DNA from: Magnetococcales bacterium
Lineage (GTDB): Bacteria; Pseudomonadota; Magnetococcia; Magnetococcales; UBA8363
NCBI GenBank assembly: GCA_015232865.1
Contig: JADFYU010000001.1
Coordinates: 182,706-225,238 of the forward strand
Reading direction: 5' to 3'
DNA length: 42,533 nucleotides
Under the pieces are notes generated by a model that ran no database searches, was not told where the DNA came from, and was given only the letters and a program-made list of their open reading frames with translations. Shown piece after piece: positions 1-42,533 of the stretch. The translations under genes were made by a program, and so were the position numbers. Position 1 is the first letter of the stretch; every line of letters starts with the position of its first letter.

Positions 1-41
1 TCGAGCAGGGATTCGGGAAGGTTTTCTTCTGCAATGTGCAT
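1..41 (-). CDS. 5' end of an unidentified gene running off the window
   Basis: Only the first 13 codons are inside the window; on the minus strand they read MHIAEENLPESLL. The start is supported by a GGAG ribosome binding site seven bases upstream of the ATG. Thirteen residues are too few to assign a family. It faces the same way as the small membrane protein gene at 336-839, with about 290 bases between them. Confidence 0.5.
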   Translation of the reverse strand, partial: MHIAEENLPESLL

Positions 42-335
42 GATGGCTCTCCAAAATGGTTGAACCTGGAATTGATCTAACGGGTCTGTTCAGACTTTTG
101 AATCCTGCTGGTCAGAGTCGAGAATAGATCATTAAAACAATAAGTAACGGCCATGTTTTTTTTTGATGATAGCCGTTCCCAGGTTTGTGTATAGCGCCCA
201 ACCTCAAGTCGATAAAACGGTCAGAGGAGAGGATCTACTCAGTAAATGGTTTGGAGAGTGTGCGAGGGATACGTAAATAAAGGGATGAGAAGCTGTTCAG
301 CAACCTGTTTGTTTTTCTTTGTTGATGAGTCGATT

Positions 336-839
336 CTATTTTTTGGTTTTTGCAGCGTTTATCTCATTAAGGGTTTTTTGTAATAGAGCGGTGGATGGCC
401 ATGTCATGGCCATTGCCACCAGGGCGATACCGCCCAGGATTCCAACCCATAAGAATTCCATCCTTAAAATGGTCAACCCCAGCCCGGTAACCCCAGGAGC
501 CAGACGGAGAGCAAAGGCAATCATGCGCCGTTCCATCAATTTGCGCATTTGGGATTCAGGGGAGAGAGGTGGAGACATTTGAACGAGGCTCTGCACTGTT
601 TTGCGGTCCATTTGCCATGCAGCCAGAAGTGGGGCGACCAGAGAAATAACGGCAATGGGGTAGGCAAACAGATCGTCTAAAGCGTGGGTTCCCTGTGGGC
701 CGTACACCGCCTCATTGGAGTGGGTCATAACCCAGCCCAGTACGATATAGAGGGGAACCAGCGTTGCCATGGCTGCGACGGCAATCTGCAGAGTTGCAGG
801 CTTTTTTTCTCTGTTTTCAGTCGGCTGTTTTTTGCTCAT
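336..839 (-). CDS. Small integral membrane protein of unknown function
   Basis: This encodes about 167 residues. I chose the ATG at 839 (MSKKQPTENREKK) because a short charged N-terminus is followed at once by hydrophobic segments, and a GGAAGAG stretch lies about 11 bases upstream. The same frame stays open to 1232, but that extension is basic, rich in Pro/Gln, and does not look like a folded domain. Four hydrophobic stretches can be seen, at about residues 15-35, 55-75, 105-125 and 130-148, so it is probably a four-helix inner-membrane protein. The loop between helices 2 and 3 is polar and charged (MDRKTVQSL, RKLMERR). I do not recognise the family. It is divergent from the O-ligase gene at 1281, with 441 noncoding bases between. 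Confidence 0.7.
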   Translation of the reverse strand: MSKKQPTENREKKPATLQIAVAAMATLVPLYIVLGWVMTHSNEAVYGPQGTHALDDLFAYPIAVISLVAPLLAAWQMDRKTVQSLVQMSPPLSPESQMRKLMERRMIAFALRLAPGVTGLGLTILRMEFLWVGILGGIALVAMAMTWPSTALLQKTLNEINAAKTKK

Positions 840-1280
840 CGAAACCCATTCTCTTCCGTTGTGATACAAACCAAGATTCGGCCGTTGTACCCTGAATGCC
901 GGTCCAGCTTTCAACCTAGGTTCAAATTTAGATTTAATCATCTTACCTGACAATTGAACGATGGGAACCGTAAATATATCGATCAAGAATTTTTTTCTGT
1001 CAATCCGGCATCCTGTTTTGAACCTCTTGATCGTGCAGAGCTTGTTTTCAGCAGGCTCTTGAGGTAGGATCTTGCCAAATTTACGCTGGCAACCGGTCTG
1101 ATTTGAAGGGATGGGATTTGTAGTTGAGGGCACTTCCACCCCTCTCTTTTGGTCGGCTAGAGGGCTATTGATGGTCAATTTTTTTTCTGGCTCATTTGTG
1201 AAGACGCTGGCCTGGAGTGACCGTTTTTTCATGACTGCAACCTGGATCTTTTCACCACCTCTGATTTTGATTGATGGTCC
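840..1280. other. Divergent intergenic region, 441 bases
   Basis: This lies between two divergently transcribed membrane-protein genes and should carry both promoters. I see no convincing RNA, repeat or extra gene. The minus-strand frame is open through most of it, but the predicted peptide is low in hydrophobic residues and has no start with a good ribosome binding site. Confidence 0.4.
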
Positions 1281-2723
1281 ATGAGAGATCTAGTTCTCAC
1301 CCTGTTTATTTTCGGCATGCTTCCCTACGCTTTTCTGCGGCCTGTTGTCGGGCTCTACCTCTGGGCCTGGATCAGCTACATGAATCCCCACCGTTTGACC
1401 TGGAGTTACGCCTACTCCTTCCGCTTTAATTATTTCGTCGCGATCATCACCATTCTGGGTGTCGTGTTTTTCTGGCGCAAACGTGAAAAAATTCCCAGTA
1501 CCGGACCGGTCTTTCTGTTGACGCTTTTTTTTATCTGGGTCTGCTTGTCAACCTTGCTTGCGTTTAGTCCAGGCGGGGCCTGGATCGATTTTGTGCGTTT
1601 TTTTAAAATCTACTTAATGTTGTTAATCACCTTCTTGACGGTTGGTTCTCGACGATCCATCACCATTCTTGTTGTCATTATTGCGGTTTCCATCGGTTTT
1701 TTTGGTATAAAAGGTGGGGTGTTTACCATTCTGACTGGCGGACAATTTCATATCCTCGGTCCTGAGGACTCTTTTTTCTATGATAATAATACCTTCGCAC
1801 TGGCAGAAGTGATGGTTATTCCGCTGTTTATGTTTTTCAGAACTCAATTAAAGAACAGATGGTTGCGGCTTTTCGTTCTGATTTGTACGGTATTGGCGGT
1901 GATCGCCGTTATCGGAAGTTATTCTCGTGGTGGACTGGTCGGCCTGATGGTGGTGATTTTTTTCTTTTGGTTGCGCACTCCCGGCAAGATCAAAATTACG
2001 GTTTTCATTCCCTTGGTGATGGTTGTAATCTTCTCATCAATGCCAGAAAAGTGGCAGGACCGAATGTCTGTCCTGGCGGAGAGTGTGACTGTTATTAAGC
2101 CGGTGAAGGATTTTATTGAGGACCCGCCCAATTTGTTTGAGAGTCGCTCAGCTTTTGATGAATCAAACAACCCCTTTAATCTGGATGAAACGGATGATGA
2201 TTTCTTTGAAACAGAAGAAAGCAGGTTATTGGCTGATATGTCCGTGCAGGGGCGTTTCCAGGCTTGGGGGTTTGCTTGGAATCTGGCTTTGGATCGCCCG
2301 ATCTTTGGCGGAGGGTTTCACGCTTTTACCCAGCGGGCCTATGATATCTACTATCCCGGTGTGATTCGACGGGATGCGCACAGCATCTATTTTGAGGTGA
2401 TGGGGGAGCAGGGGTTTGGTGGTTTGCTCATCTGGTTACTTCTCCATTTTTCTGTCTTTCGAATGCAAGGCTCGATTGTAAGGAGAACCAAAAACGTTGA
2501 GGAGTTGCTTTGGGCCCATGAGTTGGCCCGGTATATGGGGATTGGTTTGCTGGGATATTATTCGGCGGGTGCCTTTTTGGGCTTGGCCTATTTTGATCTT
2601 CCATTCCATTATCTTGCGATTATCATCATCTTACAAAAAGTTGTAAATAAAGAGCTGTCTAACAGGCCGGAGCCGGAACGACGAAACCGGTTCCCTTATG
2701 TGAGCCCTCATAAAAACAGGTGA
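1281..2723 (+). CDS. Putative O-glycosylation ligase, exosortase A-associated (Wzy/WaaL-like)
   Basis: This is a polytopic inner-membrane protein of 480 residues with about a dozen hydrophobic segments. The N-terminus MRDLVLTLFIFGMLP, followed by WAWISYMNPHRLTW near residues 29-42, is characteristic of the exosortase-A-system O-ligase family (PEP_O_lig type). Near residue 370 the motif DAHSIYFEVMGEQGFGG matches the conserved periplasmic His/Glu region of O-antigen ligases and polymerases. Residues 275-320 form an acidic periplasmic loop rich in Asp/Glu/Asn. By family, such proteins are thought to transfer or polymerise sugar chains in genomes that have exosortase and PEP-CTERM exopolysaccharide loci. 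No exosortase or polysaccharide cluster is seen in this window, so the gene stands alone here. The start has no strong ribosome binding site but fits the family N-terminus. Confidence 0.85.
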   Translation: MRDLVLTLFIFGMLPYAFLRPVVGLYLWAWISYMNPHRLTWSYAYSFRFNYFVAIITILGVVFFWRKREKIPSTGPVFLLTLFFIWVCLSTLLAFSPGGAWIDFVRFFKIYLMLLITFLTVGSRRSITILVVIIAVSIGFFGIKGGVFTILTGGQFHILGPEDSFFYDNNTFALAEVMVIPLFMFFRTQLKNRWLRLFVLICTVLAVIAVIGSYSRGGLVGLMVVIFFFWLRTPGKIKITVFIPLVMVVIFSSMPEKWQDRMSVLAESVTVIKPVKDFIEDPPNLFESRSAFDESNNPFNLDETDDDFFETEESRLLADMSVQGRFQAWGFAWNLALDRPIFGGGFHAFTQRAYDIYYPGVIRRDAHSIYFEVMGEQGFGGLLIWLLLHFSVFRMQGSIVRRTKNVEELLWAHELARYMGIGLLGYYSAGAFLGLAYFDLPFHYLAIIIILQKVVNKELSNRPEPERRNRFPYVSPHKNR

Positions 2724-2757
2724 GTGTTGAGATGACGGTGGATGTCTGGTCATACTG

Positions 2758-4131
2758 CTATTTCATGACCGTTTTTAAGCTGGATTCGGTTGTTGGTGGG
2801 CTGTTGTAAAACCCTCTCCAGAGTTGGTGGAGGCTTGAGATGTCCTGACTGCAGGCCGTTTCTCGAATGGAGTGCATCGCCCAGGTTGGAATACCGATGT
2901 CCAGGGTGCTCAGACCGAGGCGGGCTGACAGTAGGGGGCCGATGGTGCTTCCACAACTGCTGTCGGCGCGGACGGTGAAGTGTTGGGTGGGAATCTGATA
3001 ATCCTGACAAAGGGCGCGGAACCAGCTTCCGGACCGGGCCTGGGTCGCATACCGCTGATTGGCGTTATATTTCAAGACCACACCCTCACCCAGGAGCGGC
3101 ATGTTGTTTTCATCCTGTCTGTTTGGAAAGTTGGCGTGTTCCCCGTGGGCGTTATCGACCGAGATCATCCGACCGTTTGCCATGGTTTGGCAAAAGCTCT
3201 CCTGGTCAGGGATCAATCGCCGCAATAGCGATTCAATAAAATTTCCATTGGCTCCGGTTGTGGCGTTGCTCCCAACCTCCTCATGGTCAAAACAGGCCAG
3301 CATCGGCAGGTTTTGATCCGCTGTCACATCACAGAGTGCTTCTAGTCCGGTAAAGCAGCTCAAAAGATTATCCAATCGTGCTCCAACCACCCATTGGCTG
3401 TCCAGGCCGCTGAACTGAACCGGTTGGCTGTCATAAAAGCTTAGATCCCAATCCAACACCGTCCCCTGGTTTGACAGAACATCGGGTGGATTCAAGGGTT
3501 TGTTTTGTAGCAGATAGATCAATAATTCTCTTGCATCATCTGGGTATCCCTTTGTTTTTGTTGATGCCAGAATTGGATTGAGTTCGGTATGGCGGTTGGG
3601 CGTAAAGCCGTTATTGGTGTCCGGGTTGAGATGGATGGCCAGATTGGGTATGCGGGCCAACGGTTGTTGAAAATCGATCAATTGATGTCCAACCCTACCG
3701 GATGGATCTCGATAACCGATCAGCCCGGCCAGGGAGAGGTCGCGGTCGAACCAGGTGGATAGAATCGGTGAGCCATAGACTTCAATATCCCAGACCCATT
3801 GATTTTTTTTTATTTTAAGTGGAGTTGGCTTCACCTTTAGGGTTGGGCTGTCGGTGTGGGCTCCGGCCAAACGAAGAGGCGGTGGCTTACCTAAGCCGTT
3901 TTCTGGGATGATGAAGGCAATTAGGGCGGTGTAATCGCGGACAACAAAATATCGACCGGCGGATGAAACCTGCCAGGAATCTGTCTCTTTGAGTTCGCTG
4001 AACCCCTTTCTTTTCAAGGCGGATATCATCGTCTGGACGGCATGAAATGGGGATGGCGACTGGTTGATCTGTTCGATGATCCGTTGAATAAGAGACGGGT
4101 TCACTGTGATATCCTTTTTAAGGTGTTTCAA
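2758..4131 (-). CDS. apeB: M18 family aspartyl aminopeptidase
   Basis: A cytosolic dinuclear-zinc aminopeptidase of 457 residues, the normal length for M18, which removes acidic or other N-terminal residues from peptides. Recognisable family blocks in order are AGHTDSP-like GAHTDSPTLKVKP near residue 110 (metal-ligand His and the following Asp), GARLDNLLSC near 248, FDHEEVGS near 280 (catalytic Glu pair and metal ligand), DNAHGEHANFP near 325, and RADSSCGSTIGP with WAMHSIRE near the C-terminus (last metal-ligand His). All appear intact, so the enzyme should be active. It converges on the O-ligase gene, ending 34 bases from that stop, and is divergent from the coiled-coil gene. No operon partner is visible. 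Confidence 0.93.
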   Translation of the reverse strand: MKHLKKDITVNPSLIQRIIEQINQSPSPFHAVQTMISALKRKGFSELKETDSWQVSSAGRYFVVRDYTALIAFIIPENGLGKPPPLRLAGAHTDSPTLKVKPTPLKIKKNQWVWDIEVYGSPILSTWFDRDLSLAGLIGYRDPSGRVGHQLIDFQQPLARIPNLAIHLNPDTNNGFTPNRHTELNPILASTKTKGYPDDARELLIYLLQNKPLNPPDVLSNQGTVLDWDLSFYDSQPVQFSGLDSQWVVGARLDNLLSCFTGLEALCDVTADQNLPMLACFDHEEVGSNATTGANGNFIESLLRRLIPDQESFCQTMANGRMISVDNAHGEHANFPNRQDENNMPLLGEGVVLKYNANQRYATQARSGSWFRALCQDYQIPTQHFTVRADSSCGSTIGPLLSARLGLSTLDIGIPTWAMHSIRETACSQDISSLHQLWRGFYNSPPTTESSLKTVMK

Positions 4132-4448
4132 TTGATTACCAGATGCTGGGCGGATGTTTTTAATAGATAGGTCAGGATCTTTCCAGATTAAACCGAATCT
4201 AGGTTGAACGATGATTTATACCACGAATCATCGATTTTTCTAAGGATAATGTGAGGAGTGGATGGGGTCGTTAGTTGAATGTTTACAGATGTTTGTTTTG
4301 ACATTCCCATGATTTCAGGTAGACTTGACAGATATTGATATCTCTCTTTGAATGGCCTTGCATGTAAAAAACTATTTTTCCAAGTCAATTACATACAACC
4401 CGGCGTTAGAGCCTTTTAACATCATTTTACTGATTGAATGTTTGCCAC
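4132..4448. other. Divergent intergenic region with a small hairpin
   Basis: About 300 noncoding bases lie between the M18 peptidase and the coiled-coil protein. They contain a perfect 8-bp inverted repeat, CGATGATT (4209-4216) and AATCATCG (4226-4233), followed by ATTTTTC on the plus strand. That has the shape of a weak terminator, or a leader hairpin ahead of the downstream gene. Nothing else stands out. Confidence 0.35.
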
Positions 4449-6809
4449 ATGAACCAAGATAACAGGCCGAGCACAAGCCAACTCTCCATGCCAGAACTGG
4501 GAAAGGTGCTTCAGGAGAGAGCGCCCAAGCCGTCATTCGATAATCCTTGGGTTAAGCCGGTCAGAAGCAATGTGGAGTCGGAAAAGGTTGAACAATCGAC
4601 GTCAGCATTGAAAACGACTCAACCGGTCGAGCCGCTTTCGCCCTTATTCGAAGGAGAGTTGGGAGGTCAAACCCATCATCTGTCACAACTGCTGCAACAG
4701 GCTCAGTCGAGGCTGGACCTTCAGAATCAGGAGTTGAACCGGCAAGCTGAGGTGTTGCGAAATCGTGAAATAAAAATAGAAGCACGGTTTAAAGCTCTTC
4801 GACTCTCTCTGCAACAAGCCCATGAAACCCTGGCCCAGGAGAAGGCACAGCTACAACAGCGGTTGGATGTCGTTCAAGCCAAAGAGGCGGCTTTAAACCA
4901 GCAAAACTCTGATGAAAACCGCTTTGAAGCGGAAAGCAAATCGCTTAAAGCCCAGTTGGCTGTTCTGCAAGGCACGTTGGCGCAGGAGGAGGGACAACGC
5001 CGTCAGTTTGAGCAGGTTTTAGCGGAAAATCAATCCCTGCGTCAGCAACTCACTGAGCTGAGAAATCAACGGCAGGCGGATTCTCAAACAACAGTGACCC
5101 TCAAAGAGTCCGCAGAGATGATTCAAACGCTTCAAGAGAAGGTCTCTGTTTTATCAGCGCAAACCGAGGAGATGAGTGATACGAAGCGTGATCTGGCAGG
5201 TTTGCAGCAGTCGATCGACTCTTTGAAAGAGGAGAACTCTAGACTCAAAGAGCAGGTCGATGGAGCGGGCTCTTCTAAACTGGCGATACCAGACCTGACG
5301 GAAACCAACAGCCAATTGCAGGAGTCGAATCTACGACTTCAAGGAGAGTTGGAGAGTTTGCACGCCGAAGTTGCAGATATAAAAAGTGAGGCTCAAACTG
5401 ATGCCTCCTTGAGCCAGGAAGAGAATCAACGACTTCAAGAGCAGATCAGACGGCTTCAGGAAGAGTTGATCGTGAAGGAGGAAGAGCAGAGCCAATTGGC
5501 TGCATTGACACTGGAAAATGAGTCTCTCCAGCAGACAGTTTCCAGGCTGAAGAAGGTCAATGATGAGGCGTTGACCGATTCGTCCGGGTTGCTACAGCTC
5601 AAAGAGGAAAGCCAATCATTTCCACTGCCGGAGGACAAACCTCAAGAAACCGTACTTACTCAACTGGAGGAGGAGAATCAGGGGCTTCGAGAGCAGCTCT
5701 CCAAGCTTCAACAACTGGAAACGGAGGCCGGGGAGCGGCTCAAGGCCCAGGATCAGCAGTACAGCCAAAGCCAATCTGCGTTGGAGTTGCATAATATTGA
5801 TCTTCAATGCCAGGTTGCCGAGCTTCAGAGCTGGAAGCAAGAGGCGGAAAAAAAGCCGAAAGAACAGCATCAGGTCGATCCAGTTTCCGACCCTTCTGAT
5901 CCCTTGCTCAACCTTTCTGACCCAGAAATCAATCTCGATAACACCTCATTAAAACCGAACAATAATGTGGAATCTGAGTTGGCCAATCGGTCTGAGTCAG
6001 ATTCTGGTCCTGAAAAAAATCAGAGCAGCGATCCGTGGGATATGGATGACGAGCCTGGTCTTCAATTTATCAATAATCTGCAACAGCCGCCGAAACAAAA
6101 AACATCCAGACGGGCGATCATTTTGGTTGGCGTCTTTATTGTGTTGGTGGGGATCGTTTTTATTTTGGACCCAGGCGGATTTGTTTTTGGTCCTGATGGT
6201 GGAGGGGCGGGAAAGCCCAACCGGGTAGAGGGTCCGATTGAATCAACACCGGCATTACAGGGGGGAGAGCCGGTTTCTAAACCGACTGATGCAGCGTCGG
6301 TTCCGTTGGCAGAGGCCGCTGGGCCTACCGGTGAGCACGCAGCAGGCTCCATGTTGGCGGCTGATTTCCCCTCCAACTCGGCGGGCCCTTCATCGGCTGA
6401 AACAATCGCTGTCCGAGCAGAAAAAGCGAGCCGTGAGCAAGCGGAACTGGAGCTAGTTCGAGCCCGTGAGGAGGCGCTTTTATTTGAGCAGGAGCAGGCA
6501 AAAATTCGAGAGTTGCTCTCTTTGGCTCAAGCCAATATCTCGGTGGACCGTCTGAGTCGACCGGCTGGCGATAACGCGATGGAAAAATATCAGCAAATTT
6601 TGGATTTTGACCCGGAAAATCTGGAGGCTATTGCCGGGGTTGAGCGGGTTGTTCAACGATATGTGGCCCTGGCCAAGGCAGCACTGGGGCAGGGGCAATT
6701 GAACCGGGCTGACCAACTCTTGGCCAAAGCATCCGGAATCGACCCGGATCTGACCGTCATCAAGGAGCTAAGGGTGGAGTGGGAAAAGGCCAAAATCAAG
6801 AAGAAATAG
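4449..6809 (+). CDS. Large coiled-coil protein with one membrane span and a TPR-like C-terminus
   Basis: A protein of about 786 residues. Residues 70-480 are dominated by Glu/Gln/Leu heptads (repeats such as QRLQEQIRRLQEEL), predicting a very long coiled coil. An acidic Asp/Ser/Pro/Asn linker follows, then a single hydrophobic segment near 555-575 (ILVGVFIVLVGIVFIL) after two Arg. A Pro/Ala/Gly-rich stretch follows, and a C-terminal helical region near 690-786 contains a TPR-like repeat (YQQILDFDPENLEAIAGV, then LNRADQLLAKASGIDPDL). With no signal peptide, the coiled coil should be cytoplasmic and the TPR end periplasmic. I do not recognise a named family; a scaffold or tether is plausible but unproven. 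A TTG at 4434 is an alternative start; neither start has a clear ribosome binding site. Confidence 0.75.
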   Translation: MNQDNRPSTSQLSMPELGKVLQERAPKPSFDNPWVKPVRSNVESEKVEQSTSALKTTQPVEPLSPLFEGELGGQTHHLSQLLQQAQSRLDLQNQELNRQAEVLRNREIKIEARFKALRLSLQQAHETLAQEKAQLQQRLDVVQAKEAALNQQNSDENRFEAESKSLKAQLAVLQGTLAQEEGQRRQFEQVLAENQSLRQQLTELRNQRQADSQTTVTLKESAEMIQTLQEKVSVLSAQTEEMSDTKRDLAGLQQSIDSLKEENSRLKEQVDGAGSSKLAIPDLTETNSQLQESNLRLQGELESLHAEVADIKSEAQTDASLSQEENQRLQEQIRRLQEELIVKEEEQSQLAALTLENESLQQTVSRLKKVNDEALTDSSGLLQLKEESQSFPLPEDKPQETVLTQLEEENQGLREQLSKLQQLETEAGERLKAQDQQYSQSQSALELHNIDLQCQVAELQSWKQEAEKKPKEQHQVDPVSDPSDPLLNLSDPEINLDNTSLKPNNNVESELANRSESDSGPEKNQSSDPWDMDDEPGLQFINNLQQPPKQKTSRRAIILVGVFIVLVGIVFILDPGGFVFGPDGGGAGKPNRVEGPIESTPALQGGEPVSKPTDAASVPLAEAAGPTGEHAAGSMLAADFPSNSAGPSSAETIAVRAEKASREQAELELVRAREEALLFEQEQAKIRELLSLAQANISVDRLSRPAGDNAMEKYQQILDFDPENLEAIAGVERVVQRYVALAKAALGQGQLNRADQLLAKASGIDPDLTVIKELRVEWEKAKIKKK

Positions 6810-6860
6810 GGTTTTTTATCCGTTTTTTTCTCTCTTGTTGAGGTGTGTTTTCTGCTTGGT

Positions 6861-7715
6861 TCACAGATAAAAACCATCCCGAAGAAAGTTGCCCCGCCAC
6901 CAGGGCATGTAGGTGAGTTGAATGCAGCTTTCCAATCCGACGGGAAAATCGTCACTTTGGATCAGCTCGATCAATTGTCTGTTCAATAGCTCAATTTTCT
7001 CGTTTTCACAGCCCAACTGGATTTTCCATTGCAGATAGGAGGTCGCCTGGCTTTTCTGGATCGCGGCTGAGGGCTGGGCATGTTCAGGGTTTGGGTGGAG
7101 CAGTCGAAGGTGAACAGCGGGAGCCCGCACAATACCTTGAGGCACAATATTGTGTTGTTTCAGTAAAAACAGGGCTTTTTTCTGCAATTTTTCCGCCACG
7201 TCATCGGAGATCTGCCACTGATCCAGATGTTCGATCACGTTGCAGATAAAATTGTGATTACGCTGATAAACCGGTTTTGCCAACGCGATCATTTTTTCAA
7301 TAACATCCCCAGCCATTCTAAATCGACCGGAAATGGTTGCGTCTTTGACCAGGTTGGTTAGGACGTCGCCGTTGTCCGGATCCAGATCGAAGGCTCTTTC
7401 ACTTTGATAGCGGGCTTCGGAGTAACGTCCGACTTTTCTCAACGAGTTGGAATAGTCCAGATAGGCCTGCGGCTGATCGGGTTGCAGGTTGATCAAAATT
7501 TGATGATAAGAGGACATGCGGGTGAAATTGTGCTCCAGGCAGGCCAGTTTTGCCAGAGCGCGATAGGCACTGGCTGGGTCTGAATTGTGGAGTTCGCTGG
7601 CCTGATTGCCAAGCGATCTCAAGGTAAAAGGGTCGGGTTCTTCCGTTTGATTAAACAACCGATTGATTTGTCTCAGCAGATTGCGGCCAGGGGGTGGGGG
7701 TGATTTTTCGTTCAC
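6861..7715 (-). CDS. Tetratricopeptide-repeat protein of unknown function
   Basis: A 284-residue protein without a signal peptide, probably cytosolic. Residues 35-150 contain about three TPR units: ASAYRALAKLACLEHNF, then YLDYSNSLRKVGRYSEARYQ, then the clear consensus end AFDLDPDNGDVLTNL. The C-terminal half is helical and ends in a Trp/Tyr/Gly-rich segment (YMPWWRGNFLRDGFYL) that could be a separate binding surface. The start is ATG at 7715. It converges on the coiled-coil gene, whose C-terminus also has a TPR-like repeat, but there is no direct evidence that they work together. No enzymatic motif is visible. Confidence 0.7.
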   Translation of the reverse strand: MNEKSPPPPGRNLLRQINRLFNQTEEPDPFTLRSLGNQASELHNSDPASAYRALAKLACLEHNFTRMSSYHQILINLQPDQPQAYLDYSNSLRKVGRYSEARYQSERAFDLDPDNGDVLTNLVKDATISGRFRMAGDVIEKMIALAKPVYQRNHNFICNVIEHLDQWQISDDVAEKLQKKALFLLKQHNIVPQGIVRAPAVHLRLLHPNPEHAQPSAAIQKSQATSYLQWKIQLGCENEKIELLNRQLIELIQSDDFPVGLESCIQLTYMPWWRGNFLRDGFYL

Positions 7716-7851
7716 GGGAATCTTTCAAGAAGTAAAAACAGTTTCTTCTAAAAACAGATCGTTAGAAACAAATAAAACCGTGGGCAAGCTTCAGATATGG
7801 TTCAGTCTAGCATGGGTTTTTTTCGGGGAACAATTTTTTTCCAAAAAAAGC

Positions 7852-7880
7852 TTGACGGAACTGAAAAACAGCTTTATGCT
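7852..7880 (+). promoter_or_regulatory. Sigma-70-type promoter of the phasin gene
   Basis: The -35 box TTGACG (7852-7857) and -10 box TATGCT (7875-7880) are separated by exactly 17 bases, 58 bases before the phasin ATG. The fit to the housekeeping consensus is strong, suggesting high basal strength. Confidence 0.75.
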
Positions 7881-7911
7881 GCATCGCAACAATTGCTGCA
7901 GTGCAGCATAA
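7874..7911. promoter_or_regulatory. TGC-rich dyad over the phasin -10 region, candidate PhaR-type operator
   Basis: A perfect 10-bp inverted repeat, TTATGCTGCA (7874-7883) and TGCAGCATAA (7902-7911), overlaps the -10 box and the likely start of transcription. Inside it a further TGCTGCA (7894-7900) sits one base from the right arm, giving a second nearly perfect dyad. In several proteobacteria, phasin genes are repressed by PhaR, which binds TGC-rich dyads at the promoter. The resemblance and position are suggestive; no phaR gene is in the window. Confidence 0.5.
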
Positions 7912-7938
7912 CCCAATCACTAATACTGGAGCATTAAA

Positions 7939-8295
7939 ATGAGCAACAATTTGGTAGAGCAGATTTCTGGGATTACTAATCAGATGTTGAGCGTGGCCAA
8001 CAATCTGCAAAAAATAAACAACGACACGGTTCAATCCCTGGTCAGTCGCCAATTTTCGGATATGGAGAGTTTTCTTTCCACGTCAACCCGTCAATTTCAA
8101 GAGCTGTCCCAGATCAAAACACCGGAAGAGGCCGTCAGTGCTCAATTGAAGATTGCCAATGAAATTGGTGAGTCCATGAAAGCCCGGACCCAAGAAAATA
8201 TCGATGTTTTGACCAAGAGCCAGGCTCAACTGGAAACGCTGGTTCAAGATGAAATTAAGGCGTTGATTGAGCAGGCTAAAGCTGTAGCTGTCTAA
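7939..8295 (+). CDS. Phasin family protein
   Basis: A 118-residue amphipathic helical protein that fits the phasin family, which coats polyhydroxyalkanoate granules and controls their number and surface. The sequence lacks Cys and Trp, is rich in Gln/Ser/Thr/Ala, and carries family-like segments: FSDMESFLSTSTRQFQEL near residue 40 and SAQLKIANEIGESMKARTQENIDVL near 65-90. The length is typical of the short phasins. The start is set by GGAG eight bases upstream of the ATG. A strong promoter with an overlapping dyad precedes it and a hairpin cluster follows the stop, so it is probably a single-gene transcript. No polymer synthase gene is in the window. Confidence 0.85.
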   Translation: MSNNLVEQISGITNQMLSVANNLQKINNDTVQSLVSRQFSDMESFLSTSTRQFQELSQIKTPEEAVSAQLKIANEIGESMKARTQENIDVLTKSQAQLETLVQDEIKALIEQAKAVAV

Positions 8296-8308
8296 ACTCT
8301 TGTTCGCT

Positions 8309-8390
8309 AACAGGAGTCGAAGCGTCGTGAACCGTTTCGATTCAAGAGGCCGACTCCTGTTACCCTGGATTCGAAACGAATCCAGGGTAA
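8309..8390 (+). terminator. Tandem hairpins after the phasin gene
   Basis: Two stem-loops start 14 bases after the phasin stop. The first has arms AACAGGAGTCG (8309-8319) and CGACTCCTGTT (8351-8361). The second is a perfect 14-bp stem, TTACCCTGGATTCG (8360-8373) with CGAATCCAGGGTAA (8377-8390), closed by three A. No long U tract follows, so it may act as an mRNA 3'-end stabiliser as much as a terminator. Confidence 0.55.
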
Positions 8391-8421
8391 AGTTCTAATT
8401 CAAGAAAGCGGGGTAGTAGAG

Positions 8422-8523
8422 ATGATACCCTTTCTAAAAATTGCTATTATCATAGAGCTGGGCGTTATGGGGTTGATGGCCCTTTTTGCCCTGACCAAAC
8501 TGATTTCCTTATTATTGAACTGA
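8422..8523 (+). CDS. Possible 33-residue single-span membrane peptide
   Basis: A short ORF after the phasin hairpins encodes a peptide starting MIPFLKIAIIIELGVMG and ending LTKLISLLLN. Almost the whole length is hydrophobic with one Lys on each side, so it would form one transmembrane helix. A GGGG run lies about ten bases upstream of the ATG, which is a weak ribosome binding site. Small proteins of this sort are easily missed, but chance ORFs of this size are common. I cannot assign a family. Confidence 0.3.
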   Translation: MIPFLKIAIIIELGVMGLMALFALTKLISLLLN

Positions 8524-8555
8524 ACCCCAGCGTTTAGATTTCTATACCGCAACAC

Positions 8556-8791
8556 CTACGCCCGGAACCAGCCGGCAATGGAAAACCGATGCCGATTGGC
8601 CGGTAACACTTCATGAACGAACCCTTCACTTAAAAACAGCACCACGGTCCCAAAAGCCGGAATTACGTTGATGGGGTTGGTCTCCTGGGCTCCGGTATAA
8701 AGAACCAGCTCACCCCCGTTGCTGCTCAACCAGTCCGGATTGAGATAGACAACCAGTTTTGTCTTCTGGGACGCCGGTCAACGTGTCGGGC
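8556..8791 (-). pseudogene. Remnant of a 2OG-Fe(II) oxygenase (prolyl-4-hydroxylase-like)
   Basis: On the minus strand the last 66 codons read through typical C-terminal blocks of the family: VVYLNPDWLSSNGGELVLY, then FGTVVLFLSEGFVHEVLPA, then RHRFSIAGWFRA before the stop at 8556. These include the distal iron-ligand His and the Arg that binds 2-oxoglutarate. Upstream, in another frame, ARHVDRRP carries the HxD iron-binding motif at 8785-8777, and a stop follows two codons further upstream. A frameshift near 8766-8776 and loss of the N-terminal half therefore make this a dead fragment. Intact members are hydroxylases of about 200-260 residues. Confidence 0.8.
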
Positions 8792-8830
8792 CTATTTGAA
8801 ATGGAAAATGATATCTTGTAGGTAATTCGG

Positions 8831-10078
8831 ATGATAGCCATGGTTTTGGCTAAAAAAAAATGGCAGAGTATGCTCCCTCATCCATTGTTGTCATGTCTGG
8901 AGTGTTTGTTGAAATTTATTGTAAATAATCAGGTAATTCTGGCCGGTATAATAATCAATATGGTCAGCATGGGAATTGCCCGTTTTGCCTATACGCCGCT
9001 GTTGCCGGCCATGCAGATGGACGGATTGAGTTTTGAGGCGGCGGGTCTGATTGCCTCGGTCAATTATCTGGGCTATCTGCTGGGGGCTGGGTTGACCATT
9101 TTGGTTCGCAAAGCCGCCATTCAGCGTTGGTTGTTGCGATTTGGTCTGTTTTTTTGTCTGGTCACGACTCTTGGCATGGGTGTGACTGATTCGGTAGCGG
9201 TCTGGACCGTATTGCGTTTTTTTGCCGGGGTCGGATCGGCCTTGGGTATGGTGTTGGGGTCGGCATTGGTGTTGCGTTTTCTTCATCAGGTCAACGAGCC
9301 ACATAAAATACCCCTGCAATTTGGCGGAGTGGGATTGGGGATGGCCTTGAGTGGAGTCATCTCGCTACTCTTTGCCGATCAGGGGGATTGGCGGCTGGCC
9401 TGGTTGATCCTCGGTGGTTTTAGTCTGATTACGGTTCCGTTCGCTCTATGGCGGCTGGAAAAAAACAGTGTTAATCCGGTTGTGAACAGCTCGGAAATGG
9501 CCGCTGAGCACGACAAAATCTCTCTTTTTGTCTGGTTTTTGATCGCCGCCTATTTTTTGGAAGGGCTGGGTTATGTGGTTACCGGGACTTTTCTGCCGAC
9601 CATTGTTCGGGATATTCGTGGCTTGGAGGGTTTGGGCGATACGATTTGGATTTTGGTCGGATTGGCTGCCGCCCCGTCCTGTCTGTTCTGGGCTAAAATG
9701 GCCAAAAAATATGGCGATACCGAGGCCATCATGATGGCACTGCTGGCGCAATCGTTGGGGGTGGTCTTGCCGGCTATAACCCAGTCGGCTGCCCTGAATC
9801 TATTGGGTGCGGTTTTATACGGCGGGACTTTTTTGGGCATCGTTTCCATGACCCTCTCACTGGGGGGGCGCATGAGTCAGGGAAATCCGGCCCGGATCAT
9901 GGGTATTCTAACCTTGGTTTTTGCCTTGGGTCAGGTGTTGGGGCCGCTCTATGCGGTGGCGCTGACCGAGTGGCAGGGCCACTATGACGGAACCCTGTTT
10001 GTCACCGGTTTGATCGTGTTATTGGCCTGCGGCACCCTCTGGTGGGGTCGTCACCTGGCCCCGATTCGTACCACCTGA
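8831..10078 (+). CDS. YbfB/YjiJ-family MFS transporter
   Basis: A 12-helix major facilitator protein of up to 415 residues. The family signature near the first helix, MGIARFAYTPLLPAMQ, is clear (residues 48-63). The other helices and the cytoplasmic loop between helices 6 and 7 (about residues 210-225) are where expected. The family is a putative secondary transporter group with unknown natural substrates. The start is uncertain: the first 30 residues are longer than usual and the ribosome binding site at 8831 is weak, so an in-frame later Met is possible. It begins just beyond the oxygenase remnant, and its stop is nine bases from the convergent formate dehydrogenase alpha gene. Confidence 0.88.
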   Translation: MIAMVLAKKKWQSMLPHPLLSCLECLLKFIVNNQVILAGIIINMVSMGIARFAYTPLLPAMQMDGLSFEAAGLIASVNYLGYLLGAGLTILVRKAAIQRWLLRFGLFFCLVTTLGMGVTDSVAVWTVLRFFAGVGSALGMVLGSALVLRFLHQVNEPHKIPLQFGGVGLGMALSGVISLLFADQGDWRLAWLILGGFSLITVPFALWRLEKNSVNPVVNSSEMAAEHDKISLFVWFLIAAYFLEGLGYVVTGTFLPTIVRDIRGLEGLGDTIWILVGLAAAPSCLFWAKMAKKYGDTEAIMMALLAQSLGVVLPAITQSAALNLLGAVLYGGTFLGIVSMTLSLGGRMSQGNPARIMGILTLVFALGQVLGPLYAVALTEWQGHYDGTLFVTGLIVLLACGTLWWGRHLAPIRTT

Positions 10079-10087
10079 ACTGCGGTG

Positions 10088-12799
10088 TTAGGCCGGTTCG
10101 ATGGCAACCGCTGAAACTTTGTATTCCGGGCAGAGGGTGTAGCTGTCCGCTTCTCGACCAATGAGCAGGTTGGTCCTGGTTTCTGGAAAGTGGAAGGTCA
10201 TGAAAACCAAGCCGGGGTTGGTCTGCTCGGTAATTTGGCAGTTGACGGTTACAGCCCCGTGAGCGGAACGGACCCGGACCGTTTGATTGTCGGTCAGATT
10301 CAAGCGGTTGGCATCGTCGGGATGAATGCGGACGGTCTCTTGTTTAGCCGGTTCGAGTTGGGCAATGGCCGAGCGGCGGGTCATGGTGCCGACGTTGTAG
10401 TGAAACAGGGTTCGACCGGTGGTGAGCATGAACGGATATTCCGGGCTGACGGATTCTGAGGGAGGCTGCCAGGGAGTTGGGGTAAATCGGCCTCGACCCC
10501 GAATAAAATTTCCCCCTTGGTGAACAATGGCTGTTCCGGGATGATCTTCGGATGGGCAGGGCCATTGTAAAAATCCGTTCCGCTGCAGGCGATCATAGTT
10601 GATGCCTCGCCAGTTGGGGGAGAGGGAGGCCAGTTCGTTCATCACCTTTTCCGGCTGAATCAGGGTTTCCGGTCCGCTGTCGGCGTTTAGATTATAGCCC
10701 ATGGTCCGGGCGACCCGGTTGATGATATCCCCGTCGCTGAGGCTCTCACCCGGACCGTCGATGGCTTTTCTAACCCGCTGTACCCGGCGGTCACTGTTGA
10801 CGAAGGTGCCCTCTTTTTCCAAAAAACTGGCCCCCGGCAGGACCACATCGGCATAACGGGCGGTCTCGGAGAAGAAGATATCCTGAACGATCAAAAAATC
10901 CAGATTTTCCAAGGCACCGATCACATGTTGGCTATCGGGATCGGATTGAACCAGATCCTGAGCCATGACCCAGAGGGCTTTTAGGCCGCCGTTATAGGCG
11001 CTTTCCAACATCTCCGGTATTTTAAGACCCATTTCTGTCGGTAGTTCACTCTGCCATGCCGCTCGATGTTCCCGGCGGGCTGTCTCATCGTGGATGGAAC
11101 GATAGTCGCTGAATACAGTGGGCAGGGCGCCAACGTCACAGGCACCCTGAACATTGTTTTGTCCCCTGATCGGGCTAGCACCGGTTCCGGGCCGGCCCAG
11201 GTTTCCGGTCATCAGGGCCAGGTTGATGAGACCGTGGGCCGCCAGGGTGCCATGACAGGATTCGGTAATGCCCAACCCCCAGAGAATTTGTGCCTGATCG
11301 GCCTCGGCGTATAGACGGGCTGCCTGGCGGATCAAGTCGGCCTTGACCCCGCAGTGCGGTTCGGCCCATTCCGGGGTGGTGGATAAAACGGCCTGTTTGA
11401 CCGTCTCAAAATGTTCCGTATGGGCATCGATAAAGGGGTGGTTGAGACGGTTTTCATAAATCACAACCTGCTGCATGGCATTGATGACCGCCATGTTGCT
11501 GCCCGGTTTCAGGGGAAGGTGAATATCGGCCAGTTGGGCCAGCTCGGTATTGCGGGGGTCCAGGACGATGAGTTTGGTTCCGGCCAGCACCGCCTGTTTG
11601 ATGCGGGCGCCGAATACCGGGTGGGCCTCGGTCGGATTGGCTCCGACCAGCATTAGCAGGTCGGAGCGGTGGACATCTTCAAAGCTGTTGGTTCCGGCGC
11701 CAGTGCCCAAAGCGGCTGACAGGGCGAAGGCGGAGGGGGAGTGACAGACCCGGGCGCAGTTATCGACCGAGTTGGTCTGCATGACCATCCGGGTGAATTT
11801 TTGCATCAGGTAGTTCTCTTCGTTGGTGCATCGGCTGGAGCTGACGGCAGCAAAGGCGTGGGGGCTGCCGGAGTTGCGAATGGCCGTCAGGTGTTGTCCG
11901 ATCAGGTTCAAGGCTTCAGACCAGGTGGCTGGACGGTGTTGTCCGTTTCCATCCCGGATCAGGGGCTGGGTCAGCCGTTGGGGATGGGTAGCAAAGCCAT
12001 AGCTGAACCGGCCCTTTACACAGCTATGACCGTGATTGGTGCTGCCGTTGGGATCCGGGACCATCCCAACCACCTGTCCGTTGAGGGTCTGAACCAAAAA
12101 CCCACAGCCAACCGCACAATAGGTACAGGTGGTGGCCACCTGCCGATTGGGTCGACCATGGGCCTGTTGACCCGGTTCCGATAGTGCCCCGACCGGGCAT
12201 TGGCTGACACACTGGCCGCAACTTCGACAGTGGGCGGCCTCCAGGGATTGTTCGTTACCCACCACGACCCGGTGAGAAAACCCCCGACCGGCCATGGCTA
12301 GAACATGTGAGCCTTGTATCTCGTCACAACTGCGAACACAGCGTGCGCAGGCGATACATTTATCCATCTCCATTTTGATGAAGGGGTGGTCATGGTCCGG
12401 TTCTCTGTTATGGGTGGCCGGATTGAGAAACGGGGGTTGGCGCAGGCCATATTCTGCGGCCAATGTTTGCAGATCGCAGCGACCATTGGCATGACAGGTG
12501 AGGCACTCCAGGGGGTGGTCGGAGAGGATTAACTCTAGAATATTACGGCGCACCCGGTGCAGTCGTGGCGTGTGGGTGCGATAGACGGCTCCGTTTTGAA
12601 TCGGCGTATGGCAAGCGGCGACCGGCTCTCTTCCTTCGATTTCGACCAGGCAGAGCCGACATCCGCCGTGGGGGCGTAGATTGGGCGCATGGCAGAGGCT
12701 GGGCAACCGCTCTGCCAAAGACTGGGCCGCCTCAAAAATGGTGGTCAGCGGATTGTCGGTCGTAAAGGGGCGGTTATTGATGGTGCAGGTTCGTAACAT
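10088..12799 (-). CDS. fdsA: NAD-dependent formate dehydrogenase, molybdenum/tungsten alpha subunit
   Basis: The catalytic subunit (903 residues) of a cytosolic formate dehydrogenase that oxidises formate to CO2 at a bis-pterin Mo or W centre. Domains in order are a [2Fe-2S] ferredoxin domain (Cys 36, 47, 50, 63), a His-Cys3 [4Fe-4S] site (HPLECLTCHANGRC, 95-108), two [4Fe-4S] sites (CIACARCVRSC at 148-158, CRSCGQCVSQC at 191-201), a further cluster at the start of the catalytic domain (CTYCAVGC, 225-232), then the molybdopterin domains. The metal ligand is Cys 352 in DNCARVCHSPS, so this is the Cys rather than the selenocysteine form. It follows the NuoE/F-like subunit by three bases, so the two are one operon. 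No fdhD or mobA-like helper is in the window. Confidence 0.93.
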   Translation of the reverse strand: MLRTCTINNRPFTTDNPLTTIFEAAQSLAERLPSLCHAPNLRPHGGCRLCLVEIEGREPVAACHTPIQNGAVYRTHTPRLHRVRRNILELILSDHPLECLTCHANGRCDLQTLAAEYGLRQPPFLNPATHNREPDHDHPFIKMEMDKCIACARCVRSCDEIQGSHVLAMAGRGFSHRVVVGNEQSLEAAHCRSCGQCVSQCPVGALSEPGQQAHGRPNRQVATTCTYCAVGCGFLVQTLNGQVVGMVPDPNGSTNHGHSCVKGRFSYGFATHPQRLTQPLIRDGNGQHRPATWSEALNLIGQHLTAIRNSGSPHAFAAVSSSRCTNEENYLMQKFTRMVMQTNSVDNCARVCHSPSAFALSAALGTGAGTNSFEDVHRSDLLMLVGANPTEAHPVFGARIKQAVLAGTKLIVLDPRNTELAQLADIHLPLKPGSNMAVINAMQQVVIYENRLNHPFIDAHTEHFETVKQAVLSTTPEWAEPHCGVKADLIRQAARLYAEADQAQILWGLGITESCHGTLAAHGLINLALMTGNLGRPGTGASPIRGQNNVQGACDVGALPTVFSDYRSIHDETARREHRAAWQSELPTEMGLKIPEMLESAYNGGLKALWVMAQDLVQSDPDSQHVIGALENLDFLIVQDIFFSETARYADVVLPGASFLEKEGTFVNSDRRVQRVRKAIDGPGESLSDGDIINRVARTMGYNLNADSGPETLIQPEKVMNELASLSPNWRGINYDRLQRNGFLQWPCPSEDHPGTAIVHQGGNFIRGRGRFTPTPWQPPSESVSPEYPFMLTTGRTLFHYNVGTMTRRSAIAQLEPAKQETVRIHPDDANRLNLTDNQTVRVRSAHGAVTVNCQITEQTNPGLVFMTFHFPETRTNLLIGREADSYTLCPEYKVSAVAIEPA

Positions 12800-12802
12800 G
12801 TT

Positions 12803-14533
12803 TTAGTCACTCTCTACCGTCCAAAGATGGGGGAAAAAACGCCGAAGTGATTCGATGGGGGTCGGTAGCATGCGGCCCAAACCACAGAGGGAAGCCGTCG
12901 TCAGGGTTTCGCAAAGGGAGTCAAGGACGGCGAGCTTTTCGGTGTTGATACCATTTTGGCAGAGCTGTCTGAGCAGTTCTTCGGCCCGTACCGAGCCAAG
13001 CCGACAGGGAAAACACTTGCCACAGCTCTCCCGAGCGCCAAAGGCCATCAGGCCGTGGGCAATTTGCAAAAGATCGATTTGATCATCAAACACCACCAGG
13101 CTGCCATGACCCAACGTTCCGCTAATTTGGGACAGATGTTCAAAACTAAAAGGGGTGTCCAATTGTTCCGGGGATAAAAAAGTCCCCAACGGGCCGCCAA
13201 TCTGTACGGCCTGAATCTGTCGTCCCGGCAAAGGGCCGCCGGCCCACTGTTGGATAATGGTTCGAATCGGGGTGCCGAACGGAGCTTCATAGAGGCCGGG
13301 ATATCGCACTGCATTGTTGATGCTGACCAGTTTGGTCCCTCGGGAAAATTCTGTTCCGACTGCGGAGTAGGCGGCGGCCCCTTGGTTGAGAATGATGGGA
13401 AGATTGCAGATGGTTTCGACATTTTGTACCGCTGTCGGACAGCCGAACAATCCTTCTTGGGCCGGGTAGGGCGGACGAATGCTGACCTGGACCGGCAATC
13501 CTTCGATGGATCGTAACAGACTGGTCTCCTCGCCACAAATGTAAGCCCCTTGTCCTCGGACCAAAGTGACCGAACAGTTCATCAATCCTTGGTTGTCGGA
13601 GTCGGTCAGCAGTCCCCGGCTTTTGGCCTGCTCGACCGCTTGGTGTATGCGCTCCCAGGCCAGGGGATATTCATGGCGGATGTAAAAATAGAGCCCGGTC
13701 GCCTGCACCGCATAAGCCGCCAGAAGTGCCCCTTCCAATACCAGGTGTGGGGCGGACTCCATCAACATTTTGTCAATAAAGCTCCCGGCGTCCCCTTCAT
13801 CGGCGTTGATGACCACAAATCGCCGGTTTGATCCGTCTTTGACCGTCGTTGTCGCAACAATCTCCAGTTTTTCACCGGTGGGAAATCCGGCGCCCCCGCG
13901 ACCACGCAGTTGACTGAGTTGAATCTGCTTGCGGATAGATTGGGGAGCGATTCGTCCGACCAACTCTTGCAGGGTTTTATAAGTAGGTTGATGACAGGGT
14001 GCTTGTTCTTTTGTCTTGAGGTTTGGTTTGGAGGGTAAAAAATTCGGCAGTAAAAACTGCACGACCGGAGCCGGTTGCAAATAAAACCGGCTGGTCGGGG
14101 TCGCTAATGAAAGGGGGGTTCCTTCATTCAGGTGTTCAACCAACGCTTGTTCCGCGGTTGTGCTGGACAAGGAGACAGGCTGTTCATCGATCTGGGCTGC
14201 CGGGCCATGGGCGCAGAGTCCGAGACAGGTCACGTGTCCGATTGGCTGGCCGGTCTGATGGATCAGTTTTTTTCTGAGTTGATCGACTCCAGCACTGCGG
14301 CAGGCTTCACCTCGACAGAGGTGGAGGGTATGCGGACTCTTGTTGGGGTTGAGGGTATCATAACTCTCGGCGGTTGCTCGAACCCAGGCGGCCGGAAGCC
14401 GATGTTGGTCAGCGATCTGGCCGATGGTCTCTGCCGTAATCGGCCCGACCTGCCTCGCTTCTGAGAGCAGGGTGAAAATGGTCTGGTCAGCCGACAGTCG
14501 TTTGTTTTGGACCGAGCGTATGTTTTGCGACAT
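12803..14533 (-). CDS. fdsB: NAD-dependent formate dehydrogenase, fused NuoE/NuoF-like subunit
   Basis: A diaphorase subunit (576 residues) that takes electrons from the alpha subunit to NAD+. Residues 1-120 are a NuoE-like thioredoxin-fold domain with a [2Fe-2S] site, Cys 73 and 78 (C-x4-C) and Cys 103 and 107 (C-x3-C). Residues 185-570 are NuoF-like: the FMN/NADH region has RGRGGAGFPTGEK, NADEGDAGSF and YICGEETSLL, and near the C-terminus ESCGKCFPCR plus LCGLG provide the four Cys of a [4Fe-4S] cluster. In many Fds complexes these domains are separate proteins (FdsG and FdsB); here they are fused, as in HoxF-type subunits. A linker of about 60 residues, rich in Pro and Thr, joins the parts. 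It is first in the operon. Confidence 0.92.
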   Translation of the reverse strand: MSQNIRSVQNKRLSADQTIFTLLSEARQVGPITAETIGQIADQHRLPAAWVRATAESYDTLNPNKSPHTLHLCRGEACRSAGVDQLRKKLIHQTGQPIGHVTCLGLCAHGPAAQIDEQPVSLSSTTAEQALVEHLNEGTPLSLATPTSRFYLQPAPVVQFLLPNFLPSKPNLKTKEQAPCHQPTYKTLQELVGRIAPQSIRKQIQLSQLRGRGGAGFPTGEKLEIVATTTVKDGSNRRFVVINADEGDAGSFIDKMLMESAPHLVLEGALLAAYAVQATGLYFYIRHEYPLAWERIHQAVEQAKSRGLLTDSDNQGLMNCSVTLVRGQGAYICGEETSLLRSIEGLPVQVSIRPPYPAQEGLFGCPTAVQNVETICNLPIILNQGAAAYSAVGTEFSRGTKLVSINNAVRYPGLYEAPFGTPIRTIIQQWAGGPLPGRQIQAVQIGGPLGTFLSPEQLDTPFSFEHLSQISGTLGHGSLVVFDDQIDLLQIAHGLMAFGARESCGKCFPCRLGSVRAEELLRQLCQNGINTEKLAVLDSLCETLTTASLCGLGRMLPTPIESLRRFFPHLWTVESD

Positions 14534-14572
14534 GGGAGCCTGAGTCGTTAGGGTGAGTGGACACGAAAGATT

Positions 14573-15196
14573 TTAATCCTTCGCTGCCAAAATAGGAACA
14601 AAAATGGTTGAACCCGCTGCAGTTTTCTTGTCAGATAACAGGAAAAAAACGCCACCGGTTAACAATCCCACCCCATGAGCGGATGGGGTGGTGACCCAAC
14701 TGGTTTGTGTCAACAGGGCGGTTTTTAAATGCCATTCCAGGCCGATTTTAAGCAGGATGGCCAGGGTGATGACAACCAGTGTCCAATGGCGTTCTTGTTT
14801 CCAGCTCAAGCCCAAAAGCAGAGCGAGTTGGGCGTTGAGCAGACCGGAGAGCCCACAGTAGCGAATCAAGGATGGCTCTTGGAGCCATAGATAGAGGTCT
14901 ATGGTGAGAATAGCCGCCAAAAGCAAGCCCATATATTGCCAGGCTGAGAAGTGGTGCTTTTGTTCCAAAAGGGAGCCGATAATCAGCAGACCCGCCAGGT
15001 TCCAGAATAGGTGGCTGGGATCGGAATGGATGAAATGGCCGCTGATGAGGGTGTAAAAGTCGCCCTGGGTAATGCGTTCCCGATCATAAACCAATTGCGC
15101 ATTGGCTGGGCCAAAGAGAAAATAAAGTCCGCTGCATAGCAATACAATCAGGCTGGTCAACCAGGGAAGGTTCGGCTCGGGCCGGGCGGTATTCAT
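14573..15196 (-). CDS. rrtA: Rhombosortase (rhomboid-family intramembrane serine protease)
   Basis: A 207-residue rhomboid-type membrane protease with about six helices, short as is usual for rhombosortases. The catalytic Ser is in YCGLSG (Ser 117) and the His in PSAHGVG (His 174). The oxyanion and first-loop region GHFIHSDPSHLFWNLAG (53-69) holds the conserved His and Asn. This family cleaves proteins ending in a GlyGly-CTERM signal (Gly-rich motif, one helix, basic tail) during export or surface attachment. The next gene upstream on the same strand encodes exactly such a protein, which strongly supports the pairing. AGGAG seven bases upstream fixes the start. The MITE at 15246-15408 lies between the two genes, about 50 bases before this start. 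Confidence 0.88.
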   Translation of the reverse strand: MNTARPEPNLPWLTSLIVLLCSGLYFLFGPANAQLVYDRERITQGDFYTLISGHFIHSDPSHLFWNLAGLLIIGSLLEQKHHFSAWQYMGLLLAAILTIDLYLWLQEPSLIRYCGLSGLLNAQLALLLGLSWKQERHWTLVVITLAILLKIGLEWHLKTALLTQTSWVTTPSAHGVGLLTGGVFFLLSDKKTAAGSTIFVPILAAKD

Positions 15197-15245
15197 TGAG
15201 GTTCTCCTGTTTTAGTTGGTGGTTAGGGTCGCGGAAAAAAATTAA

Positions 15246-15408
15246 CCTGGAAACGGCAGTTGGGAGTGTATGAGTGGTGCAACATATTGGTTTAGCAACT
15301 GTAATAGAAAAAAATGAAGTCACCCAATGTCTGATAAGGCTTTTTTCTATTACAGTAGATGAATCAAGAGGTTATACCAATCATGTGCTAACAACTGCCA
15401 TTTCTAGG
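15246..15408. mobile_element. MITE copy 1 (163 bp, IS1380-like ends)
   Basis: Terminal inverted repeats CCTGGAAACGGCAGTTG (15246-15262) and, read inward on the other strand, CCTAGAAATGGCAGTTG (15408-15392) match at 15 of 17 positions. The element is flanked by perfect 5-bp direct repeats ATTAA (15241-15245 and 15409-15413), the signature of transposition. Its reverse complement aligns along its whole length with the element at 33214-33375. It also has a perfect 16-bp internal inverted repeat (15298-15313 with 15341-15356). There is no transposase. CC ends and 5-bp AT-rich duplications resemble IS1380-family elements, so a partner IS of that type elsewhere in the genome is inferred. Confidence 0.85.
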
Positions 15409-15453
15409 ATTAATCATCCATTTTGTTGGTCTTCTGGCCTGCCTGCGGTTTAA

Positions 15454-15466
15454 CCTGGATTCGGCA
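15454..15466 (+). repeat. Solo MITE-end-like sequence
   Basis: CCTGGATTCGGCA matches the outer 13 bases of the MITE terminal repeat consensus, but no partner end lies nearby. It may be the relic of an older insertion or a coincidence. Confidence 0.3.
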
Positions 15467-15511
15467 CAAACGGGCCAATTGTTTTTTTCAGCGACCCGGA
15501 TTGGATAGAGT

Positions 15512-17668
15512 TTAGGTGGCCTGTTTTTCTGAAAGTTTTTTAATATTAAGCAGGGCTGTCACGAAGAGCAGATAAAGAGCAAAGTCCAAGGGGCCGCTAC
15601 TGCCACCGCCGGAGTGACTGGGCCGGGGTGACGAGAAAAGGGGAGTGGCGGTGTCGACCCGGCGGGATTGAATAGGAGCGATCTGTCGTTGTTGACTGGC
15701 GTTCTGTTCTTTTTCAATCCGTTTGGCATTGTTTCGGGTAATTCCCAGCCGTTGAAACGCCTCCTCTCGGACCACGACCATGGAGGTGTGGTCGGTGACC
15801 AGGCCATACTGGCTGGCGAGATCGACTTGTGCCTGTTTGCGGTCATCGCTTTCACCCTCAATCTGCTGGTTGTCGTCCATCTCCTGAAGGGTCGCATAGG
15901 CCCAGATCCGTTCCAGTTCCGGGTTGCGCTCGTCATGGTCGGGAAAGTCAAATTGAGTTTTATATACTTTTTTCTCGCCGTTTACGTTGGCGGTCAGGGT
16001 GACAACAGCGGTTCCACCCTGCCGATAATGGCCGAGCAAATTTAACGATTGGCCTCGATAAATCGTGCCGATTCGTTGGGGGGAGAAGGCTTCAGCCTTA
16101 ACCCCGTCTATGGTCACCGTTACATCTCTGAAGGCGTTGTGGGTGGCTTTTGCCGTGGCGGATAATACGGCCCCGATGATATCGTCATTATTAGACAGGC
16201 TGATGGAAAAGCCGTTGGATGCCTTTGTCAAACTCTCCAGCAAAGGCCGGTTGGCGCTGTTGCCCATAACCAGGGTAAACAACCGGACGTCTTGCTTGTT
16301 GAGCAGATCGAGAAACTGTTTTTTTTCGGTATTGCCGACATTGGCCACGCCGTCGGTAACCAGAATCAGGCCGGTGGGTCGGTCGGAATCCAGGTGGGTC
16401 AAGCCCCGCTCCAGACCGTTATACAGATTGGTGCCGCTGCCGGGTTTAATGGCTCGCAACTGAGCGATGGCGTTTGAAACCGACTCGGCAGTGACCGAAG
16501 TAAAACCGTTGGTTATTTCAAAGGCGGATTGATCGAAGAGGATCAGTCGGAACCGGTCGTCCCGGCGCATTTTTTGGAGACTTTTGGTGATTCCATCGGC
16601 CAGGGTTAAAAATTTGCCGCGCATGGATCCGGATTTATCCAGAACGAACACCCAATCCTGACCGCCTTGAATCGGTTTTAAATCGTCTCCGGGTGTGAAG
16701 GTCATCTGAAACGTGCCGGTTTTGTTGGGTCCGGCTTTATAAGCGGTCAGATCCACCGATCCGGGCAGGCCCTTTTTTTGCCGCCAATAGGTGACGATAT
16801 CCTGGTTAAGATGAAAGGAGGAACCGCTCGGATTAAGGGATTGTGTCGGGTTGGGCAGTTGGTTGTCCTCTTGGTTGTCGGTGGTTTGACTTTGAAATGG
16901 AGCCGGTTGACCGTTATCCAGATGGATCTTCCAGTTGCCGTCGGAGTCCCTGATGGCCGGAGCACTCAGAGAGCCGCCCAGAGCCATGGCCTCGACCGGA
17001 TAGGTCGAGCGAAGGGTTAAATCAAAACTAAAATGGCCGATCACCTCATCGTTGGCGGTCCAAAATGCGGTTTTGTTCTCATCCACACCCCCCTCTTCCA
17101 ACGGGTAGAGATAACGGCCCATGCCGGTATCGATCTGGGTCGATTGGATGTATTTCAGACGAATGTGGGCGCTGGAGGTGGCCCGCACCGGCCAGACCGA
17201 AACATCGAAGGTTTTATACGCCTGCTTTTCCATTAATCCAGCCTCCCGACCAGCTTTTTTTTCCGCTTCGTAGACCGCTTTGGCCTCCTGTTTAGGCAAG
17301 ACCTCGCCGTGAATCGGTTTGCCGTCAATCCAATAGGTAAACTGGGCGACGGCGGCTTTTTCCGGCACCGGGAAGGAGTAGATGGCGGTTAAATCCTGAT
17401 TGTGGGGATTTTTAAAGATTTGATCCACCGTCGTAACGGCGTACCCCTCTTCGATGACAACGGAAACCCGATGGTCCTGAATGGATAGTTCAGGTAAGGC
17501 GTGGTTGGTCGGCGTCAGCAGTCCGGCCGCATCGGCTTCGGAACTGGCCAGGCCAGCACCCATGGTGCAGGCCAGTAGTGCCGCCAGGGTCCGGGTGGTG
17601 CCTCTTTTTGTCTGGTATAAATCAGTTGGGGTTTGCTGATAATCGGCTCGGCTATTCTGAATAGTCAT
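15512..17668 (-). CDS. VIT/vWA-domain surface protein with GlyGly-CTERM sorting signal
   Basis: A 718-residue exported protein. The start is the ATG at 17668, with GGGAG six bases upstream; an in-frame ATG 14 codons earlier is less likely. A Sec signal sits near residues 24-47 (TLAALLACTMGAGLASS then ADA). A VIT domain covers about 55-180 (FPVPEKAAVAQFTYWIDG, then KQEAKAVYEAEKKAGREAG). A von Willebrand A domain covers about 338-505 with an intact metal site: DKSGS (344-348), Thr in GSGTN (near 413) and Asp in VTDG (near 439). The C-terminus has GGGSSG, one helix and basic residues, the layout of GlyGly-CTERM. The closest architecture I know is the marine proteobacterial sortase target protein, which ends in an LPXTG-like motif. 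The likely processing enzyme is the rhombosortase downstream. Ligand and surface role are unknown. Confidence 0.85.
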   Translation of the reverse strand: MTIQNSRADYQQTPTDLYQTKRGTTRTLAALLACTMGAGLASSEADAAGLLTPTNHALPELSIQDHRVSVVIEEGYAVTTVDQIFKNPHNQDLTAIYSFPVPEKAAVAQFTYWIDGKPIHGEVLPKQEAKAVYEAEKKAGREAGLMEKQAYKTFDVSVWPVRATSSAHIRLKYIQSTQIDTGMGRYLYPLEEGGVDENKTAFWTANDEVIGHFSFDLTLRSTYPVEAMALGGSLSAPAIRDSDGNWKIHLDNGQPAPFQSQTTDNQEDNQLPNPTQSLNPSGSSFHLNQDIVTYWRQKKGLPGSVDLTAYKAGPNKTGTFQMTFTPGDDLKPIQGGQDWVFVLDKSGSMRGKFLTLADGITKSLQKMRRDDRFRLILFDQSAFEITNGFTSVTAESVSNAIAQLRAIKPGSGTNLYNGLERGLTHLDSDRPTGLILVTDGVANVGNTEKKQFLDLLNKQDVRLFTLVMGNSANRPLLESLTKASNGFSISLSNNDDIIGAVLSATAKATHNAFRDVTVTIDGVKAEAFSPQRIGTIYRGQSLNLLGHYRQGGTAVVTLTANVNGEKKVYKTQFDFPDHDERNPELERIWAYATLQEMDDNQQIEGESDDRKQAQVDLASQYGLVTDHTSMVVVREEAFQRLGITRNNAKRIEKEQNASQQRQIAPIQSRRVDTATPLFSSPRPSHSGGGSSGPLDFALYLLFVTALLNIKKLSEKQAT

Positions 17669-17710
17669 GGTTTGCTCCCTTTTTGCATAAGTTAATTTGC
17701 AATATAACAT

Positions 17711-17727
17711 AGCAACCCACCGGCCAA
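17711..17727 (-). promoter_or_regulatory. Sigma-54 (RpoN) promoter of the vWA surface-protein gene
   Basis: On the minus strand the sequence is TTGGCCGGTGGGTTGCT. The -24 GG (17725-17724) and -12 GC (17713-17712) are separated by exactly ten bases, as sigma-54 requires, and TTGGC and TTGCT match the consensus. Transcription would start near 17700, giving a leader of about 32 bases that carries the ribosome binding site of the gene starting at 17668. The neighbouring divergent gene encodes a sigma-54 activator. Confidence 0.75.
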
Positions 17728-17825
17728 CTGGTTTTTTATTGGTTTTTTGTAGTAATAACAGTTATTTATGTTTGTGTTGTGGCGGGATTGTAATTAATGA
17801 TTTGTTTATTTATAATCAAAAAATG

Positions 17826-17853
17826 TATACTCATTGTTCATAAAATGAATATA
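17826..17853. promoter_or_regulatory. Inverted repeat, candidate activator binding site
   Basis: TATACTCATT (17826-17835) and AATGAATATA (17844-17853) form a 10-bp inverted repeat with one mismatch and an 8-base spacer. Its centre is about 140 bases upstream of the predicted sigma-54 start site, the usual distance for an enhancer-binding protein. It is also about 100 bases before the activator gene, so autoregulation is possible. Confidence 0.4.
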
Positions 17854-17884
17854 GATGGTGAAAATTTTTTGTGGGTATCGTGTT

Positions 17885-17890
17885 TATAAT
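17885..17890 (+). promoter_or_regulatory. Candidate -10 box for the sigma-54 activator gene
   Basis: A perfect TATAAT lies 69 bases before the chosen ATG in an AT-rich region. No good -35 box is visible at 16-18 bases upstream, so this is tentative. Confidence 0.3.
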
Positions 17891-17958
17891 TTAATAATTG
17901 CGGTTGAGGGTCTGGGCTGACAACGGCTGTTTCCAGTTTGAAGAAGGGCGTATCTAAT

Positions 17959-19443
17959 ATGGTTCAGGATTCAGGTTTGCGATCGGAAGAGCGGGATTTA
18001 TTGACCTGTTTGGCCGAGGCGATATTTTTAAATCCCTTCAATGAGTCGCCGCAGCCTCTTGATCAACTGCTGCCCAAGGTTTGTCTGGCCAATCAGAGTC
18101 GCCATGAATTTCGCCTCAATGCCATAAGCCCGGTATTGACGGACCGGATTGCCGAGTTGGACAGGCGGGGGTTGAACAGCATTCGGGCCTTTGATCGGGC
18201 GGATCGATCCATTGTCGAGTATGCCTATCTGTTTCAACTCTATCAGGAGGTGGTGGACCGTTTTGATCAACTGATTGTTGAGCAGAGTCGGCCTGGAGCG
18301 GTGCTGGCTCCGGTTCCATTTGCTTCTGATCTGCTCTCTCAAATGCGAACGCGTGGAATTTCGACCCCGGACAGTCTGCGCTATATCGGTCTGTTTTATC
18401 AGTTACGCCGTGCCTACTATTTTATCGTTCAATCTTTGGTCGGCGATAGTCCCTCCATGAAAAAACTGCGTTATTCTCTGTGGAATAATATCTTTACCTG
18501 GGATGTTCGTAATTATGACCAGTATCTCTGGGGACGAATGGAGGATTTCTCCACCCTGTTGCTGGGAGAAACCGGCAGTGGCAAGGGAGCGGCCGCCGCC
18601 GCTATCGGTCGTTCGGGGTTTATTCCTTTTGACCGGGAAAGCGGTCGGTTTACAGAAAATTTCATGGAAACCTTTGTTGCCATCAATCTGTCGCAATTTT
18701 CTGAAAACATCATTGAATCTGAGTTGTTCGGGCATAAAAAAGGGGCGTTTACCGGGGCAGTGGACAACCATAAAGGGGTGTTTGAACGGTGTAGCACCAA
18801 CGGGGCGTTATTTCTTGATGAAATTGGTGATGTCTCCTCGCACGTTCAGATTAAACTGCTTAAAGTGGTTCAAGAGCGTACCTTTACTCCGGTCGGCAGC
18901 CGTCTGGAACAGCGGTTTTCTGGTCGGGTGATTGCTGCTACCAATCGTTCGTTGCAGCAATTACGTCAGGAAGGATGTTTTCGGGACGACTTTTATTACC
19001 GGCTCTGTTCCGATGAAATTGTCGTCCCCCCCTTGCGTCAGCGTATCCGTGAGCAGCCGGGGGAGTTGGCCCGCATGGTCGGTTTTCTGGTTTTTCGGAC
19101 CACGGGCAGCGAGAGTAAAATCTTGACGGAGCGGGTCTTGGCGGCGCTCTCGGCGGATCTGCCAAAAAACTACGGTTGGCCGGGCAATGTTCGGGAGTTG
19201 GAGCAGGCGGTACGCCGGATTCTGCTCACCGGTCGTTATGGTGGCGATCCTCTGGTTGGCTTGGAAAAACCGGACCATCAATTTTATCAACAGTTTCAAC
19301 ACGGTGATTTTAGTGCAAAAGAGCTGTTAAGCCGCTATTGCCAGGGCTTGTATAAACAGTATAGCAGTTATGAAGAGGTGGCCAAACGGCTGGAGCTGGA
19401 TCGGCGAACGGTTAAAAAATATATCCACGGCGACTCATCTTAA
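17959..19443 (+). CDS. Sigma-54-dependent transcriptional activator (AAA+)
   Basis: A bacterial enhancer-binding protein of 494 residues that remodels sigma-54 RNA polymerase by ATP hydrolysis. Residues 1-185 form a helical N-terminal region I do not recognise; it is neither a phosphoacceptor receiver nor an obvious GAF or PAS domain. The AAA+ domain has Walker A GETGSGKG (203-210), the sigma-54 contact loop GAFTGA (262-267), Walker B GALFLDEIGD (about 282-291), the arginine-finger region FRDDFYYRL, and GWPGNVRELEQ. The C-terminus carries a helix-turn-helix (YEEVAKRLELDRRTVKKYI). I chose ATG 17959, preceded by AAGGG; a TTG at 17938 in frame has no ribosome binding site. It is divergent from the vWA gene with its sigma-54 promoter, its most likely target. 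Confidence 0.88.
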   Translation: MVQDSGLRSEERDLLTCLAEAIFLNPFNESPQPLDQLLPKVCLANQSRHEFRLNAISPVLTDRIAELDRRGLNSIRAFDRADRSIVEYAYLFQLYQEVVDRFDQLIVEQSRPGAVLAPVPFASDLLSQMRTRGISTPDSLRYIGLFYQLRRAYYFIVQSLVGDSPSMKKLRYSLWNNIFTWDVRNYDQYLWGRMEDFSTLLLGETGSGKGAAAAAIGRSGFIPFDRESGRFTENFMETFVAINLSQFSENIIESELFGHKKGAFTGAVDNHKGVFERCSTNGALFLDEIGDVSSHVQIKLLKVVQERTFTPVGSRLEQRFSGRVIAATNRSLQQLRQEGCFRDDFYYRLCSDEIVVPPLRQRIREQPGELARMVGFLVFRTTGSESKILTERVLAALSADLPKNYGWPGNVRELEQAVRRILLTGRYGGDPLVGLEKPDHQFYQQFQHGDFSAKELLSRYCQGLYKQYSSYEEVAKRLELDRRTVKKYIHGDSS

Positions 19444-19509
19444 TTATTCCAGATAATCCAAAAGCGGCGTGTATCAGATGTATGGCATTTATGTTTTGGG
19501 GAGAGAAAA

Positions 19510-22500
19510 ATGAGAGGCAGTCAGTTTAATCTATTGGTACAGCGTCGTCTGTTACCGCTCTTTTTGACACAATTTTTAGGGGCTTTGAACGATAACCTGT
19601 TTAAAAACGGGTTGGTTATGCTGATCACCTATCGGATTGCAGTGGAAAGTGGTCAAAACAGTCAGCTTTTGGTGACGTTGGCGGCGGGTTTGTTCATTTT
19701 ACCCTTTTTTCTTTTTTCGGCCATAGCCGGGCAGTTGGCGGACAAAATGGAAAAATCGGCGCTGATTCGACGCATCAAAATAGCCGAGATCATCATCATG
19801 GCTCTGGGAGCTGTGGGATTGATGATGGCCAATGTTTGGTTTTTGCTGGGGGTTCTCTTCTTGATGGGCAGCCAGTCGGCTTTTTTTGGCCCGGTCAAGT
19901 ATGCCATTTTGCCGGATCATCTCTCTCAACAAGAGCTGATCGGAGGCAACGCCTTGGTGGAGGCGGGCACCTTTTTGGCTATTTTATTGGGCACCATTGG
20001 CGGTGGCTTGACCATCTTATCCGATCAGGGCACCACCCTCATCTGTCTGACCATCATTCTCTTTGCCCTCTGTGGTTGGTGGGCCAGTCGATTCATCCCG
20101 GAAGCGCCAGCGGCTGATCCGGGGTTGGTTTTGAAAAAAAATATTTTGGTTGAGACTTTGCGCATGATGAAATTGACTACCCAGCGTCGGGATATCTTCC
20201 TCTCTATTTTGGGTATTTCCTGGTTTTGGTTGGTTGGGGCCACCTATTTGACCCAGTTCCCAACTCTGGCCAAGGAGGTGATCGGTGCCAACGAAGAGGT
20301 GGTGACCCTGTTTTTGGCGGTTTTTTCCGTGGGCATCGGTCTGGGTTCTTTGTTGTGTAACCGTTTGCTGGCCGGAGAGGTCAGCGCTCAATATGTTCCG
20401 CTGGCGGCGTTGGGTATGGCGGTGTTTTCTCTGGATCTGGTCTATTCGGCCCATCAAGTCGTCTCAGAGCCAGGTGTTTTAATAGGGGGTGCTGCTTTTT
20501 TATCTTTTGGGGCCAACTGGCGGTTGCTCATCGATCTGCTGCTAATCGCCATTTGCGGCGGCATCTATATCGTTCCGCTCTACAGTATTTTGCAAAGCCG
20601 CAGTGAGGAGTCCAATCGCTCTCGGATCATCGCTGGCAACAACATCATGAACGCCCTGTTTATGGTCGCCTCAGCGGTCATCACCCTTGGACTGCTGGCT
20701 AGTGGTTTTGTCGTCACTCAGGTGTTTTTATTCATGGCCATTGCCAACGTTCTGGTCGCCTTCTACATTTGTAAATTACTGCCGGATCTGATTGTTAAAC
20801 AAATTTTGGCTCAGTTGTTCCGGCTGTTCTATCGGGTCGAGTTGAAGGGCTGGGAGCATTTTGCCAAAGTGGGCCATAAATCGGTGATTGTGGTCAACCA
20901 TGTCTCCTTTTTGGACCCGGCCCTGCTGGCCACCTTTTTGCCCGGTCGTCCGACCTTTGCCGTCAATACCGAGATTGCCAAAAAATGGTGGGTCAAACCG
21001 GCGTTTCGCCTCATCGACACCTACGCCCTGGACCCGACAAGCCCCTTCGCCTTGAAAGGATTGACCCAAGCGGTTCGACAGGGCCGCCATTGTGTCATCT
21101 TTCCAGAAGGACGCATTACCGTCACCGGGGCCTTGATGAAAATATTTGAGGGACCGGGCCTGATAGCCGACCGAGCCGATGCAACCATTCTACCTATACG
21201 CATCAGTGGAGCGGAATATACCCCTTTTTCCAGGCTCAAGGGCAAGGTCAGAATTCGCTGGTTTCCCAAGATCACCCTGACCATGCTGCCACCCACCCGT
21301 TTTGAAATCCCAGAAGAGATCAAGGGCCGAAACCGACGCCAGTTGATTGCCCATAGACTCTATGACCTGCTCTCGGAAATGATGTTTCAGACCAGTACGG
21401 TCGATCGGACCCTGTTTGGCGCTTTGACCGATGCCCGTGTGATTCATGGTGGTCGTTTTGAAGTGCTGGAGGATATGGCCAGAAAACCGGTTACCTATCA
21501 TGGGTTGATCACGATGAGCTTGATTCTGGGCGAGCGGTTTAAACGGTTTACCAAACCCCAAGAGCGGGTTGGTCTGCTGCTGCCCAACGTGATAGGCGCA
21601 GTGAGTAGTTTTTTTGCTCTACAGTCGGGAGGGCGGATTCCGGCGATGTTGAATTTTTCAACGGGCCTGAAAAACATGCTCTCGGCCTGCTCCACAGCCG
21701 AAATTGCCACCATCATCACGTCGCGCCGCTTTGTCGAAATGTCGGGTTTGGCCGAGACCATTGCTGCCTTGAGCCATGTGGCCACTATCGTCTATCTGGA
21801 GGATATGGGGCGTGAGATCGGCTGGATGGACAAAATAAAAGGGGTGGTTGCCGGTCGATTGGCCGGATATTTTGAACGGCAATCGGGTGATTGCGGTAAT
21901 CGCCCGGCAGTGGTTCTGTTTACCTCCGGCTCAGAAGGGGTTCCCAAGGGGGTGGTGTTGAGCCATCGCAACGTACTGTCGAATATCCGTCAATTGAGCG
22001 CCCGTATCGATTATAATCCGACGGATATCGTCTTTAACGCCCTGCCGGTTTTTCACTCGTTCGGTCTGACCGGTGGATTGCTACTACCAAACCTGTCCGG
22101 TATCAAAACTTTTCTCTATCCCTCTCCTCTCCATTATCGCATCGTCCCGGAGATGGTCTATGACAGCAACGCCACCATCTTGTTCGGAACCGATACCTTT
22201 TTAAAAGGATATGCACGGGTTTCCAACCCTTATGACTATTACAGTGTTCGCTATGTTTTTGCCGGAGCCGAGAAGGTCAAAGATGAAACCCGCCGGGTTT
22301 GGATGGACAAGTTTGGTTTGCGGATTTTTGAGGGTTATGGGGCGACCGAAACCTCTCCGGCTTTAACGACCAATACCGCCATGCACTACCGCCCCGGAAC
22401 CGTTGGCCGGTTTCTGCCGGGCATTACCTATCGATTGGAGCCGGTTCCCGGTATTGAAAAAGGCGGACGCCTGTATGTATCCGGTCCCAACGTCATGAGC

Positions 22501-22917
22501 GGCTATCTGAAAGCGGATAATCCCGGAAAGTTGGAACCACCCGAAGGGGGGTGGTATGACACCGGCGATATTGTCGAGGTCGATGACGAAGGGTTTGTAA
22601 AAATTGCCGGTCGGGCCAAACGGTTTGCCAAGGTGGGCGGCGAGATGGTCTCTCTGACAGCGGTTGAATCCCATGCCGCTTCGGTCTGGCCTGGTTTTAG
22701 CCATGCGGTCGTCGCCTCTAACGATGCCAAACGCGGCGAGCAGTTGATTTTGCTGACCGACTGTGCCGATGCCAGCCGGGGTGCACTGTTGGCCGATGCC
22801 AAAAAGCAGGGCATATCGGAGTTGATGGTGCCGAAGACCATTATAATAGTCGATAAAATCCCGGTTCTGGGCACCGGCAAGACCGATTATGTCCGTGTTC
22901 AGGCTTTGGTAAAATAG
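19510..22917 (+). CDS. aas: Aas-type fusion: lysophospholipid transporter, 2-acyl-GPE acyltransferase and acyl-ACP synthetase
   Basis: A 1135-residue inner-membrane protein joining three activities that E. coli splits between LplT and Aas. Residues 1-415 are an MFS flippase (QFLGALNDNLFKN near the start, as in LplT). Residues 430-620 are a PlsC-type acyltransferase with NHVSFLDP (HX4D near 464) and FPEGRITVTGALM near 532. Residues 650-1130 are an AMP-binding synthetase with the P-loop LFTSGSEGVPKG near 804, GYGATE near 940 and a C-terminal Lys in GTGKTDY. Together they import lyso-phosphatidylethanolamine and re-acylate it with an acyl group activated on ACP. GGAGAG precedes the ATG. It starts 66 bases after the sigma-54 activator gene, so read-through is possible but no functional link is known. 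Confidence 0.93.
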   Translation: MRGSQFNLLVQRRLLPLFLTQFLGALNDNLFKNGLVMLITYRIAVESGQNSQLLVTLAAGLFILPFFLFSAIAGQLADKMEKSALIRRIKIAEIIIMALGAVGLMMANVWFLLGVLFLMGSQSAFFGPVKYAILPDHLSQQELIGGNALVEAGTFLAILLGTIGGGLTILSDQGTTLICLTIILFALCGWWASRFIPEAPAADPGLVLKKNILVETLRMMKLTTQRRDIFLSILGISWFWLVGATYLTQFPTLAKEVIGANEEVVTLFLAVFSVGIGLGSLLCNRLLAGEVSAQYVPLAALGMAVFSLDLVYSAHQVVSEPGVLIGGAAFLSFGANWRLLIDLLLIAICGGIYIVPLYSILQSRSEESNRSRIIAGNNIMNALFMVASAVITLGLLASGFVVTQVFLFMAIANVLVAFYICKLLPDLIVKQILAQLFRLFYRVELKGWEHFAKVGHKSVIVVNHVSFLDPALLATFLPGRPTFAVNTEIAKKWWVKPAFRLIDTYALDPTSPFALKGLTQAVRQGRHCVIFPEGRITVTGALMKIFEGPGLIADRADATILPIRISGAEYTPFSRLKGKVRIRWFPKITLTMLPPTRFEIPEEIKGRNRRQLIAHRLYDLLSEMMFQTSTVDRTLFGALTDARVIHGGRFEVLEDMARKPVTYHGLITMSLILGERFKRFTKPQERVGLLLPNVIGAVSSFFALQSGGRIPAMLNFSTGLKNMLSACSTAEIATIITSRRFVEMSGLAETIAALSHVATIVYLEDMGREIGWMDKIKGVVAGRLAGYFERQSGDCGNRPAVVLFTSGSEGVPKGVVLSHRNVLSNIRQLSARIDYNPTDIVFNALPVFHSFGLTGGLLLPNLSGIKTFLYPSPLHYRIVPEMVYDSNATILFGTDTFLKGYARVSNPYDYYSVRYVFAGAEKVKDETRRVWMDKFGLRIFEGYGATETSPALTTNTAMHYRPGTVGRFLPGITYRLEPVPGIEKGGRLYVSGPNVMSGYLKADNPGKLEPPEGGWYDTGDIVEVDDEGFVKIAGRAKRFAKVGGEMVSLTAVESHAASVWPGFSHAVVASNDAKRGEQLILLTDCADASRGALLADAKKQGISELMVPKTIIIVDKIPVLGTGKTDYVRVQALVK

Positions 22918-22925
22918 GGAGGGGG

Positions 22926-23285
22926 TTATTTAGGCGAGAGAGACGCTGTTTTCTGTCGACAACGGGGGCAGAGGACTCTTTTCCCGCGCTCTTCAATCTG
23001 CCACTGTTCTTGTAAAGCTCGGTCGATGGTGCCGACAAACCAAGTGTGACCATCAAATGGGCGCCGGCCTTTGGACCGGGGGTGAATGGTCTCTTTTGGC
23101 GATGTGGTTTCGAGTATTCGACGATCTTGTACTTTTCGTCTGCTTGCGTTTTGGCTTCGGCGGTCGGCCTGCAAAAAGGGGACGATTTCAGCCGTGGTCC
23201 GTGGCTCTTGTTGTTTTCGTCTATCTTTTTGATGGAGTTTTTCCGGGTTGCAAACGTCGCAGTAGACAATGTGTGGCTCGGCCAT
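22926..23285 (-). CDS. Small zinc-ribbon-like protein of unknown function
   Basis: A 119-residue basic protein with two CxxC pairs, CDVC near residue 9 and CPRC near residue 107, which could bind one zinc ion between the ends of the chain. The middle is rich in Arg, Lys and Gln, including RRSQNASRRKVQDRR, and is probably disordered or nucleic-acid binding. The start is well supported by AGGGA seven bases upstream of the ATG. It converges on aas, ending nine bases away. I do not recognise the family. Confidence 0.65.
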   Translation of the reverse strand: MAEPHIVYCDVCNPEKLHQKDRRKQQEPRTTAEIVPFLQADRRSQNASRRKVQDRRILETTSPKETIHPRSKGRRPFDGHTWFVGTIDRALQEQWQIEERGKRVLCPRCRQKTASLSPK

Positions 23286-23460
23286 GTTTACGTCCCTACC
23301 GTTGAACTTCTGTGGAGGGAGACGAATCCTCTCTCCACTCTGGAAGGGGTGGCTGGATCAGGATTTTCATCGGAGCATATTCGGAACAACTGGCTACCCA
23401 TTGCACCCTTTTTACTAAGAGTCGTCCATATGGACAGCTCCTTAGGGCTGCGGAAAAAAT

Positions 23461-23486
23461 AAAAAGGTGGCTTCCGCCACCTTTTT
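23461..23486. terminator. Bidirectional intrinsic terminator
   Basis: Stem AAAAAGGTGGC (23461-23471) and GCCACCTTTTT (23476-23486) with a TTCC loop has a run of T on either strand. It lies ten bases beyond the stop of the minus-strand gene at 23496, which it should terminate. Confidence 0.85.
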
Positions 23487-23495
23487 GCTCTGCCA

Positions 23496-23861
23496 TCAAG
23501 CCGCAATGGCTTTTGGATCTTTGCTGAAATCGATCGGTTTTTGGGGTTTGGATCGGGTTTTCAAGCCGATGTTCAATCTTTTCTCCAGTTGAGCCAAAGC
23601 CCAGCTTGGATCGATGTTGACCAGAGAGCAGATCCAGTTGAAGGCACCGGGTTCCATGGATTTTGAATAGAACCATTTTTTCAACGTGCTATAATCATAT
23701 CGGAAAACAGGATCTTCCAGAATCTCTGAATTCTCTTTTTTGAACCGCTCCAGGGCAACCAGATCTCGTACCGCACGATCCATGACTGCCATCCATAAAT
23801 GGGTGTCGTTGTTGTCGTGGCTGTGTTGCTCAGTAGAGGTCATGCTATATGTGCTCTCCAT
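23496..23861 (-). CDS. Small protein with a WIC-x5-IDP motif, function unknown
   Basis: About 121 residues from the ATG at 23861, with AGGAG about 11 bases upstream. A second ATG at 23843 is also possible, and the frame is open to 23936. The middle has MAVMDRAVRDLVALERF, then FRYDYSTLKKWFYSK, then FNWICSLVNIDPSWALAQL. This resembles small proteins of phages and some Gram-negative chromosomes in which a conserved Trp or Phe precedes an Ile-Cys and a Leu/Ile-Asp-Pro, but I cannot name a characterised member. It ends in a basic tail. The strong terminator next to its stop supports it being an expressed single gene. The upstream region is AT-rich. Confidence 0.65.
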   Translation of the reverse strand: MESTYSMTSTEQHSHDNNDTHLWMAVMDRAVRDLVALERFKKENSEILEDPVFRYDYSTLKKWFYSKSMEPGAFNWICSLVNIDPSWALAQLEKRLNIGLKTRSKPQKPIDFSKDPKAIAA

Positions 23862-24285
23862 AGCGATCTTCGCTCCTATATGAAGGTAGATTGTTATTGG
23901 GATATGGAACAAACCCGCACTTTGTTGCGAGTGCACAAGAAACTATCACTTCTTAAAAAAAAATTCATCAACTTTTTGCCCTCAAACCAAATTTTTTTCT
24001 CCCTTGTTTTTTTTGTATAGAAGAAGGGATTTTTTATTTAATGTCAATATATTTCAAATGGTTAAATTTTTTTTATTGATAGATTTAATTATACTTTAGT
24101 TAAATGTAGAATATATTTTTTTATCGATTTGTCTATGTAAAACTGAGGCTGTTTTCCTTTCTTAACTTGGATAAAACGTGCTCAGCACCGCTGTTCTCGG
24201 GTCTGGTGTTTCCCTGTTTTATTGTTGAACCAGAAAGGAGTTTTGCCGGCCTAATCTCATTTAACCTGATATGAAAGAGAGAAAA
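23862..24285. other. AT-rich intergenic region, 424 bases
   Basis: This region separates the WIC-motif gene from the truncated Ppx/GppA gene. Its central part, 23950-24140, is very AT-rich with long T runs. No gene, repeat or RNA is evident; promoters for both flanking genes probably lie here. Confidence 0.4.
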
Positions 24286-24447
24286 ATGAAATTAGCTGCT
24301 ATTGATGTCGGATCAAATGCTGTTCGTTTGTTGATATCTAATGTTTATGAAATTGGCGACTGGAAACCGCTGTTGCGCAAAGCGGATTTGTACCGTGTTC
24401 CGGTTCGTTTGGGAGAAGATGCGTTTGTTCGGGGAGCGAGAGATTGA
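24286..24447 (+). pseudogene. ppx: Truncated 5' end of a Ppx/GppA phosphatase gene
   Basis: A 53-codon ORF begins with the family N-terminus: MKLAAIDVGSNAVRLLISNV, the first phosphate-binding loop of the ASKHA fold, then DLYRVPVRLGEDAFVRG. Full Ppx/GppA proteins exceed 300 residues. Here similarity is lost after GEDAFVRG (near 24435) and the frame stops at 24447. A purine-rich ribosome binding site (GAAAGAGAG) precedes the ATG, so it may still be translated. The break suggests a deletion or rearrangement joining it to the sequence beyond the umuC gene. It cannot be an active exopolyphosphatase. Confidence 0.8.
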
Positions 24448-24637
24448 AATAGCGACATAACAACGCAATAAATGCATGATATAGTTTTAATTAGGAACTA
24501 AGCTCCGTATACTGTTTTCAACTTTTCGCGAGGAACAACCTGTTCGCTTTGCATGTCAGACACGCGGTTCACCCATCGATTGTTGGTGATTAGATCTTCT
24601 CCTGTTCCACCAGATAAATCAACCGCCGTTTTCAGGT
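24448..24637. other. Unassigned sequence between the ppx fragment and umuC
   Basis: A minus-strand frame that stays open until 24498, in a different phase from umuC, would encode about 50 residues ending NNRWVNRVSDMQSEQ and a short basic tail. It has no start with a ribosome binding site inside this gap and looks like the tail of a lost gene. I do not recognise it. Confidence 0.3.
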
Positions 24638-25921
24638 TCAAATAGCCCGAACCCGTGGAATCTCTCTCCACTTGGTCGTGTAGGCGGGGGATTTCATCTG
24701 TTGGCGCATACGCCACTCCTGATGAATGCCTTCGGCACCGAAGCGGAGGGTGTTCGCGCCCATTTTTTGGTTGAGTTGATCCATGACCTGCATCAGACGG
24801 TTTTTTTTCTGTCGCCCTGCATGATCGCTGAACAGGGAGGGTTGATAGTGCTGAATCGGGATTAAGTCCAGCAGGATGATTCCGGCTCGATTATACTCAA
24901 AGCCGGGTCGATAGATTGAGTCGAGAAGTTTTAGGGCGTGCTGGGTGAGTTGGCCGGTATCGTTGATCGATTCTGGCAGGGTGGCGGAGGCGGCGTGGTG
25001 ATACTGTTTGGTTATGGCGACGAACCGACTGGTGCCCAGAAAAACCGAGATCACGTTGGTCAATAACGCCTGCCGGCGCAGTTTGAGTGCGGCTCTGGCG
25101 GTATAGCTGGCGAGGGCTTCTCGCAGGGGAGGCAGGGTTGTGATCCGTTTTCCGAACGAACGTGAAGAGGTGATGGATTGGCTTGGTTTGGTGATGGTCT
25201 CCCATTCCAGGGCCGGTATGCCCCGTAACTCCTGAGCGGTACGGGCGATGACAATATTAAGTCGCCGGGCGATTTGGCCAAGATCGGTATCTCTGAGCTG
25301 GGCGGCGGTGTGGATGCCAAGATGGTTGAGTTTGGCCGCCCCCTTCGATCCGATTCCCCAGATATCGCCAACGGCGGTCATCTCCAGGGCTTTGTGTCGA
25401 TAGGTGGGGGTGGTGAGGCTGAGAACGCCTTTGGTTCGCGGGCTTTTTTTTGCCGTACGATTGGCCAGTTTTGCCAGGGTTTTGGTCGGACCGATGCCGA
25501 TGGAGGTGGGAATGCCGGTGTGCCGGAAAACGGTTTGTTGAAGGGTGCGACACTGTTCGGTCGGGTCGGTCAAATCAGCGCTGCTCAGCTTAATAAAAGC
25601 CTCGTCGATGGAATAAATCTCCATCGGTAATCCGTGGGACTCCAGGGTGCGCATGACACGGGATGAAAGGTCGGCATACAGGGCATAATTGGAGGATAAA
25701 ACCTGGATCTGGTGCTGTTTGATCAATCCTTGGATTTTGTGGAGCGGGGCGCCCATGGGCACGCCCAGGGCTTTGGCTTCGTTGGATCGAGAGACGGCAC
25801 AGCCATCATTGTTGGAAAGAACGATGACCGGGCGATTGTGCAAGCGTGGATTGAAGAGTCGTTCGCAGGAGACATAAAAATTATTGCAATCGACCAAAGC
25901 CAGGTTTTGGGGCGGTTTCAT
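24638..25921 (-). CDS. umuC: Y-family DNA polymerase, UmuC
   Basis: A 427-residue error-prone polymerase, catalytic subunit of a Pol V-like enzyme for translesion synthesis. Metal-binding acidic residues are in place: Asp in ALVDCNNFYVSCERLF (residues 8-23) and Asp-Glu in YSIDEAFIKL (near 103-112). The palm region NDGCAVSRSNEAKALG and the helix-hairpin-helix segment near GDIWGIGSKGAAKLNHLGI (about 180-198) are intact, as is the typical C-terminus ending in YTTKWREIPRV. Length equals that of E. coli UmuC. The ATG overlaps the stop of the LexA/UmuD-like gene by four bases, so the two are translationally coupled. Expression is probably controlled by that upstream protein. Confidence 0.95.
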   Translation of the reverse strand: MKPPQNLALVDCNNFYVSCERLFNPRLHNRPVIVLSNNDGCAVSRSNEAKALGVPMGAPLHKIQGLIKQHQIQVLSSNYALYADLSSRVMRTLESHGLPMEIYSIDEAFIKLSSADLTDPTEQCRTLQQTVFRHTGIPTSIGIGPTKTLAKLANRTAKKSPRTKGVLSLTTPTYRHKALEMTAVGDIWGIGSKGAAKLNHLGIHTAAQLRDTDLGQIARRLNIVIARTAQELRGIPALEWETITKPSQSITSSRSFGKRITTLPPLREALASYTARAALKLRRQALLTNVISVFLGTSRFVAITKQYHHAASATLPESINDTGQLTQHALKLLDSIYRPGFEYNRAGIILLDLIPIQHYQPSLFSDHAGRQKKNRLMQVMDQLNQKMGANTLRFGAEGIHQEWRMRQQMKSPAYTTKWREIPRVRAI

Positions 25922-26619
25922 CTTCTGAACTGATGGACGGCACTGGTCACCACCCCCCAGATTGTCACCTCCATCTCTTCGGTAATTTCCAGGGGCGTAT
26001 ACTGGGGGTTTTCGGGGATCAACCAGACTTTTTTGTTGGTGTGCTGTAACCGTTTGACCGTCAACTCTCCATAGACGACCGCCACGACGATATCTCCGTC
26101 TTTTGCCTCCAAGGATCGATCAACAACCAAAATATTGCCATGATGTATGCCGGCACCGGTCATGGAGGAGCCTTCGACCCGAACAAAAAAGGTGGCCGCC
26201 GGGTGGTCGATCAGGTGTTGGTTTAAATCCAGATGGCCTTCGACATAATCGTCGGCTGGGGAAGGAAATCCGGCTGGGACGGTTGATCCATAGAGGGGGA
26301 TGGGGTAAACGGATGTGGTTGTGGCGGCCTGAACGGATAGAACAGACCCGGAACGTTCAGGCCTGGATACGGCGGTTGCTGTGTGCGGTGGGATTAAACG
26401 CACGGAACGGGCCTTGTTATCACTCTGGGTGAGCACCCCCTTTTTTCTTAATTTTTTGATTTGCTCATGGACGCTGGGGCCGCGAATGTTGAGATGGTCG
26501 GCCAACTCCTGAATGGTGGGAAAAAGCGCTGTTTTTTTTGAGAGCAGGCGGATGGCCTGAACCAGTCGTTCCTGGGCCGGGGTTAATCCTTTTGTGGGTT
26601 TCGGACCTCTGTTGACCAT
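25918..26619 (-). CDS. umuD: LexA/UmuD hybrid: winged-helix DNA-binding domain plus self-cleaving S24 peptidase
   Basis: A 233-residue protein. Residues 10-75 are a LexA-type winged helix (GLTPAQERLVQAIRLL, then FPTIQELADHLNIRG, then LRKKGVL and KARSVRL). Residues 105-233 are an S24 domain whose sequence is closer to UmuD than LexA: the cleavage site is Ala116-Gly117 in VPAGFPSPADDYVEGHLDLN, with the catalytic Ser 152 in EGSSM and Lys 189 in GELTVKRL. It therefore combines a repressor head with a mutagenesis subunit. RecA-stimulated cleavage should release a UmuD'-like fragment and also inactivate the repressor. It is the first gene of an operon with umuC. A perfect 14-bp palindrome overlaps its promoter. 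Confidence 0.9.
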   Translation of the reverse strand: MVNRGPKPTKGLTPAQERLVQAIRLLSKKTALFPTIQELADHLNIRGPSVHEQIKKLRKKGVLTQSDNKARSVRLIPPHTATAVSRPERSGSVLSVQAATTTSVYPIPLYGSTVPAGFPSPADDYVEGHLDLNQHLIDHPAATFFVRVEGSSMTGAGIHHGNILVVDRSLEAKDGDIVVAVVYGELTVKRLQHTNKKVWLIPENPQYTPLEITEEMEVTIWGVVTSAVHQFRR

Positions 26620-26664
26620 TGGCTACCGTTCATTCTCGAAAAGAGAGGGGGAAAATAAACAGTG

Positions 26665-26678
26665 CTAATATATATTAG
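26665..26678. promoter_or_regulatory. Palindromic operator candidate of the umuDC-like operon
   Basis: CTAATATATATTAG is a perfect 14-bp palindrome 45 bases before the start codon. It overlaps a likely -10 box. It does not resemble the E. coli (CTGT-N8-ACAG) or the alphaproteobacterial (GAAC-N7-GAAC) SOS box, so it would be a distinct operator if bound by the hybrid LexA-like protein. Confidence 0.5.
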
Positions 26679-26696
26679 GTCTATTCCATTTTTCAA
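26667..26696 (-). promoter_or_regulatory. Promoter of the umuDC-like operon
   Basis: On the minus strand, TTGAAA (26696-26691) and TATATT (26672-26667) are spaced by 18 bases. The -10 box lies inside the palindrome at 26665-26678, an arrangement expected for repression. Confidence 0.5.
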
Positions 26697-26769
26697 GGGA
26701 ATACACCCGCTGATTGCCATTTTAGAGGGCTTTGTCCGGAAAGTTCGGTGGCAGTGGTTACATATTTAC

Positions 26770-29700
26770 TCATGAAAGAGAAAAACCGATTATTGAAACA
26801 TCATCCCGACGGCTTTCGGATCCTTGGTGATCTGTTAACGCTTGCAGCAAAATAGTTTTCTGCTCTTCAAAGGGAATGTCCCGGCTTTTAAGAAGTAACT
26901 CTGTAAACCTGCGCTTACCAAACCCACGTCTTTTTTTACCGCCCACTTGATCAATGATACCGTCTGAAGTCATATAGAATCTCTGCCATGGTCGAAGCTC
27001 AATTGAAATATCTTGATAAATTTGATCTCTGGGAATGCCTCGGTAGCCCGTACCTTTTTTGGTTCCTTTGATTATAGACACCTTCTCTCCTTCCAACACA
27101 AAAAGCTCAAAGCGAGCTCCAGAGAAAAGCATGATTCCACCTTTGGATGGGATGTAGCAGACTCCCAATTCCAAGCCATCATCAGACTCACCTTTATCCA
27201 GGTGTTGTCCCAAGGCCGTTTGAATCAACTGGTGAATCCGTTGTAAAAGCAGACCAGGATTGCCAGGCTCAACCTCACGATAGGCTTGTCCAAATGCCCC
27301 ATTGGAAATGAGAGTCATGAACGCTCCAGGAACACCGTGACCGGTACAATCTCCAAGCATCAACACGTGTCCATCGCCCCAAGGGCGGCACCAATACATA
27401 TCTCCACCTACCACATCTCTAGGCTCCCAGATTACGAACCGGTTCGGAATCACCTTATCCAGGTTGCGCGCCAAGGGTAGGATGGAGTGCTGAATTCGAC
27501 TGGCGTACCGGATACTTCCGGAGATAATTTCCATGGCATCATCGACAACGTGTTTAGCATGCAGAAGATCTTGCTCCGCTTTTTTTCTGAGCGCAATCTC
27601 TTGGGCCATGCGGCGGTTCCATACCACAATTATAAAAATAATGAAGGTCGCAGCACTCCCAATCGGCACGGCCCAAATAAGAATTGTCTTGATGTCCAGT
27701 CCGAACTGTACCTGAACTGCCATCCAGGTGTTTTCTATTGACTTGCGTTCATTTTCATCAATGCTCTCAAGGGCTTTATCCAGCAACACCACCAATTCCG
27801 GCCAATCTTTGCGAACACCGATAGAAAGCTCGAATTTATAGTCTGTGGGTGCTGCAATTTTAATCTTGGAGAGCTTTTTCTGGTCGATCAGGAAGGTTAT
27901 GCCGCCCAGGTTGTCAATAAAGGCGGTGATCTGTTTGTTCTGGAGTTCGATCATTCCCTCTTCCAGGTTATTGAATGGCACCAGGGATAAATCAGGATGC
28001 TCCTGGCTGAGAATATCTTGAATGGCAGATCCTGCGACTACGCCGGTCTTGAGACCTTTTAAGTCAGAAATCTTGCCAACGAAAGGGGTGTCCTTGTGCG
28101 TGGCAATCACGATGGGGAAAGAGATGATGGGTTTGGTAAAGTTGAGATAAGACTCCCGCTCTGGCGTGCGCACGATTGCGGGTATGATATCCACATCGCC
28201 AGACTTCACTTTATGGATCACCTGCTCCCAGGAAAGACCCCACATGGGCGTCATTTTAATACCCAGACGCTGAGAGAACACATCCAGATATCCGGCGGAA
28301 ATACCACTGAATTTATCCTGTTCATCCCGAAAACTAAAGGGGGGAAAATTAAAGTCTCCGCCAATTCGGATGTCTAGATGTTTGGTCAGCCACTGCTCTT
28401 CATCCAAGGACAAATCAATATGCTTTCTATCCCCAGAGGTATCCATTTTAAGCCACTTTTTCTGAAGTTCTCGACGTTCCTCCTGTGTGATTGTATCCAA
28501 TCCTTTCTGAAGAATTGACTGTAAAATTGGTTCATCGATGCGGGAAAAAAAATGCAGCGGAGAAGGCGGAATTATTTTTTGACTAATTCCTTTGATGCCT
28601 GTAATGCTGTTATCCCTCAAGGTTTGGTACATGACAATTTGGGATTGGATCAGGGCATCGACCTCTTTGTTAAGAACAGCATTGATAGCCTCTAATATAT
28701 CCAGCGTTTCCACAATCGTGGCAGTCGGCAAATAGGCCTTTATCTTCGGGGTGGTGCCATAACTTTTCAACATGGCGATTTTCTTGTTGGCCAGGTCGTC
28801 CATGGTGTGAATTTTTTGATTATCAGAAAGAACGTATATAAACTCCTTCGATAGAAAGTATGGTTTGGAAAAGAGACCATAGGTGGCCCGTTCATCGTTA
28901 TAAAAGGCGTCCGGAAGCAGATCGATGGTGCGTTCACGAAAACCGATCAACAGAGTTTCCCAAATGTCACTGACGAACTCGAATTGCAGCCCTGTACGTT
29001 GTGCCAAAAGCTCTAAATAGCCACCGACAAGCCCACCGACCTGTCCATCTTTGGTCGCAAAAATAATGGGCCGCCACTCCTCGACACCTACTTTGACCGT
29101 GTGGCTGGAAACCCAATTTTGCTCTTCTTTATTTAGTTTAGCCTTGATGGTCTGAGGGCTGAGTTCTCCCCAGAGGAATCCAGGAGGAATCTCCTGTTGA
29201 TTAGCCAGCAGGAGTTGTTGGTAGGTGGCTGCAATTTTTTTGTAGCGGGATGGCTCTATATGGCCCAACTTAAAGGTGCGCGTATCGACCAGTTCCGCTG
29301 TTTGACGAGCTTCGAACTTCAAATGGGGCCGGGTTTTATTTTGGGTGTTATATTTTTTCAGGATCAGATCAATGATCTCATCCTGGTGGTCCAAAGCATA
29401 TTGCCAACCTTTGAGTGTCGCTCGAAGAACCTTGGCCACCCGTTCCGGATGATCTTTGGCTTCAAGTTCAGAGGTGAACAGATTGTCGCCGTAAAAATCG
29501 ATTCCGTAATCTCTAGGATCGATGACATTGGCCTCTTCCCCCTGTTCATGGAACCAAAAGGGTTCGTTGGTAGAGTAAGCCAACATGGCATCCACCCTAC
29601 CTTCGATAACATCCTCAAAGCGATAGGAATGCTCTTGCCAATCCACCTTTTCCTGAGCCCCGAGAGCCTTACGCACCATTGCCTTTAAGGATGCATCTCC

Positions 29701-30120
29701 CTGGCCTTGCAGATAAGTCATGACTGACTTGCCAGCCAGATCGTAGGGTGTGCGCAGATTGGATTTACGCAGGGTAAGAATAATCACCGGGGAGTGCTGA
29801 AATATCTGTGCAATCAGAACCACCGGCTCATTATTCAGGCGAGAAAGCAGTAAGCCCGCATCAGATACCCCGTAGGTGGCCCGTCCACTAACCACCTCTT
29901 TGACCGGATCACCATTGGCCACATACTCGATCAGATCAACATCCAACCCTTCCTCGGCATAAAAGCCTTTCTCCAGAGCTGCATAATACCCTGCAAACTG
30001 GAACTGGTGAAACCACTTGAACTGGATTGAGATTTTTTCTGGGTCTTGAGCTTGGGCAGGCACTGTTAAAGCACACAGTGTATAGAGGGAAAAAACCAGG
30101 AAAAAAAAACGTTTCATCAA
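26770..30120 (-). CDS. Membrane sensor phosphatase: NMT1-like plus two SBP3 domains fused to SpoIIE/PP2C
   Basis: A 1116-residue membrane protein. Residues 1-24 are a signal sequence. Residues 28-300 are an NMT1/THI5-like periplasmic binding domain (FKWFHQFQFAGYYAALEKGF). Residues 340-560 and 580-800 are two family-3 solute-binding domains (the second begins DIRIGGDFNFPPFSFRDE). A transmembrane helix lies near 810-832, followed by a short coiled coil. Residues 880-1116 are a SpoIIE-type Ser/Thr phosphatase with intact metal Asp residues (VVGGDMYW near 905, GDCTGHGVPGAFM near 923, a later SDG and RRDDVS). Small-molecule binding outside would control dephosphorylation of a cytosolic partner, usually an STAS anti-anti-sigma factor. 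No such partner or anti-sigma kinase is in the window, so the output is unknown. Confidence 0.88.
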   Translation of the reverse strand: MMKRFFFLVFSLYTLCALTVPAQAQDPEKISIQFKWFHQFQFAGYYAALEKGFYAEEGLDVDLIEYVANGDPVKEVVSGRATYGVSDAGLLLSRLNNEPVVLIAQIFQHSPVIILTLRKSNLRTPYDLAGKSVMTYLQGQGDASLKAMVRKALGAQEKVDWQEHSYRFEDVIEGRVDAMLAYSTNEPFWFHEQGEEANVIDPRDYGIDFYGDNLFTSELEAKDHPERVAKVLRATLKGWQYALDHQDEIIDLILKKYNTQNKTRPHLKFEARQTAELVDTRTFKLGHIEPSRYKKIAATYQQLLLANQQEIPPGFLWGELSPQTIKAKLNKEEQNWVSSHTVKVGVEEWRPIIFATKDGQVGGLVGGYLELLAQRTGLQFEFVSDIWETLLIGFRERTIDLLPDAFYNDERATYGLFSKPYFLSKEFIYVLSDNQKIHTMDDLANKKIAMLKSYGTTPKIKAYLPTATIVETLDILEAINAVLNKEVDALIQSQIVMYQTLRDNSITGIKGISQKIIPPSPLHFFSRIDEPILQSILQKGLDTITQEERRELQKKWLKMDTSGDRKHIDLSLDEEQWLTKHLDIRIGGDFNFPPFSFRDEQDKFSGISAGYLDVFSQRLGIKMTPMWGLSWEQVIHKVKSGDVDIIPAIVRTPERESYLNFTKPIISFPIVIATHKDTPFVGKISDLKGLKTGVVAGSAIQDILSQEHPDLSLVPFNNLEEGMIELQNKQITAFIDNLGGITFLIDQKKLSKIKIAAPTDYKFELSIGVRKDWPELVVLLDKALESIDENERKSIENTWMAVQVQFGLDIKTILIWAVPIGSAATFIIFIIVVWNRRMAQEIALRKKAEQDLLHAKHVVDDAMEIISGSIRYASRIQHSILPLARNLDKVIPNRFVIWEPRDVVGGDMYWCRPWGDGHVLMLGDCTGHGVPGAFMTLISNGAFGQAYREVEPGNPGLLLQRIHQLIQTALGQHLDKGESDDGLELGVCYIPSKGGIMLFSGARFELFVLEGEKVSIIKGTKKGTGYRGIPRDQIYQDISIELRPWQRFYMTSDGIIDQVGGKKRRGFGKRRFTELLLKSRDIPFEEQKTILLQALTDHQGSESRRDDVSIIGFSLS

Positions 30121-30422
30121 GCAAGAAGCCTCATAAGGGGCGCAGAAAAAGTTCCAATAGGTCGATAAACCAATAACGAGCCGTGTTAAGAAGAATATTA
30201 GTTGATCTGACCTCCCACGTCATTAAAAAATATAATCCTGACTTCGGCGGTTGGACAGGCGTAAATGTTGAGAAATTTTAAATAAAAAAAACAAAGTCAC
30301 CTTGTTGCCAAAGTTTTGCTGTTTTTAATATCACAAACGATGCAAAATCCAGCGCAATATGTACAGGTTATTTTTGGACCGTTCCCCACCCTTTTTATTA
30401 AGTGTTTTTTGCCTGTGGTCAA
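30121..30422. other. Intergenic region, 302 bases
   Basis: This lies upstream of the sensor phosphatase gene and downstream of the M41-like gene, both on the minus strand. It is AT-rich. It should hold the phosphatase promoter, but no consensus promoter, terminator or repeat is convincing. Confidence 0.4.
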
Positions 30423-31046
30423 TCAGTCAATGTGCCGTTTTATAAGGGCCAGGCTCTGCGGCCAGTCGAGGCTGGCTTGATCGAGCAGGGCATCGGCCAG
30501 GGTTTCGATTGCTAACCAGGCGCCGGGCATCCGAAACAGGCTTCGGGTCGCCTGTTCCTGTTTTTCCAGTAGAGCGCTGATTTCGGCTTCGGTTTTCATG
30601 ACGTCTGCGGCCAGGATTCTGGCATGTTCCCAATCATCTCGGCCACCCTCGATAACCACGGCGATAACCGGAATCTCCAAAAACAGAGCTTCGGCCATGG
30701 GGCCGGCCAGATCGTGAATAATCTCACGGCTGGCTTGGTCGATGAGGGTTTTTTTGAACTGTTGCCCATCGATCTGACGGCCTGTCTCCAGTTTTGGTGG
30801 GTCGATGTCGATGGATCGGATCTGACCCTGGGTTATCTCGAACAGGGCGTTGTGGCGTTGTCCCCCCTCCACCATTCCAATAACGGCATGGGCTTTGTTG
30901 CGGGCGTCGAGGTAGGGACCGGCGCTGATCTCTTCGATGCTGCGGATAAAAACCCGATGATAGGGGGAGTTGGTATGCCAGTGCGCCAGGGCATGTCCGG
31001 CGATATGGATGGCGGCAGATCGAGGTGGGCGTATATCGGTCTTCAT
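30423..31046 (-). CDS. M41 peptidase-like protein with a degenerate zinc motif
   Basis: A 207-residue soluble protein that resembles the stand-alone protease domain of FtsH-like (M41) peptidases. The N-terminal AAIHIAGHALAHW (residues 11-23) aligns with the usual HEAGHA zinc-binding helix, but the catalytic Glu is replaced by Ile (HIAGH). The later helix LAGPMAEALFLEI (near 113-125) and GGRDDWEHARILAADVM (near 134-150) match the family, which has a third metal ligand in this region. Both His are kept, so zinc may still bind, but peptide cleavage should be lost. It has no AAA+ domain. It sits 55 bases after the glutamine amidotransferase gene on the same strand and is probably co-transcribed. 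Confidence 0.65.
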   Translation of the reverse strand: MKTDIRPPRSAAIHIAGHALAHWHTNSPYHRVFIRSIEEISAGPYLDARNKAHAVIGMVEGGQRHNALFEITQGQIRSIDIDPPKLETGRQIDGQQFKKTLIDQASREIIHDLAGPMAEALFLEIPVIAVVIEGGRDDWEHARILAADVMKTEAEISALLEKQEQATRSLFRMPGAWLAIETLADALLDQASLDWPQSLALIKRHID

Positions 31047-31101
31047 GGTCTTTCTCGATGCTTTTCTGTTTGTTTGTTATAGCCAGTTACAACCGTTAGG
31101 A

Positions 31102-31800
31102 TTAGGCTAAAAAAGAGAGAATCCAGCTCATGATCTGTTGGTTGTCGGTCTGATGGTTCAGGCTTGCCAGAGCTTGGTCCACCGGCCCGTCACCGATTAG
31201 CTGGCGACGATCTTTCATCAAGGCTTCCAGATAGGCGGGGTTGAATTCCGGGTGTCCTTGAAAGGATAAAATGCGGTTGTCAATCTGAAAACCGGCAATG
31301 GGGCAGTGGTCGGTTCGGAGGATCACTCGGGCAAAGCCTGGCAACTCCATCACCTGGTCCTGGTGACTGTAGAGCAGGTTCACGCAGTCGAGTCCGGGCT
31401 GCATCCAGGGTTGTGGTCTGATGATGTCAGCCCGTTGAACGCCCAACCCCCAACCCTGTCTGGCCCGTTCCACCTTCCCCCCTAAAGCCTGGGCAATGAG
31501 CTGGTGGCCAAAACAAATTCCGATCAGACGGCCTGCCTTTTGGTCAACCGTTCGGACAAATTCGAGCAGTTGTTCAATCCAGGGTTCCGAATCGGTAACC
31601 GAGTTGGCGGAGCCACAACAAAGATAGGCGTCAAACCCCTTGGTCGGATCTGGAAAGTGGCCATTTTGAACCTGAAAATCAACCAACTCGACCGATCGGT
31701 CCAGCCCAAGAAAGGCGGAACGAAACATGGAGAGATAATCACCATGCTCGACTCTCAGTTGTCCAGGTGGAAAACCGGCGTGTAAAAAAGCAATTCTCAT
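31102..31800 (-). CDS. Class I glutamine amidotransferase-like protein
   Basis: About 232 residues from the ATG at 31800 (MRIAFLHAGFPP); an in-frame start at 31857 would overlap the preceding gene. It has the triad-class fold: catalytic Cys in GICFGHQLIAQALGG (near residue 97) and His-Glu in FQGHPEFN (near 184). It also has the SANSVTDSEPWIEQL segment seen in GMP-synthase-like stand-alone domains. Such proteins hydrolyse glutamine or gamma-glutamyl compounds, and the acceptor domain is missing. Substrate is unknown. It begins five bases after the rhodanese lipoprotein stop, so it is the second gene of a three-gene operon. Confidence 0.88.
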   Translation of the reverse strand: MRIAFLHAGFPPGQLRVEHGDYLSMFRSAFLGLDRSVELVDFQVQNGHFPDPTKGFDAYLCCGSANSVTDSEPWIEQLLEFVRTVDQKAGRLIGICFGHQLIAQALGGKVERARQGWGLGVQRADIIRPQPWMQPGLDCVNLLYSHQDQVMELPGFARVILRTDHCPIAGFQIDNRILSFQGHPEFNPAYLEALMKDRRQLIGDGPVDQALASLNHQTDNQQIMSWILSFLA

Positions 31801-31805
31801 GGGGG

Positions 31806-32228
31806 CTATGGGGTTGGGATCCGGGCCTGGACAACGGGATTTTTTTCTCCGATCCATTTGGAAATACCATGTTTCAGATTATAAACCTGGGTGTAGCCCA
31901 GTTTTTCAGTGAGATATTGAGCCAAAAATGAAGAGCGATTACCGGTTCGGCAGATCAAAAGTACCGGGTCGTCTTTTTTAATCTCTTGTGTAAAGCGGGG
32001 AATAAACCCATCGTCCGGGCGGCCAACTGAATTAATAAAGGTCAATAGTCGGCTGCCTTTGATGATTCCGGTCTGCTGCCATTCGTCGGTCCGGCGGATG
32101 TCATAGGCTGGTATCCCTTTGGAAATCATGGTTTTTAGCTGGGTATTGTCGATGTCAGTATACGGTTGCTGCGAGCAACTGCTCAGCATAAGCAGCAGTA
32201 TGAGAATAGAGAATACTCTCGATAGCAT
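31806..32228 (-). CDS. Rhodanese-domain lipoprotein
   Basis: A 140-residue lipoprotein: a hydrophobic signal ending in a lipobox, LMLSSC, is followed by a rhodanese domain with the active-site Cys in LLICRTGNRSSFLAQYL. I chose ATG 32228, with AGGA eight bases upstream, because it gives a normal lipoprotein signal; the frame is open upstream to 32411. The domain would transfer sulfur or bind thiosulfate or persulfide in the periplasm. The divergent gene is a TauE/SafE permease, a family that often exports sulfite or organosulfur compounds. Together they may form a small sulfur-handling locus, although this is inferred from context only. Confidence 0.85.
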   Translation of the reverse strand: MLSRVFSILILLLMLSSCSQQPYTDIDNTQLKTMISKGIPAYDIRRTDEWQQTGIIKGSRLLTFINSVGRPDDGFIPRFTQEIKKDDPVLLICRTGNRSSFLAQYLTEKLGYTQVYNLKHGISKWIGEKNPVVQARIPTP

Positions 32229-32376
32229 GATGATTGTCCTGTTTGTCTGGTGCCAATAAAAAAGCGTTAAAGCGAATTCTATTGTGACAACTGCACTGGT
32301 CAATGAAAAGGATTTCAGGACAAAAAAATGAGACCCTGGCGATATCAACCGGATTATCCTTGTGTATTGATTCGGA

Positions 32377-33198
32377 ATGATGTTGCTTTCCCTGTTTGCC
32401 GTATCGATCAATAGACAAGGTGGGTTTGGATTTTTTGTAATGAACAGTGTGGATTGGATGGTTGTTGCCGGAATCTATTATGTGGCGGCCTACTTGAAGG
32501 GGGTGACCGGACTGGGGTTTGCAACCGCCTGTCTGCCGATGTTGGTGATCGCCTTTGATTTAAAAACCGCTCTACCGTTGGTTATCATTCCCTCTTTGGC
32601 CAGCAATATGTTGGTTATGGTCGAGGCCGGCCACTTCAAAGAGATGGTGGTCCGCTTTCGCAGTCTCTATCTGTCGGCTCTGGTCGGGCTGTTTGTTGGG
32701 TTGTATTTTTTGGACCGGATGGACAGCTATCTGGGCGGAGCGGTATTGGGGGTAACCCTGATTCTCTACACCCTTTGGTCGGTCGGTTTTCCCAACGTCA
32801 CACTTTTGAACCGACGCCAGGAATCGCTTCTCTGTATTCCAGTCGGATTGAGCAACGGAATCATCAACGGCATAACCGGATCACAAATCGTGCCGGTACT
32901 GCCGTATCTGCTCTCTCTACCTCTGGATCATAACCGTTTTGTTCAGGCGATCAACAGCTCGGCAACCCTCTCCAGCCTTGTCATGATGGTCGGGTTGAGC
33001 CATCTGGGCCTGTTGACTTGGGATGCTCTTCCCATCTCTTTGGCCGGAACCCTGGTTGTTCATTGGGGGGTACGAGGGGGAGCCAAAGTTCGGCGTCGAT
33101 TGGCACCGGGTACCTTTAAACGGGCGCTTCTTTTTGTAACCGCACTTCTTGGGGTAATTTTAATCTTAAAATGGGCCGCCCACCAAGGCTGGGCCTAA
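32377..33198 (+). CDS. TauE/SafE family permease
   Basis: An integral membrane protein of up to 273 residues with about eight helices. Family features include AAYLKGVTGLGFATACLP near residues 37-54, where a conserved Gly-rich helix is followed by a charged loop, and its internal repeat GLSNGIINGITGSQIVPVLPYLLSL near 155-180. The family transports sulfite, sulfoacetate or other anions out of the cell; direction and substrate cannot be read here. The Met at 32440 (MNSVDWMVV) is an alternative start and would remove an unusual N-terminus, but neither start has a strong ribosome binding site. It is divergent from the rhodanese lipoprotein and ends just before the second MITE copy. Confidence 0.85.
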   Translation: MMLLSLFAVSINRQGGFGFFVMNSVDWMVVAGIYYVAAYLKGVTGLGFATACLPMLVIAFDLKTALPLVIIPSLASNMLVMVEAGHFKEMVVRFRSLYLSALVGLFVGLYFLDRMDSYLGGAVLGVTLILYTLWSVGFPNVTLLNRRQESLLCIPVGLSNGIINGITGSQIVPVLPYLLSLPLDHNRFVQAINSSATLSSLVMMVGLSHLGLLTWDALPISLAGTLVVHWGVRGGAKVRRRLAPGTFKRALLFVTALLGVILILKWAAHQGWA

Positions 33199-33659
33199 GG
33201 AATCGCGTATAAACCCAGATCCGGCAGTTGTTCGCACATCACTGGCACAACCTATTGATTCACCTGGCAAATCAAAAAAAGTCTCATCACCAATAAGGTG
33301 ACTTCAATTTTTCCTGATTCAGCAGATAAACCAATATGTTGCACCATTAATGCACGCTCAACTGCCGAATCTGGGATAAATAACCTGCACATCTTGAAAA
33401 GGCTTACTGCGTTAATCGAGGGGTTGGTTGTGGTGTTAAATATTTTTACATTGAAAAGTAAAAATATTTTTTCATCAAGGGGATTGCTGGAGAATGAATC
33501 GATCATCCTGTTGAAAATATGTGTGAATTAACAGAAACATATTTGGCATGGATTTTGAGTTGAATTTAGGTAGGTTGAGCAGAATAAATGTAGCTGTGCG
33601 CCTCTTGTGTGGCAAAAATAGAAGGAGATCGGCCCGTTCTTAGAAGAGGAGGGTGCGTT
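33199..33659. other. Intergenic region, 461 bases, carrying MITE copy 2
   Basis: This separates the TauE/SafE and HDOD-GGDEF genes. It contains the MITE at 33214-33375 and an AT-rich stretch. A sigma-54-like sequence, TTGGCATG then TTGA at the right spacing (33543-33558), lies 100 bases before the downstream ATG but lacks the near-invariant -12 GC. Confidence 0.6.
33214..33375. mobile_element. MITE copy 2 (162 bp, IS1380-like ends)
   Basis: Terminal inverted repeats CCCAGATCCGGCAGTTG (33214-33230) and, on the other strand, CCCAGATTCGGCAGTTG (33375-33359) match at 16 of 17 positions. Perfect 5-bp target duplications ATAAA flank it (33209-33213 and 33376-33380). It aligns end to end with the reverse complement of the copy at 15246-15408, including a shared central block with ACCAATATGTTGCACCA. 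No transposase is encoded. The insertion lies 15 bases after the TauE/SafE stop. Confidence 0.85.
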
Positions 33660-35675
33660 ATGGAGACCACAAGCAACACCACGATCCCGGAAATAATGCC
33701 AGGGAGCCGTTATGGCGTCGAGGTGGCCTTGCTCGAAGAGTTGTCCAGGCGGATTGGCCGGTTGCTCTCCTTGACCTTTGACCAAAAAACTTCTGTTGCC
33801 CAGTTGGTCGACCTGTTATCGGAGGAGGAGCGGTTGGTCGAAAAGATCCTCCGCTTTGCCAATACCCATCGTGCTGGAAAAGTCGGTAAGATCTCCACTC
33901 TCAGTCAGGCGGTAATCCATATCGGATTTAATCGGATTAGAACCCTTGGCATCGAGTTGATGTTTTATAACCTGGTCGTCCATAAACTCCAAATCCACCG
34001 TTTTGATCCAGCAAACTTTTGGCGACATTGTACGACGGTAGCGGTGATTTCACGAGCCATCGGCGAAAAAATACGCTATCAAAATCTTGATGAAGCCTAT
34101 CTGGCCGGGCTGTTTCACGATGTTGGAAAAATATTTTTGTACATGCACGGTGCCATCGATTATGAAGAGTTTTTGGCCATGCAGTATAATCTTGATCACC
34201 CCATGGCCGATCAGGAACGGTCGTTCATGGGCTTGGGCCATGATGAATTGGGTGCCTCTTTTTTGGCTCAGTGCGGTTTTTCCCAACGGCTGATTCGTAG
34301 TGTCCGCTACCATCATCAACGCTATGATGAGTCGATCCTCGGGTTGGATGGTGCTCGATTGACCGCTCTGCTTCAACTCTCCGATTTTATCGCCTGGACC
34401 CAGGGAATCGGTTCTCACCAAGGGATGCCCGGCCCCATACTGCCGCCGGAGACCGAACGGGTGATCAACCTGGAGCGGGTTGGCGTCGAGACGATCATCT
34501 CGGCTATGGAGCCAAAGTTGGCCTCTCTGGCTCTGTATTATCAATTCTCCATGCCCAACGACCATAAAATACGGGAGAATCTTTTTCAGGCCAACCTGCA
34601 ACTGGGTAAATTAAAAACCCACTATCTCTATCTGGAAACCAATCGGTCCGATTCCACAAAAATGACCCAACATGCGGAGATGTTGCTCACCCCTCATCGA
34701 AGCCTGGATAGTGAGGTGATTTTTAAAAACACCCTGAAGGCCATTCGGCTGGATATGAATTTTGATGAGATCTGGGTCTTTCGCTTTAATCAGGAAAAAA
34801 GGCTGATTGTTGCCGAACAGTTTCCGGGAGCCGTTCCTTTTGCCAAGGAGGGGGTTGGTCAGCAATTTTCTGTCGAGGAGGCGGATGAAAATATCTTGGC
34901 GTGTCTACGCAACCGTTGGCCGATCTTGATGAATGGTAAAAATGCGCTTGAGCTGAAATTGTTGGGTTTTATTGGTGCCAAACAGGCGACTTTGGTTCCC
35001 ATTAAAGGCCAGGGGCGAATTCATGGTTTGGCCTGTCTGGTAAAAAAAGAGGCGGAGGCTTTGGTTGGGGAGGCAAAATTGCAAACCCTCTCCTCTCTTT
35101 TTCATGAGATGGGGCTGGCGTTGGATAACGCTCTGTTATACGCCCTGGCCAATCAACGGGCGAACCGGGATAAGTTGACCGGAATCATGAATCGGTCCGG
35201 CCTGGATGCTCAGTTTGATAAAGCCTTTGCCAACGCCAGGAAAAAAGGCCAGATTTTTTGTGTCGCCATGGCGGACATCGATTTTTTTAAAAAATTCAAT
35301 GATAAATTTGGTCATCAGGAGGGGGATCGGATCTTGAAACTGGTGGCGCAGGTTTTGAAGAAATCCACCCGAGCCAACGGGATGGTTGGCCGATATGGGG
35401 GGGAAGAGTTTATGATTATTCTCAAGCACACCAGCATCGACGATGCCTGGGCCTATTGTGAGAGAATTCGTAAAAATGTGGAAAACCTGGGTCATGTCTT
35501 GAGTCAACGCCTGCCCGGTCAGCCGCTGACCATCAGCATCGGCGTGGCCGCCTATCGCTCAGATCTAAAACACTCTAAACAGATGACTCAACAGGCCGAT
35601 TTGGCTCTCTACAAAGCCAAAAATGCCGGGCGTAACCGGGTGGTCAGACATCAAGCGTCATTGCCAGTCAATTGA
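33660..35675 (+). CDS. HDOD-GAF-GGDEF protein, probable diguanylate cyclase
   Basis: About 671 residues from the ATG at 33660, chosen for its strong GGAGGG site six bases upstream; an ATG at 33609 has none. Residues 15-240 are an HDOD domain (LLEELSRRIGRLLSL near the start) with an HD pair kept in AGLFHDVGKIF near 150. Residues 360-510 look like a GAF sensor. Residues 525-660 are a GGDEF domain with NRSGLDAQFD, ADIDFFKKFNDKFGHQEGD and the active-site RYGGEEF. The product would be cyclic di-GMP. The inhibitory RxxD site upstream of GGEEF is not present (RANG instead), so product inhibition may be weak. No membrane segment is visible, so the protein is cytosolic. Confidence 0.88.
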   Translation: METTSNTTIPEIMPGSRYGVEVALLEELSRRIGRLLSLTFDQKTSVAQLVDLLSEEERLVEKILRFANTHRAGKVGKISTLSQAVIHIGFNRIRTLGIELMFYNLVVHKLQIHRFDPANFWRHCTTVAVISRAIGEKIRYQNLDEAYLAGLFHDVGKIFLYMHGAIDYEEFLAMQYNLDHPMADQERSFMGLGHDELGASFLAQCGFSQRLIRSVRYHHQRYDESILGLDGARLTALLQLSDFIAWTQGIGSHQGMPGPILPPETERVINLERVGVETIISAMEPKLASLALYYQFSMPNDHKIRENLFQANLQLGKLKTHYLYLETNRSDSTKMTQHAEMLLTPHRSLDSEVIFKNTLKAIRLDMNFDEIWVFRFNQEKRLIVAEQFPGAVPFAKEGVGQQFSVEEADENILACLRNRWPILMNGKNALELKLLGFIGAKQATLVPIKGQGRIHGLACLVKKEAEALVGEAKLQTLSSLFHEMGLALDNALLYALANQRANRDKLTGIMNRSGLDAQFDKAFANARKKGQIFCVAMADIDFFKKFNDKFGHQEGDRILKLVAQVLKKSTRANGMVGRYGGEEFMIILKHTSIDDAWAYCERIRKNVENLGHVLSQRLPGQPLTISIGVAAYRSDLKHSKQMTQQADLALYKAKNAGRNRVVRHQASLPVN

Positions 35676-35696
35676 TGTTGGGTTCGATTGTGGCTT

Positions 35697-36983
35697 CTAC
35701 ATGCCAAAAAATTCGGGGTAGAGAACCAAAATCGCCAAGACGCCGATCTGAAGAAAGATAAACGGTACTACCCCACGGTAGATGTCGGTGGTCGAAATCT
35801 CCGGCGGTGCTACCCCTTTAAGATAGAATAGGCTGAAGCCAAAGGGGGGGGTTAAAAAGCTGGTCTGCAGGTTCATGGCTACCAGAATGGCGTACCAGAT
35901 GGGGTTGATTCCCAACCCTTCGGCAATGGGAGCTAAAATGGGCACGATGATGTAGGAGATTTCGACAAAATCGATAAAAAATCCCAATATCATGATGGAA
36001 AGCATGGAAAAAATGATAAACCCCCACTTTTCTCCGGGCAGCGCCATCATGAAATCCTCAACCAGATAATCGCCGCCAGTAAAGGTGAAAACCATGGAAA
36101 AAGCCGTGGCCCCAATTAAAATGGCAAAAACCATGGCGGTGATCTTGACGGTCTCCTTGGCGCTTTCGATCACCATGGAGACAGACAGTTGCCGATAGAG
36201 CATTGCCAGCAGAATGGCGCCGACTCCGCCCACCGAGGAGGATTCGGTCGGGGTGGCGACACCAGCCAGTATCGAACCTAAAACCAGTACGATCAGTGTC
36301 AGGGGCGGCAGAATGGCGATCAGGGCTTTTTTGACCTGCTCTTGTTTGTTGCCATAAAAGGCGGTGACTTCGATGGGGGGAGCCAGCTCTTTGTTGAAAA
36401 AGGTTGCCGCCAGAATATAGAGTACATAAACCAACACCAAAAGGAGTCCGGGCCAGAAGGCGGCTCGAAACAGATCACCGACCGGTTGTTGAAAGACGTC
36501 GCCGAGAATAATCAGGACAATGGAGGGGGGGATGATCTGACCCAGGGTTCCCGCCGCACAGATGGAACCGGTGGCCAGGCGGGCATCATAGTTGTATTTG
36601 AGCATAACCGGCAGGGAGATGACCCCCATGGCGACGACCGATGCGCCCACTACGCCGGTCGAGGCCGCCAGCAGGCTGCCGACCAACACCGTACTGATGG
36701 CGATCCCACCGCGAATTTCCCCGAATAAAAACCCCATGGACTCCAATAATCGCTCGGCCAGCTTGGATTTTTGCAGAATAATTCCCATAAAAATAAACAG
36801 CGGAATAGCCATGAGAATGGTGTTGTTCATGATGGACCAGATGCGATGCGGCATCATGTCAAATAGTCCGATCCCCTCGGAAAACAGGCCGAAAAATACC
36901 GCTACCCCGCCAAAGGTAAAGGCGACCGGAAAGCCCAGCAACAACAGAAGCAGGGCGGTAATGAACATAATCAGTCCAATCAT
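35697..36983 (-). CDS. dctM: TRAP transporter large permease (DctM)
   Basis: A 428-residue ion-coupled permease of a tripartite ATP-independent transporter, with about 12 membrane segments. Family blocks are visible: MIGLIMFITALLLLLLGFPV at the N-terminus, MAIPLFIFMGIILQKSKLAERLL near 56, GVVGASVVAMGVISLP near 115, and AAGTLGQIIPPSIVLIILGD near 143, the transport motif region. The C-terminus has LNLQTSFLTPPFG-like NLQTSFLTPPFGFSLFYLKG. It uses a sodium gradient with the small permease and the binding protein. It is last of three genes in the order dctP, dctQ, dctM, all on the minus strand, and starts 38 bases after dctQ. Confidence 0.95.
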   Translation of the reverse strand: MIGLIMFITALLLLLLGFPVAFTFGGVAVFFGLFSEGIGLFDMMPHRIWSIMNNTILMAIPLFIFMGIILQKSKLAERLLESMGFLFGEIRGGIAISTVLVGSLLAASTGVVGASVVAMGVISLPVMLKYNYDARLATGSICAAGTLGQIIPPSIVLIILGDVFQQPVGDLFRAAFWPGLLLVLVYVLYILAATFFNKELAPPIEVTAFYGNKQEQVKKALIAILPPLTLIVLVLGSILAGVATPTESSSVGGVGAILLAMLYRQLSVSMVIESAKETVKITAMVFAILIGATAFSMVFTFTGGDYLVEDFMMALPGEKWGFIIFSMLSIMILGFFIDFVEISYIIVPILAPIAEGLGINPIWYAILVAMNLQTSFLTPPFGFSLFYLKGVAPPEISTTDIYRGVVPFIFLQIGVLAILVLYPEFFGM

Positions 36984-37021
36984 GGAGGGGCCTTCCTTAT
37001 CCGGGTCGTCATAGAACTTCG

Positions 37022-37561
37022 TTAAAGCTGTTCGTTCAGGTGAGTCGGGAGTACAGGGTGGGGGCCGGCTTTGATAACCCGATAGTTGCGAATAATCAAC
37101 CCCAGGGCCACCACGGTCAGGAAAATGAAGGCGAGGGGAATCATTCCCTTGATGATCCAGCGGTGGGTGATGCCGCCAGGATCGCCGCTGATCTCGTTGG
37201 TGATGAAGGCTTCATGAACAAATGGAATGGAACCATAGATGATTAAAAAGGAGAGGGGAATTAAAAAAAACAGGGTTCCGAAAATATTGATGATCGCTCG
37301 GTTTTTTTTGCTCAATCGATCATAGATCAGATCGACCCGCACATGGGCGTCCTCTTTTAGAGTGTAGGCAATACCAAAGAGAAAGACGATGGAAAACAGA
37401 TGCCACTCCATCTCCTGCATGGTGATGCTGCCGACATTGAAAAAATAGCGCATGATCGAATCATAAAATACGTTGATCATGGTTAGAATCATCAAAATAC
37501 CGGTTGCATATCCCAGCAGATCGGCAAAGCGGTCGATCCAATTCTCAATCTTCACTAGCAT
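37022..37561 (-). CDS. dctQ: TRAP transporter small permease (DctQ)
   Basis: A 179-residue, four-helix protein of the DctQ family. The motif MQEMEWHLFSIVFLFGIAYTL (residues 44-64, here shown across 20 or fewer positions as QEMEWHLFSIVFLFGIAYT) and DAHVRVDLIYDRLSKK near 67-82 are diagnostic. It pairs with DctM in the membrane and is essential for transport in studied systems. AGGAGG eight bases upstream of the ATG supports the start. It follows dctP after about 105 bases containing a stem-loop. Confidence 0.93.
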   Translation of the reverse strand: MLVKIENWIDRFADLLGYATGILMILTMINVFYDSIMRYFFNVGSITMQEMEWHLFSIVFLFGIAYTLKEDAHVRVDLIYDRLSKKNRAIINIFGTLFFLIPLSFLIIYGSIPFVHEAFITNEISGDPGGITHRWIIKGMIPLAFIFLTVVALGLIIRNYRVIKAGPHPVLPTHLNEQL

Positions 37562-37616
37562 GGATATTTCCTCCTGTCGGGATTGCTCGCTGTGGTGTTG
37601 TAGATGAGCAAACAGC

Positions 37617-37655
37617 CCTGATTCCCACCGCCTTTGAAAAGCGGAGGGAATCAGG
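37617..37655 (-). terminator. Intercistronic stem-loop between dctP and dctQ
   Basis: Arms CCTGATTCCCACCGC (37617-37631) and GCGGAGGGAATCAGG (37641-37655) pair with one mismatch around a 9-base loop. It starts 12 bases beyond the dctP stop and lacks a U tract. Such hairpins after binding-protein genes commonly protect the upstream mRNA or attenuate read-through, raising the binding protein relative to the permease. Confidence 0.6.
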
Positions 37656-37666
37656 ATTTCATGGCA

Positions 37667-38746
37667 TTATTCCAGGTTGTCTTGCAGATAGGAATAGTCG
37701 GAAATACGGGTCCATTCCCGAACATCTTTCAGGTAGGCGTTTTGCGAATCGATGATCTCTTTAAAGTCGCTGTTGGTCTTGGAACTCTCCTCCAACAATT
37801 TTTGATTCTCCACCTTCATCTGTTTGATTACCTCTTTTGGGAAGGTTCTGATTTTGATGTGGGGATACTCTTTTTTGATGGCAGCCCAGTTTACAGCACT
37901 ATCGTGGTAAGAGCGGGTGTACATGTCATAGGCGGCATATTGCATGGCAATGGTGAGAATTTTTTGCAAATGCGGCGGCAGGGTATTGAACTTGTCCTGG
38001 TTGACCAAAAACTGCAACTCGGTCGCCGGCTCATGCCAACCGGTGTAGTAGTAGGGGGCGATTTTGTGAAAGCCCATGTTGAGATCCAGAGAGGGGCCAA
38101 CCCACTCCAAGGCATCCAAGGTTCCCCGTTCCAAAGCGGTGTATAGTTCCCCCGGTGGAATGTTGGTCACAACCACGCCCAGTTTGGACATCACTTCGCC
38201 AGCAAAGCCGGGAATCCGCATCTTCAGACCTTTGAGGTCATCCTGACTGTTGATCTCCTTGCGGAACCAGCCGCCCATCTGATTGCCGGTATTGCCACCC
38301 GGAAAAGAGTAGACGCCATGTTTGTCGTAGGTTTTTTTCATCAATTCCATGCCGCCGCCATAGTAAAACCAAGCATATTGCTCCGGCGTAGTCATGCCGA
38401 ACGGCATGGTGGTAAAGGGCATGGTGTTCAGATCTTTACCTTTCCAGTAGTAGGAGGCAGAGTGGCCCATCTGATATTGACTGCCACTTTTGACCATGTC
38501 CAAGATGCCAAACGGTGCTTTATGTTTGTTCTTGGAGTCAATTCGAATCTCCATCTCGCCATTGGACATGGTTTTGACCAGATCAGCCATTTTGAGTACG
38601 GCATCACCGAAGATGGGAAAGTTGGTTGGCCAGGTCATGGCCAGTTTCCAGCGGTATTTTGGGGCGGCCTGGGCTTGTACCGTGACTGCCATCAAGCCAA
38701 TAATCATCAAGCTGGCCACAATGAAAGGGGGAATCCGTCGTTTCAT
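37667..38746 (-). CDS. dctP: TRAP transporter periplasmic substrate-binding protein, TakP-like
   Basis: A 359-residue exported binding protein with a Sec signal (residues 1-28, ending AQAAP). It begins its mature part with YRWKLAMTWPTNFPIFGD, which, with LKGLKMRIPGFAGEVM near 170 and ALEWVGPSLDLNMGFHKIAPYYY near 205-227, resembles the TakP branch that binds 2-oxo acids such as pyruvate. The Arg in KMRIPG is the conserved carboxylate-binding residue of DctP-type proteins. The substrate is therefore probably a small organic acid, but the exact one is inferred. An AAGGAG site precedes the ATG. It is first in the operon and divergent from the penicillin-binding protein gene. Confidence 0.92.
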   Translation of the reverse strand: MKRRIPPFIVASLMIIGLMAVTVQAQAAPKYRWKLAMTWPTNFPIFGDAVLKMADLVKTMSNGEMEIRIDSKNKHKAPFGILDMVKSGSQYQMGHSASYYWKGKDLNTMPFTTMPFGMTTPEQYAWFYYGGGMELMKKTYDKHGVYSFPGGNTGNQMGGWFRKEINSQDDLKGLKMRIPGFAGEVMSKLGVVVTNIPPGELYTALERGTLDALEWVGPSLDLNMGFHKIAPYYYTGWHEPATELQFLVNQDKFNTLPPHLQKILTIAMQYAAYDMYTRSYHDSAVNWAAIKKEYPHIKIRTFPKEVIKQMKVENQKLLEESSKTNSDFKEIIDSQNAYLKDVREWTRISDYSYLQDNLE

Positions 38747-39086
38747 AATCTCTCCTTATTGATTGATGTAATTTATAAATTGAAAGGCAGTATACGATAG
38801 AGTTTCGCTATTTTCTTCTAAAAAACAACAGTAACACATTTCGGACAGGGATTTGTATTTATAGGTGGGTGAGTGTCCGGTAACGTGCCGGGGTCTTTAG
38901 AGCCAGCCAATACTCAATCCAGTCCATCACTATTTTTGCGCACAACCGACGAGTATACAGCCGAAAATCTTTCAGATAAGCATGAAAAAAATAAATCATG
39001 CACCAACCGGATAAAAAAGTGTACAGTCTATGCCATTATCATTATTGTAACCTAGTTTTTTTTAGAAGTGTTGAGTCATTACGACA
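38747..39086. other. Divergent intergenic region, 340 bases
   Basis: This lies between dctP and the penicillin-binding protein gene and should contain both promoters. It is AT-rich near both genes. I see no tRNA, repeat or strong hairpin. A short open frame at 38873-39055 has no coding character. Confidence 0.4.
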
Positions 39087-41135
39087 ATGCCAGTACAACC
39101 CACGAAGGCCAAACCCACGGCCAAACCCACAACAAAAAAACCGGCGACCGTTCGGGCCAAAAAAAAAGAAGTCAGGCCCTCAACACAAGCGGTAAAACCC
39201 GCATCCATACCGAAAACGACGAGAAAGAGCAAATCCCCCCCTGCCACCCGCTCTACCGAGACTGCGAAAGCGCCTCGAACCAAAAAGTCTGCTCCGGCCA
39301 AACCGTCCGGTTCCGCCCGTCGGCCAGTCAAGCAGGCTGTCTCTGCTGGCTTGGGACAAAAAATTCGCCATAAAGCGACGACCTTTTTCAAGCGCATCCT
39401 GCTTAAATTGACCCTTTGGTTTTTTGTCGGGCTGGTTCTGGCCGGTCTGTTGGTTGCGATTTTCTGGCCGATGCTGCCGACTCGGCAACAGATTATCGAT
39501 GCCGATCGGGGGTTGTCCCTGATTATGGATAAAAGCGGCAATACTCTTGAAATGGTCGAGGTCTCCCGCAATTTGCGTCTGCCCGGCAGTCAGATTCCCG
39601 ACCATCTGAAAGAGGCCTTTATCGCCATTGAGGATCGGCGCTTTCGCTATCATTTTGGGGTTGACCCCATCAGCATCGCCACCAATGTCATAAAAGGTCT
39701 TAAGGGACAAAGAATGGCTGGAGCGAGCACTCTGACCCAGCAGTTGGCCAAAAACCTGTTTTTATCGTCGGATCGTTCCCTGTGGCGAAAGTTCAAGGAG
39801 ATGGTGCTGTCATTCAAGTTGGAATATTATTTTTCCAAGGAGCGGATTATTGAGATGTATCTCAATAATGTCTATTTTGGAGACAACACCTATGGCGTCG
39901 AGACCGCTGCGCGCCAATATTTTTCCAAACGGACTTCAGAACTCAACCTGTTCGAAGCGGCTCTGTTGGCCGGTACGGTAAAAGGACCGAATCGCTATCA
40001 CATTCGCCGCCATTTTGATGTGGCGGCCAGTCGTGCCAAAACAGTTCTTCAGTCCATGGTCCGTGGGGATTATATCACTTTGGACGATATGGAGCGGGCC
40101 ATCCAGACCGGCATTCAAAAGGGAGACCGTCAATTCAGACCAATCCAATACCAATGGCTCAAGGATTGGATCAGTCCGTCGTTGATCGATAAATTGGCTG
40201 ATTATGAGGGGAGAATTCGAGTTTTTACCACTCTAAACACCGAGTATCAAACCTATGCAGAGATTGCCATCAACCGCTATCTGCGGGAGTACAGGGGCCG
40301 ACAGACCAGCGAGGCGGCTCTGATCTCCATCGCCGCTGATGGTGCGGTTCGAGCCATGGTCGGCGGGGCCGATTATAGCGACAGTCAACTTAATCGCTGT
40401 CTGGTTAAACGGCAGCCGGCCTCCACATTTAAGCCGTTTGTCTTTTTGGCAGCTCTGGAAGCCGGTCTGGATGAAAACAGCCGGGTGGAGGATGTGCCTA
40501 TCACCATTGATGGGTGGTCCCCACGCAATTATGATGGCCGTTTTCTAGGGCCTATGACCCTGACCGAGGCACTCACCCAATCTCGCAATACGGTTTCAGT
40601 CGCCCTTTATCAGCAAATCGGTCACGACACCCTGGTCGATTTGCTGTTTCGATTGGGTATTGGCGAAATATTGCCAGACAACCCTTCTGTGGCTCTCGGC
40701 AGTTGGGAAATTCCCCTTCTCAATCTGACCAACATGTATCGAACCATCGCCAATGGCGGCGCTCGATTCGAGCCGTATGGCTTCACGGGAGTAACCGATG
40801 CGTCGGGCAATATTTTGACATGGAGAACTCAAAGAGAGCCCTTCTACGCTATTGATCTGGCCGCTGCCGCCCAGTTGAACGGCATGTTGCAACGGGTTGT
40901 CTACAAAGGAACCGCCCGCAACGCCGCCTTTGGCGATAAGCCGATAGCGGGAAAAACCGGAACCAGTCAGGATAATCGTGATGCCTTTTTTGTCGGGTAT
41001 TCAGATATTCTGACCACCGGCGTCTGGATGGGTAACGATGACAACAGCCCCATGCAAGGCATCACCGGCGGCGGCCCCCCAGCCCTGATCTGGCGATATT
41101 TCATGTCCAATTGTCACAATAGTCTTTATGAGTAA
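39087..41135 (+). CDS. Class A penicillin-binding protein (PBP1-type transglycosylase/transpeptidase)
   Basis: A bifunctional peptidoglycan synthase of 682 residues. Residues 1-95 are a cytoplasmic tail very rich in Lys, Pro, Ala, Ser and Thr. A membrane anchor lies near 107-130. The GT51 glycosyltransferase domain has EDRRFRYHFGVDP (near 183-195, catalytic Glu), GASTLTQQLAKNLF (near 212) and the downstream family blocks KERIIEMYLNNVYFG (near 252). The transpeptidase has SxxK in PASTFKP (near 445), SxN in QSRNTVS (near 498) and KTG in AGKTGTSQDNRDAFF (near 620). All catalytic motifs are intact. The C-terminus is short. The start ATG has a poor ribosome binding site, so the exact N-terminus is uncertain. 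The gene stands alone. Confidence 0.92.
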   Translation: MPVQPTKAKPTAKPTTKKPATVRAKKKEVRPSTQAVKPASIPKTTRKSKSPPATRSTETAKAPRTKKSAPAKPSGSARRPVKQAVSAGLGQKIRHKATTFFKRILLKLTLWFFVGLVLAGLLVAIFWPMLPTRQQIIDADRGLSLIMDKSGNTLEMVEVSRNLRLPGSQIPDHLKEAFIAIEDRRFRYHFGVDPISIATNVIKGLKGQRMAGASTLTQQLAKNLFLSSDRSLWRKFKEMVLSFKLEYYFSKERIIEMYLNNVYFGDNTYGVETAARQYFSKRTSELNLFEAALLAGTVKGPNRYHIRRHFDVAASRAKTVLQSMVRGDYITLDDMERAIQTGIQKGDRQFRPIQYQWLKDWISPSLIDKLADYEGRIRVFTTLNTEYQTYAEIAINRYLREYRGRQTSEAALISIAADGAVRAMVGGADYSDSQLNRCLVKRQPASTFKPFVFLAALEAGLDENSRVEDVPITIDGWSPRNYDGRFLGPMTLTEALTQSRNTVSVALYQQIGHDTLVDLLFRLGIGEILPDNPSVALGSWEIPLLNLTNMYRTIANGGARFEPYGFTGVTDASGNILTWRTQREPFYAIDLAAAAQLNGMLQRVVYKGTARNAAFGDKPIAGKTGTSQDNRDAFFVGYSDILTTGVWMGNDDNSPMQGITGGGPPALIWRYFMSNCHNSLYE

Positions 41136-41147
41136 AAAGGGGGATAG

Positions 41148-41572
41148 AGTGATTCAGCTCGGGAAATTCCAATCATTTTTGTTACGGCGTCCAGTTCGCC
41201 CGATGACGAGGTTCGAGCCTTGTCCCTTGGTGCGGTGGATTTTATTTCAAAACCATTGAACTGGTGACAGTCGAAAATGGAGCCCAGGCGCAATTTAAAA
41301 CACAAGAATTTGATGTTGTTCTGATGGATATTCAGATGCCGGTCATGGATGGTTTTGTTGCCACCCGGAGGATCAGAGAGTGGGAGTCGGAGGCTGGTAT
41401 GCAGCAACCGACACCGATTATTACCCTGACCGCTCATTCCCTGAAGGATATCTTCGATAAAGCCAGAGAGGTCGGGTGTGACGACTGTCTGGGCAAACCC
41501 ATCAGAAAAAAGGTGCTTTTGGATACCCTGGCCAAAGTTCAATCATCCAGACGATACGGGACGACTGTCTGA
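41148..41572 (+). pseudogene. Fused remnant of two response-regulator receiver domains
   Basis: The 5' part (41148-41267) reads REIPIIFVTASSSPDDEV then LGAVDFISKPLN before a TGA; this is the second half of a receiver domain with its conserved Thr/Ser and Lys. Overlapping it in another frame, from 41264, is most of a second receiver: TVENGAQAQFK, then DVVLMDIQMPVMDGF with the phosphoacceptor Asp, then TPIITLTAHS and CLGKPI. A stop lies just before the first part. This is best explained as a deleted, frameshifted remnant of a hybrid histidine kinase or tandem-receiver protein. The second part could still be expressed from GTG at 41264 as 102 residues, but it lacks the first strand and acidic pair of the domain. 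Confidence 0.75.
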
Positions 41573-41785
41573 CCGTTTCCAGCCAAAACCGCCCGAATGT
41601 CAGCCTGCGGATTTATCCCTTCTGTGCGTCCGGCTATCCTGGTTTTTTTTATGGGAAATGTTACACTGTCCGTTGTATCGTGGTGGTGAAACACAAATGA
41701 TAAGACCGTGATTAAAAAAATGGAAACAGTATTGAACCGTTAGGTTCATAACGATTCAGACTACTCTGGTTCAAGGAAACAGGTA

Positions 41786-42466
41786 ATGAAAGCTGAAAAA
41801 AACAAGTTGCAATCCATTATCCAGGCTACTTTTTTTGACATAAAGCCCAAGACCGACAAGGCCAAGACAGTCAAGCCCCGACCTCTGGTTACAGTGGCTC
41901 GGGATTTTGGCGCTGAAGGGGAACAGGTTGCTCAGATCATGGCAAAAAAACTGGGTGTCACCTGTTTTGACCAGCAGATTTTGGATGGAATTGTCAACCA
42001 AGTCGGTGTTGATCCACATTTGATGCAAAAGCTGGATGAGCGCGCCCCGAATAAAATTGAAGATTGGATCGTTGATATTTTTTCCGCTGGCAAGGGCAGC
42101 CGTGAAGAGTTCCTGAAGCGGTTGTATCTATCCATGAATGGTGTTGCCGTATCCGGTGGTGTCGTTGTCGGCCGGGGTGGTCAGATTATTCTTGCTAAAC
42201 GTCAGGCCTTTAGAATACGGGTAACCGGAACCCCTGAGATTTGTGCCAAACGTGTCTCTACCCGTGAGGAAATCTCTCTGGAGGCCGCCCGGAAACGGGT
42301 GGCGAAGATCAATAAAGAGCGCTATGAGTTTGTCAAAGAGCTGTTTCAGATGCACCCGACCGATTCGTCTTATTATGATCTGGTCATAAGTTCTGACCGT
42401 CTTTCTCCCGAACAGGTTGCAGATCTGGCCCTGAACGCAATGAAACAAATGGGGTTTCCCGTCTAA
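41786..42466 (+). CDS. Cytidylate-kinase-like family protein
   Basis: A 226-residue P-loop-type kinase of the Cytidylate_kin2 group. The modified P-loop region is VTVARDFGAEGEQVAQIMAKKLG (near residues 35-57; key stretch ARDFGAEGEQVA), followed by FDQQILDGIV. GVVVGRGGQIILAK (near 125) and FRIRVTGTPEICAKRVSTRE (near 142-160) are typical strands and lid region. Many members of this group are annotated from sequence only, and the substrate is not established. An AAGGAAACAGGT site precedes the ATG. The gene is monocistronic here: the response-regulator remnant lies 213 bases upstream and the window ends 67 bases downstream. Confidence 0.88.
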   Translation: MKAEKNKLQSIIQATFFDIKPKTDKAKTVKPRPLVTVARDFGAEGEQVAQIMAKKLGVTCFDQQILDGIVNQVGVDPHLMQKLDERAPNKIEDWIVDIFSAGKGSREEFLKRLYLSMNGVAVSGGVVVGRGGQIILAKRQAFRIRVTGTPEICAKRVSTREEISLEAARKRVAKINKERYEFVKELFQMHPTDSSYYDLVISSDRLSPEQVADLALNAMKQMGFPV

Positions 42467-42533
42467 ATTCATCAATTGATGGGCAGGCCGAAGGCCAAAA
42501 AAACAATTAAAAAAAAAGGGTGGGGTCTGGGGC

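Follow-up and report, generated by a model that had tools for sequence, protein, structure and literature searches.

A rhombosortase and a GlyGly-tailed VIT/vWA protein beside a sigma-54 activator and aas in a Magnetococcales bacterium

Rhombosortase/GlyGly-CTERM pairs, in which the enzyme is encoded next to a single GlyGly-tailed target, were published in 2011 (Haft and Varghese, PMC3237569). The same paper showed GlyGly, LPXTG and PEP-CTERM tails all within the VIT/vWA family, and its Fig. 3C includes vault/vWA homologues with GlyGly tails. In Vibrio cholerae the substrate of the rhombosortase is a protease, VesB, for which processing and attachment of glycerophosphoethanolamine were measured (PMC6219818). 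A third comparable arrangement is the marine proteobacterial sortase target, TIGR03788, in which a protein with VIT and vWA domains is adjoined by a dedicated enzyme, the class GN sortase TIGR03784. The locus described here, from the genome of a Magnetococcales bacterium, has in common with the pairs of 2011 a rhombosortase adjoined by one GlyGly-tailed target, and with the VesB system a rhombosortase and a GlyGly tail, the target being a VIT/vWA protein rather than a protease. It differs from the pairs of 2011 in that a MITE-like repeat splits enzyme and substrate, and in that the pair is adjoined by a sigma-54 activator and aas, neither of which is mentioned in the accessible part of PMC3237569.

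The features are collected in Table 1, numbered from the first letter of the window, ie the whole stretch of 42,533 nucleotides that was analysed. The three adjoining genes and the sigma-54-like site listed in a first-pass annotation were all found by profile matches and motif reading. The aas gene lies just beyond the stretch 14573..19443 which that annotation had singled out.

Table 1. Coordinates of the features of the locus within the window.
Feature	Position	Strand	Basis
Rhombosortase (207 aa)	14573..15196	(-)	TIGR03902 91.4 bits; Ser117 and His174 conserved
MITE-like repeat between vWA and rhombosortase	15242..15413	no strand	inverted arms; matches elsewhere
VIT/vWA protein with GlyGly-type tail	15512..17710	(-)	PF08487, PF00092; start probably 17668
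Sorting tail of GlyGly type (final 42 residues)	15515..15640	(-)	tail HMM 29.4 bits
Sigma-54-like promoter TGGC-N7-TTGCT, reading into vWA	17711..17726	(-)	spacing and 10/12 match
Activator-site-like repeats	17813..17853	no strand	10/12 and 9/12 to TATACA-N5-TGTATA; 95 and 117 bp before promoter
Sigma-54 activator (AAA+), all-helical N-terminal part	17938..19443	(+)	PF00158; relatives; structure model
aas	19510..22917	(+)	NF005291 1655 bits, cut-off 1349; behind activator, same strand

The enzyme exceeds the curated TIGR03902 cut-off of 84 bits, which bears out its earlier naming as a rhombosortase, and it also matches Rhomboid PF01694. Ser117 and His174 are each common to 46 of the 47 aligned rhombosortases, window included, and we take them to be the catalytic residues, with roles as in rhomboid proteases. 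At positions 48 and 49 the window enzyme has Tyr-Thr where the relatives have Trp (45/47) and Arg (46/47), a pair which is a feature of the relatives aligned here and not a published definition of rhombosortase.

In the VIT/vWA protein the VIT domain scored 108.6 bits (PF08487) and the VWA domain 48.2 bits (PF00092), and the metal-site motif DKSGSM can be read. Translation probably begins at the ATG at 17668, preceded by AAAGGGAG, and not at 17710, a start that touches the promoter. The protein ends in SHSGGGSSG, a hydrophobic stretch and KK, ie a Gly/Ser motif, a hydrophobic stretch and a basic C-terminal end. The curated GlyGly-CTERM model, TIGR03501, did not match this tail, a silence that says little because a scan of 32 family members at E up to 0.1 gave just 3 matches, and the window is not among them. 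An HMM was also compared which had been built on 46 tails of vWA proteins with an adjacent rhombosortase, the window excluded. The window tail scored 29.4 bits, a value that none of 1000 shuffles reached (shuffle maximum 19.9 bits), the best of 19 sortase-type tails gave 14.0 bits, and the tails of the 32 other window ORFs of at least 150 aa gave at most 1.3 bits, so that no second GlyGly-type tail was found among them. The earlier assignment of a GlyGly-CTERM tail is in this way upheld by the family HMM, the curated one being silent. An LPXTG- or PxTA-like motif is absent from the last 70 residues of the window protein and of all its 80 relatives, 81 proteins altogether; of the relatives, L055 and L060 end before or within the tail. 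The cognate rhombosortase for the tail is encoded by the neighbouring gene.

A rhombosortase lies directly downstream of vWA in 46 of the 80 related loci; among the 34 genomes without this arrangement, 27 carry one elsewhere that scores over the cut-off. The description of enzyme and substrate as a dedicated-looking pair is supported by this adjacency. In the tree the window sits among GlyGly proteins, far from the sortase types, and one very long branch separates the two. A VIT/vWA relative was present in 19 of the 20 sortase regions examined; the window protein differs from that type in its tail, its enzyme, its TIGR03788 score (188 bits, far under the cut-off of 551.65) and its place on the opposite side of the tree. 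Judged by this placement, the window pair is a member of an old clade of rhombosortase type that is widespread, and the pairing of rhombosortase with a GlyGly-tailed vWA protein is itself of a known kind. The first-pass annotation had instead proposed a self-contained, one-substrate cassette induced through sigma-54, in which a sortase system had been replaced at this locus by a rhombosortase. Its three adjoining genes and promoter-like site are real, but we consider it very improbable: no sortase-type row lies near the window in the tree, so that a recent replacement of sortase by rhombosortase was rejected, the variety of tails was already on record in 2011, and the LPXTG-free tails and the rhombosortases of the relatives likewise speak against a swap of the sorting machinery. 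The activator, moreover, is not conserved with the pair. Among the 80 related loci, within the DNA examined, its one relative is a weak match of 131 bits in L002, and its place is taken in many relatives by a regulator of TetR or Cro/C1 type. The activator thus fails as a conserved part of such a cassette; of the neighbourhood, rhombosortase and vWA recur and the activator does not.

The activator (PF00158, 149 bits) carries GETGSGKG and GAFTGA, and the ATG at 17959 is its likelier start. Its N-terminal part was modelled as all-helical, the mean pLDDT of the whole model being 77.5. The divergent sigma-54-like site, TGGCCGGTGGGTTGCT, has the correct spacing. TGGC-N7-TTGCW occurs twice in the window against 1.15 expected, and 33 of 100 shuffles reach two, which rules out the sequence by itself as proof of regulation; the site, weak alone, is strengthened by its location before vWA and by the flanking repeats. 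When the promoter regions of the window and 79 relatives were scored (L062 was excluded for lack of upstream DNA), L063 was the only relative to equal the 10/12 match of the window, a level reached by 0.76% of shuffled promoter regions. The case for a sigma-54 promoter being common to vWA genes at large is therefore weak. For the repeats, 3.1% of shuffles equal the best in the window. Sites matching at 12/12 lie 116 bp before the promoter in L109, where they precede a phospholipid operon, and in L090, and a 12/12 repeat at 116 bp likewise accompanies the promoter in front of aas in genome G147; since the repeat pattern was derived from L109 and G147, these two give no independent test. The phospholipid operon of L110 has a 9/12 repeat at 105 bp, a match that 19.7% of shuffles reach. 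The window promoter and repeats resemble those at the lipid-gene neighbours of the activator elsewhere, and this resemblance makes sigma-54 control of vWA plausible. The sigma-54 promoter proposed earlier is plausible also by its spacing, and the activator may well act on it.

Behind the activator, aas encodes an LplT-type transporter, an acyltransferase and an acyl-ACP ligase in one protein, a fusion of the functions described for LplT-Aas lysophospholipid remodelling (PMC11416262). In G147, where the gene is 78.7% identical, it again accompanies the activator and the order is conserved. Aas was found in 16 of the 80 vWA loci, always within 2.8 kb of vWA, and was not seen in the other 64 within the DNA examined. 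It was found in none of 20 sortase regions and in none of 20 loci with a rhombosortase away from vWA (Fisher p 0.037 against either control, 0.0012 against both); Aas-like matches overall numbered only 29 in the 24 genomes examined. At one Aas locus, L060, the contig ends at vWA. The repeated position of Aas near vWA is not described in the accessible part of PMC11416262, and its recurrence near a GlyGly-type vWA protein is new here. A limited literature search found no paper whose title or opening abstract lines connect rhombosortase with Aas or with sigma-54, which is weak evidence of absence (in PMC12802150, "rhombosortase" and "acyltransferase" co-occur, both in the reference list), and found nothing on sigma-54 with phospholipid genes.

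A survey of 26 activator loci, window included, placed Aas beside the activator in four (the window, L090, L178 and L179) and a phospholipid operon in three (L109, L110 and L182, the first and last apparently strains of a single species). Neither was present at 19 loci in the DNA examined, so the lipid association of the activator is not universal. A sigma-54-like site of at least 10/12 was found in six of the 26, five of them with a repeat of at least 9/12; a site of this quality is lacking at L178 and L179.

The locus is probably best read as a surface-display pair beside an activator-aas unit, with vWA driven by the activator from the divergent sigma-54 promoter. It is also possible, though we think it unlikely, that an ordinary pair has landed by chance beside an unrelated activator-aas unit whose activator controls lipid genes only. 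The two halves do occur apart: G147, in which no vWA or rhombosortase was found, has activator and aas, and G048 has the pair with no activator within 16 kb. The activator family is present in just 2 of the 44 pair-bearing genomes examined, and there is a mobile-type repeat inside the locus. The inverted arms of this repeat are each 68 nt long and 76% complementary, and it has matches, at up to 87% identity, in 7 of 48 genomes of the class of G147; because it lies between vWA and rhombosortase, their co-transcription is uncertain. Against chance, the promoter and repeats are aimed at vWA, and their geometry is similar to the one seen at lipid genes. In the window, the DNA separating activator from aas yielded no sigma-54-like site. 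The frequency of Aas near vWA also argues against it, as does Sedimenticola, where some 16 kb of DNA hold the pair, Aas, the phospholipid operon and the activator together.

Reading the locus as a display pair driven by its activator, and by analogy with VesB (PMC6219818, as far as accessible), the VIT/vWA protein would be exported by Sec and retained in the inner membrane by its GlyGly tail. The neighbouring rhombosortase would then cleave the tail, the new C-terminal glycine would be joined to a phosphatidylethanolamine-type lipid, and type II secretion would move the product to the surface. The activator-aas unit, known also without the pair, stands beside it, and by probably driving vWA from the divergent promoter the activator would couple surface display to the lipid genes under its own control.

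The neighbourhood gives a hint that lipid-anchored display and lysophospholipid repair are connected. Tentatively, and at well below even chances, VIT/vWA, rhombosortase and Aas may form one unit in which phosphatidylethanolamine is spent on anchoring and vWA and Aas repair the phospholipid pool and outer membrane, the regulator differing by lineage (TetR, Cro/C1 or, in the window, a sigma-54 activator with relatives that front a phospholipid operon). A slightly stronger possibility, still short of an even chance, is that Aas follows vWA and not the rhombosortase, vWA acting in envelope lipid homeostasis and the rhombosortase merely anchoring it. Six Aas loci (L013, L032, L045, L050, L063 and L073) have no rhombosortase beside vWA, and the 20 stand-alone rhombosortase loci lack Aas, but a rhombosortase does adjoin vWA in 9 of the 16 Aas loci. 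The recurrence together of a GlyGly substrate, a lysophospholipid repair gene and a regulator offers a concrete place to test the lipid choice of rhombosortase, and the fate of the membrane which supplies that lipid. The exchangeable place of the regulator (TetR, Cro/C1 or sigma-54) suggests that display of the vWA protein is conditional in many lineages.

The rhombosortase, the VIT/vWA protein with a GlyGly tail, the sigma-54 activator and the promoter-like site described in the first-pass annotation are all real (see table). Both the VIT and the vWA domain were found in the vWA protein, and the activator contains a sigma-54 AAA+ domain. Ser117 and His174 of the rhombosortase are each common to 46 of 47 aligned rhombosortases, the window counted. 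The same protein has Tyr48-Thr49 at positions which are Trp (45/47) and Arg (46/47) in the alignment. The predicted GlyGly tail was borne out by one C-terminal model and missed by another. The curated GlyGly-CTERM model, TIGR03501, was silent on it, and detects only 3 of the 32 family members scanned. A family tail model built from the tails of 46 relatives, with the window excluded, gave 29.4 bits, a score reached by none of 1000 shuffles; the best of 19 sortase-type tails scored 14.0 bits. The locus is a rhombosortase/vWA pair of a known kind, and it is probably functional.

Features of the window and of related loci
Feature	Sequence	Position	Strand	Remark
Exosortase-A-associated O-glycosylation ligase	window	1281-2723		TIGR03097, 424 bits
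Rhombosortase	window	14573-15196	minus	TIGR03902-type, 91.4 bits (cut-off 84)
MITE-like inverted repeat	window	15242-15413		within vWA-rhombosortase gap
Sigma-54-like site	window	17711-17726		before vWA, 10/12 match
Sigma-54 activator	window	17938-19443	plus	
aas	window	19510-22917	plus	
Translesion polymerase pair	window	24638-26619		UmuD/UmuC-type
Solute-binding-like domains fused to SiaA-type phosphatase domain	window	26773-30120		1116 aa; all below curated cut-offs
vWA	L018/G445	from about 88.6 kb		
Aas	L018/G445	93.3-96.7 kb		
Activator	L018/G445	102.6-104.1 kb		
Sigma-54-type promoter and phospholipid operon	L109	2-6291		divergent from activator relative
Sigma-54-type promoter and phospholipid operon	L110	1-3998		divergent from activator relative

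One scan of species genomes yielded 207 vWA relatives, from which the best 80 loci were retained. In 46 of these, vWA is followed directly by rhombosortase on its own strand, and in 37 of the 46 the longest open frames of the two genes overlap. The 34 loci counted as non-adjacent include two (L055 and L060) that stop at vWA, where the neighbour is not visible. Their genomes carry a rhombosortase over cut-off elsewhere in 27 cases, give weaker matches only in three, at a level also given by ordinary rhomboids in 14 control genomes, and give none in four. A simple Gly/Ser motif lies within the last 60 residues of 75 of 81 proteins (the 80 relatives and the window), and no LPXTG- or PxTA-like motif was found in the last 70 residues of any. 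The gap in the window, 315 bases, exceeds those of all 46 adjacent pairs (largest 193 bases) and contains the MITE-like repeat, which may separate vWA and rhombosortase into two transcripts. The repeat occurs in 7 of 48 genomes of the class of G147, a Magnetococcales MAG, mostly in numerous copies and at up to 87% identity. In the window each end of the repeat carries TTAA, which is missing from the start of its G147 copy L097.

It had been proposed that the sorting machinery here was swapped from a sortase type. Of 185 genomes from the class to which the Gammaproteobacteria record G002 belongs, 27 gave a class GN sortase match (23 over cut-off), and 19 of the best 20 such regions contain a distant VIT/vWA protein. 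A tree of 102 proteins places 82 GlyGly rows, the window among them, on one side of a single very long branch with full support, and 19 sortase-type rows together with L093, a distant row from the class of G147, on the other. Haft and Varghese 2011 already documented GlyGly, LPXTG and PEP-CTERM tails within the VIT/vWA family, and the rule of rhombosortase-target adjacency. Because of the adjacency and tails of the relatives, the tree and that published record, a swap at this locus is unsupported. Both types of the VIT/vWA system occur together in G012 (L045, L132) and G022 (L061, L142), and the TIGR03097 match suggests that the genome of the window may also have a PEP-CTERM-type system.

That the activator belongs to a self-contained module is not supported. 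Within 1.5 kb upstream of vWA there is a TetR-type regulator in 36 and a Cro/C1-type regulator in 17 of the 80 loci (types checked by Pfam on two examples of each); one or the other is present in 52 of the 72 loci having at least 700 bases upstream. In the window their place is taken by the activator. Its closest relative, 69% identical, is in G147, where it is followed by aas (78.7% identical) in the same order and orientation; searches of this MAG found neither vWA (E up to 1e-10) nor rhombosortase (E up to 1e-15). Conversely, G048 has an overlapping pair and no activator within the 16 kb fetched, so pair and activator are separable both ways. Among the 48 genomes of the G147 class the activator occurs in one (E up to 1e-80), rhombosortase over cut-off in one, G048, and vWA in three (one broken, one distant). 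Wider sampling found the activator in 1/398 genomes (E up to 1e-100), in 4/369 of a second set and in 20/195 of one order (both E up to 1e-90), and its family genome-wide in 2 of 44 pair-bearing genomes asked.

In L109 (Sedimenticola) and L110 (another genome of its order) the activator relative is divergent from a phospholipid operon, with an 11/12 sigma-54 site inside the gap; L182, from a second Sedimenticola strain, also has such a promoter before its operon. The operon encodes a hydrolase-methyltransferase, a phosphatase, a CDP-alcohol transferase and a cytidylyltransferase, plus an acyltransferase and a transporter in L109 (assigned by Pfam in L109, by similarity in L110), and resembles E. 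coli ynbABCD. A 10/12 site lies ahead of aas in G147. The repeat TATACA-N5-TGTATA stands 116 bp ahead of the promoter in both L109 and G147, from which it was derived. Matches before the promoter are 10/12 at 95 bp and 9/12 at 117 bp in the window, and 9/12 at 105 bp in L110; shuffles equalled these in 3.1% (n = 2000) and 19.7% of cases, respectively. Among 26 activator loci, six have a site of at least 10/12, five of these with a repeat of at least 9/12. From these motifs it is plausible that vWA is, locally in the window, under activator control.

Pair, Aas, phospholipid operon and activator occur together on a single 135003-base contig of Sedimenticola (L018/G445), and the arrangement appears alike in the second strain (L019 and L182, 68082-base contig). 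Aas homologues lie near vWA in 16 of the 80 loci (L002, L011, L013, L014, L016, L017, L018, L019, L032, L033, L045, L050, L051, L060, L063 and L073), 241 to 2705 bases away, compared with 1800 bases in the window; Aas is absent from the available DNA at the other 64, many of them short contigs. The protein is a transporter-acyltransferase-ligase fusion or a shorter acyltransferase-ligase (one of each examined by Pfam), its gene standing either behind the regulator or downstream. Neither control set contained Aas by this test, with 0 of the best 20 sortase regions and 0 of the best 20 of the 27 rhombosortase-elsewhere loci, several of the control regions being short (Fisher p = 0.037 against either control, 0.0012 against both combined). 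Aas matches were present in 23 of 24 genomes asked, 29 in total, ie about one per genome, although these were picked from genomes at hand, many precisely for having Aas nearby. With about 16 kb inspected in genomes assumed to be about 4 Mb, the number of loci among 80 expected to have Aas by chance is therefore estimated at well below one. Close kin are present (L018 with L019, L011 with L016); on a quick tree of 81 proteins, the Aas label needs 12 changes, at least 10 on well-supported branches, so the association is not that of a single lineage. Two points count against a link: the 64 loci without Aas in the available DNA, and the fact that Aas tracks vWA rather than the rhombosortase gene, six Aas loci having no adjacent rhombosortase.

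According to PMC6219818, VesB gains a glycerophosphoethanolamine-containing group after cleavage by rhombosortase, and PMC11416262 describes lysophospholipids being flipped and reacylated by LplT-Aas. By analogy with these two cases we propose that vWA display and Aas may be connected through lipid. The feature of the locus worth pursuing is this repeated occurrence of Aas near vWA.
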